Assembly: GCA_027345185.1 (NCBI GenBank)
Contig: DAHWIK010000018.1
Span: forward strand, 1 to 34,644
DNA: 34,644 nucleotides
Direction of reading: 5' to 3'
Source of the DNA: Microcaldota archaeon
GTDB lineage: Archaea > Micrarchaeota > Micrarchaeia > Micrarchaeales > CABMGC01
Shown: positions 1-34,644 of the stretch, piece by piece
Layout of the letters: each line of letters opens with the position of its first letter
How positions within the stretch are numbered: position 1 is the first letter of the stretch
The notes under the pieces: model-generated
The model's database searches: none
What the model saw: the letters and a program-made list of their open reading frames with translations, nothing else
What the model was told of the DNA's origin: nothing
Program-made: the position numbers and the translations under genes

Positions 1-413
1 TCCCTAAATACACGCGTTTTTCCTTCTTTGTTTGGCTGGACTTTGTAGTCTTTAAGCAGATGCCAGAATCCGCGCATCTCAATCCTGAACTTTTTGAGTG
101 CATCACGGTTGCATTTCAGCCAAGGTCCCAGTTTCTTGTAGTGCCTTATCTTGTGTATCCAACACAATGCCTGGAGGTATGCAATCATCCAGAACTGCCT
201 TGTGTTGTCAGATATGGGTATCTTATCGAGGAGTTGGTCAAACTTCAGTCTTGCATTCTCATCCCGCAGTTTCTGAATCTCTGCCCTCAATTCCGCGTTC
301 TCTTTCAGGACCTGTTCTAAGAGGTTCAGTACCTTTCTTATCAGTGCCTTTGTTTTTTCGTCCGTTTCGAGTTCGTCTGGATTGAGAGATAGAATCTCTT
401 CATCTATCTCCAT
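1..413 (-). CDS. Transposase-like protein, N-terminal part (runs off the window)
   Basis: An open minus-strand frame runs from ATG at 413 to the window edge with no stop, giving at least 137 residues. It starts MEIDEEILSLNPDELE and continues with a heptad-like coiled coil (LRAEIQKLRDENARLK, about residues 46-61). After that comes a Trp- and Lys-rich stretch including HYKKLGPWLKCNRDALKKF. A coiled coil rich in EN/RL followed by such a basic segment resembles the N-terminal region of IS66-type (TnpC) transposases. This is family resemblance from memory; no DDE catalytic residue is inside the window. The C-terminal part lies outside to the left. It could also be a non-transposase coiled-coil protein. 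Confidence 0.55.
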   Translation of the reverse strand, partial: MEIDEEILSLNPDELETDEKTKALIRKVLNLLEQVLKENAELRAEIQKLRDENARLKFDQLLDKIPISDNTRQFWMIAYLQALCWIHKIRHYKKLGPWLKCNRDALKKFRIEMRGFWHLLKDYKVQPNKEGKTRVFR

Positions 414-444
414 GTATTTACCTGGTCGCAGAAATAGATGGACT

Positions 445-538
445 GTGCACTTTCAAAATTCTGCTCCTTGAGAAGTTATTCAAGTCCACACATTATTGAG
501 CATGTACAGTAGTTAGTATTATAATTTTGAAGATGCAC
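445..538. repeat. Imperfect 16-bp inverted repeat
   Basis: GTGCACTTTCAAAATT at 445-460 is matched in inverted orientation by AATTTTGAAGATGCAC at 523-538, 14 of 16 positions pairing. It lies between the transposase-like gene and the helicase gene, and its right arm overlaps the helicase TATA region. It may be a mobile-element end or a small palindromic element; no target duplication is visible. Confidence 0.4.
517..525 (+). promoter_or_regulatory. TATA box for the helicase gene
   Basis: TATTATAAT is centred about 26 bases upstream of the ATG at 548, the distance expected for a leaderless archaeal transcript. Confidence 0.5.
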
Positions 539-547
539 TGAACAGTG

Positions 548-2098
548 ATGGCAATGCCTGTTGATGAAAGATGGCTCAAGCTCGGTGCAGCCGCAGATTT
601 TCTGAACCTTGATGGACTGGAGTTCAGGGAGTACCAGCTGAACATAATAAATTCCATACGCAGGCGCGGAAACACCCTGGTAGTGCTGCCTACTGGCCTT
701 GGGAAGACATTCATAGGAGCAAGCATAATGGCCTCAGCGCTTGCATCTGGTAAGAGAGCGATGCTGCTTGCTCCGACAAAGCCGCTTACCGAGCAGCACT
801 ACAGCGTCCTGACTGGAATGCTGAAGATACCAAAGGAGGAGATACTCCTGCTGACAGGCTCGATAGTCAAGAAGTCAAGGTCAGAGATGGAGAACAGGTC
901 AAAGGTGATAATAGCTACCCCACAGACGGTTGCCAACGACCTGAAGAGCGGCAACTTCTCAATAGAGGATTTCGGTGCAGTGGTCTTCGACGAGTGCCAC
1001 AGGGCCGTAGGCAAATATGCGTACACCTATATTGCAAACGAGTGCACAGTGAGGGATATACTGATAGTGGGGCTCACCGCATCTCCTGGAAGCAAGAAGG
1101 AGAGGATAAACGCACTTGTTAGCGCACTCGGAATAAAGCACATAGAGGCCAGGATAACCAGCGACAGCGACGTGATGAAGTACGTTATGCAGAAGTTCAT
1201 ACACATAGTGTATGTCGATATCAGCGAGAGGGTCAGGGAGATATCCGGCTCACTGAAGCCTGAGATTGATTCAAGCATAAGAACTCTGAACGGCATGGGC
1301 TTTCTAAGGTTCAATACAGATTTCATTCCGAAGGGCAGGCTGATAGACCTTGGAAACCAGATAAGCAAGATCCAGGCGATCAACTACAGGATGGGCGCCA
1401 TGGTCGCATACTCAAAGCTGATAAACCTCTCCCATGCGCAGGACCTAATACTAACTGAGGGAATAGCGCCATTCTCAAGTTATGTTGAAGGACTGTATCT
1501 CAGGGAGAAGAAGAGCAGGAGCCTGGAGTCGCTGCTGAGTAGCAGGGGGATGATAGCGGCAAGAGCGTATGCGCTTGCTGCGCTGAAGAACGGGGAGGAG
1601 CATCCAAAGGTGGTCGCGGTATTGGACGTGCTCAAGGGCCACCGCGGCAAGAAGATGATCATATTCGCCCAATACAGGTCGACTGTGAAGATGCTGGCCG
1701 AATACATAAACAACAACGGGATAACGGCCATGTCATTCGTTGGAAAGAAGGATGGCGTGACGCAGGAGACGCAGAAGAAGGTGGTGCAGGATTTCAGGGA
1801 CGGCGCCTTTGACGTCCTTGTCGCGAGTTCAATAGGCGAGGAGGGCATAGATATACCAGGCGTTGACGTAGTCATATTCTACGAGCCGATACCAAATGAG
1901 ATAAGGAACATACAGCGTCGTGGAAGGACCGGCAGGTTCGCCACTGGCAATGTCTACATAATCGTGGCAAGGGGCACAAAGGATCAAATCTATCTGAGGG
2001 TCTCGGAGCAAAGGGAGATCAAGATGCTCAACCTGATACGTATTGTAAATGCAAAACTAGAGATAAAATCGCCTGCTGAAGGTCAGTCAAGGCTCTGA
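548..2098 (+). CDS. Hef-type superfamily 2 DNA helicase (helicase domains only)
   Basis: An ATP-dependent helicase of the Hef/FANCM/XPF family, expected to remodel stalled forks or branched DNA. Visible motifs, counted from the upstream GTG: Walker A LPTGLGKT (about 48-55), motif II DECH (about 148-151), motif III GLTASPG, and in the second RecA domain EEGIDIPGVD and motif VI QRRGRTGR (about 456-463). At about 516 residues it covers the two RecA domains plus the family insert. The protein ends soon after motif VI, so the ERCC4 nuclease and HhH domains of euryarchaeal Hef (usually about 750 residues) are absent. GTG at 545, ATG at 548 and ATG at 554 are all possible starts; 548 fits the TATA spacing. 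It appears to be a single-gene unit. Confidence 0.88.
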   Translation: MAMPVDERWLKLGAAADFLNLDGLEFREYQLNIINSIRRRGNTLVVLPTGLGKTFIGASIMASALASGKRAMLLAPTKPLTEQHYSVLTGMLKIPKEEILLLTGSIVKKSRSEMENRSKVIIATPQTVANDLKSGNFSIEDFGAVVFDECHRAVGKYAYTYIANECTVRDILIVGLTASPGSKKERINALVSALGIKHIEARITSDSDVMKYVMQKFIHIVYVDISERVREISGSLKPEIDSSIRTLNGMGFLRFNTDFIPKGRLIDLGNQISKIQAINYRMGAMVAYSKLINLSHAQDLILTEGIAPFSSYVEGLYLREKKSRSLESLLSSRGMIAARAYALAALKNGEEHPKVVAVLDVLKGHRGKKMIIFAQYRSTVKMLAEYINNNGITAMSFVGKKDGVTQETQKKVVQDFRDGAFDVLVASSIGEEGIDIPGVDVVIFYEPIPNEIRNIQRRGRTGRFATGNVYIIVARGTKDQIYLRVSEQREIKMLNLIRIVNAKLEIKSPAEGQSRL

Positions 2099-2237
2099 CA
2101 AAATTATCACCTCATCGTCAAGGATCTGGCATCCGCCCATCGCTTGGAGGGCATTGCGACTGAGGCGTGTGCCAAATACACATAATAAAATGAAAATTGT
2201 GAATAATGGAAATACGGGCCAAAAATAGTACAAAAGA

Positions 2238-2248
2238 TTTATATATAA
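2238..2248 (+). promoter_or_regulatory. TATA box for the small gene at 2266
   Basis: TTTATATATAA is centred about 23 bases before ATG 2266. It lies inside the longer frame that would start at 2206, which argues for the shorter start. Confidence 0.55.
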
Positions 2249-2265
2249 CAAGCGCTATAATACTT

Positions 2266-2508
2266 ATGGGGATGGGGATGGGACAAAAAACAATAGCTAG
2301 GATGGCAGTGTTGCCAAAAGTCGTGGGGCTTTTGGAGGTTGTTAACGGGCTCGAGGAGTTCGCTGTGGCATTTCCTGAATCCAGGGATGAAGTGGTAGGG
2401 CTGATAGAGCAATTTTCCAGCAACACTAGTGGGTCTGCGAAGAACCTGAAAGATACTGCGGAAAGGATAGCTGCAATAGGTATGCTGGAGATACTCTGCG
2501 GCAAATAA
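2266..2508 (+). CDS. Small protein of unknown function (80 aa)
   Basis: Not recognised. The protein begins MGMGMGQKTIARMAVLPKV and looks mostly helical and amphipathic. It has an acidic middle (GLEEFAVAFPESRDEVV) and ends AAIGMLEILCGK, with no membrane segment and only one Cys near the end. An in-frame ATG-less extension back to 2206 exists, but a TATA box lies within it, so 2266 is preferred as a leaderless start. It sits between the helicase and a convergent small gene and appears to be transcribed alone. It is probably a real gene because promoter, start and reading frame agree. Confidence 0.6.
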   Translation: MGMGMGQKTIARMAVLPKVVGLLEVVNGLEEFAVAFPESRDEVVGLIEQFSSNTSGSAKNLKDTAERIAAIGMLEILCGK

Positions 2509-2553
2509 ATGCTGCCTTCAAGTCACTGTGGCTGTGGATCTGGTGCTTGGGCT

Positions 2554-2775
2554 TTAGCTCTCTTGATCTAAGATCTCAAGCATCTGTCCCTGTCCTAGCC
2601 CTGAAGGGAACTCATCGAATTTAACTATCACGAAAGGGTCCTCAACGGATGCTATGACGCCAGGCCAGACCTTCTCGCTCTTGTCAACGTACTGCACCTT
2701 CTTTCCAACAAGGCTGTTAAGGTCTACGTCCTCGTTCGGCGTCGCTGACAGATGGTCCTTGTCAAGCGATGTCAC
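2554..2775 (-). CDS. Small acidic protein of unknown function (73 aa)
   Basis: Not recognised by family. It starts with GTG at 2775 (MTSLDKDHLSATPNEDVDLN). The centre, LVGKKVQYVDKSEKVWPGVI followed by ASVEDPFVIVKFDEFPSGLG, resembles a small beta-barrel fold (SH3- or KOW-like) with alternating hydrophobic strands. There are no Cys residues or membrane segments. The composition is that of a soluble cytosolic protein. It converges with the gene ending at 2508 and is divergent from the DUF929-like gene at 2871. The beta-barrel idea is inference from the strand pattern alone. Confidence 0.6.
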   Translation of the reverse strand: MTSLDKDHLSATPNEDVDLNSLVGKKVQYVDKSEKVWPGVIASVEDPFVIVKFDEFPSGLGQGQMLEILDQES

Positions 2776-2870
2776 TATAGCGTATATTATGTAAGCACCT
2801 ATATTCTATCCATCCCAACATTTAAAAGGATTTTACAATATAAGAAATCCAAGCAAATAATGGACTCTTA

Positions 2871-3683
2871 GTGAATTGGATGGACAAGAAGACAAAGTAC
2901 CTTGCGATACTCGCAATAGCGGTCATAGCAGTGGCTGTGCTTGCATACATGGACTTCTCTGCACCTCAGAGCAGCTTGAGTTTCAATGCACAGATAGGAC
3001 AGCAAGTGCCGCAGTCGATAGTCTCACAGCTTAACATTCCGAGCAGCGTCAGCAACCGGATAGTTGAAGGATCTGCATCAACCGGGCTGCCAAATGCCCC
3101 AATAATATATAACATAAATGCATCACCTCTGAAAAACGGCACAAAACCGGAGATCCTGTACATAGGCGCAGAATTCTGTCCGTACTGCGCTGTGTCAAGG
3201 TGGGGAATGATAATAGCCCTGCTCAGGTTCGGAAGCTTCTCTAACCTTCATTACATGGCTTCAAACTCAACTGACGTCTATCCAAACACCCCTACATTCA
3301 CTTTCTACAACTCAACATACCAGAGCGACTACATCTCGTTTGTGAGCGTCGAGACAGCTACCAGGAGCTACCAGAACCTGCAGAAGCTTACAGATTCGCA
3401 GAACAACATATTCGCAGCTTACAATCCTGGTGGAGGGATCCCATTCATTGATTTTGCAAACCTCTCGGTAGAGGCCGGAGCGCTGGTCACGCCTGGCGTG
3501 ATCCAGGGATACTCGTGGAACGAGACCATATCAAACCTCACCAATACAAACTCATCCGTGTCGCAGGCCCTGGTCGGCGCTGCAGACATATACACTACAG
3601 AGATATGCAGGATCACCAACATGACTCCTGAAAGCGTATGCTCTCAGCCTTACGTGGTCAAGATGCTCAAAATACTTGGGTAG
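2871..3683 (+). CDS. Membrane-anchored DUF929-like thiol protein
   Basis: A 270-residue protein with one N-terminal membrane anchor (about residues 9-26, [20 protein letters not shown]) and the rest outside the cell. The fold region has [19 protein letters not shown], with a CPYC pair at Cys103 and Cys106 in a thioredoxin-like setting, and a later [11 protein letters not shown]. Two more Cys (EICRI, SVCSQ) occur near the C-terminus. This pattern fits the archaeal DUF929 family. The gene is followed after 7 bases by a VKOR homologue, so a role as the DsbA-like partner in extracytoplasmic disulfide formation is likely; this is inferred from context. The start is GTG 2871; ATG 2880 is the alternative. 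Confidence 0.8.
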
Positions 3684-3690
3684 GTAGTGC

Positions 3691-4113
3691 ATGAAGCTCA
3701 ATGCGCAGAGGATAGCCCTTGCAATAGCGGTAATAGGATTGCTGATAAGCGTATACCTGACAATCCTCAGGTTCAGCTCCATACTTCCCTTGGAATGCCC
3801 TGACAAGGGCATAATAGACTGCGCAAATGTCCTGAACAGCCAGTACTCCACTATACTGGGCATACCCAATGCAGTGCTCGGCATGGTCTTCTTCATAGTC
3901 GACATATTCGTTATAGCCAGGTATTTTGGAAAGGAGGAGATGCTGCTGGTAAACGGGATAGGGGCGGTATTCGTTCTTTATTTCATTATGGCTGAGTATG
4001 TGCTTGGAAGCATATGCATATTCTGCACAGGAGTCCACCTGTGCATAATAGCACTGCTAATAATAAGCATAAAGTATAGTGGAAAGCAGTATAGTGGAAA
4101 GCCTATTTCTTGA
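3691..4113 (+). CDS. Vitamin K epoxide reductase (VKOR) family protein
   Basis: A 140-residue integral membrane protein with four hydrophobic helices. A Cys pair lies in the loop after the first helix (ECPDKGIIDCANV), followed by a conserved Ser-containing stretch (SQYSTILGIPNAVLG). A CIFC pair, the quinone-side CxxC, sits at the start of the last helix. All four VKOR cysteines are therefore present. VKOR homologues reoxidise a thioredoxin-like oxidase and pass electrons to quinone. The gene lies 7 bases after the CPYC protein, so the two probably form an operon for disulfide formation. Its last 11 bases overlap the convergent glycosyltransferase gene. Confidence 0.88.
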   Translation: MKLNAQRIALAIAVIGLLISVYLTILRFSSILPLECPDKGIIDCANVLNSQYSTILGIPNAVLGMVFFIVDIFVIARYFGKEEMLLVNGIGAVFVLYFIMAEYVLGSICIFCTGVHLCIIALLIISIKYSGKQYSGKPIS

Positions 4114-4999
4114 CCATCCTTTTCTCTATCTCCAGGAGCATGTCAAGTATGAGCCCTGCAACGAAGAATAGGAATCCCAGCACCACAAGCATGAATGCCG
4201 CAAGCGCCCTACCGGTCTGCACGAACACTCCAGAATGCAGGAAATCTGACAGCACGCCTATTCCTATGGCCAAGCCTATCAGCCCTACAATCACTCCAAG
4301 CCCTCCGAAAACTAGCAGGGGGCTGTAGTCCCTTAGCTGCCTTATCAAATGAGACGCCACATTTACACCATAAGCGAACTTCGATTTAGTCAGTTTAGAT
4401 TTACCGTGTCTCCTCTTATAATATTTTATGTCAACCTCCCTTACCCTGTATCCAAGCCTTGCAAGCTCAATGGCGAAGAATGCTATGCCTGCCCTGTATG
4501 GCTCAACCTCCCTTATGCTGTCGAAAGCCCCTCTCCTCATGACGAACAGCCCGGTTAGCACGTCGTGCACTTCGGTCTTGTAGAGCTTGCCGAACATCCA
4601 GCTCAGCACAGAGTTGCCAACCTTTATGTATGCATCCATCGACCCCTGTTCGAGGCTGCCCATCCTGTTTCCAAGAACAAGGTCGGCCTTTCCGGATTCA
4701 ACCAGCTTCACCCCATCTACTATCCCGCTTATGTCGTGCGTCTCGTCAGCGTCTATGCTTGCCAGTATGTTTCCCTTCGCTCTCCTCAGCCCCTGCATGA
4801 TCGCGCTCTCCACTCCCTTGTCCCGTTGCCTTATGACAATCGCACCTGTGGACTTCAGCCTGTTGTAATACGTGTCGCTGCTCTTGTCGACTATTATTAT
4901 CTCTATGTCCTTCCCAATGGTTTGCCTAAGCTTCTCCACAAGGCTGAAGAGGCTCTCCTCCTCTATAGTGGGTATTACAATGCTTATGCTTTGATGCAT
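4103..4999 (-). CDS. GT2 glycosyltransferase, dolichol-phosphate sugar synthase-like, with membrane tail
   Basis: 298 residues. The N-terminal GT-A domain starts SISIVIPTIEEE, has IIIVDKSSD, the nucleotide-sugar/metal motif SIDADETHD (about residue 78) and VHDVLTGLFVMRR, and ends near KYYKRRHGKSKL. The last ~85 residues form two hydrophobic helices (LLVFGGLGVIVGLIGLAIGI and AFMLVVLGFLFFVAGLILDM) and a basic end. This is the layout of archaeal DPM1-like synthases that load mannose or glucose onto a lipid carrier for glycosylation or cell-envelope glycans. The donor sugar cannot be read from sequence. It appears monocistronic. A TATA-like AATAAATAG (minus strand, near 5031) lies upstream of the ATG. 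Confidence 0.85.
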   Translation of the reverse strand: MHQSISIVIPTIEEESLFSLVEKLRQTIGKDIEIIIVDKSSDTYYNRLKSTGAIVIRQRDKGVESAIMQGLRRAKGNILASIDADETHDISGIVDGVKLVESGKADLVLGNRMGSLEQGSMDAYIKVGNSVLSWMFGKLYKTEVHDVLTGLFVMRRGAFDSIREVEPYRAGIAFFAIELARLGYRVREVDIKYYKRRHGKSKLTKSKFAYGVNVASHLIRQLRDYSPLLVFGGLGVIVGLIGLAIGIGVLSDFLHSGVFVQTGRALAAFMLVVLGFLFFVAGLILDMLLEIEKRMVKK

Positions 5000-5074
5000 C
5001 AGAATCGCTTAAATATTACAGAATAAAGCTATTTATTGCCAGTTGGAAACCTGAGGAATGGAATCGGCATGATT

Positions 5075-5260
5075 TTACGCCATCTTCTCGGCGTACTTCA
5101 GTGCCTCCCTGTACTCATTTCTATCCAGGAACGGAAACATGTCATGCATAGGCTTTATGAAAGGGAAGTATTTAAATGGAAACTGTTCGAAATTCCAGGA
5201 GGCTGCACATGACGCCGAAAGCTGCACTGCCTTATCCCAATCTCCCGCCGCAGCCGGTTG
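5075..5260 (-). pseudogene. Short coding-like remnant (C-terminal fragment)
   Basis: A minus-strand frame is open from a TAG at 5263-5261 to a TAA at 5077-5075, about 61 codons, with no good start. It encodes GDWDKAVQLSASCAASWNF, then EQFPFKYFPFIKPMHDMFPF, then LDRNEYREALKYAEKMA. The composition is protein-like and ends in a plausible amphipathic helix. It appears to be the tail of a longer gene whose 5' part has been lost; the PadR promoter lies just beyond its left-over start. The family is not recognised. It could also be a short gene starting at an internal GTG or ATG. Confidence 0.35.
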
Positions 5261-5273
5261 CTAACCTGCAACC

Positions 5274-5283
5274 TTTTTATACC
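5274..5283 (+). promoter_or_regulatory. TATA box of the PadR-ABC operon
   Basis: TTTTTATACC lies about 25 bases upstream of the centre of the palindrome at 5302-5323. The predicted transcription start therefore falls inside that palindrome. Confidence 0.55.
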
Positions 5284-5301
5284 TAATTAGTGTATTAACA
5301 A

Positions 5302-5323
5302 ACTAGTTTGGATTTAAACTAGT
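5302..5323. promoter_or_regulatory. Palindromic operator candidate for the PadR regulator
   Basis: ACTAGTTT and AAACTAGT form perfect 8-bp arms separated by GGATTT. The palindrome covers the predicted transcription start and lies 8 bases before the regulator's ATG. PadR proteins are dimeric winged-helix repressors that commonly regulate their own operon, so an autoregulatory operator is a reasonable inference. Confidence 0.6.
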
Positions 5324-5331
5324 GCAGTGCG

Positions 5332-5703
5332 ATGAAAATTCAAGAAAACCTTCCCTACAAGGACAAAGACCTGCAAAAAGGCGCAGTCAAGATAATGATA
5401 CTCAGCTACATCAGGAAACACAAGACATATCCCTACGAACTCCTCAAGGTGATCAAGGCCATAAAGCCAATCCACGGATACACCATATTCGAACCTATAA
5501 CAAAAAACGACATATACAACCTTACTTCGTCTCTGGAGAAGGACGGATACATAAAAAGCAAGGCCACGCTTAAGGGCAATAGGGTCCAGAAGGTATTTAC
5601 AATAACAAAGAGGGGCGAGAAGGTTGTAAGGAACAAGGACAAGATATTCTTCGCCATGATGGAGGGAATGAAGAAGCTTGTGAAGGAGGAGTTCAATGGC
5701 TAA
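5332..5703 (+). CDS. PadR-like winged-helix transcriptional regulator
   Basis: 123 residues, the size of a short PadR protein. The winged helix covers roughly residues 17-100: LQKGAVKIMILSYIRKHKTY, YPYELLKVIK, then the recognition region ITKNDIYNLTSSLEKDGYIK and the wing with VQKVFTITKRGEK. The short C-terminal helix (FFAMMEGMKKLVKEEF) probably dimerises. The stop overlaps the ABC ATPase gene by 8 bases, so it heads the export operon. PadR proteins next to ABC exporters usually sense the exported toxic compound; the ligand here is unknown. The palindrome just upstream suggests self-repression. Confidence 0.85.
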   Translation: MKIQENLPYKDKDLQKGAVKIMILSYIRKHKTYPYELLKVIKAIKPIHGYTIFEPITKNDIYNLTSSLEKDGYIKSKATLKGNRVQKVFTITKRGEKVVRNKDKIFFAMMEGMKKLVKEEFNG

Positions 5704-6694
5704 AAACATACTTGAGATAAGGCATCTGGTAAAGAAGTTCGGAGACTTCACCGCCGTCAGCGGCATAAACCTAGAGATTAAGACCGGAGAGATATTCGGC
5801 ATACTTGGACCCAACGGCGCAGGCAAGACGACCACAATAAACATGATACTCGGATTGTACAAGCCGACTTCAGGATCAATAACGATAAATGGAATAAATG
5901 TTGAAAAAGAGGGTGACAAGGTCAAGCCCATGATGGGACTGATGACCCAGGAGACTGTTGTGGATGGCGACCTTACTGCATGGGACAACCTTGAGATAGC
6001 TGCAGAGCTATACCACGTCTCCAAAGGTAAGATGGCCGGCAAGATAAGGGATGCGCTGGAGGAGGCTGAACTGACCGATTTTGCACAGAAGAAGGCCGGA
6101 ACTTTCTCAGGAGGAATGCAGAGGAGGCTTGCGCTTGTCAAGGCGATGATACAGGATCCCATGCTGCTGATACTGGACGAGCCTACTACAGGGCTTGACA
6201 TCCAGAACAGGGTCAGCATGTGGGGGCATATCAAAGACCTCACAAAGATTGGGGTCACCATAATACTCACAACCCAGTATCTCGAGGAGGCAGACGCGCT
6301 GTGCGACAGGATAGCGATAATAGACCACGGTAAGATAAAGGCCATCGGAACAGCGTCAGAATTGAAGAGAATGGTTGGAACGGGAAGGATACTTGAGATG
6401 ATCCTAGATAGCGATTCACAGGCCCAGCAGGCGGCCTCCCTTCTAAAGGTGCATTTCAAGCTGAGCCCTGCTGTAAAAGGAGACAAGCTAGAGGCCATCC
6501 TTGAGAAGTGGAATCCAAAGATGTTACCGGAGATGCTGGACGCGCTGGAGAGGAAGAAGATAATAGTCGCATCAGTCAACGTCCACTTCCCCACTCTCGA
6601 CGACGTATTCATAAAGCTTACAGGCTCTGGCATGAGGGACGAAGCGAGTACGGAATACGTTTCTGCAAGGACGCAGATAATGCGCAGGCGATGA
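5696..6694 (+). CDS. ABC-2 type exporter, ATP-binding protein
   Basis: 332 residues. The nucleotide-binding domain fills about residues 1-220: Walker A GPNGAGKTT, Q-loop MTQETVVDG, signature FSGGMQRRL, Walker B LLILDEPTTGLD, and the switch region ILTTQYLEEADALCDR. The remaining ~110 residues are the C-terminal domain typical of DrrA/CcmA-like drug-export ATPases. A strong Shine-Dalgarno sequence (AAGGAGGAG, 5682-5690) lies 5 bases before the ATG, inside the overlapping PadR gene. The permease follows after one base. It powers export by the following membrane protein. Confidence 0.92.
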   Translation: MAKNILEIRHLVKKFGDFTAVSGINLEIKTGEIFGILGPNGAGKTTTINMILGLYKPTSGSITINGINVEKEGDKVKPMMGLMTQETVVDGDLTAWDNLEIAAELYHVSKGKMAGKIRDALEEAELTDFAQKKAGTFSGGMQRRLALVKAMIQDPMLLILDEPTTGLDIQNRVSMWGHIKDLTKIGVTIILTTQYLEEADALCDRIAIIDHGKIKAIGTASELKRMVGTGRILEMILDSDSQAQQAASLLKVHFKLSPAVKGDKLEAILEKWNPKMLPEMLDALERKKIIVASVNVHFPTLDDVFIKLTGSGMRDEASTEYVSARTQIMRRR

Positions 6695-6695
6695 T

Positions 6696-7844
6696 ATGGG
6701 CTTGTCACAAGATTCTATCACGCTTTTCAAGAGGGAACTCTTCATCTTTAAGGCCAATCTCAGGACAAACATAATCAGGTCGCTGATATTCCCACTGGTC
6801 ATAATAATCTTCTTCGGAAACATAGGGACGAGCATAAGGAATGTTCCAATAGCTGTAGTAAACTATGCAAACAATGCCCAGTCGCTGCAGTTCCTAAACA
6901 GCCTCCAGGCAGAGCAGACACTTTACATACTATCATCTTCAAACGAGCAGAGCGCACTGAGCCAGCTGCAGCTAGGCAACGTGCAACTTGTTGTTGTCAT
7001 ACTGCCAAATTTCCCCAGCCAGAAATCAGGCGTGCCTGGCGTGCAGGTCTACTACTCAAACACGCAGCCTACAGTAATAAGCGGCGTTCTGCCAATAATA
7101 ACCAGCGACGCGCATTATTTCGGAGGCGTATCCACTGCAGGAAGCATTGGAGGATCACCGGCAAGCAGTCCTTCCCAGCCGGTGCTGAAAACAACCAGCG
7201 AGATATCATCAAACGCCTTGTATTCAACTACATCCAACTACCTGACTTTCCTAACCGGAGGCCTGCTCGCAATGGTGGTGGTATTCTCTGCTCTATTCGG
7301 AGGAGGGGTGGCGTACCTGTCCGACAAGCAGCTGGGCATCATAAAGGCGTTCCTTATAACCCCCATAAACAAGAATGCAATAGTGATCAGCAGGATGCTT
7401 ATCAGTTCGCTACAGGGTCTAATAGCCGCAGTCATAGCACTATTGATAGGCATGGCACTTGGAGTGACGCTGGCTATGGGAATCACTGCCGTCCTGTATA
7501 TAATAGTTGTGGTTGTCATAATAGGGCTTGGCTTCGGGGCTCTTTCAATGGTCGTGGCCTCGAAGGTAAAAAGAGTCGATGCATATACCATATTTGCGCA
7601 GGCTGTAGGTCTTCCACTATGGTTCATATCCGGAGGGATAACTCCTATCGAGAGCCTGCCATCCTGGCTTGCCCCGGTGTCCGCCATAGATCCGCTGACA
7701 TACGCAACAAACATAAACCGTGCAGTGATAATGCAGGGATTCATATCTACTGGCCAGCTAGTAACAGACATGAGCGTGCTGCTTATATTCACTGGCATTC
7801 TGACCTTGCTGGCATTCAAAACATTCAAGTCGACAATAGAATGA
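6696..7844 (+). CDS. ABC-2 type exporter, permease
   Basis: 382 residues with ABC-2 permease topology. One membrane helix sits near the N-terminus (LIFPLVIIIFFGNIG). A long extracytoplasmic domain of about 130 residues follows (Ser/Gln/Pro-rich, including VQVYYSNTQPTVISG). Five further helices come after it, beginning FLTGGLLAMVVVFSALFGGG. The conserved C-terminal half reads LWFISGGITPIESLPSWL and IDPLTYATNINRAVI, as in DrrB-like transporters. It pairs with the ATPase that ends one base upstream. The substrate (drug, lipid or surface component) cannot be told. Confidence 0.9.
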   Translation: MGLSQDSITLFKRELFIFKANLRTNIIRSLIFPLVIIIFFGNIGTSIRNVPIAVVNYANNAQSLQFLNSLQAEQTLYILSSSNEQSALSQLQLGNVQLVVVILPNFPSQKSGVPGVQVYYSNTQPTVISGVLPIITSDAHYFGGVSTAGSIGGSPASSPSQPVLKTTSEISSNALYSTTSNYLTFLTGGLLAMVVVFSALFGGGVAYLSDKQLGIIKAFLITPINKNAIVISRMLISSLQGLIAAVIALLIGMALGVTLAMGITAVLYIIVVVVIIGLGFGALSMVVASKVKRVDAYTIFAQAVGLPLWFISGGITPIESLPSWLAPVSAIDPLTYATNINRAVIMQGFISTGQLVTDMSVLLIFTGILTLLAFKTFKSTIE

Positions 7845-7848
7845 AGAA

Positions 7849-7857
7849 TTTTATACT
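7849..7857 (+). promoter_or_regulatory. TATA box for the CARDB-like gene
   Basis: TTTTATACT is centred about 26 bases before ATG 7879. The gene can therefore be transcribed on its own as well as from the exporter operon. A GGTGA ribosome-binding-like sequence also lies at 7870-7874. Confidence 0.5.
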
Positions 7858-7878
7858 AAGATAATATTTGGTGAAAAA

Positions 7879-9459
7879 ATGAAATATAGGTACGCTCTTG
7901 CAGCGGTTATGTTGCTGTCTTTGGTGCAGCTGTTCGGCAGTGTGAATGCACAGGCTAATGCGCTATCGATAGCGAACTTGGATGTCACGCCGCAGCCAGT
8001 CATTGCTGGAAGCAACATAACGATATCGTTCCAGCTATACAATGCATATACCGCAGAGCTCACTAACGTGAATCTTGAGCTCGAAGGATCGTATCCGCTT
8101 CTCAACTATTCGCCAGCTGGCACGCAGCTCATAACAAATATACCAACAGGAATATACGGCGGAACAACGCTCATAACATACAGTCTGCACATACCAAAGG
8201 ATGTAAAATCAGGCACATACTCCCTGACCCTTGTTGCGGAATACCAGACCGAATCAGGCTCCTCAACAGAGGAAACCGCGACTTCTACCATGCCAATATC
8301 ATTCTACATAAGGGGGTCTCCGAACCTCAAGCTTACTGCCAATCCATCTTCAGGGATATCTCCAGGAGCTCAGTCCACAGTGGCTCTTGACGTGCTTAAT
8401 GTAGGTACTGGCAATGCAACAAATGCAAGCGTAACGGTATTGAACTCCAAAAACTTCAGCGTTCTTGGCGGGCCAACATTCAACCTGGGTACCATAGCAC
8501 CGCAGGCAACCGCAACGGCAAGCGCAATACTCCTTGCAAACTCCACGCTCCTTCAAGGTACGCCTGAGCTTCCTGTGATAGTGCGATACAACACGCCTTA
8601 CGGATCGAATTCATATTATGAGCAGATGGTTCCAGTGAGCGAATCTCTCGGCGCGCCACAGATCGGCGTGGGCATAGAGAGCGCGTCTCCAGAATCGCTG
8701 TATCCAGGAACAAACCAGACCCTGATGCTATCGCTCCAGAACATAGGCAGCGGAACTGCAAAGAATGTCACAGTGTCAGTGGTAGGAAACGACAACATAA
8801 CTGCAGGAAACTCGGCATCAAGCGTATTTGTGGGAACCATAGCCGCAGGATCCGATGCAACTGCCTCTCTATTCATAACTGCCAACAGGGGAGATGACAG
8901 GAGCAAATACAACCTGCCTGTTTATCTGAGCTACCAGAATGCAAACTACAACGCCACTTTCAACAGGACCGTCATGCTGCCGATAGTCCTGCAGCCAATC
9001 GCACAGTTCAATGTAACTGGCAGCGTATCAAATCTCTCCGCAGGTGGCACTTACGTGCCCGTGACGCTGAAAGTGAGGAACACAGGCAACGAAGCAGCGC
9101 AGTCGGTAACCTTCAGCCTGCAGACAATATACCCAGTGTCACAGGTGAATCCAAATGCATACCTGGGTTCATTGCTTCCAGGGCAGACTGAAAATGTGAC
9201 GTTCTATGTGAACGTCGATTCGTCAGCAAACAACGGCCAGTATCCGGTAACCCTTTATGAGCAGTGGTCCCAGCCAACCGGAGGAAACAACCAGCAGTAT
9301 TCCAGCTCGCAGACCTACTACGTGGATGTTGGCGGGTCCCGCGGATCTGGGCTTACCACATACATAATAGGTGCAGCGGTCGTCATAGCTGTGGTTGTTG
9401 TTGCACTAAGGAGAATGAAGAGGCAACAAGCATCCACAAAGAAGGAGAAGAAGCAGTGA
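7879..9459 (+). CDS. Secreted CARDB/S-layer-like repeat protein with C-terminal membrane anchor
   Basis: 526 residues. A signal peptide is visible (ALAAVMLLSLVQLFGSVNA, cleavage near residue 27). About four Ig-like beta-sandwich repeats follow, each with a LxNxGxxxAxNVxV-type strand: LDVLNVGTGNATNASVTVL, LSLQNIGSGTAKNVTVSVV and LKVRNTGNEAAQSVTFSL. These match the CARDB/NPCBM-associated (COG1361) archaeal surface protein family. Many NxS/T sites suggest N-glycosylation. It ends in one membrane helix (TTYIIGAAVVIAVVVVAL) and a basic tail. It lies 34 bases after the exporter permease; such proteins are often neighbours of ABC-2 exporters, possibly acting as an extracytoplasmic partner. Confidence 0.85.
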   Translation: MKYRYALAAVMLLSLVQLFGSVNAQANALSIANLDVTPQPVIAGSNITISFQLYNAYTAELTNVNLELEGSYPLLNYSPAGTQLITNIPTGIYGGTTLITYSLHIPKDVKSGTYSLTLVAEYQTESGSSTEETATSTMPISFYIRGSPNLKLTANPSSGISPGAQSTVALDVLNVGTGNATNASVTVLNSKNFSVLGGPTFNLGTIAPQATATASAILLANSTLLQGTPELPVIVRYNTPYGSNSYYEQMVPVSESLGAPQIGVGIESASPESLYPGTNQTLMLSLQNIGSGTAKNVTVSVVGNDNITAGNSASSVFVGTIAAGSDATASLFITANRGDDRSKYNLPVYLSYQNANYNATFNRTVMLPIVLQPIAQFNVTGSVSNLSAGGTYVPVTLKVRNTGNEAAQSVTFSLQTIYPVSQVNPNAYLGSLLPGQTENVTFYVNVDSSANNGQYPVTLYEQWSQPTGGNNQQYSSSQTYYVDVGGSRGSGLTTYIIGAAVVIAVVVVALRRMKRQQASTKKEKKQ

Positions 9460-9473
9460 ATTTATATTCATTG

Positions 9474-9487
9474 CCAATTATAATTGG
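9474..9487. promoter_or_regulatory. Perfect 14-bp palindrome over the mtnP promoter
   Basis: CCAATTATAATTGG is a perfect palindrome that includes a TATA-like core and ends 12 bases before the mtnP ATG. It may be a promoter element, an operator, or both. A second AT-rich box (AATTTATATT) lies just upstream. Confidence 0.4.
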
Positions 9488-9499
9488 ATATGTGTTTGC

Positions 9500-10303
9500 A
9501 TGGATGCCACAATAGGAATAATCGGCGGTTCAGGTCTGTACTCCCTCATTGACAACGCCGATGATGTTGCGGTAGAAACTAAGTACGGTAAGCCCAGCGA
9601 CGTGATATCTATAGGCACGCTTGCAGGTGTGAAGGTGGCATTCCTCCCAAGGCATGCAAAGAAGCACACAATACCGCCGCACAAGGTTCCGTACAGGGCA
9701 AACATAGCTGCACTCTCACAGCTAGGGGTGAACAGGATAATCGCAACAAACGCGGTCGGTTCGCTGAAGCCCGAGTACAAGCCAGGATTCCTCGCGCTAT
9801 TCGACCAGTTCGTCAACGCAACGAGCGGCAGGAACGATACATTCTTCGATGAGGACATTGCGGTGCACGTGAGCTCTGCGGATCCATACTGCCCGCAGCT
9901 GAGGAATATTGCGTCAGTCGCTGCAAGAAAGGCAGGCATACCAATTCATGAAACCGGAACAGTGGTTGTAATAAATGGTCCAAGATTCTCATCAAAAGCC
10001 GAATCAAGGACATTCGCGGCCCAGGGTCACCATATGATTAACATGTCTCAGTACCCCGAGATAATGCTTGCTAGGGAGAAGCAGATGTGCTATCTTGGTG
10101 TCGCACTCATCACTGACTATGATGCAGGCCTTGAAGGCAGGCTGGACATAAAGCCTGTCACGAACGACGAGGTTGTCAGGATATTTGGAGAGAATGTCGA
10201 TAAGGCAAAGAGGATAATCACAGAAGTTATAAAGAACACGCCTCAGGAGAGGACATGCAGCTGCTCGAAGTCCCTTGAAGGGGCTTTAATGACAAAGAAG
10301 TAG
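9500..10303 (+). CDS. mtnP: S-methyl-5'-thioadenosine phosphorylase
   Basis: 267 residues, normal length for the trimeric MTAP group of purine nucleoside phosphorylases. It splits 5'-methylthioadenosine with phosphate into adenine and 5-methylthioribose-1-phosphate. Visible motifs: phosphate loop IGIIGGSGLY (residues 5-14), LPRHAKKHTIPPHKVPYRAN, the NAVGSL strand, NGPRFSSKAESR, and the substrate motif MINMSQYPEIMLAREKQMCY, with ITDYDAG. The C-terminal CSC pair resembles the structural disulfide of thermophilic archaeal MTAPs. MTIP or guanosine-preferring relatives are possible. The next two genes supply later steps of the same salvage route. Confidence 0.92.
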   Translation: MDATIGIIGGSGLYSLIDNADDVAVETKYGKPSDVISIGTLAGVKVAFLPRHAKKHTIPPHKVPYRANIAALSQLGVNRIIATNAVGSLKPEYKPGFLALFDQFVNATSGRNDTFFDEDIAVHVSSADPYCPQLRNIASVAARKAGIPIHETGTVVVINGPRFSSKAESRTFAAQGHHMINMSQYPEIMLAREKQMCYLGVALITDYDAGLEGRLDIKPVTNDEVVRIFGENVDKAKRIITEVIKNTPQERTCSCSKSLEGALMTKK

Positions 10304-10306
10304 AGC

Positions 10307-10924
10307 CTATTTTCCTTTAGGGTGCTTCAGATAAAGCTCCTCAATGTGCCTTATGTGTAGTTTTTTCACCATGTACTCGAAATACTCGACCCTGTCAAGC
10401 GCCTTCTGCATTGTCTCACCAACTCCAACAGTGCCATGGTTCTCCATTATGACGACTCTTGCTCCATCCTTAACCGCCTTTGCAACCGCATTTCCTATCT
10501 CTACTGTACCGGCCTTCATTATCCCCACCGATGCGGCCTTTGTCACGTAATAGCCGTATTCCTCATCGCTCTTAGAGACTTCATCAATCACCCTATCTGC
10601 CCCAAGTGCGCTTATCACGCCCATAGAGTAAGGTGAGTGCGGGTGCACCACGGCGTTGATCTCAGGCAATATCCTATATATTCTGGTGTGCACATGATAC
10701 TCTGAAGACTGCTTTGGGCCTTCGACCAGTCTTTCCGAATCTATGTCCATAATGGACAGTTCAGGGACGTCTATCCTTGCCTTGTCAAGCCCGCTTGGAG
10801 TTATGACCATCCTGTCCTTTCCGACCCTGAAGCTCACGTTTCCAGAAAGCGTGCTGTTCATCCCCTTAGAATATAGCCTGTTGGTCACGTCAAGAACTGA
10901 CCTGCCGGCATCATCTGCGTTCAT
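10307..10924 (-). CDS. Class II (zinc) sugar-phosphate aldolase, FucA/MtnB-like
   Basis: About 205 residues, covering the whole class II aldolase domain. Motifs: phosphate-binding SGNVSFR and TPSGLDK, catalytic Glu in SSEYHVH, zinc ligands in VVHPHSPYS, and the third ligand His in ENHGTVGVG. A TTG start at 10975 is possible, but a TATA box at 10945-10953 lies exactly 25 bases before ATG 10924, so the shorter leaderless form is preferred. Family members cleave L-fuculose-1-P, ribulose-1-P or methylthioribulose-1-P, or dehydrate methylthioribulose-1-P. Between mtnP and mtnA the likely substrate is 5-methylthioribulose-1-P or the deoxy analogue, giving DHAP. Substrate is inferred from context. 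Confidence 0.85.
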   Translation of the reverse strand: MNADDAGRSVLDVTNRLYSKGMNSTLSGNVSFRVGKDRMVITPSGLDKARIDVPELSIMDIDSERLVEGPKQSSEYHVHTRIYRILPEINAVVHPHSPYSMGVISALGADRVIDEVSKSDEEYGYYVTKAASVGIMKAGTVEIGNAVAKAVKDGARVVIMENHGTVGVGETMQKALDRVEYFEYMVKKLHIRHIEELYLKHPKGK

Positions 10925-10944
10925 GATTGAATCTGCCTGAGCAC

Positions 10945-10953
10945 CTATAAAAG
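10945..10953 (-). promoter_or_regulatory. TATA box for the aldolase gene
   Basis: CTTTTATAG on the minus strand is centred 25 bases upstream of ATG 10924. It decides between that start and the TTG at 10975. Confidence 0.55.
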
Positions 10954-10986
10954 TCTTGCTCTGTTCCGATGTCAAGGCAAAGATTA

Positions 10987-10998
10987 TTATATATAAAA
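10987..10998 (+). promoter_or_regulatory. TATA box for mtnA
   Basis: TTATATATAAAA is centred about 29 bases before ATG 11022. Its near-symmetry means it could also fire toward the aldolase gene. Confidence 0.5.
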
Positions 10999-11021
10999 TG
11001 AGAATTTAGATCGGGGATCCT

Positions 11022-12128
11022 ATGTCTAATGTGTCCACAAGTGTTGTGCCGATAAGATGGGATGACGATAAGGGAGAGATAGCCTGGCTGGACAATGCGC
11101 AGATTCCCTGGAAGGAGGTCAACGTCTCTTCAAAAAGCCTTGACAGGCTGATAAAGGCCATACAGTCGCTTGAGATAAGGGGGGCACCGATACTCGGAGA
11201 GGCCGGCGCATACGGCACTGCAATGATAGCAAATAACTCTCCGGACTCAAGGGATGCGATACTGAAAAACGTAACTGAGCATGGCCAGAGGCTCGCGGCT
11301 GCAAGGCCCACAGCAGTAAATCTTAGCTGGGGAGTAAAGAAGGTACAGGATGTAATAACCGAAGAGATAGGAAGGGGTGCAAGCCCAAAGGAGATAAAGA
11401 ATGCTGCAATAACCGCCGCGAAGAAGATACAGGAGGACAACATCTCAGCCTCATACAAGATAGGCGCTAACGGAAAACACCTCATACATGATGGCGACGT
11501 ATTAGTTACCGTATGCAATGCAGGCACGCTCGCATGCGATGGATTGGGCACCTCGACAGCACCAATGAGGGCAGCACATGCGGATGGGGTAAAGTTCAGG
11601 GTGCTCACGACCTATACTGCACCCCTGTACCAGGGAGCAAGGCTTACTGCATGGGAGCTTCACAAGGACGGCATAGACGTGCGTGTAATAACAGACAACA
11701 TGGCAGGGCATCTTATGAGGGAGGAGAAGGCAACAGCCGTATGGGCTGGGGCAGACAGGATACTAGGCAATCGTTCCAAGGAGAGCGGCTCTACCTATAA
11801 CAAGATAGGCACGTTCGGACTTTCACTTATTGCACGTGGGCTAGGAGCAAAGATGTACGTTGCAGCTCCGACTTCTACAATAGATCCTGTGCATAAAATA
11901 GCAGATGTAAAGATAGAGCAGAGAAAGCCTGAAGAAGTCGAGACTTTGCTTGGAGGGACCACCGTAGTGCCAAAAGGCGTAGGCGTAATCAATCCGGCAT
12001 TTGACAGGACTCCTCCGGATTACGTGTCTGCCATAGTAACAGAGCTTGGAGTAGTGACTGCACCTTACGACATATCAATACCCAAGCTTCTGGAAAATCC
12101 GGACAGCATGGTGAAGCTTCCAAAATAA
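11022..12128 (+). CDS. mtnA: Methylthioribose-1-phosphate isomerase (aIF2B-like fold)
   Basis: 368 residues, normal for MtnA. It converts 5-methylthioribose-1-phosphate to 5-methylthioribulose-1-phosphate. Motifs: LEIRGAPILGEAGAYG, SWGVKKV, catalytic Cys in TVCNAGTLA, catalytic Asp in ITDNMAGHLM, GADRI, YNKIGTFGLSLIA, PTSTID and INPAFDRTPPDYV. Archaeal ribose-1,5-bisphosphate isomerase shares this fold and many motifs and is the main alternative. Position beside mtnP and a class II aldolase favours MtnA. It is divergent from the aldolase across a short AT-rich promoter region. Confidence 0.87.
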   Translation: MSNVSTSVVPIRWDDDKGEIAWLDNAQIPWKEVNVSSKSLDRLIKAIQSLEIRGAPILGEAGAYGTAMIANNSPDSRDAILKNVTEHGQRLAAARPTAVNLSWGVKKVQDVITEEIGRGASPKEIKNAAITAAKKIQEDNISASYKIGANGKHLIHDGDVLVTVCNAGTLACDGLGTSTAPMRAAHADGVKFRVLTTYTAPLYQGARLTAWELHKDGIDVRVITDNMAGHLMREEKATAVWAGADRILGNRSKESGSTYNKIGTFGLSLIARGLGAKMYVAAPTSTIDPVHKIADVKIEQRKPEEVETLLGGTTVVPKGVGVINPAFDRTPPDYVSAIVTELGVVTAPYDISIPKLLENPDSMVKLPK

Positions 12129-12176
12129 GCTGCATAATGGGCTTCGTAGAAGAATTCGATGACAAAGTGTTATGCT

Positions 12177-12881
12177 TTATTTCCGGATAGTCTGACTGAT
12201 CTGGCTGCTTAGCTCCTTTCTTATCTTTGCGATGTCCTCGTCTGAAAGATGACCGTCTTCTGGCAGCGCACCGTACGTCAATACCTTCGCTTTTGAATTT
12301 GAATATGAAATTACTGTTATGCTTCCTTGCGGGACTCCAGGAACGAAAATATGGTCAAGCTCTGTGGTGCCCAGAGCACTTGCAACTGCTGCATGCACCG
12401 TATCCTGGTGGGTAGCAACTACGACCAGCCCATTATTCCGGGCCGCCTGTGCAGCCGATACGTTCTGAACGAATCTCTCGGTCCTTGACTTTATGCTGTC
12501 AAATGACTCTATATCCGGATATCCGGTCTTTGCCTGAATGGCTCTGTACTCCTCCCACTTTAGCCCATTTGGCACAGGTCCATTATTAAGCGATCCTACC
12601 TGCCTTTCCATCAATAAGGGTTCGAAAGTTACAGCTATCGCTTTCCCAGTGTTCTGTTTTAGCTCGTATTGTATGCAGTCTGCAGTGTAATGCGTTCTTA
12701 GTAATGGGCTTGCCACTATCTGGCTTACTTCGAATGCAGACAATGCCCTACCTGCGTCTATTGCCTGGCCTACGCCCTTTTCCGTCAATGAGCAAGGTAT
12801 TGTACCGGGGCTTCCGTCACGGAATATCGTTGCAGGTGTGGAATCCCTTTCACCATGCCTTACATACGCAATGACTACCAT
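12177..12881 (-). CDS. Histidine phosphatase (phosphoglycerate mutase-like) family protein
   Basis: About 234 residues from ATG 12881. The catalytic phospho-His is in YVRHGERD near the start. Other motifs are CSLTEKGVGQA, SPLLRTHYTA (phosphate-binding Arg), FEPLLMERQVGSL (proton-donor region) and the second catalytic His in VVATHQDTVHA. Family members act as phosphatases or as cofactor-dependent mutases; the substrate is not evident. An upstream ATG at 12905 exists, but the TATA box (12906-12913) abuts it, while an AAGGAGG precedes 12881. Starting at 12881 also puts RHGE at the usual distance from the N-terminus. Confidence 0.85.
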   Translation of the reverse strand: MVVIAYVRHGERDSTPATIFRDGSPGTIPCSLTEKGVGQAIDAGRALSAFEVSQIVASPLLRTHYTADCIQYELKQNTGKAIAVTFEPLLMERQVGSLNNGPVPNGLKWEEYRAIQAKTGYPDIESFDSIKSRTERFVQNVSAAQAARNNGLVVVATHQDTVHAAVASALGTTELDHIFVPGVPQGSITVISYSNSKAKVLTYGALPEDGHLSDEDIAKIRKELSSQISQTIRK

Positions 12882-12905
12882 AATTATGCTTTCCTCCTTG
12901 CTCAT

Positions 12906-12913
12906 ATTTAAAT
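12906..12913 (-). promoter_or_regulatory. TATA box for the histidine phosphatase gene
   Basis: ATTTAAAT is centred about 28 bases upstream of ATG 12881, supporting that start over ATG 12905. Confidence 0.45.
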
Positions 12914-12985
12914 CATGTCATTTTTTGCAATATTTAGTGGAAACTTGTTATTTTGCACAGCCAATCCCCTGCACTAATCATGCGG

Positions 12986-14224
12986 TTACAGTTTTATTTT
13001 GTTGTAGAGGCCCTCAAAGAACCTCTCGCACTCCTCGAGCCTTCCAGCCTTCATCACAACGAACTCGCCGTCCTTAGCTCCAAGTACATCCTTCACGTAT
13101 TTTGATTCGTCGTGTATGGCTTCATAGGCGTCTGTGTAGACCCTGGCTATCTCCTCATCCTTTGTGAAACTGTTCACGTGTCCGGCGTACTGGTTATCAA
13201 GCTTGACAGCCAGTATCCTCCCACCGTCCTTTATTGTAGCGTTTATACCCACCTCTCCAGTATTCGAGAATATGCCAGTGACGTCGAATATCGCCATATG
13301 CCTTATATTGCCCTCCTTGTTGCTTGCAAGGTATCTGCCTCCGACTTTGTCAAAGCTCTGTATGAGTATTCCTGCTCCTGCAAGCAGGGCTATCGCTATG
13401 TAGTACGGCTGTATCGCTTCGCCAAGGAAGAGGTACGCGAGCAAGAAAGTTATGAACGGCGAGAAAAAGTAGACGTTCGCGACTACGGTTGCCTTTATCG
13501 GCCTGAGCGAAGTGAAGTAAAGGTAGAAGCTGAAGACGTTGAAGAACGCGCCTATGTAAGCCAGCACCGAGAGCTGCGGAGTGGTCATAGCGTAAAGCGG
13601 GAACCCGTTGACTGCCATCAGTACCGCGAAGAGGGCGAACATCGTAATAGATGATATTGCTATGACTACTCCTATGTCGAAAACGTACTTCTTTATCAGT
13701 ATTATTGACAGCGCATATCCCAGAGCCATTAATATTAAGAATATGATTATGCCTGCGTTGCTGCTCTGCAATATCCCTGTGAGATTGCCTCCGCTTATGC
13801 CTATGTACAATCCTGCAAACGCCATAACCAGTGCGGCTATCTGGTACTTCGATAGCCTCTCCCTAAGCAGTGGAGGAAGCAGCAATAGCATCAGCAGCGG
13901 AGAGGTCCTGAATATCGCAGTCGCCAAAGAGGCAGTGATGAACTTCTCGGAGAAAGCTATGCCGAACTGTACCGGGAGGTAACTTACCAGTCCAGTAAGG
14001 CATATTATTGCAACCTTCCTCCTATCCTTCAATATCTTAGACAGCTCGCCCAACTTTCCCCTGTAAGCGAGAAATGCCAATGATGTGACTACAGAGACTG
14101 CATATACGCCGAAGAAGAACTCGTAGATGTTTGCGCTCGTGGATACAGTAAGCAGTATCGGAAGCATGGCTCCGGATACCAGCGTTATCACAAGCATTGC
14201 ATAAGCCTTGCCCTTCATGTCCAT
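12986..14224 (-). CDS. EamA/DMT-family transporter with an extra C-terminal soluble domain
   Basis: 412 residues. About ten hydrophobic helices fill residues 1-295 in two EamA-like halves (for example AFSEKFITASLATAIFRTSP in the first and FYLYFTSLRPIKATVVANVY in the second), typical of drug/metabolite or amino-acid exporters. An extra ~115-residue hydrophilic domain follows from about residue 298. It contains MAIFDVTGIFSNTGEVGINA, ILAVKLDNQYAGHVNSF and GEFVVMKAGRLEECERFFE. Ordinary EamA proteins are near 300 residues, so this tail is unusual; I do not recognise it. It is divergent from an Lrp-like regulator with separate TATA boxes, and may be controlled by it. Confidence 0.85.
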   Translation of the reverse strand: MDMKGKAYAMLVITLVSGAMLPILLTVSTSANIYEFFFGVYAVSVVTSLAFLAYRGKLGELSKILKDRRKVAIICLTGLVSYLPVQFGIAFSEKFITASLATAIFRTSPLLMLLLLPPLLRERLSKYQIAALVMAFAGLYIGISGGNLTGILQSSNAGIIIFLILMALGYALSIILIKKYVFDIGVVIAISSITMFALFAVLMAVNGFPLYAMTTPQLSVLAYIGAFFNVFSFYLYFTSLRPIKATVVANVYFFSPFITFLLAYLFLGEAIQPYYIAIALLAGAGILIQSFDKVGGRYLASNKEGNIRHMAIFDVTGIFSNTGEVGINATIKDGGRILAVKLDNQYAGHVNSFTKDEEIARVYTDAYEAIHDESKYVKDVLGAKDGEFVVMKAGRLEECERFFEGLYNKIKL

Positions 14225-14245
14225 GTTTTAACATTGCCCCTCGTG

Positions 14246-14254
14246 CTTTAAATA
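14246..14254 (-). promoter_or_regulatory. TATA box for the EamA transporter
   Basis: TATTTAAAG (minus strand) is centred 26 bases before ATG 14224, consistent with a leaderless transcript. Confidence 0.55.
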
Positions 14255-14304
14255 CCATACAAAAATTTACAAATTTATGATAATGTCCTGTTATTTTGCT
14301 ACAG

Positions 14305-14314
14305 TATTAAAAAC
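14305..14314 (+). promoter_or_regulatory. TATA box for the Lrp-like regulator
   Basis: TATTAAAAAC is centred 25 bases before ATG 14335. Confidence 0.55.
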
Positions 14315-14334
14315 CTTCCACATGATATACTGTT

Positions 14335-15399
14335 ATGGATGAGTCAGAGTACAACTTCGAGAGCAAGTTTGACGACGATTTCAGCCTGCTCACGAGGAAG
14401 ATGGTACGCCTTATATCCGAGGATTCAAGAATATCCATACTTGAGCTCTCAAAGGAGCTCAGCGTGTCAAGAAGGACTGTGAGGGAGAGGCTTTTAAGGG
14501 TGGAGAAGGAGCTCGGGATAGACTACACGGTGGAGTTCAACGAGAGTGCGCTGAAGCTTTCCAACCCGCACCTTATACTTGCAAAGTTCACCAAGAAGCC
14601 TGAATGGAATGAGGTCTCAAGGCTTCTAGCATCCTCGTATATACCACAATTCGCTGCCAGCATAAAGGGGAAGTACGACCTTCTCATATACGCCAATGCA
14701 GCAACGAGCGGCGAGTACGTGCACTGGGACAAGAGCATGCAGATAATGCTCTCAAAGTACGGGGTCTCATGGCACCCTTCAGACGTGGCACACAAGCAGC
14801 TCGGATACTTCCCGATGAGGAATGAGTTGATAGACAAGCTGGACATGGACCAGCAGCACAAGGACATGCTCAAGCTCCTCAATGGCAATTCAAGGATTAC
14901 GTTCAGCGAGATATCTAAGAAGATAGGGATGCACTTCAACACCGTTGCATACAACTTCAACAAGCTGGTCGATTCAGGGATAATAAAGAGGTTCACTATA
15001 TCCACAAGGCCGCCAAAGGACCTGACAAGGATGTCCTTCTTCAGCAAGTACATCCTGTCTGAGAGGTTCGAGGAGGACGCATCCAGGATAAGGAAGGTCT
15101 ACACCACAAGCGGTACGGATTATCCGATATTCAACAGGTATCTTGTTTGTGCGCAACTGGTCGGCAGCTATGACTTCTTCAACATGAGCATATTCGACAA
15201 CTATGAGACTGCCTACAAGCAGGCGATATTGCAGTACAAGGACGTAATGAAGAGGCACAAGGTCAGGGTCGATTACGGTCAGGTGGACAACCTGCTTCTC
15301 GGGAGATGGCCAATAAGGAGCATAGATACAAAGAGGGAGTACAACACCATAAAGTGGACGCTGCCTTCCGACGTGTCCAACAATGGACCAGTGTTATAA
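14335..15399 (+). CDS. Lrp/AsnC-like regulator with two helix-turn-helix domains
   Basis: 354 residues. The first HTH covers about residues 20-60 (MVRLISEDSRISILELSKEL, then SVSRRTVRERLLRVEKELGI). A second HTH covers about 180-225 (LLNGNSRITFSEISKKIGMH, then FNTVAYNFNKLVDSGIIKRF). Each is followed by an alpha/beta region, as in duplicated Lrp-type proteins. Usual Lrp proteins are about 150 residues, so this is a tandem form. It probably binds DNA as a regulator of transport or metabolism. The divergent EamA transporter is the natural candidate target. Ligand and target are not shown by the sequence. Confidence 0.8.
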   Translation: MDESEYNFESKFDDDFSLLTRKMVRLISEDSRISILELSKELSVSRRTVRERLLRVEKELGIDYTVEFNESALKLSNPHLILAKFTKKPEWNEVSRLLASSYIPQFAASIKGKYDLLIYANAATSGEYVHWDKSMQIMLSKYGVSWHPSDVAHKQLGYFPMRNELIDKLDMDQQHKDMLKLLNGNSRITFSEISKKIGMHFNTVAYNFNKLVDSGIIKRFTISTRPPKDLTRMSFFSKYILSERFEEDASRIRKVYTTSGTDYPIFNRYLVCAQLVGSYDFFNMSIFDNYETAYKQAILQYKDVMKRHKVRVDYGQVDNLLLGRWPIRSIDTKREYNTIKWTLPSDVSNNGPVL

Positions 15400-15498
15400 A
15401 GCCATTGCCGACTTATCTGTAATATAACGGAGTCCATCCGCATGGGCCAGTACCCTGGACCATAACTACCCAGTAGAAACGTAGAAAGGATTAAATAC

Positions 15499-15508
15499 CT
15501 ACTTATTT
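15499..15508 (+). promoter_or_regulatory. TATA box of the rnp1-ribosomal operon
   Basis: CTTATTTATA lies about 33 bases before ATG 15537. A further AT-rich stretch (GGATTAAATACC) lies just upstream. Confidence 0.4.
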
Positions 15509-15536
15509 ATAAGACTCTCTGCCTATGGATTAATTC

Positions 15537-15830
15537 ATGGATTATAACAACAGGAATATAGTCCTCAATGAATTAATAGGGCTTAAAGCGAAGATAACAA
15601 AGTCTCTCGACAAGAAGCAGAGGGGCCTATCCGGAGTCGTAATAGACGAAACGAAGAATACAATCGTCCTCGATACAAGATTGGGGGCAAAAAAGATAGT
15701 CAAAAGGATATCTGTATTCAGGTTTTATTCGGGCAGGAGCTCCTTTACTGTTGAAGGAGAGGAGATATGCTTTAGGCCGCATGAACGGATAGAGAAATCT
15801 ATGAAGTTCTACAAGGCAAGAAAGGTGTAA
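15537..15830 (+). CDS. rnp1: Ribonuclease P protein component 1 (p29/POP4)
   Basis: 97 residues, normal for the archaeal p29 subunit, which binds RNase P RNA to mature tRNA 5' ends. The Sm-like barrel is recognisable: ELIGLKAKITKSLDKKQRGL, SGVVIDETKNTIVLDT, and the C-terminal half with VFRFYSGRSSFTVEGE. It stands at the head of the ribosomal operon, two bases before uS17, which is its usual archaeal neighbour. Here uL29 and the genes normally before it are absent, so the operon starts at rnp1. Confidence 0.87.
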   Translation: MDYNNRNIVLNELIGLKAKITKSLDKKQRGLSGVVIDETKNTIVLDTRLGAKKIVKRISVFRFYSGRSSFTVEGEEICFRPHERIEKSMKFYKARKV

Positions 15831-15832
15831 AA

Positions 15833-16120
15833 TTGGAGTGTTCAGACCCTAGATGTCCTATTCACGGAGGGCAGAAGTTCAGAGGAATGCAGTTTGAAGG
15901 CCTAGTTGTCAGCGCCAAAGCCAAGAAGACTGTAATAGTGGAGGTAGACTACAACAGATTCGTGTACAAGTACGAGAGATCGCTGAGAAAGAGGTCACGA
16001 ATTCCTGCCCACAATCCTGACTGCATAGGCGCCAAACTGAATGACACTGTAAACATAGCTGAGACAAGGAGACTCAGCAAGACCAAATCCTTTGTAGTCA
16101 CGAATGTTGTGAAGAAGTGA
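15833..16120 (+). CDS. rps17: Ribosomal protein uS17
   Basis: 95 residues; binds 16S rRNA in the small subunit. A TTG start gives the archaeal N-terminal extension with CSDPRCPIHGGQKFRG, followed by the OB-fold core FEGLVVSAKAKKTVIVEVDY and SRIPAHNPDC. Starting at the internal ATG (GMQFEG) would remove the conserved extension, so TTG is preferred. It lies two bases after rnp1. Confidence 0.92.
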   Translation: MECSDPRCPIHGGQKFRGMQFEGLVVSAKAKKTVIVEVDYNRFVYKYERSLRKRSRIPAHNPDCIGAKLNDTVNIAETRRLSKTKSFVVTNVVKK

Positions 16121-16124
16121 TAAT

Positions 16125-16526
16125 ATGAAAGGAGTATCATCCCATATAGTAAAGACGCTTGTTCCTGGTGCAATGCTAACCTGCGCAGACAACAGCGGTG
16201 CGTACCAATTCATGATGATACATGTAATAGGGAAGACGGACGGAAGGCACGGAAAGATGAGTGCAGCCGGAGTCGGTGACCTGATATCAGCAAGTGTGAA
16301 GAAGGGCACTGCCACATACCTAAAGAAGCCTGTGCGGGTAGTTGTGATAAGGCAGAGGGCTTCGATAAGGAGGTCAAACGGGATGAGGCTGAAGTTCGAG
16401 GACAATGCGGGAATAATGCTCGGTGACGACAACCTGCCGATAGGCACAGAAGTGAAGGGAGCAATGGCAAGAGAGGTAGTCGAGAGGTTCGTCAAGGTGG
16501 CAGGTGTTGCATCAAGGATAGTGTGA
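16125..16526 (+). CDS. rpl14: Ribosomal protein uL14
   Basis: 133 residues; large-subunit protein at the subunit interface near the factor-binding site. Clear signatures are GAMLTCADNSGA, the basic VVVIRQRASIRRSNGMRLKF, EDNAGIMLGDDNLPIGTEVK and the C-terminal FVKVAGVASRIV. It lies four bases after uS17. Confidence 0.95.
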   Translation: MKGVSSHIVKTLVPGAMLTCADNSGAYQFMMIHVIGKTDGRHGKMSAAGVGDLISASVKKGTATYLKKPVRVVVIRQRASIRRSNGMRLKFEDNAGIMLGDDNLPIGTEVKGAMAREVVERFVKVAGVASRIV

Positions 16527-16530
16527 TGTT

Positions 16531-16905
16531 ATGATAGAGAGCGCAAAACCAAGGAAGCAGAGGAAGTTCAGGTTTACCGCACCAATGCACGAAAAGCAGA
16601 ATTTCGTAAATGCGCATATTTCAAAGGAGCTTTCCGCAAAGCTCGGGATAAAGAGAAGAAGCATAGAAGTAAGAAAGGGAGACACAGTAAAGATAATGGC
16701 AGGAGATAATAGGGGAAAGTCAGGAAAGGTCATGGACGTAGACCTAAGGACAGGAAAGATAAGGATCGACGGAGTGATAAGGAAGAATTCAAAGAACAAG
16801 GATCTCCAGATACCAATACATGCATCAAGCGTATACATTCTTGACCTTGATCTTTCCGACAAGCTCAGAAAGGCTGATGTCGAGGGCTCAAAACCAAAGA
16901 AGTGA
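16531..16905 (+). CDS. rpl24: Ribosomal protein uL24
   Basis: 124 residues; an assembly-initiating large-subunit protein. The archaeal start PRKQRKFRFTAPMHEKQNF is followed by RRSIEVRKGDTVKIMAGDNR and GKSGKVMDVDL, the KOW motif. It ends in a lysine-rich tail. It begins four bases after uL14, and its stop overlaps the region just upstream of eS4. Confidence 0.93.
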   Translation: MIESAKPRKQRKFRFTAPMHEKQNFVNAHISKELSAKLGIKRRSIEVRKGDTVKIMAGDNRGKSGKVMDVDLRTGKIRIDGVIRKNSKNKDLQIPIHASSVYILDLDLSDKLRKADVEGSKPKK

Positions 16906-16910
16906 TATTT

Positions 16911-17597
16911 ATGGGAAGTAAAGGAAATAACCGTCACATAAAGAGGCTTGCATCGCCAAGATACCTCCATGTGGAGAAGAAGGTCAATGCATATGTCATA
17001 AAGCCCAATGCAGGAAGGCACACCTTAGACTCAAGCATAGCCCTGGCCACAGTACTCAAGGAGAAGCTCGGAGTCGCATCAAACACAAAGGAGGTGAAGC
17101 AGATACTCAAATCAGGAAATGTCGAGGTCAACGGAAAGCAGGTAAAGGACGAAAGATACCCTCTCGGATTCGGCGACGTGCTGCATTTCAAACCCAGCAA
17201 CGAGCGCTATTCTGTCGGAGTCGGGGGAAGGGGCGCAGTAAGCATAGAGAAGCTTGAAGGAATGGAGCCTGTCCACGCATTTAAGGTTATAGGCAAGTAC
17301 GTTGCAAAGGGAAATAAGGAGATGATAAGGCTTTACAATGGAACAGTTATTCCCTCAGCCAAAGGCGTCAGCGTAAACGATTCTGTGTACCTGAAGGAGG
17401 GGAGGGTGCAGGACGTTCTCAAGCTACAGAAGGGCGCGCACTGCCTGGTGATAAAGGGTGTGCATGCAGCAGAGAGCGGAGTGATAAGTGAGATAAAGTT
17501 AGGGACTGCGCTGAGGAAGGCTACTGTTGCTATAGAGGGAGGCAAGGGCAGGACTGAGACCCTTCTTGACAACGTGATGGTTGTAGGTGCCAAATGA
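16911..17597 (+). CDS. rps4e: Ribosomal protein eS4
   Basis: About 228 residues from ATG 16911 (MGSKGNNRHIKRLASPRYLH). An S4-type RNA-binding domain follows (VKQILKSGNVEVNGKQVKDE, then RYPLGFGDVL), then a central barrel and a C-terminal KOW-like region ending TETLLDNVMVVG. A GTG at 16902 overlaps the previous stop, but the N-terminus from 16911 matches the family better. The stop overlaps the uL5 start by four bases. Confidence 0.93.
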   Translation: MGSKGNNRHIKRLASPRYLHVEKKVNAYVIKPNAGRHTLDSSIALATVLKEKLGVASNTKEVKQILKSGNVEVNGKQVKDERYPLGFGDVLHFKPSNERYSVGVGGRGAVSIEKLEGMEPVHAFKVIGKYVAKGNKEMIRLYNGTVIPSAKGVSVNDSVYLKEGRVQDVLKLQKGAHCLVIKGVHAAESGVISEIKLGTALRKATVAIEGGKGRTETLLDNVMVVGAK

Positions 17598-18118
17598 TGG
17601 AAGCTTCAAATCCAATGCAGAGCATATTCATAGACAAGGTAGTCCTGAACATAGGCATAGGGTCTAACGAGGATCTCTACCAGAACGCCAAGATGCTTCT
17701 TGAGAAGCTCACAAACCGCCAGCCTGTCCAGACGCGTTCAAAAAGGAGGGTGCCTGAACTCAAGATAAGGAGGGGACAGGTAATAGGTGCCATGGTGACC
17801 CTCAGGAACCAGGATGCGCATGACATACTTAAGAGGGCGATAGAGGCAAACGACGAGCTTCTAAAGAGCTCATCGATATCAAACAACTCCCTAAGCTTCG
17901 GAGTAAAGGAGTACATATACTTCTCAGGGGTCAAGTATGATCCCAAGATAGGAATGCTTGGGCTTAACGTCAACGCGTCGTTCACCAGAAAGGGGCGGAG
18001 GATAGAGACCAGGAAGCGGAAGCAATCAAGGGCAGGAGCGAGCCACAAGAAGATAGCAAACGAGGAAATAGCCGCATACCTTGCAAGCAAGTATAACGCA
18101 AAGATAGGAGAGAGGTAA
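17594..18118 (+). CDS. rpl5: Ribosomal protein uL5
   Basis: 174 residues; contacts 5S rRNA and P-site tRNA. Motifs: IDKVVLNIGIGSNEDLYQNA, RRVPELKIRRGQVIGAMVTL, FGVKEYIYFSGVKYDPKIGM and FTRKGRRIETRKRKQSR. ATGA overlap with eS4. The last residues KIGER reach a TAA four bases before uS14. Confidence 0.94.
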   Translation: MMEASNPMQSIFIDKVVLNIGIGSNEDLYQNAKMLLEKLTNRQPVQTRSKRRVPELKIRRGQVIGAMVTLRNQDAHDILKRAIEANDELLKSSSISNNSLSFGVKEYIYFSGVKYDPKIGMLGLNVNASFTRKGRRIETRKRKQSRAGASHKKIANEEIAAYLASKYNAKIGER

Positions 18119-18122
18119 TATT

Positions 18123-18281
18123 ATGAAGGTCAGTTTCGACTCAAAATTCAAGGGAAGAGGAAGGCGCAAATGCAAGGTATGCGGAAGCTCAAGAGCACTG
18201 ATAAGGTCATACAAGCTTACAGTATGCAGGAGATGCTTCAGGGAGATAGGATCGGCCATAGGCTTCGAGAAGTATGGGTGA
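18123..18281 (+). CDS. rps14: Ribosomal protein uS14 (zinc-binding type)
   Basis: Only 52 residues, encoded between uL5 and uS8. It reads MKVSFDSKFKGRGRRKCKVC and continues GSSRALIRSYKLTVCRRCFR, ending IGSAIGFEKYG. The two CxxC pairs (CKVC, CRRC) form the zinc knuckle of the short archaeal uS14. It starts four bases after uL5 and ends five bases before the uS8 ATG. Confidence 0.95.
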   Translation: MKVSFDSKFKGRGRRKCKVCGSSRALIRSYKLTVCRRCFREIGSAIGFEKYG

Positions 18282-18286
18282 TATTG

Positions 18287-18670
18287 ATGGTAGACGTATT
18301 TGCTGACGCGATAAACAAGATAAAGGTGTATGAGTCCAGGGGCATGTATGAGTGCGACGTTCCATCGACAAAACTGATGCGCGCCGTGCTTGACACGATG
18401 AAGTCGAACAACTACATAAAGGAATACAAGGAGTTCAAGGACGGGAAGTTCAAGAGCCTCAAGATAACGCTTTCAAAGAGGATAAACGACATAGGGGTCA
18501 TAAAGCCGCGGTATCCTGTCTCAATGGAGGACCTTCAGAGGTATGAGGTAAGGTACATACCGAGCAGGGATTTTGGGATACTCATAGTGTCCACGCCTGA
18601 GGGCATAATGACCAACAGGGACGCAAAGAGCAAGAAGATAGGCGGAAGGCTTATCGCATATGTGTATTAG
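18287..18670 (+). CDS. rps8: Ribosomal protein uS8
   Basis: 127 residues from ATG 18287 (MVDVFADAINKIKVYESRGM). A longer in-frame reading exists upstream, but it overlaps uS14 entirely and is not real. Other signatures are NDIGVIKPRYPVSMEDLQRY and the C-terminal GILIVSTPEGIMTNRDAKSK with IGGRLIAYVY. It binds helix 21 of 16S rRNA early in assembly. Confidence 0.95.
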   Translation: MVDVFADAINKIKVYESRGMYECDVPSTKLMRAVLDTMKSNNYIKEYKEFKDGKFKSLKITLSKRINDIGVIKPRYPVSMEDLQRYEVRYIPSRDFGILIVSTPEGIMTNRDAKSKKIGGRLIAYVY

Positions 18671-18678
18671 TGAAGTAG

Positions 18679-19203
18679 ATGTACGAGCTAGAGATACCAA
18701 GCGGAGTAAAGGTCGACGTAGTAGGAGAGACAGTCACAATCAGGGGCAAGCTCGGCTCTGCTGTAAAGCATATCAATCCAAAGTTCGTTGACGTCAAGCT
18801 GCATGGAAACAAGCTTGTGATAAAAGAGATAGAAGAGAAGAAGCTAGCTAAGAAGTCCGGTTTAGCAACAGCAGCGTTGAAGACAGAGTTAGGGGACGCG
18901 ATGATCGGAGTGGAGAATGGAGTGAATGTGAAGATGAAGGTGCTGTTCGCGCACTTCCCAACATCGCTTGAGGTAAAGGGCAAGAAGCTATATCTGAAGA
19001 ACCTCTTCGGCGAGAAGGTTCCCAGGGAGATAAGCATAGTCGGCGATACAAAGGTGGAGATAAAGGGACAGGACGTGATGGTGAAGGGCGTTGACAATTA
19101 CGAGGTAGGGCAAACCGTGGCAAACATAAGGAAGGGCTGCTATGCGCGCGGATACGACACCAGAGTGTTTCAGGACGGGCTTTATGTTAATACTGAGGAG
19201 TGA
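18679..19203 (+). CDS. rpl6: Ribosomal protein uL6
   Basis: 174 residues; large-subunit protein near the sarcin-ricin loop. Two related alpha/beta halves are visible: IPSGVKVDVVGETVTIRGKL at the start, and a second half with FPTSLEVKGKKLYLKNLFGE. The end is NIRKGCYARGYDTRVFQDGL. Starts eight bases after uS8; the stop overlaps the eL32 upstream region. Confidence 0.93.
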   Translation: MYELEIPSGVKVDVVGETVTIRGKLGSAVKHINPKFVDVKLHGNKLVIKEIEEKKLAKKSGLATAALKTELGDAMIGVENGVNVKMKVLFAHFPTSLEVKGKKLYLKNLFGEKVPREISIVGDTKVEIKGQDVMVKGVDNYEVGQTVANIRKGCYARGYDTRVFQDGLYVNTEE

Positions 19204-19205
19204 AA

Positions 19206-19553
19206 ATGATCAAGAGAAGCAATCCAAAGTTCAGAGTTCCAAACTACGGCGCCCCAAACAGGAAGAGGGTCAGGGACAGATGGAGGCACCAGAGGGGAAT
19301 TGACAACAAGAGGCGAGTGAAGAAGCTGAACCGCGGGCCGCTCCCAAAGATCGGATACAAGAACAGTGATGCTGTAAGATATTCAAGGCCAGACGGATCA
19401 TTCGAGTTGCTGGTCCACAACAAGGCAGAGCTCATTTCGGTGCTCGACATGCCAGGATACGTAGCAAGGTTCGCCCATGGCCTCTCCGTAAGGAAGAGAG
19501 CCGACCTGAAGAAGCTTGCTGATGACAACAAGATAAATGTGCTGAACGCGTGA
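19206..19553 (+). CDS. rpl32e: Ribosomal protein eL32
   Basis: About 115 residues from ATG 19206 (a GTG at 19200 overlaps the uL6 stop and could also be used). It contains the family core FRVPNYGAPNRKRVRDRWRH, then RRVKKLNRGPLPKIGYKNSD and a basic C-terminal half. Found only in archaeal and eukaryotic ribosomes. Confidence 0.92.
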   Translation: MIKRSNPKFRVPNYGAPNRKRVRDRWRHQRGIDNKRRVKKLNRGPLPKIGYKNSDAVRYSRPDGSFELLVHNKAELISVLDMPGYVARFAHGLSVRKRADLKKLADDNKINVLNA

Positions 19554-19557
19554 TAAT

Positions 19558-20052
19558 GTGAGCATCCAATTTGCAAAAAGGGCCGCTGCGCAAATCCTCA
19601 AGAGAGGAAGAAGCGCCATAAGGATACTTCCTGGCAACGTGAGCGACGCAGAGAAGGCGCTTACCAAGGACGACATAAGGAGGCTCATAGAGAAGGGAAG
19701 CATATATGCGGTAAAGGAAAAGCACAACGCAAGCGCAAGGTCAAAGATGCTCAAGAAGGCAAGGGAGTCAGGAAGGCGCAGGGGAATAGGAAGGAGAAGG
19801 GGAACGGACAAGGCCAGAGTGGGAAGCGGAGTATGGGAGAAGAAAGTGAGGTCGCAGAGAAGGCTCCTGAAAGAGCTCAAGCTCATGAAGAAGGTAGACA
19901 ACAAGACATTCAATGAATTCTACAAGCACGTAAAGGGAAACCAGTATGCTACAAAGGCGAACCTGCTGCTGCAACTAAGGGAGCACGGAGTCAGCATAAC
20001 AGAGGAAGAGGTAAAGGCTATAAACAACAAGGTAAGCCTGGAATATAAGTGA
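19558..20052 (+). CDS. rpl19e: Ribosomal protein eL19
   Basis: 164 residues, starting at GTG 19558 four bases after eL32. Signatures: VSDAEKALTKDDIRRLIEKG and the highly basic RRRGIGRRRGTDKARVGS segment, followed by a long C-terminal helix. Its stop overlaps the region upstream of uL18. Archaeal/eukaryotic-type large-subunit protein. Confidence 0.94.
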   Translation: MSIQFAKRAAAQILKRGRSAIRILPGNVSDAEKALTKDDIRRLIEKGSIYAVKEKHNASARSKMLKKARESGRRRGIGRRRGTDKARVGSGVWEKKVRSQRRLLKELKLMKKVDNKTFNEFYKHVKGNQYATKANLLLQLREHGVSITEEEVKAINNKVSLEYK

Positions 20053-20057
20053 AGTTT

Positions 20058-20630
20058 ATGAGCGCAATCAAGGATCTAAAGTTCAGGAGAAGGCAGGAGT
20101 CAGTAACCGACTACAGGAAGAGGCTAGGGCTGGTCAAGAGCGGGCTCGACAGGATAGTGGTGAGGAAGAGCAACAAGAGGATAATAGGTCAGGTTGTAAA
20201 GTACGTAGCGAACGGCGATAGGGTAATCGTGCATGCGGATTCAAATGAGCTCATCAAACTAAAGTGGCCTGCAAAGAGCAACAGGCCAACTGCATATCTG
20301 ACAGGGCTTCTTCTTGCGAAGAAGGCAGGAAAGGAGGCGTCAAGCGATCACATACTTGACATAGGCCTGACATCCCCGGTAAAATACTCGATACCGTTCG
20401 TATTCGCACAGGGCTGCATTGACGGCGGCATGAAGCTGAGGGGAAACATAGAGATGGATGAAAAAGTTTATAATTGTTCAAATTTGAAGTACATATCAGA
20501 GCTCAAGTCAAAGGAGAGCGCAAAGTACAAGAACCATTACACCTCTTATACTGGTGTGCTATCTCCAGAGGGGCTTGCAAGGGCATTCAGCGAGACAAAG
20601 GAGAAGATAATCAAGGGAGCAAAAGAATGA
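20058..20630 (+). CDS. rpl18: Ribosomal protein uL18
   Basis: About 190 residues from ATG 20058 (MSAIKDLKFRRRQESVTDYR); GTG 20049 overlapping the eL19 stop is an alternative. It binds 5S rRNA. Conserved parts: YRKRLGLVKSGLDRIVVRKS, NRPTAYLTGLLLAKKAGKEA and the C-terminal KYKNHYTSYTGVLSPEGLAR. Length and tail are archaeal. Confidence 0.92.
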   Translation: MSAIKDLKFRRRQESVTDYRKRLGLVKSGLDRIVVRKSNKRIIGQVVKYVANGDRVIVHADSNELIKLKWPAKSNRPTAYLTGLLLAKKAGKEASSDHILDIGLTSPVKYSIPFVFAQGCIDGGMKLRGNIEMDEKVYNCSNLKYISELKSKESAKYKNHYTSYTGVLSPEGLARAFSETKEKIIKGAKE

Positions 20631-20631
20631 T

Positions 20632-21315
20632 ATGATGCCATACTATCAACGCAGACCAAGACAGGAAGAGGACCACAGGGCCAACCTCGCCGAGTGGAAG
20701 CCTAAGACGAAGATAGGAATGATGGTCAAGAACGGGGAGATAACTACCATAGAGCAGATATTCGCATATGGAAAACCAATAAAGGAGGTTGAGATAATAG
20801 ACGCACTGCTCCCCACTCTTGAAGACAAGGTCATAGAGATAGCGTCTGTGCAGAGGATGACCAAGAACAACAGGAAGCAGAAGTATCGGGCAACTGTCAT
20901 AATGGGAGACAAGAACGGCCACATAGGCATAGGCGTAGGCAAGGACGTCGAGGTAAAACCGGCGATTCAGACAGGGATAAGGAACGCCAAGCAGCACATG
21001 ATATCGATAGGCCTGGGATGCGGATCATGGGAGTGCAACTGCGGAACCAGGCACAGCATACCGCTAATAACCAAGTCCAAGTGCGGAAGCGCCGAAATCA
21101 CGCTTAAACCTGCCCCAAGGGGGGTCGGCCTAGCAGCTAGCGCGACTGTGAGGTCTGTGCTAGAGCTTGCCGGAGTCAAGGACATGTGGACATTCTCCAC
21201 AGGAAGGACAAGGGACAAGTACAACATGGCACTCGCCACGTTCAACGCGCTAAAGAGCCTAGGGGAGCTGAAGAACCTAGACTCGCTCAAGGACGAAGTG
21301 CAATCAAGCCACTAA
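20632..21315 (+). CDS. rps5: Ribosomal protein uS5
   Basis: 227 residues; small-subunit protein involved in decoding accuracy. A double-stranded RNA-binding part, MTKNNRKQKYRATVIMGDKN with GHIGIGVGK, is followed by the archaeal Cys cluster GCGSWECNCGTRHSIPL and CGSAEITLKPAPRGVGLAAS. It is the last gene of this operon here. The expected uL30, uL15 and secY do not follow; an accessory island begins instead. Confidence 0.95.
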   Translation: MMPYYQRRPRQEEDHRANLAEWKPKTKIGMMVKNGEITTIEQIFAYGKPIKEVEIIDALLPTLEDKVIEIASVQRMTKNNRKQKYRATVIMGDKNGHIGIGVGKDVEVKPAIQTGIRNAKQHMISIGLGCGSWECNCGTRHSIPLITKSKCGSAEITLKPAPRGVGLAASATVRSVLELAGVKDMWTFSTGRTRDKYNMALATFNALKSLGELKNLDSLKDEVQSSH

Positions 21316-21396
21316 TTTTTTCGCGTGAATCTCCCTTCTCAGCCTAGCCAGCACATCCCTTCCCAAACCCACATCCTTTATTTACAGGCAAGATAT

Positions 21397-21480
21397 ACCC
21401 CAACCCCTTGGGGTGTGGATACTAAGATCGAAACTGCAACAGTCTTGCAGTACATCATACCCCACTGCTTGCAGTGGGGT
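21397..21480. other. Cluster of three stem-loops between uS5 and the ankyrin gene
   Basis: Three perfect short inverted repeats lie within 84 bases. The first is ACCCCAA-CCCC-TTGGGGT (21397-21414). The second is CTGCAA-CAGTC-TTGCAG (around 21434-21450). The third is ACCCCACTGC-TT-GCAGTGGGGT (21459-21480). They lie between two convergent transcripts, so they may stop or protect both RNAs; no U-tract follows. The third overlaps the last codons of the ankyrin gene. A mobile-element end or structured RNA is also possible. Confidence 0.45.
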
Positions 21481-22000
21481 GGTTGATTAACTCCGCGGTC
21501 TCATTCTGACCAGCTTCGTGAGCGCAGTCATACGCATTAACCCAATAACCATCCCTTGCATTGACGTCAGCTCCGTTCTCCACAAGGAACTTCACTATGT
21601 CAATATAGCCATAAATGGATGCCCGCGTCAGTGCTGTACCTCCACCATCACTTTGTGCGTTGATATCAGCCTTCTCATAAACGAGCAGCTTCACAACGTC
21701 CAGATGTCCGCTCATCGCAGCTCACATAAGTACAGTCCTGCTTATGTTGTCCCTTGCATCCACCGCCGCCCCATTCTCAATCAGGAAACGCGCAATCTCA
21801 ATGTGCTTATTCCATACTGACCATATAAGCGGACTGCGACCGCAAATTCGGACAGTGCTGATGTCTTTTTTCTCCATCAGGCGCCTAGCAAATTCAACCT
21901 GTCCGAAAAACGCGGCATATGTCAATATTGCCATGTCATGTTCAATACTCCTGTCCGAATGCTCTGAATAATCGGTCAATGTGTCATGAACTTCCTGCAT
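21455..22000 (-). pseudogene. Ankyrin-repeat gene interrupted by an in-frame TGA
   Basis: One continuous minus-strand frame of 181 codons plus stop, with a single TGA at 21724-21722. Before it: IWSVWNKHIEIARFLIENGA, VDARDNISRTVLM. After it, in the same frame: AAMSGHLDVVKLLVYEKADI, GYIDIVKFLVENGADVNARD. Reading through gives a run of about four ankyrin repeats. The TGA falls at the usual TALMxAA position, where Trp or Tyr is common, so a TGG-to-TGA change is the simplest history. The downstream part has its own ATG at 21715, so two shorter proteins are possible. It is the last gene of the minus-strand accessory cluster. Confidence 0.8.
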
Positions 22001-22019
22001 AAAATCACCCTACGCAACA

Positions 22020-22367
22020 TCAAGCCATCATTGCCGGTCTTCTTTTAGTAATGTTCCTCCTCAGCCTTGCAAGTGTATCCTCTCCAGCACCGACAACGGA
22101 ATTTATTTCAAACTGAGGAAGCATCTTCATTATCTCTGTGTGTCCTTTCTCCTTGGCCATGTCATAGGCGGTCTTTGCGCGTGCATCCTTCAGGAATGTA
22201 TCTGCTCCGTTGTCCAGCAGCAGCTTTGTAATCTCCTTCTCATCATCGCAAGCCGCATACATGAGCGCGGTAAAGCGCCAGGTGTCCCTCTCATTTGGAT
22301 CGTCTCCACGGGCAAGTGCCCTTCTCACCGTCTCCACATCTCCGTCTCTTGTTGCAGGTATAATCAT
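22020..22367 (-). CDS. Small ankyrin-repeat protein (115 aa)
   Basis: Ankyrin repeats fill most of the protein: AATRDGDVETVRRALARGDD-type first repeat (starting MIIPATRDGDVETV), TALMYAACDDEKEITKLLLD with NGADTFLKDA, and TAYDMAKEKGHTEIMKMLPQ. A basic C-terminal tail (LARLRRNITKRRPAMMA) follows. Ankyrin repeats mediate protein-protein contacts; no enzyme domain is attached. There is no signal peptide. It starts 26 bases after the peptidase gene and ends 19 bases before the next ankyrin gene, so they are probably co-transcribed. Confidence 0.85.
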   Translation of the reverse strand: MIIPATRDGDVETVRRALARGDDPNERDTWRFTALMYAACDDEKEITKLLLDNGADTFLKDARAKTAYDMAKEKGHTEIMKMLPQFEINSVVGAGEDTLARLRRNITKRRPAMMA

Positions 22368-22393
22368 GTCTTCGTATACGCAATCAAACCTCG

Positions 22394-23494
22394 TTATTCG
22401 CGCTCAAGTATCTTCGCAGACCTGAATGCGTCTTCTATCTGCTCGTTGTCAAGGGATAATATCTTATCTATGAATCCCGATTCCTTTGCTCTAACAGCGT
22501 CAGAATCCCTTACCATATCCATTGCTGCGAGCACAGAACCCACCTTGTACTTTGTAGCGTCTTTCTTGAAGAGGTTCGCAATATCATAGTTGTATTTCGC
22601 AAACTCGTCCATTGCCAAGACAATCCCTTTGTAGGCCTGGGAATAGTAATCATTAGGGGGCAGTTCAAGCCCATTCCCAAGGCTTATCTTCACTATTTCA
22701 AGGTCATCCCTTAGCGCTCCTACCTCGGCTTCATCTTCCTGGTTCACAAGAAGCATCTCCACGGCGTAGGCATGTGTCTCTCCTGCCGCCCCGTTCTGCA
22801 GGTGCACCATCTCGTGCGCTAGTATGGGAAAGACTGCCTTCCTCAGCGTTTCGACATCCTTGTCCTTCCTTCCTATTATGTCTTCTATCAATCCCATGCC
22901 CACTTCTATGCCAAGCGCATCATTATTGAAGTTGGATAGATGGAACTGTCTTACGGCAGCAAGGAAGTTTGTTCCAGATATCACCATGCCTTTCGGCACT
23001 ACCTTCCAGTTGTGGAATTCAAGGACGTCAATGTAAGAAAGAAGGAGAATCTCGTTCAATTTCCCAAGCAGCGCAGGATCACCATATAGCTTCTCGAACA
23101 CCCTGTTCGGAATCTTCTGGAACGTAGTATCTAGATCGTCATCCCTTATTGCCCCTATCTCCTCGAAAAAATCAGATTCCTTTCTGATTGTGTTTTCAGT
23201 CTCCCCGAAGATCCAGACAACATGCACCTCTCTTGGTCTTCCATTTGCGCGTATGCTATAAAGGCCTGCAAGGCTCCTGATATTCCTAACTGCGAGATCC
23301 AGCACCGTGCCCCTGTAGCTTCCGAAATGCTTGCGCATTCTTTCAGGATCCGTTATTTCGCGTATGGAATCAGACCTTAATGCAAGATCAAGCCCTGCCT
23401 CATCTGCCCTTCTCCTGAATACCTCCCTCACGTCGCCGTATCTCTTCTCCAACTGCCTCTGCTGCGCCGCGGTGAGATCTCTGAAGTCATGCAT
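22394..23494 (-). CDS. Putative HExxH zinc metallopeptidase, family not recognised
   Basis: 366 residues. The clear feature is FPILAHEMVHLQNGAAGETH (about residues 222-241), an HExxH site with a Glu seven residues further on, a plausible gluzincin-type third zinc ligand. The N-terminal ~95 residues are charged and helical (QQRQLEKRYGDVREVFRRRA); a middle region has VHVVWIFGETENTI and GIEVGMGLIEDI. No signal peptide or membrane segment is visible, so the protein is probably cytosolic or secreted by a non-Sec route. A degenerate paralogue lies directly upstream and two ankyrin genes directly downstream, all on one strand. Substrate unknown; the peptidase activity is inferred from the motif alone. 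Confidence 0.75.
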   Translation of the reverse strand: MHDFRDLTAAQQRQLEKRYGDVREVFRRRADEAGLDLALRSDSIREITDPERMRKHFGSYRGTVLDLAVRNIRSLAGLYSIRANGRPREVHVVWIFGETENTIRKESDFFEEIGAIRDDDLDTTFQKIPNRVFEKLYGDPALLGKLNEILLLSYIDVLEFHNWKVVPKGMVISGTNFLAAVRQFHLSNFNNDALGIEVGMGLIEDIIGRKDKDVETLRKAVFPILAHEMVHLQNGAAGETHAYAVEMLLVNQEDEAEVGALRDDLEIVKISLGNGLELPPNDYYSQAYKGIVLAMDEFAKYNYDIANLFKKDATKYKVGSVLAAMDMVRDSDAVRAKESGFIDKILSLDNEQIEDAFRSAKILERE

Positions 23495-23543
23495 AATCTT
23501 ATCTGACAGCCTAGCATCTTAAACCTTATCTGCGAAAATGCGC

Positions 23544-24399
23544 TCATCCATCTATTACATCGATATGCTCTACCATCATGTGCACGTCACCATTGAGCAG
23601 CTCGTCAAATGAATCCTGACCTCTTTGCCTCTTCCACGTCCGAGTCTCAGATAAGCTTCATGAAGTCCCTGGTCGCCCTTAGCTTGTTTGGCGACCTGTC
23701 CTTCTCAAACAGCCTGCGTATGGCATCATTGGTCTTTGCGAATTGGTTAGCGGCAAGTACCAGCCCAATATATCTCTGGATCTCGTATGCGTTCACATGG
23801 CGCAGCGCGTCGCGGTCAGGCAGATGCTTCTCCAGCCTTATCCATCCATCAACATCATTCCTAAGCAGTTCAAGGTATGCGTTTGTTGACGGATCGAAGA
23901 GAAGGCTTATCGCGAAATTGCTCACCTCGTAGTTATCCATCCTGTGGAACTGTGTAAGCTCATGCGCGAACAGCGAGGTAAACATAGTCTCAAGCTTACG
24001 GTAATCCTTAGGATCCATATATAGGGGTACCTCGTACAGTATGTTCTTGCCTATGTCTATACCCAATGCGTCATTGCCGAAGGTCTGCGCATCGCGCAGT
24101 GCAGTGTACATCGCATTGCCAGCTCCGGTTATCACCAATCCATCAGGAACAAGCCTCCAGTCACAGAACTCAAGAGCCTTTGCGTATGTTCCAAGCAGGA
24201 ACTCTTCCATCCTCGGTACGACATCAGGATTCCTGTAAATCCTTTCAAGTACCTTGCTGTTCAGCCTGCAGAAAGCGAACCTGTCCTGGTAGGTCTCCCT
24301 GTACAGCCTGTCGAATCTCTTAGGCTCCTTGAATGCGGAGATGTATCTGTACCTGTTCTTCGTGAACTCACTTATGTCCTCAAACATCCATATTACATG
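23544..24399 (-). pseudogene. Decaying paralogue of the HExxH protein, active site HELTQ
   Basis: The main open part (24387-23647, 246 codons) parallels the downstream 366-residue protein: ALEFCDWRLVPDGLVITGAG against its VLEFHNWKVVPKGMVISGTN, and FGNDALGIDIG against NNDALGIEVG. The zinc site reads FAHELTQFHR, so the second His is Gln; the later Glu is kept. Homology continues past the TGA at 23649 for 13 codons (DSDVEEAKRSGFI against RDSDAVRAKESGFID), then after a frameshift (DELLNGDVHM) to 23544. Upstream it continues five codons before the ATG (HVIWMF against HVVWIF) and stops exactly at an insertion-sequence end at 24400. The N-terminal ~95 codons are missing. A shorter, inactive protein may still be made. 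Confidence 0.75.
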
Positions 24400-24606
24400 T
24401 GCTGTGTTGCATAATTATTTAGAGTGAGTTGGATCCAGCATGGTCGCTTTGACCCCGACCTTTTTAATGTACGAATTACTTGTACTGCATACTTTCTTTC
24501 TACAATCAAAACTGTTTTCGTTTTCCTCACGTGAGGTATCTCTGGCAAAAGACCTAAACGTTCGTATTGATATTCTCCATTGTTACTTTTATCTTTAAAT
24601 CCAAAT
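24400..24606 (-). mobile_element. Left-end fragment of a diverged insertion sequence
   Basis: The fragment begins with TGCTGTGTTGCATAA (24400-24414), identical to the terminal repeat of the neighbouring element. It then encodes, on the minus strand ending at TAA 24415, the C-terminal ~62 residues of a relative of the 87-residue accessory protein: FKDKSNNGEYQYERLGLLPE and VLIVERKYAVQVIRTLKKVG. The protein similarity is clear but far from identity, so this is a different family member. Its accessory gene is cut within a Phe codon exactly where the full element starts. Confidence 0.75.
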
Positions 24607-24621
24607 TGCTGTGTTGCATAA
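24607..24621 (+). repeat. Left terminal inverted repeat of the insertion sequence
   Basis: TGCTGTGTTGCATAA. An identical copy lies at 24400-24414 in direct orientation and the inverted partner at 25918-25932. Confidence 0.8.
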
Positions 24622-24885
24622 TTATTGGCTTCCAGACATATCCAGAACGCTTGGTTTGATTTTTAACTTCTTCAATACCTTTACCACTTCTGGTACATAC
24701 GCCTTTTCAACCATTATCGCACTCTTGATTTGAAGTGCGTTAGGAATTTTTGAAATTAGACCCTCACGGACATATTTGTATTTTCCGAAGTTACTTTTAT
24801 CCTCATACCCAAACAACGCACGAATAATGCTTGTTTTTTGGACTGGAGATTTGTCAGCCAGATTGTACGTGATAATTGCCTTCAT
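24622..24885 (-). CDS. Insertion-sequence accessory protein, 87 aa, family not recognised
   Basis: The protein begins MKAIITYNLADKSPVQKTSI and has FGYEDKSNFGKYKYVREGLI and VVKVLKKLKIKPSVLDMSGS. It is basic, with alternating beta and alpha character (a small ferredoxin-like fold is possible), and has no Cys. The gene lies wholly inside the element, its stop codon touching the left terminal repeat. It has a good TATA box 27 bases upstream and is divergent from the transposase across a palindrome. A diverged copy in the neighbouring fragment keeps the same reading frame and key residues, so the protein is a real, conserved part of this element family. A regulatory or DNA-binding role is a guess. 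Confidence 0.7.
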   Translation of the reverse strand: MKAIITYNLADKSPVQKTSIIRALFGYEDKSNFGKYKYVREGLISKIPNALQIKSAIMVEKAYVPEVVKVLKKLKIKPSVLDMSGSQ

Positions 24886-24906
24886 AATCTAATATACAAC
24901 GTAAAG

Positions 24907-24916
24907 GTTTATAAGC
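24907..24916 (-). promoter_or_regulatory. TATA box for the accessory gene
   Basis: CTTATAAACC (minus strand) is centred about 27 bases before ATG 24885, consistent with a leaderless transcript. Confidence 0.5.
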
Positions 24917-24919
24917 TTT

Positions 24920-24938
24920 TACTGAAATACTTTCAGTA
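24920..24938. promoter_or_regulatory. Palindrome between accessory gene and transposase
   Basis: TACTGAAA and TTTCAGTA are perfect 8-bp arms around TAC. It lies in the divergent promoter region of the insertion sequence, where it could be an operator controlling transposase expression. Confidence 0.5.
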
Positions 24939-24958
24939 TAAGTATATGGTGATTGGAC

Positions 24959-25887
24959 ATGAAATCTAAAAAGCCTGGAAAACGTTGGGCAAGAAATTCG
25001 TTGACAAACGTGATTTTCGCGTTTACAACGCACAACTGGTAAAACAGGGAGAATACCTTCTCTCCTGCGATTTTGTAGAGGTGTGGAACAATGAACTTGC
25101 ATTGATGAATGCAGGCAAGCCAGGAGCGCCATACTTATTTCCCAACAGCCTCATCAAACTGCAGTCAATATAGCATGCCAAACGCATTCCCTACCGCATG
25201 ATCGAAGGCATGACGCGAGACCTTAGCAAAATCGGGCAACTGCCAGAATACAACGACTATTCTACGGTAAATCGCCGGGTCAACAGACTCGCTTTTATCC
25301 TGGAGCCTCCTAAAGGCAACGATATCACCGTATTCAGTGACGGAACAAGTATGCAGGTAGTATCTGGCGGAGAGTATATGCGTGAGAAGTATGGCAAGAA
25401 GAACAGGCGTTGGGTGCAAATAGTTATTCTTGGCGACGCCAAGACATACGAACCGGTCAGTTACGAAGTGCACATCATTCAAGAAGCAAAGAGTACGGAA
25501 CGGCAGCTCACTAAACTTTTAGACGGCAGAGTACCAGTGGTCGCAGCCTGAGGAGACGGTGCGATGGACTCTAAACTGTTATACGACTTTTGTGAACAAC
25601 GTGGAATTGCATCGGTCTTCAAACCAGACATTAATGCGCATACTGATACGGATTCGGCACGTCGTAATAAAGTTGTAACGGAACGCAATCGACTTGGTTA
25701 CAAAGGTTGGGCGAAAAAGAATAGGTATGGCTTTCGATGGCCCGCTACAGAATGGATATTCAGCGCTATGAAGCGGATGTTTGGCGAACAACTTGCCGCG
25801 ACAAGCGAATGGGGCATGTTGCAGGAGACATCGTGTAAACTATGGATATACCAACGACTCAAACGTCACGGAGAATCAAAATCGTGA
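24959..25887 (+). pseudogene. DDE transposase pseudogene (IS5/IS4-like)
   Basis: Starts at ATG 24959 (MKSKKPGKRW), shifts frame near 24985 (continuing GKKFVDKRDFRVYNAQLVKQ), meets an in-frame TAG at 25171 (LIKLQSI*HAKRIPYRMIEG) and an in-frame TGA at 25549 (VPVVAA*GDGAMDSK). All three catalytic acids can be seen: Asp in ITVFSDGTSM, Asp in GDGAMDSK and Glu in WPATEWIFSAMKRMFGEQL. The parts add up to a full-length transposase of about 310 codons. With one frameshift and two stops it cannot make an intact enzyme. Confidence 0.85.
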
Positions 25888-25917
25888 TTATTGCATCATA
25901 ACAGAGGAATCAAAGAG

Positions 25918-25932
25918 TTATGCAACACAGCA
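25918..25932 (-). repeat. Right terminal inverted repeat of the insertion sequence
   Basis: TTATGCAACACAGCA, the exact reverse complement of the left repeat at 24607-24621. Confidence 0.8.
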
Positions 25933-25939
25933 TTAACAG

Positions 25940-26220
25940 AGAGCATTATTCTGGCCTTGCAGTTCTCGCCGCCAGGTCAGAGAAATCAATATAGTAGTCG
26001 TTGGAGAATGCCACAACAATAAATTCACCTCCTGTACCAGCTAATTGCGCATATCTCGATCGCGGATTGAATCTAGGAAATCGCCATTTGAACTGTAGCA
26101 AGACAGGATTATAATACCACCCTTCTTACTCAGCAATGTGTTGTATTGCTTTCTAGATCTGCTATAAACTGCTCTTGTTTTATTCTATATGGATGGACAT
26201 TCTAGGGTATTTCCGTCATA
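25940..26220 (-). pseudogene. Gene remnant to the right of the insertion sequence
   Basis: This part of the 423-base gap before the ATPase gene has protein-like stretches in more than one minus-strand frame. They include VHPYRIKQEQFIADLES, LLSKKGGIIILSCYSSNGDF with LDSIRDRDMRN, and AQLAGTGGEFIVVAFSNDYY with IDFSDLAARTARPE before a TAA. Frame changes between them suggest a decayed gene. The family is not certain. It could be the lost 5' part of the peptidase paralogue on the other side of the element, but I see no convincing match. Bases from about 26220 to the TATA box at 26328 show nothing recognisable. Confidence 0.35.
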
Positions 26221-26327
26221 AAGACAGTCTTATGATTTCGTTATTAGACCTGTCTGTATTCGACTTGTGATTATTTGTCAACTTCCTATTGAATCTTCCA
26301 TAGCAACATTTTTAAGATGTTACCGCA

Positions 26328-26336
26328 TTTATATAG
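26328..26336 (+). promoter_or_regulatory. TATA box for the secretion-type ATPase gene
   Basis: TTTATATAG is centred 24 bases before ATG 26356. It lies inside the longer frame beginning at 26317, so 26356 is the better start. Confidence 0.55.
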
Positions 26337-26355
26337 TGAAATAATAGGTCATCCA

Positions 26356-27669
26356 ATGCCTGAGGACAAGTTTCCATCGTTTGAAATGAAGGTCTTCGAG
26401 AAGCTCGAAGGCAGGCTTGGCAACATCCACAACGATCAGGAGCTCTACAAGTACATAGAAAGCGTGGTAAAGTCACTTGATCCTTCAGCTGACAAGCCCA
26501 GGATAGACAAGATAGTTGCGGAGGCAAAGTCGTTCGAGCCTGTGGAGAAGTACCTGAATACTGATAATGTAGAAGACATAATGGTGAACAACACCAAGAA
26601 CATCTTCGTGTATGAAAGCGGCAGCGGAGACCAGATGGTTCCGGAGCGGATCTCCACGGCAGAAGAGCTCGACTGGTTCGTTAAGAAGCTGAAGATGTAT
26701 GCGACCAGCGCAGTGGCAAACAGACACATCTTCGACGTCCATCTCCCTAACGGCTCAAGATGCAACCTGATTGATTCGCCCCTAGGCCCAGACATAACAA
26801 TAAGGAACTTCAAGCCTAATGCGTTCAGCATAATCGACCTGATAAATTACGGAGAGCTCAGCGCGCAACTTGCTGCAAGGTTCTGGCTTTATTCTGAAGG
26901 GCTGGGAGTAAGACCTGCAAACATGCTCATAGGCGGGATGCCTGGCAGCGGGAAGTCAACGCTCCTGAATGCGATGTTCAGCTTCTTCAGGCCCGAAGCG
27001 AGGATAGTCGTGCTGGAGGAGACCTACGAGCTCAACACATCTACCCAGGAGAACTGTGTGAGGCTTGAGACAAGCCCTGAAGTGACACTGGAGGACCTGC
27101 TTAAGAACTCCCTGAGGATGAGGCCTGACCTGATAATAGTCGGAGAGGTCAGGGGCAGGGAAGCTACCGACATGATGACGGCAATGAGCATAGGCAAAGC
27201 GGTGATGAGCACAATGCACGCACATACAACAAGAGACATGGTGACCAGGCTTGAGCACGACCCTATGAGGATAAGCAGGGAGACCATACCGCTCATAGAC
27301 GCATTCACAGTGGTTTCGCAGGTGAACAAGGACCACAAGAAGCTTAGGCGGGTTACTCAGGTGTCAGAATCATCGGGAATGGAGACCCAAGTTCTGATGT
27401 CAGATCTTTACACGTATGACTACAAGACGCACCAAGGATCAGACATACTGCCTAGCGTCACATACAGGGACGTGCTCTCAAAGGCTACCGGAAGGACACC
27501 AACAGAGATAATACAGGAGGAGAATAGGAGGGCGAAGGCTCTGGAGAAGCTTAACGAGATGGGTATACGGGAGCTGCACACAATAAACGAGTTCTGCAGG
27601 GACTACTATGACAACCAGAAGAAGTCGATGCAGAAGCTCGGACTGGAGAGCCTCGGGACATTCGACTGA
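26356..27669 (+). CDS. Type II/IV secretion system ATPase (TadA/VirB11/CpaF-like)
   Basis: About 437 residues. The N-terminal domain includes EDIMVNNTKNIFVYESGSG. The RecA-like ATPase has Walker A IGGMPGSGKSTLLNAM, an Asp box (VVLEETYEL), Walker B DLIIVGEVRGREATD and a His box MSTMHAHTTRDM. The C-terminal ~60 residues are helical and charged. Archaeal homologues drive assembly of type IV pili, archaella or related surface filaments. No membrane partner (TadC/ArlJ-like) or pilin gene is beside it, so the machine it serves is probably encoded elsewhere. The TATA position supports the start at MPEDKFPSF. Confidence 0.9.
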   Translation: MPEDKFPSFEMKVFEKLEGRLGNIHNDQELYKYIESVVKSLDPSADKPRIDKIVAEAKSFEPVEKYLNTDNVEDIMVNNTKNIFVYESGSGDQMVPERISTAEELDWFVKKLKMYATSAVANRHIFDVHLPNGSRCNLIDSPLGPDITIRNFKPNAFSIIDLINYGELSAQLAARFWLYSEGLGVRPANMLIGGMPGSGKSTLLNAMFSFFRPEARIVVLEETYELNTSTQENCVRLETSPEVTLEDLLKNSLRMRPDLIIVGEVRGREATDMMTAMSIGKAVMSTMHAHTTRDMVTRLEHDPMRISRETIPLIDAFTVVSQVNKDHKKLRRVTQVSESSGMETQVLMSDLYTYDYKTHQGSDILPSVTYRDVLSKATGRTPTEIIQEENRRAKALEKLNEMGIRELHTINEFCRDYYDNQKKSMQKLGLESLGTFD

Positions 27670-27696
27670 GCAACCACACAGCTGTGAAAGCAATTA

Positions 27697-27706
27697 TTAT
27701 ATATAA
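27697..27706 (+). promoter_or_regulatory. TATA box for the small gene at 27725
   Basis: TTATATATAA is centred 24 bases before ATG 27725. Confidence 0.5.
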
Positions 27707-27724
27707 CATAGCAATACGCATTGT

Positions 27725-27970
27725 ATGTTGGGTGCTAAGCTTCTGCTGTTCACAAGCAGGTCAACCCCTGTAGTTCCAACCTGCTACATATCCGCCCAGT
27801 TAAACTGCATACAGCTTGTGATTGCAAACAACGCAATCCAGTCTACTGCCATAGTTGTCTTTGCAAACAATCTAAACACACCCATATCACTTCCGCATAA
27901 TTCATTCCTAGTCAAGCTCACAGGGTCGCAAGCTACCTATTTTAGTGGATTCAATTGGAGCGTGGGGTGA
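27725..27970 (+). CDS. Small protein, possibly a fragment of a surface/pilin-like protein (81 aa)
   Basis: The sequence VPTCYISAQLNCIQLVIANN followed by FANNLNTPISLPHNSFLVKL has the strand pattern and spaced Cys pair I associate with repeated Ig-like domains of DPANN surface proteins; this is recollection and not a search. There is no signal peptide, so it may be a gene fragment that happens to retain a promoter, or a short free domain. The TATA box is well placed, and a long stem-loop begins within the last codons, so the unit looks compact and self-contained. Confidence 0.4.
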   Translation: MLGAKLLLFTSRSTPVVPTCYISAQLNCIQLVIANNAIQSTAIVVFANNLNTPISLPHNSFLVKLTGSQATYFSGFNWSVG

Positions 27971-28012
27971 AAGAAACCTAGCGGCTTTAGCCTGCAGAGA
28001 ATTTCACCCCAC
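27962..28012. other. Long stem-loop (11-bp stem)
   Basis: GTGGGGTGAAA (27962-27972) pairs with TTTCACCCCAC (28002-28012). The 29-base loop contains a second small hairpin (GGCTTTAGCC). It overlaps the stop of the 81-residue gene. It may be a terminator, a processed RNA, or the subterminal hairpin of an IS200/IS605-type element; no TnpA or TnpB is visible nearby. Confidence 0.45.
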
Positions 28013-28058
28013 TATGCGTAACTGTCACTAATTTTTAAGGAATCCTGACTACAAAGTT

Positions 28059-28405
28059 TCAACAGCAGCGCCAATTCGCCTGTAAGGGCAGCGTAAGCAT
28101 ATATTCGTCGTCAAAGCACAGCATACATCTGTCGTACACTATACTGCTGAACGATCCTGCATGCAATTCAACCAACAATACCATATCCCTGAAGCTGATT
28201 GCGCTATCTACCGGCGTCTCCCCGAAGAGCATGGTGCCGCAGTACCTTGCCGAATTTATAAAGTCTGCATCAAGGTGAGCGAATGGCAAGACACCACGCC
28301 ACTATCTACCAAAGCGCGAATGGCACCTGATTTTACACCAATGCTACACTTCCCGCAATAATCACAATCTTGGCAAAGCAATCTGCGCGCAGGAAGCTGT
28401 TCCTC
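28059..28405 (-). pseudogene. Coding-like remnant downstream of guaB
   Basis: Minus-strand frames downstream of guaB look protein-like but are broken. One carries LLCQDCDYCGKCSIGVKSGA with IRALVDSGVVSCHSL and ends at a TAA. Another, open from 28289 to 28059, reads DADFINSARYCGTMLFGETP and SSIVYDRCMLCFDDEYMLTL. The first has a CxxC-rich, metal-binding look. The shift between frames suggests decay, or else two unrelated short frames. No function can be assigned. The rest of the gap between the hairpin at 28012 and 28059 holds nothing recognisable. Confidence 0.3.
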
Positions 28406-28406
28406 A

Positions 28407-29849
28407 TTATTTTTCAGGCAACTTGTCATAGCTCTCTATCGTTGCATTGTGTGTAAGCCTTATAAATCTCGCATTCTTCCTGAGCTCTGCAAGAGTAGAT
28501 GCACCGCAATAGCTCATTCCAGACCTTACTCCACCCATCAGCTGATATACTATCTCCTTCATGCTTCCCTTGTATGGAACAGACGATTCAACGCCCTCCG
28601 GGACTATGTCAAAGGCCTCCTGTGGGTCTATGACAACGTTGTCTATCATCTTCCTGCTTATGTTTGCGCCGAAAGAGGACATCCCGCGGTATGCCTTATA
28701 CTTTGCTCCATTGCGCCTTACGAAAAATCCCGGACTCTCGTCAGTACCGGCAAAGAGGCTGCCACTCATTATTGCAGCTGCACCTGCTGCAAGTGCCTTT
28801 GTTATGTCTCCTGACTCTTTCATTCCACCGTCAGCTATTATGCTCACTCCGGACCTCTTTGCGGCTTCTGAGCATTCCATAACTGCTGTAAGCTGCGGCA
28901 TTCCTGCACCTGTGACCCTTCTGGTAGTGCACGCTGCACCGGGGCCTATGCCTATTTTTATTGAGTCTGCGCCTGTGGAAGCAAGGTCCTCCACGCCTTT
29001 TGCAGTGGCAACGTTTCCTGCCATCAAAGGCGTGTCCGGGAGCTCCTTCTTCACCTGCTTTATCGCAGAGATAACGCTGTCTGCGTGTCCATGCGCTATG
29101 TCAAGTACTATAATGTCGGCTCCAGCTTGAGAGAGCAATTGCGCTCTCTGTATGAAGTCTCCCTTTGTGCCTATTGCAGCCCCTACAAGTAGCCTGCCCT
29201 TTCTGTCCTGTGCTGACTTTTCGGACATCATCCTCCTGTAGAGGTCCTTAGACGTTATTAGCCCGCGCACGACGTTGTCCTTGCCGACCAGGGGCAGCTT
29301 CTCTAGTTTGTGCCTGTCAACGATCTCTATCGCATCCTCCATGCTTATTCCAGGCTTGCCCACTATTAATTTTGACCTAGGGGTCATAGCCTTTGACACC
29401 GGATCCTTGTCATCCTTATAGAATCTTATGTCCCTATCGGATAGTATCCCAAGAAGCCTGTTTGAATCGTCCACTACCAGGAGACCGCTTACTGAGCTGT
29501 GTGACATCAAATTCCTTGCGTCTCCTATAGTTACATTCTTTGTTATCCTGTATGGATCCTCTATCACGTAGGCCTCTGACCTCTTCACCCGCTCAACCTC
29601 CGCCACCTGGCTCTCTATTGTCATGAACCTGTGTATTATGCCTATCCCTCCCTCCCTAGCTATTGCAATTGCCATTGCGGATTCTGTTACGGTGTCCATG
29701 TTTGCAGACATGAGTGGAACTTTGAGCCGTATCCCTTTTGTTACACTTGTGCTGGTGTCTACAGCCTTCCTAGATTCAACTCCAGAACGCCTAGGAACAA
29801 GAAGCACGTCGTTGTAGCTGAGCCCAACTTTAATGTCGTCAATCTTCAT
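28407..29849 (-). CDS. guaB: Inosine-5'-monophosphate dehydrogenase
   Basis: About 480 residues from ATG 29849 (MKIDDIKVGLSYNDVLLVPR). It oxidises IMP to XMP with NAD+, the committed step to GMP. The TIM-barrel start is followed by an inserted CBS pair (about 90-205). The catalytic Cys loop reads GPGAACTTRRVTGAGMPQ, then IIADGGMKESGDITKALAAG, the flap near KAYRGMSSFGA and the C-terminal QLMGGVRSGMSYCGASTLAE. A longer frame runs to 29945 but precedes the TATA box at about 29887-29895, so the shorter start is right. A GGGGT sequence precedes the ATG. Monocistronic. Confidence 0.93.
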   Translation of the reverse strand: MKIDDIKVGLSYNDVLLVPRRSGVESRKAVDTSTSVTKGIRLKVPLMSANMDTVTESAMAIAIAREGGIGIIHRFMTIESQVAEVERVKRSEAYVIEDPYRITKNVTIGDARNLMSHSSVSGLLVVDDSNRLLGILSDRDIRFYKDDKDPVSKAMTPRSKLIVGKPGISMEDAIEIVDRHKLEKLPLVGKDNVVRGLITSKDLYRRMMSEKSAQDRKGRLLVGAAIGTKGDFIQRAQLLSQAGADIIVLDIAHGHADSVISAIKQVKKELPDTPLMAGNVATAKGVEDLASTGADSIKIGIGPGAACTTRRVTGAGMPQLTAVMECSEAAKRSGVSIIADGGMKESGDITKALAAGAAAIMSGSLFAGTDESPGFFVRRNGAKYKAYRGMSSFGANISRKMIDNVVIDPQEAFDIVPEGVESSVPYKGSMKEIVYQLMGGVRSGMSYCGASTLAELRKNARFIRLTHNATIESYDKLPEK

Positions 29850-29886
29850 GAAGACCCCAAAAGCATTTCCTATTTGCAACCAATTA

Positions 29887-29895
29887 TTATAAATA
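29887..29895 (-). promoter_or_regulatory. TATA box for guaB
   Basis: TATTTATAA (minus strand) lies about 42 bases before ATG 29849, predicting a short leader of about 16 bases that holds a GGGGT ribosome-binding-like sequence. Confidence 0.5.
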
Positions 29896-29985
29896 CGGTT
29901 GCAGAGGCAGCAATGCCAGCATACATTTTCAATAACAGAAGCCAATTAAATATAGTCTTGCAGGCAAATATTGCATCATAATCAG

Positions 29986-29995
29986 GTTTAAATAC
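29986..29995 (+). promoter_or_regulatory. TATA box of the eL30-uS12-uS7-EF-2 operon
   Basis: GTTTAAATAC lies about 45 bases before ATG 30035, predicting a leader of roughly 18 bases. It is back to back with the guaB promoter. Confidence 0.5.
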
Positions 29996-30034
29996 TTTTT
30001 GAAAGAATATCTACCTGCTACTTCATACGGATGA

Positions 30035-30364
30035 ATGGCGTTTCCAGAGTTGAAGATGATTAGCTTGGCTGATTTGAGCAACGACGTAAGGCTTGCTGTG
30101 GACACTGGCAAGGTCAGCTTGGGCTACAGGGAGGTAATAAAGGCCGTGAATGCAAATTCTGCAAAGGTGGTCGTGGTCGCTGTCAATGGAAAGAGGTCTA
30201 TAGTAGACGACATAAACCACATATGCAAGATTGCAGGTGTAAAACTGGTAGTTTTCAAAGGAGGATCGCTTGAACTAGGGACGGTGTGCGGAAAGCCATA
30301 TTCGATTAACAGCCTTGCAGTCATAGATGCTGGCAATTCAAGCATAGCCACTGAACAATATTGA
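30035..30364 (+). CDS. rpl30e: Ribosomal protein eL30
   Basis: 109 residues of the L7Ae/L30e RNA-binding fold. Signatures: RLAVDTGKVSLGYREVIKAV, AKVVVVAVNG, and the C-terminal GGSLELGTVCGKPYSINSLA with VIDAGNSSI. In most archaea it sits between RNA polymerase genes and nusA-uS12. Here uS12 follows after ten bases and the polymerase genes are not upstream. A four-base earlier ATG (30031) is in another frame and stops after ten codons. Confidence 0.92.
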   Translation: MAFPELKMISLADLSNDVRLAVDTGKVSLGYREVIKAVNANSAKVVVVAVNGKRSIVDDINHICKIAGVKLVVFKGGSLELGTVCGKPYSINSLAVIDAGNSSIATEQY

Positions 30365-30374
30365 TGGTGTATAT

Positions 30375-30803
30375 TTGCCTAAAGGAGAATTTGCAGCCAA
30401 AGAACTCATAAGGAAGAGAAAGAGATACAGGATGCTTTCAAAGTACTGGAAGAGAAAGTTCTTCCACCTGAAGGCTAAGTATGACCCTGTAGGAACAGTC
30501 CCGATGGCAAAGGCCCTGGTGCTCCAGAAATTCGTGCTTCAGCAGAAGCAACCGCACTCCGGGCTCATAAAGTGCGTGAGGGTGCAGCTGGTCAAAAATG
30601 GTAAGACCGTCGGCGCATACGTCCCATTTGACGGAACGATAAACTTTATAGAGGAGCACGACGAAGTGACAATCCAGGGAATGGGTGGATCGCAGAGGGG
30701 TCAGATGGGCAGCATACCTGGGCTCAGGTATAGGGTAATCGCAGTCAACGGAACTGACATCTATCAGATAGTCAAGGGCAAGAAGGAGAAGCCCAAGAGA
30801 TGA
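30375..30803 (+). CDS. rps12: Ribosomal protein uS12
   Basis: 142 residues, starting at TTG 30375 (MPKGEFAAKELIRKRKRYRM). It forms part of the decoding centre. Conserved stretches: KYDPVGTVPMAKALVLQKFV, QPHSGLIKCVRVQLVKNGKT, FDGTINFIEEHDEVTIQGMG, GLRYRVIAVNG and the basic end VKGKKEKPKR. The canonical PDSG/PNSA loop reads PHSG here. Its stop overlaps the uS7 start. Confidence 0.94.
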   Translation: MPKGEFAAKELIRKRKRYRMLSKYWKRKFFHLKAKYDPVGTVPMAKALVLQKFVLQQKQPHSGLIKCVRVQLVKNGKTVGAYVPFDGTINFIEEHDEVTIQGMGGSQRGQMGSIPGLRYRVIAVNGTDIYQIVKGKKEKPKR

Positions 30804-31558
30804 TTTTTATGGCAGAAGATATCGAAGTCAAGAAGGAGGAGGTGCCTATGGTGCCAGAGTCCAAGCATGCGCAGGTCGTAGCGGAGTCCACCGAAGAACA
30901 GCCTCGTCGAAGGCCGGTGCGTGCATCAGCAAAGAAATCGGACATATCACAGCACGAGCAGCTGCTGTTCGAAAAATATGACGTAAAGGGGCTTGCGGCT
31001 GATGACCCTAGCCTTGTTGCATACATAAAGCTCAGCAAGAGGTCATATCCAAACATATTCGGAAGGAGGAAGTATCATGCGTATTATCTATCACATGTCG
31101 ATATAGTTGAGAGGCTCATAAGCAAGATAATGAGGGGAGGCACAGGAAGGAAGATTTCAGGAAAGGTCATAAGGAGGAAGGGTGCCCTGCAGGGGAAGAA
31201 GCTCAAGGTCACCCACATACTAGAGGAAGCCTTCGATTTGATACAGAAGAAGACAAACAAGAATCCTGTGCAGGTTCTCCTTGAGGCTGTGCAGAATGCG
31301 GCCCCCATAGAGGATACAACAAGGGTGAGATACGGAGGAATAAGCTATAACGTAGCCGTCGGAATAAGCTCGCAGAGAAGGCTTGACGTAGCCCTTAGGA
31401 ATGTCGCCCTTGCAGGACTCATGTCCTCATTCAAGAACAAGAAGACTCTGGCTGAGGCTCTTGCAAATGAGATAATACTCGCATCTGCGAACAGCCCTGA
31501 CAGCTACGCAGTGAAGAAGAGGGTCGAAGTTGAGAGAATAGCAAAGAGGGCTAGGTAA
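30800..31558 (+). CDS. rps7: Ribosomal protein uS7 with N-terminal extension
   Basis: 252 residues if read from the ATG overlapping the uS12 stop (ATGA); ATG 30809 (MAEDIEVKKEEVPMVPE) is equally likely. The core has YPNIFGRRKYHAYYLSHVDI, NPVQVLLEAVQNAAPIEDTT and GISSQRRLDVALRNVALAGL with a C-terminal KKRVEVERIAKRAR. It organises the 3' major domain of 16S rRNA. The first ~55 residues are an extra charged segment (Glu/Lys then Arg-rich) not needed for the fold. EF-2 follows after two bases. Confidence 0.93.
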   Translation: MIFMAEDIEVKKEEVPMVPESKHAQVVAESTEEQPRRRPVRASAKKSDISQHEQLLFEKYDVKGLAADDPSLVAYIKLSKRSYPNIFGRRKYHAYYLSHVDIVERLISKIMRGGTGRKISGKVIRRKGALQGKKLKVTHILEEAFDLIQKKTNKNPVQVLLEAVQNAAPIEDTTRVRYGGISYNVAVGISSQRRLDVALRNVALAGLMSSFKNKKTLAEALANEIILASANSPDSYAVKKRVEVERIAKRAR

Positions 31559-31560
31559 TA

Positions 31561-33753
31561 ATGGTAAGGAAGGAGTTCGTAGCTGACGAAGTGGCAAGGA
31601 TAATGACGGACACCGACAGGGTCAGGAACGTAGCAATAATAGCCCACGTCCACCATGGAAAGACAACGCTTACCGATTCACTCCTGTCAATGGCAGGGGT
31701 TATCTCAAAAGCCGTGGCAGGAGAGGCGCTTTACACTAATTATGATGTGATAGAGAAGGACAGGAGGATGACAATAAAGTCTGCCGATATCTCCCTCGCA
31801 TTCAACTACAAGGGACTTGACTACATAATCAACCTAATAGACACCCCGGGCCACGTGGACTTCGGAGGACACGTCACAAGATCAATGAGGGCTGTAGACG
31901 GGGTGGTTCTCGTTGTAGATCCTGTCGAAGGCATAATGCCGCAGACAGAGACCGTGCTCAGGCAGGCGCTTCAAGAGAAGGCAAGGCCCGTGCTCTTCGT
32001 GAACAAGACTGACAGACTGCTCAACGAGCTGAAGCTTACGCAGGAGCAGACATTCGACAGACTGGTGAAGCTCATAACAGACCTCAACAAGATGATTGCG
32101 AGATTCTCGCCTCCAGAATTCGCGCAGAAATGGCAGCTCAGCGTGGAGAACGGAAGCGTTGCGTTCGGCTCCGCTTACAAGAAATGGGGGGTCTCCATGT
32201 ACATAATGAAGAAGTACAATACGAACTTCAAGCAGATTTTCGACCTCACCGCAAAGAACGATGAAACAGAGCTTCAGAGGGTAGCCCCTATAGACGAAGC
32301 GACACTTTCAATGTGCATAGAGCATCTTCCAAGCCCTAAGGAGGCGCAGGCGTACAGGATACCCCATCTCTGGCACGGCGACCTCAACACCGATGACGGA
32401 AAGGCGATGATGACGGTTGACCAGAAAGCGAAGGTTAACATGGTTGTCTTCGGGGTTTCATACGACCAGCACAGCGGAGAGGTCTCTATCGCAAGGGTAT
32501 TCTCAGGGACCGTAAGAAAGGGCACAGAAGTCTTCCTAAGCGGCAACCCTAACAAGCAGAGGATACAGCAGGTAAGCCTCTTCATGGGGCCGGACAGGGT
32601 CATAGTTGACGCCATATCTGCAGGCAACATAGCCGGGCTGGTCGGTCTTGACAACGTATCGATAGGAGACACGGCAAGCGAGAACGACATACTCCCCTTC
32701 GAGCAGATAAAGCACTATTCAAAGCCGGTGGTAACCAAGGCCATAGAGGCAAAGGACACAAGGGACATGGGAAAACTCATAGAGGCGCTCCGGGAGCTCA
32801 CGAAGGGAGACCAGACAATAATAGCCGAGCTCAACCAGGAGACCGGAGAGCACCTTGTCAGCGGAATGGGAGAGCTGCATCTCGAGATAATCGAGACGAA
32901 GATCAGGGACGAGTTCAAGGTGCCCATAACCACAAGCGAGCCAATCGTAGTATACAAGGAAACAATAACAGGAGTCGCAAAGGACGTGGAGGGAAAGTCC
33001 CCTAACAGGCACACGAAATTCTACCTGAATGTATCTCCCCTGGAGCCAGGAGTGCTGGACCTTCTGGACAGCGGGCAGTTCAAGGAGGGCAAGCCAAAGG
33101 GAAAGGCGCACATAGAGGAGTTCATCAAGGCGGGCATGTCAAGGGACGAGGCGAAGGGAGTGGTCAACATAAGGAACAACAGCGTGCTAATAGATTCAAC
33201 AAAGGGAGTACAGTACCTCAACGAGGTGATGGAGCTTTGCATAGAGGCCTTCGACGAGGCGATGAAGGACGGGCCTCTTGCAAGGGAGAAGTGCACCGGA
33301 ATAAAGGTGCAGATAACCGACGCAACGATACACGAGGATCCTGTTCACAGAGGCCCTGCGCAGGTGATACCTGCAATGAGAAGGCCTATATACGCAGGAA
33401 TGCTCATAGCCGGAGTCATACTGCTAGAGCCGAAGCAGAAGTTCACCGTGAACATCCCGCAGGAATATCTGTCGGACATAATCACATTTCTTCAGGGGAA
33501 GAGGGGGCAGATACTCGATATTCAGCAGGAGAACGAGCAGGCGACCGTGCTTGCAAAGGTTCCAGTTGCCGAGGTCATCAAAGGGTTCTCAAACGAGATA
33601 AGAAGCCTGACGCAGGGCAAGGCAATCTGGTATCCAGAGTATGCTGGGTACGAGAAGCTGCCTAAGGACCTGCAGGACAAGGTTGTAAGGGAGATAAGGA
33701 AGAGAAAGGGGGTACCAGAGACTCCGCCCACACCGCAGGACTTCATCGACTGA
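31561..33753 (+). CDS. fusA: Translation elongation factor 2
   Basis: 730 residues, normal archaeal EF-2 length. It drives ribosomal translocation with GTP. G domain: G1 AHVHHGKTTLTDSL (residues 29-42), switch region RRMTIKSADISL, G3 DTPGHVDFGGHV and G4 NKTD. Later domains include SGMGELHLEIIETKIRDEF and domain IV with DATIHEDPVHRGPAQVIPAM, where the His of PVHRG is the diphthamide site. The usual AH(V/I)DHGKT has His31 in place of Asp, the only notable departure. It follows uS7 by two bases; EF-1A and uS10, common next genes, are absent. Confidence 0.95.
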   Translation: MVRKEFVADEVARIMTDTDRVRNVAIIAHVHHGKTTLTDSLLSMAGVISKAVAGEALYTNYDVIEKDRRMTIKSADISLAFNYKGLDYIINLIDTPGHVDFGGHVTRSMRAVDGVVLVVDPVEGIMPQTETVLRQALQEKARPVLFVNKTDRLLNELKLTQEQTFDRLVKLITDLNKMIARFSPPEFAQKWQLSVENGSVAFGSAYKKWGVSMYIMKKYNTNFKQIFDLTAKNDETELQRVAPIDEATLSMCIEHLPSPKEAQAYRIPHLWHGDLNTDDGKAMMTVDQKAKVNMVVFGVSYDQHSGEVSIARVFSGTVRKGTEVFLSGNPNKQRIQQVSLFMGPDRVIVDAISAGNIAGLVGLDNVSIGDTASENDILPFEQIKHYSKPVVTKAIEAKDTRDMGKLIEALRELTKGDQTIIAELNQETGEHLVSGMGELHLEIIETKIRDEFKVPITTSEPIVVYKETITGVAKDVEGKSPNRHTKFYLNVSPLEPGVLDLLDSGQFKEGKPKGKAHIEEFIKAGMSRDEAKGVVNIRNNSVLIDSTKGVQYLNEVMELCIEAFDEAMKDGPLAREKCTGIKVQITDATIHEDPVHRGPAQVIPAMRRPIYAGMLIAGVILLEPKQKFTVNIPQEYLSDIITFLQGKRGQILDIQQENEQATVLAKVPVAEVIKGFSNEIRSLTQGKAIWYPEYAGYEKLPKDLQDKVVREIRKRKGVPETPPTPQDFID

Positions 33754-33878
33754 GCACTAATGGCCTTAATCCAAGCCTAAATGATGGCAGATGTGACACC
33801 CTACTATGTTGATTTGACTGCAGCAGAACGCCGCAATCAATAATGTTTCCCGGTTAATTCATGATTCACCTTGCAGTC

Positions 33879-33895
33879 TTTTATACTTTTATACC
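33879..33895 (+). promoter_or_regulatory. Tandem TATA-like boxes upstream of the hairpin region
   Basis: TTTTATACTTTTATACC contains two overlapping TATA-like cores. A start about 25 bases on, near 33906-33915, would give an RNA that includes the long hairpin at 33949-34019. No open reading frame follows on this strand. Confidence 0.35.
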
Positions 33896-33948
33896 AAATT
33901 CATAATGTTCTACTATTCATCGCATATCGATACTCTGACTTGAATTAT

Positions 33949-34019
33949 GGGGAAGAGGGTGTTAGTCTCCCACGGCGTCGCTTGAACGACAGGATGTCAC
34001 TCAACACCCCTCTTTTCCC
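33949..34019. ncRNA. Candidate structured RNA (long hairpin beside IS110 remnant)
   Basis: GGGGAAGAGGGTGTT (33949-33963) pairs with AACACCCCTCTTTTCCC (34003-34019) with small bulges, closing a 39-base loop. A second stem is inside it (GTCG-CTTGAA-CGAC, 33977-33990). The right arm ends at the stop codon of the IS110-type transposase on the minus strand. It may be a terminator between convergent transcripts, a small RNA from the TATA boxes at 33879, or the element's own guide (bridge) RNA. It does not look like tRNA or 5S RNA. The rest of 33754-33948 shows nothing else. Confidence 0.4.
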
Positions 34020-34484
34020 TCAAGGCCTGTAATTTCGTTGATCCTTGAGTAGACAATATATGATTCTGAGAAGATGTCTTGCCGCAGCAATTCTTGCCTT
34101 TTTACTGCCTGTCCTTGCCTTGACTCTTTGATATGCAAATGTCACTGGGGAATATGGGCATTTGAGAATATGTATCTGTACTACTTCTATCAATAAGTAC
34201 TTCAGGAAAACATTCCCCTTTATTATGTGGCCTTTCCATTCTTTTGATCCAGATTGGTGAGTCTTCGGTATCAATCCCGCATAAGACCACAGATTTTCAA
34301 CTGATCTGAATCTTTCTATATCTCCTATTTCAGATGCAATCCCAAGGGCAGAATAGGGGCCTATTCCAGGTATGGAATCTATGAATGATGCATTTGCATT
34401 CGCATTGCATTCTGCGTTTATCTCAGCGTTCAATACTTTTATCTGCATGTTTGTAGATTTTAATTGCTCTATTAACACCTTCAA
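34020..34484 (-). pseudogene. IS110-family transposase, C-terminal part
   Basis: The open part (155 codons, first possible start TTG 34484) is the Transposase_20 domain: SIPGIGPYSALGIASEIGDI, ERFRSVENLWSYAGLIPKTH, QSGSKEWKGHIIKGN and the end RTGSKKARIAAARHLLRIIY. The Ser of HQSG matches the conserved Ser of this family. The N-terminal DEDD RuvC-like domain is missing: an in-frame stop lies upstream near 34513, and frames from there to the window end are not recognisable as DEDD. It is therefore a truncated or frameshifted remnant, though its missing part might lie beyond the window. Confidence 0.75.
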
Positions 34485-34644
34485 GGGTAATGATGCATTA
34501 CTTATAGCTAATTAGATAGATAACCGAACATTTTGGGCAGGAAAGAAGGTTTGTTGAATTCTACAGAAAGCTGATACTTCATTGCAGCCAATGATGGGAT
34601 GAAACGATTTGATAGTCGTTTTCGTCCTGGTTTCCAACATTGTT

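Follow-up and report, generated by a model that had tools for sequence, protein, structure and literature searches.

Three neighbouring genes of a Candidatus Micrarchaeota genome (83% complete) are considered here, and by the window we mean the whole stretch of DNA that was analysed, 34,644 nucleotides in length. An MTA phosphorylase (MTAP or MtnP) is encoded at 9500..10303 on the plus strand, a class II aldolase of the FucA/DrdA type at 10307..10924 on the minus strand and S-methyl-5-thioribose-1-phosphate isomerase (MtnA) at 11022..12128 on the plus strand. Profile matches confirmed all three at the places given in a preliminary description of this DNA. That description called the genes a compact cluster and made no remark on strand; they are indeed adjacent, but the aldolase gene is convergent with MTAP and divergent from MtnA, and since it is opposite in strand to both, the trio is a gene neighbourhood and not a single operon, with no co-transcription of MTAP, aldolase and MtnA in the window. 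The locus of the aldolase also stands as described, but its start needs correction. The open frame extends to a TTG at 10975, whereas the gene probably starts at the ATG at 10924, because the closest relatives begin there and a TATA-like element, CTATAAAAG in the plus strand reading (10945..10953, minus strand), lies about 25 nt upstream. Another such element, TTATATATA (10987..10995, plus strand), precedes the ATG of MtnA by about 30 nt. Both elements are matches to the consensus only, with positions counted by hand; in two related genomes, G044 and G036, the first has a counterpart at the corresponding site and the second recurs in nearly the same sequence.

The identities of the two flanking enzymes are clear from family models. 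MTAP scored 288.3 bits with TIGR01694 (cut-off 274.85) and 199 with the methylthioinosine phosphorylase model, below its cut-off of 223, and its best PDB match is the S. solfataricus MTAP (2a8y, 248 bits). MtnA scored 301.5 bits with TIGR00512 (cut-off 279), with 1t9k as the best PDB match (241 bits), and is the sole PF01008 copy in its genome. The preliminary description had asked whether MtnA might prove to be ribose-1,5-bisphosphate (R15P) isomerase. This is not so: the protein reached 148.8 bits with TIGR00511, far from the cut-off of 314.1, and R15Pi-like paralogues adjoin RuBisCO in five other genomes of the family, two of which also carry MtnA. On the model cut-offs and these pairs we rejected an R15P isomerase/AMP pathway at this locus.

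Could the trio serve the catabolism of nucleosides and ribose? In such a route purine nucleosides would give ribose-1-P, then ribulose-1-P and finally DHAP and glycolaldehyde, which would amount to an abridged version of the non-carboxylating pentose bisphosphate pathway of haloarchaea. The haloarchaeal ribulose-1-P aldolase is described as a FucA homologue yielding DHAP (PMC9700705), the phosphorylase and isomerase of M. jannaschii have been called promiscuous (PMC6302742), and a PfkB sugar kinase adjoins MTAP in three family genomes (G013, G067 and G073). However, no kinase adjoins the trio of the window, MTAP and MtnA pass MTA-specific cut-offs, MtnA fails the R15P isomerase cut-off and the genome has no second PF01008 protein, and the aldolase scored 66.7 bits with the Ru1P aldolase model, whose cut-off is 300. 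We therefore regard this route as unlikely.

The aldolase matches Pfam PF00596 with 131.4 bits, no NCBIfam equivalog model matched it at cut-off, and it fell far under the cut-offs of the FucA and OtnC models. In an alignment with its relatives, residues E75, H94, H96, H163, N29, S73 and S74 are conserved; E75 is the predicted catalytic residue and H94, H96 and H163 are predicted metal ligands. With residues matched by motif, the active site resembles that of FucA, which has E at this position and not the D of AraD. The preliminary description took the metal to be Zn, which is an assumption; B. thuringiensis DrdA is described as active with Mn (PMC6079011). In the structure model (pLDDT 93.3), DrdA was the best match by VIA-align (Z 26.7), tied with FucA, and Foldseek placed YgbL at the top. 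The window aldolase and its kin form their own clade (100/99) in a tree without the Ald2 proteins of R. rubrum and R. palustris. Outside this clade, among FucAs, lie E. coli Ald2 and DrdA, so that no characterised DHAP-shunt aldolase in the tree groups with the window aldolase. It shares 29% identity with a stretch of DrdA and 26% with E. coli Ald2, whereas Ald2 and E. coli FucA share 58%. We predict that the protein is a 5-deoxy- or 5-methylthio-ribulose-1-P aldolase.

It might be argued that this protein is MtnB, the methylthioribulose-1-P dehydratase, and that the three genes open a classical methionine salvage pathway, as both proteins belong to the PF00596 superfamily and the MtnB model TIGR03328 gave 79.9 bits. 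This score is short of the cut-off of 137.05, the profile of the clade scored 47.5 with MtnB/APIP against 113 with FucA, and the structure model matched MtnB with a Z of 21.2, below the value for DrdA. Moreover, the acireductone dioxygenase MtnD (PF03079) was found in 0 of 79 family genomes, while the control was positive. The absence of MtnD and of any RuBisCO-like gene, reported earlier for the window, extends to the whole 83%-complete genome, which also has no second class II aldolase, its single PF00596 protein lying under the MtnB cut-off. Bit scores, structure and the lack of MtnD led us to reject MtnB, which is highly improbable.

The preliminary description proposed a survey of gene linkage in related genomes, and in the 79 genomes of the family the linkage does recur. 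The aldolase clade was found in 18 of them, all 18 with MTAP and 16 with MtnA (Fisher p 3e-7 for MtnA, with no correction for kinship). In 14/18 genomes no more than 2.5 kb separates the aldolase from MtnA or MTAP, and in 13/18 no more than 150 bp, with at least five distinct gene arrangements across the family. Linkage is absent in four of the 18 (G024, G037, G048 and G072), two of which (G024 and G072) have no MtnA. When any PF00596 protein is counted, 24 of the 28 genomes carry MtnA (p 1.5e-11), and MtnA occurs without any PF00596 protein in 5/29. Because the neighbourhood recurs and the genes co-occur, the association of the trio goes beyond chance. Might the true substrate of the aldolase nevertheless be a different sugar phosphate or acid, such as fuculose-1-P or 3-oxo-tetronate-4-P, and its place next to MtnA be a coincidence or the outcome of an unrelated constraint? 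The structures of FucA and YgbL match about as well as that of DrdA, and the bacterial relatives (about 23-33% identity) are unlinked to MtnA. Neither MtnA nor MTAP was found on the fetched flanks of 59 of the 66 aldolase relatives in the named collection, all 59 from outside Micrarchaeota, and these loci were uninformative on function. Against a different substrate stand the repeated linkage to and co-occurrence with MtnA, the low FucA and OtnC scores, and scanned neighbours that include no fucose or tetronate gene; this reading is thus very unlikely. In Klebsiella, Pseudomonas and Streptomyces the mtnA regions have no MtnB or aldolase annotated next to mtnA, and the S. meliloti stretch bears no annotation.

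Taken together, an MTA phosphorylase, an MtnA that is not an R15P isomerase and a linked class II aldolase with catalytic Glu and metal His, the gene components expected of an MtnP-type shunt, are all present. Our analysis supports the DHAP shunt suggested in the preliminary description, through the MTAP and MtnA identities, the recurrent linkage, the FucA-like active site and the DrdA-like fold, and we consider it likely that these enzymes convert MTA or 5'-deoxyadenosine to adenine, DHAP and an aldehyde. With phosphate, MTAP would cleave MTA and/or 5'-deoxyadenosine to adenine and 5-methylthio- or 5-deoxy-ribose-1-P, MtnA would isomerise these to the matching ribulose-1-P, and the aldolase would split the product into DHAP and (methylthio)acetaldehyde or acetaldehyde. 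The substrates, direction and metal of the shunt and the fate of the aldehyde are inferred. MTA would come from polyamine synthesis and 5'-deoxyadenosine from radical-SAM enzymes, both as residues of the cofactor SAM, and DHAP may enter central metabolism through triosephosphate isomerase; the genome carries SpeD, a TIM gene and six radical-SAM matches. SpeD showed no association with the aldolase clade in the 79 genomes (14/18 with the clade, 51/61 without), and a tie of the cluster to polyamine synthesis by SpeD co-occurrence was dropped. Alternatively, the MtnA product could be kept for aromatic precursor biosynthesis via 6-deoxy-5-ketofructose-1-P, a fate suggested for the 5'-deoxyadenosine of M. 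jannaschii in work to which PMC6079011 and PMC10986504 refer. However, 3-dehydroquinate synthase II (PF01959) is missing in this genome (83% complete) and in 78 of the 79 family genomes, while the same search found it in M. jannaschii and in the one positive family genome. We rejected this route, which is extremely improbable.

The DHAP shunt has already been described, mainly in bacteria, and what is new here is the DPANN setting and an aldolase clade apart from FucA, E. coli Ald2 and DrdA. If our reading is true, the shunt reaches small-genome DPANN archaea, its aldolase step was independently recruited several times, and Micrarchaeota could remove inhibitory MTA and 5'-deoxyadenosine while regaining adenine and DHAP. 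In relatives the neighbour of the MtnP-MtnA core is either a different class II aldolase or a RuBisCO-like protein of the Photo type, such as that of G067 and G073. Perhaps Micrarchaeota retain this core and have repeatedly swapped the consumer of the MtnA product, with a choice between their own aldolase clade (recruited independently beside Ald2 and DrdA), further class II aldolases and the Photo-type protein; we offer this only tentatively. It would mean that in these archaea Photo-type RuBisCO-like proteins take 5-methylthio- or 5-deoxy-ribulose-1-P as substrate. Their role was reportedly left open by a deletion in R. palustris, and the exchanged partner gene is a testable lead on their function. 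Among the literature matches listed, none dealt with MTA salvage in Micrarchaeota, which does not prove that such work is absent from print, and a term search found neither 'methylthio' nor 'polyamine' in the main text of two Micrarchaeota genome papers (PMC12892359 and PMC5864196).

How does the trio compare with known systems? The haloarchaeal pathway is likewise archaeal, begins with a phosphorylase, ends with a FucA-type aldolase and makes DHAP, but as outlined in PMC9700705 it requires R1P kinase, R15P isomerase and RuBP phosphatase, and the present genome has no R15P isomerase. M. jannaschii also handles MTA and 5'-deoxyadenosine with an archaeal phosphorylase and isomerase, as described in PMC6302742, but its route is the one proposed toward an aromatic precursor, for which PF01959 is absent here. 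E. coli mtnK-mtnA-ald2 shares MtnA and a DHAP-making class II aldolase, whereas E. coli is described as employing a nucleosidase and a kinase (PMC10986504). DrdK-DrdI-DrdA of B. thuringiensis, which salvages 5-deoxyribose, has an isomerase and a FucA-type aldolase, DrdA being the best structural match, although the window aldolase belongs to a separate clade. Clusters in which MTAP replaces the kinase are described for six bacterial phyla (PMC6079011). The same trio logic is found in the DHAP-ethylene/DHAP-methanethiol shunt of R. rubrum and R. palustris (MtnP-MtnA-Ald2), which, according to PMC5893883, joins a phosphorylase, MtnA and a class II aldolase without need of a kinase, but is bacterial and serves sulfur salvage via 2-(methylthio)ethanol.

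Three genes of the window, encoding MTA phosphorylase (MTAP; 9500-10303, plus strand), a class II aldolase (10307-10924, minus strand) and methylthioribose-1-phosphate isomerase (mtnA; 11022-12128, plus strand), follow one another in this order. The preliminary description placed them side by side at 9500-12128, and all three are present there, but the aldolase gene lies on the minus strand and the strands of the three genes exclude a single operon. MTAP and the aldolase gene are convergent, and the aldolase gene and mtnA look divergently transcribed; two TATA-like elements, CTATAAAAG and TTATATATA, face apart in the gap between the latter two, in places like those seen in two relatives of the same genus (G044 and G036). 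The closest relatives use the aldolase start that matches the ATG at 10924. Both MTAP and MtnA exceeded curated NCBIfam cut-offs. The possibility, raised earlier, that MtnA is in fact a ribose-1,5-bisphosphate (R15P) isomerase does not hold, the model for that enzyme staying under its cut-off, and the methylthioinosine phosphorylase model likewise did not reach its cut-off with MTAP. Window MtnA is 80-84% identical to MtnA of G041, G070 and G047 and 64-67% to that of G035, G036 and G044; since MTAP and the aldolase, unlike MtnA, are closest to the latter three genomes, lineages have apparently swapped their isomerase genes. A second MTAP-family phosphorylase (37% identical) is encoded elsewhere in the genome (G000:C8:1985-2698).

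Immediately upstream of MTAP (6696-9459) are genes for an ABC-2 permease and a CARDB-domain surface protein. The same genes adjoin MTAP in many relatives, among them G038, which yielded neither MtnA nor any class II aldolase, and they therefore form a second conserved neighbourhood of MTAP. Next to the three-gene cluster (12986-15399) lie mutually divergent genes for an EamA-type transporter and a double Lrp-type HTH regulator; genes of these families also occur near MtnA in G035, G037, G041 and G042.

The aldolase clearly belongs to PF00596 but scored far under the cut-off of every equivalog model considered (FucA, MtnB, AraD, Ru1P aldolase and OtnC). Against PDB chains, a profile of 16 micrarchaeal aldolases gave up to 113 bits with FucA, 97.5 with DrdA, 58.5 with AraD and 47.5 with MtnB/APIP. 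Residues N29, S73, S74, E75, H94, H96 and H163, invariant in the 16-row alignment, align with N29, S71, S72, E73 and the three metal-binding histidines of FucA; H94, H96 and H163 are the predicted metal ligands. PDB mutant titles are consistent with N29, S71, E73 and Y113 being functional sites of FucA, and AraD has an aspartate where the aldolase and FucA carry the glutamate. The AlphaFold2 model (pLDDT 93.3; 28-row alignment) aligned best in VIA-align with DrdA (6btd/6btg; Z 26.7, rmsd 2.1-2.2, 188 residues), tied with FucA (Z 25.9), followed by RhaD (23.2), AraD (21.8) and MtnB (21.2); Foldseek ranked YgbL first.

In which pathway might such an aldolase act? The window's own genome (0.92 Mb, 49 contigs, 83% complete) yielded no RuBisCO and no second PF00596 or PF01008 protein, and acireductone dioxygenase (MtnD) was found in 0 of 79 family genomes, with a positive control; for RuBisCO and MtnD, the absence first noted for the window thus holds for the genome. 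3-Dehydroquinate synthase II was absent from the own genome and present in 1 of the 79, while SpeD, six radical-SAM matches and triosephosphate isomerase are present in the own genome. These gene presences and absences leave an MtnP-type DHAP shunt, with a predicted enzyme activity, as the best explanation, as the preliminary description had proposed and as comparative genomics and structure support. The main rival is a ribose-1-phosphate route ending with cleavage of ribulose-1-phosphate. SpeD showed no association with the aldolase (14/18 aldolase genomes versus 51/61 others), and the four aldolase genomes lacking a SpeD match (G027, G028, G061, G077) fit 5'-deoxyadenosine as a substrate of the shunt but also incomplete genomes.

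The proposed survey of gene linkage bore the association out. The window-type aldolase occurs in 18 of the 79 genomes, a set that includes the window's own, all 18 with MTAP and 16 with MtnA (Fisher p = 3e-7, kinship ignored); MTAP-like matches occur in 55 genomes and MtnA-like matches in 33, of which 29 were kept and four weak ones (G003, G004, G024, G026) left out as paralogues. When all PF00596 proteins over the cut-off are counted, MtnA accompanies them in 24/28 genomes (p = 1.5e-11, kinship ignored). In 14/18 genomes no more than 2.5 kb separates the aldolase from MtnA or MTAP, and in 13/18 no more than 150 bp, linkage in G035 being counted across two contigs. The window's arrangement recurs in G044, G036 and G035; the aldolase and MtnA are divergent with MTAP beyond in G013, G057, G077 and G078, the aldolase precedes MtnA on the same strand in G028 and G071 and follows it in G061 and G023, MTAP and the aldolase share a strand in G042, and a Kelch gene intervenes in G027. 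No linkage was found in G037, G024, G048 and G072. The aldolase also adjoins MtnA in G185, from another family of the same order. Among named genomes it was linked at 6/7 Micrarchaeota loci; none of 59 other loci, mostly of Planctomycetota and with longer matches at about 23-33% identity, was linked on the flanks covered. A PfkB/ribokinase-like kinase adjoins MTAP in several relatives (L086:5925-6899 in G067, L108:11613-12527 in G013, L222:1-687 in G073) and could replenish or deplete the pool of sugar-1-phosphate.

The partner of the MTAP-MtnA core is not always the same. Of the 29 genomes with MtnA, 16 carry the window-type aldolase, four another class II aldolase at the core (G041, G046, G047, G054), two a RuBisCO-like protein (RLP; G067, G070) and three a PF00596 protein elsewhere (G011, G012, G050); no such partner was found in four (G049, G052, G066, G075). 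In G046 and G047, MTAP, a different, divergent class II aldolase and MtnA stand in a row on one strand; an aldolase of this sort adjoins MTAP in G054, and a PF00596 protein and a HAD hydrolase precede MtnA in G041. Yet another class II aldolase adjoins MtnA in G126 and G229, from other families of the class. Mapped onto the MtnA tree (25 micrarchaeal rows), the label 'window-type aldolase' switches at least four times on well supported branches. The simplest reading is that what MtnA makes is the substrate of each of the swapped enzymes. Photo-type RLPs were found in G067 (L086:2732-4021, adjoined by a YjbQ-family gene), G073 (L222:1492-2784), G070 (L083:10013-11276, in two frames) and G058 (L223:3-1268), with 68-80% identity to the G067 protein; they adjoin MtnA (G067, G070) or MTAP (G073), that is, the core in 3/4 genomes. 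The G067 RLP gave 518 bits with the Chlorobium RLP (1tel/1ykw) and 476 with R. palustris RLP2 (2qyg), versus at most 193 with archaeal RuBisCO chains and 148 with MtnW. As the R. palustris Photo RLP is reported to contribute next to nothing to MTA metabolism (PMC5893883), the linkage of the micrarchaeal proteins to the core is a lead to a new function.

The DHAP shunt itself is already known; as far as our searches went, the novelty lies in the archaeal setting, in an aldolase clade that stands apart and in the swapped partner. Published accounts describe MtnP-MtnA-Ald2 of R. rubrum and R. palustris, where cleavage of 5-methylthioribulose-1-phosphate yields 2-(methylthio)acetaldehyde as well as DHAP (PMC5893883). 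They also describe DrdA, which cleaves 5-deoxyribulose-1-phosphate, and clusters of three genes, one of them for MTAP or a kinase, from six phyla of bacteria (PMC6079011), and the mtnK-mtnA-ald2 genes used by E. coli (PMC10986504). Our trees place the micrarchaeal aldolases in a clade of their own (support 100/99). Outside it, E. coli Ald2 groups with the FucA of the same species (58% identity), and DrdA with that of S. pneumoniae (54%). The tree with DrdA contains only part of the DrdA and S. pneumoniae FucA sequences, and it omits eight divergent rows, five of them from other members of the order and three of the G046 type. Because Ald2 and DrdA pair with different FucA proteins, the known DHAP-shunt aldolases look, from these sequences, to have been recruited more than once, and a position outside their clades therefore makes it less probable that the micrarchaeal enzyme is Ald2, not that it works like Ald2.

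Follow-up and report, generated by a model that had tools for sequence, protein, structure and literature searches.

A probable variable junction beside rpsE in a Micrarchaeota genome, with one intact zincin-like gene, a decayed relative and ankyrin genes of a separate family

Introduction

The described systems closest to the features treated here are the gluzincin-type zincins, the ankyrin-repeat proteins (PF12796) and the miniature elements derived from IS200/IS605 (MITEs). Ankyrin-repeat proteins are often expanded in host-associated microbes. Micrarchaeota have been described in co-culture with Thermoplasmata, with archaeal hosts reported (PMC7414124), and a further report likewise describes them as living with archaeal hosts (PMC5498576). 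In the literature library searched, nothing was found on ankyrin proteins in Micrarchaeota. We analysed an islet at the end of a ribosomal protein operon in which genes of an HExxH-bearing family and ankyrin-repeat genes lie side by side.

Results

The islet and its borders

The window is the whole stretch of DNA that was analysed, 34,644 nucleotides from a 923-kb draft assembly (49 contigs, 83% complete) labelled G000 in the comparisons. Four frames follow one another on its minus strand: M2 (24387..23647, 246 aa, HELTQ), M1 (23494..22394, 366 aa, HEMVH), AnkA (22367..22020, 115 aa) and a second ankyrin frame, AnkB (22000..21455). The spacers among the M1, AnkA and AnkB frames are 26 and 19 bases, all on one strand. 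An earlier note on this DNA, made from the sequence alone, had listed these frames and gaps, the HEMVH with a Glu seven residues on and the HELTQ, all of which are present; the accessory islet that it placed where the ribosomal operon ends was borne out as well, the left border being rpsE, which Pfam identified. The features of the junction are as follows.

20632..21315, plus strand: rpsE (uS5; Pfam Ribosomal_S5), the gene with which the ribosomal protein operon ends; fixed left border of the junction
21310..22000, minus strand: AnkB, ankyrin pseudogene, with an in-frame TGA and a repeat element ahead of the C-terminal tail
21382..21487, minus strand: palindrome-bearing repeat of about 106 bp, IS200/IS605-like MITE, inside AnkB
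22020..22367, minus strand: AnkA, 115-aa ankyrin-repeat protein with a conserved C-terminal tail, GEDTLARLRRNITKRRPAMMA (Pfam Ank_2, E 6e-12)
22394..23494, minus strand: M1, HEMVH protein of 366 aa, sole intact M-family member of its own genome; probable zinc metallopeptidase
23550..24405, minus strand: M2, HExxH-family pseudogene (HELTQ) as read by tblastn with the intact G005 protein
24453..24885, minus strand: an ORF of 87 aa (24885..24622) with a second, diverged copy next to it (24611..24453); TTATGCAACACAG repeats on the flanks
25198..25887, plus strand: what may be remnants of a DDE transposase, in the interval from M2 to GspE
26317..27669, plus strand: secretion-type ATPase (the name GspE was given by eye), right border of the junction; orthologues syntenic with IMPDH (28407-29945) in relatives

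A rare HExxH family of Micrarchaeota

M1 and M2 are paralogous proteins that share 32% identity (E 1.3e-29); no other member of their family, here called M, was found in their own genome. Relatives at E <= 0.01 occurred in four of the 98 genomes first searched, the genome of the window included, all of one genus. A profile search of 301 genomes of the phylum added one more clear member, from another genus of the same family (G223, E 1e-104); the relatives of M1 are thereby those of G002, G005, G011 and G223. Only three M loci, all titled Candidatus Micrarchaeota, were returned by a pattern scan of an 84,980-species collection, and searches of phage, plasmid and viral collections returned no relatives. 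Weak matches to the M profile in G169, G170, G185, G172 and G201 were rejected as unrelated proteins without HExxH, and the weak match in G008 is a 38-aa frame. The family is rare and unclassified, and was found only in Micrarchaeota, in five genomes.

No significant match to M was obtained in Pfam, NCBIfam, PADLOC, PHROGs or the PDB sequences, and no profile score exceeded the curated Pfam/NCBIfam peptidase cut-offs, the nearest weak zincin matches being Zincin_1 (PF06262, 0.15) and Peptidase_M48 (PF01435, 0.17). In an AF2 model of M1 (pLDDT 80, pTM 0.83) the HExxH lies on helix 214-233, and the next helix, 238-249, bears Glu239. When this model was searched against PDB and viral folds, nothing matched at E <= 0.001 (best PDB E 1.8), and YbeY-type and archaeal zinc-peptidase entries appeared only among the insignificant matches. 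A second model, built for the G005 protein, came out too poor for a structure search (pLDDT 57). Profile and structure searches with the 366-residue protein, which the earlier note had proposed, thus identified no known housekeeping peptidase, and the family remains unrecognised, as that note had it, both by sequence family and by significant fold match.

The His, Glu and His of the motif are invariant in all five intact members, the pseudogene M2 alone departing from them. At the twelfth position after the first His stands a Glu in M1, G223, G011 and G005 and an Asp in G002, an acidic residue that may serve as the third zinc ligand. Other invariant residues lie in the N-terminal region and in an N-D-x-L-G motif. 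Differences within the family are concentrated at third codon positions, with dN/dS about 0.13-0.16 where dS was computable, and the family is under purifying selection. Because the N-terminus of M1, judged by eye, has no obvious signal sequence, a cytosolic location would be expected. We infer zinc binding and peptidase activity, and M1 is likely a cytosolic zinc peptidase with an HExxHx7E site; with no significant match to a solved peptidase, this assignment rests on a short motif and its helix placement.

A decayed paralogue

The protein encoded beside rpsE in G005 is intact and full length (369 aa, HELTH). In a tblastn search of the window its residues 84-349 aligned with M2 in frame -1 at 63% identity, and the alignment went on in frame -2 with residues 350-368. 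M2 is missing the 83 N-terminal codons, carries a TGA at 23649-23647 and a +1 frameshift near 23607, and has lost the second His of the motif, the predicted catalytic or zinc-ligand residue (HELTQ versus HELTH in G005). The only counterpart of residues 1-83 of the G005 protein anywhere in the window is in M1, with none next to M2. The point of truncation coincides with a small repeated ORF bordered by TTATGCAACACAG, and possible transposase remnants lie beyond it. Since the differences between M2 and G005 are mostly silent (dN 0.30, dS 2.3), the decay is recent.

Judged by these lesions, M2 is a pseudogene of the HExxH family, and its HELTQ is better read as decay than as the mark of a designed pseudoenzyme. 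The two tandem paralogues of the earlier note are homologous, but they are not both intact, one being a truncated and frameshifted remnant; its pairing of an active-looking with a degenerate copy is not supported as a design, M2 having decayed recently from a gene of which a relative keeps one intact copy.

Ankyrin genes, repeat elements and probable mobile DNA

Ankyrin repeats above the Pfam cut-off were found in AnkA (E 6e-12) and in the pieces of AnkB (E 2e-10 and 1e-17). An in-frame TGA at 21724-21722, read LM*AAMSGHLDVV, splits the AnkB frame into two ORFs of 92 and 86 aa; ankyrin repeats often have a Trp at this position. The true 3' end of AnkB lies beyond the repeat element, past which its tail, GRDVLARLRREIHAKKLVA, and the stop after it can be read; the tail remnant (21313-21381) was matched by the tail profile described below before it was used as a seed (E 0.006). 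Of the two ankyrin genes claimed earlier, both have the repeats and AnkA is intact, but AnkB is a pseudogene, interrupted by the stop and by the mobile element. A simple recoding of TGA was considered and rejected, because TGA is an ordinary stop here (11 of 18 genes of the window that were checked) and the two in-frame TGAs stand at unlike positions, an expected Trp in AnkB and an Arg in M2. Across the genus, ankyrin matches range from none (G003, G004, G011) to 28 matching stretches (G005).

The element of about 106 bp inside AnkB recurs elsewhere in the genome amid unrelated flanks, three times near full length (95-96%) and once truncated (100%). GC-rich palindromes lie close to each end of the element, with no evident target duplication. 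The 87-aa ORF in the 24453-24885 region, of no recognised family, is patchy in relatives (6 of 60 genomes), and the pair at 24453..24885 is probably mobile. The TTATGCAACACAG motif of its flanks also borders a copy of the palindromic element at another locus (L087). Further along, 25198-25551 matches DDE_Tnp_1 at E 0.016, below the Pfam cut-off, and the ORF at 25564-25887 has no match.

The junction in relatives

rpsE was found in all 12 genomes of the genus. In G000, G002, G005 and G011, that is, in all four genus genomes with M, an M gene or islet adjoins it in the opposite orientation, tail-to-tail. In G001, G004, G006 and G007 the secretion-type ATPase gene follows rpsE directly; G008 has an S9 peptidase gene and another gene after rpsE, and in G011 an AbiEii gene lies within the rpsE-ATPase interval. 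The M tree joins M2 with G005 and then with G011 (100% support each), and M1 groups with G223. A species tree of 12 ribosomal proteins, rooted at the midpoint and with some weak nodes (48-79), places G006 and G007 beside G000; M would therefore have been lost there if it was inherited. The position beside rpsE in four genomes, together with a branch of M2, G005 and G011 that matches the species order, suggests vertical inheritance.

Ankyrin genes adjoin M in two of the five M loci (G000 and G002), co-directionally in one and divergently in the other; the G002 gene bears the tail and lies 66 bp from M. G011 has M and no ankyrin matches, the M gene of G223 has no ankyrin neighbours, and the G005 contig ends 1 kb beyond M, a stretch with no convincing ankyrin match. 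Judged from gene counts and not by a formal test, two adjacent cases of five exceed random placement. In G223 the M gene sits within an accessory region (L074 5066-11600) that also carries DUF4143-type ATPases and an AbiEi/AbiEii pair. Among PADLOC defence profiles, no M protein had a match, and AnkA matched only ankyrin-containing models.

A C-terminal tail on unrelated proteins

The tail of AnkA (22020-22080) has an approximate consensus of LxRGxxALxRL[RK]RxI and is found at the C-terminus of 13 ankyrin proteins, AnkA included, which seeded a profile; AnkA, as one of these seeds, scored E 1.1e-12. This profile found further cases in the same genomes, again at the C-terminus: the AnkB remnant, another ankyrin frame (G000:C32), and proteins without ankyrin repeats in G002 (C13, C23) and G000 (C20). 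A second profile, seeded in part with finds of the first, added G000:C15. In three Micrarchaeota genomes, then, ankyrin proteins share the tail with members of at least two unrelated families (loci L112, L117, L118, L156, L041, L044, L058 and others). The G000:C15 protein has homologues in 27 of the 78 genomes of the Micrarchaeota family concerned; those in other genomes mostly align only up to about residue 118, and their C-termini, where read, differ. Because one core carries different ends and one end sits on different cores, the tail looks like a portable C-terminal tag. The proteins of this G000:C15 group (G000:C15:2451-2855 at L157, G000:C17, G003:C69 at L159 and others) have a G[KR]W[FW]W-like motif and match nothing in Pfam; in some of the 27 genomes the group is multicopy, with 10 matches in G003, and its C-terminal ends vary.

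Convincing cases of the tail come only from G000, G002 and G005, each an M-bearing genome. With relatedness ignored, such an overlap has a chance of 1.3e-4 when 79 genomes are counted and of 0.018 when the genus alone is; relatedness of the genomes probably explains part of it. A strict tie of M to the tail did not hold, since two other genomes with M, G011 and G223, lack the tail. If the tail were a sorting, secretion or turnover tag on accessory proteins of some Micrarchaeota and the M peptidase part of the same machinery, for example in processing tagged proteins, this would explain why M is present in all three tail-bearing genomes and adjoins a tail-bearing ankyrin gene in two; we regard this idea as speculative and very unlikely.

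Discussion

The reading we favour, at a probability of about 0.72, is that the islet is a variable accessory junction holding one intact zincin-like gene, M1, a decayed relative, M2, and ankyrin genes of a separate family. The history would have begun with a resident M-family copy (M2) at rpsE, with orthologues beside rpsE in G005 and G011. A copy of a second lineage (M1), its nearest relative in another genus, would then have joined it, presumably by transfer, after which M2 would have decayed through truncation, loss of the zinc-ligand His, a stop and a frameshift. M1 would most likely be a cytosolic zinc metallopeptidase. The ankyrin genes would belong to a separate family that is expanded genome-wide and whose members have the portable C-terminal tail in common; AnkA is intact, and AnkB is disrupted by the in-frame TGA and the mobile element.

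The arrangement had earlier been taken to suggest an interaction, effector or defence-like module, which would consist of an active protease, a pseudoprotease regulator and ankyrin adaptors working as an effector or defence system. The close co-directional spacing of the M and ankyrin frames speaks for such a module, as do the tail-bearing ankyrin gene that also adjoins M in G002, at 66 bp, and the presence of M in three of three tail-bearing genomes. Two of its supposed parts, M2 and AnkB, are pseudogenes, however, and gene order is not conserved. Neither G011 nor G223 has an ankyrin gene beside M, and in G011 ankyrin matches are absent altogether. The proposed check for conserved linkage in related genomes, once run, showed none between M and ankyrin genes, adjacency being limited to two of five loci that differ in order and orientation, and the defence-like role found no defence-family match for M in PADLOC. 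We therefore consider a module highly improbable. It could be objected that the stops and the frameshift are assembly or sequencing errors and that all genes are intact, the assembly being a draft of 49 contigs at 83% completeness. In draft assemblies single-base lesions could indeed be errors, but truncation and repeat insertion are not single-base changes: M2 also lacks 83 codons and the catalytic His, the N-terminal piece was not found elsewhere in the window, and AnkB holds a repeat element of which the genome has copies elsewhere. Intact genes throughout are hardly credible.

M might instead be an enzyme of defence or toxin-type cargo that enters variable junctions, in which case its neighbours would differ because the junction is a hotspot. 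Its patchy distribution fits this, as do the AbiEi/AbiEii and DUF4143 ATPase genes near M in G223 and the AbiEii gene in the rpsE-ATPase interval of G011. Against it stand the same rpsE-side position in four genomes and the M2/G005/G011 branch that follows the species order, suggesting vertical inheritance, as well as the lack of a PADLOC match and absence from the phage, plasmid and viral collections searched, and we think cargo unlikely. Somewhat less doubtful, but still unlikely, is that M resembles zincins in motif and yet is no protease, having a structural or regulatory role or a different hydrolase activity. The fold search with M1 gave no significant match, and the invariant residues include the N-terminal region and the N-D-x-L-G motif; all three HExxH residues are nevertheless kept in all five intact members, with one lost in the pseudogene.

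With the variable junction as the preferred reading, gene decay replaces the story of protease, pseudoprotease and adaptor, and a small unclassified HExxH family of Micrarchaeota is defined. A tail common to ankyrin and other accessory proteins of Micrarchaeota was a surprising by-product; were it a targeting signal, it would offer a handle on how such cells deal with their accessory proteins.

Set beside known systems, M1 resembles gluzincin-type zincins in having its HExxH on a long helix and a conserved acidic residue at +12 on the next helix of the model, whereas the M family differs from zincins in its lack of a significant profile or fold match, its long unique N-terminal region and its restriction to Micrarchaeota. 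The element at 21382-21487 is short, multicopy and palindromic at its ends like IS200/IS605-derived MITEs, but it is known here from its copies alone. AnkA and AnkB, although they share a tail that is also carried by non-ankyrin proteins and are not conservedly linked to M, agree with ankyrin-repeat proteins (PF12796) in their canonical repeats and in belonging to a family that is expanded in some genomes of the genus.
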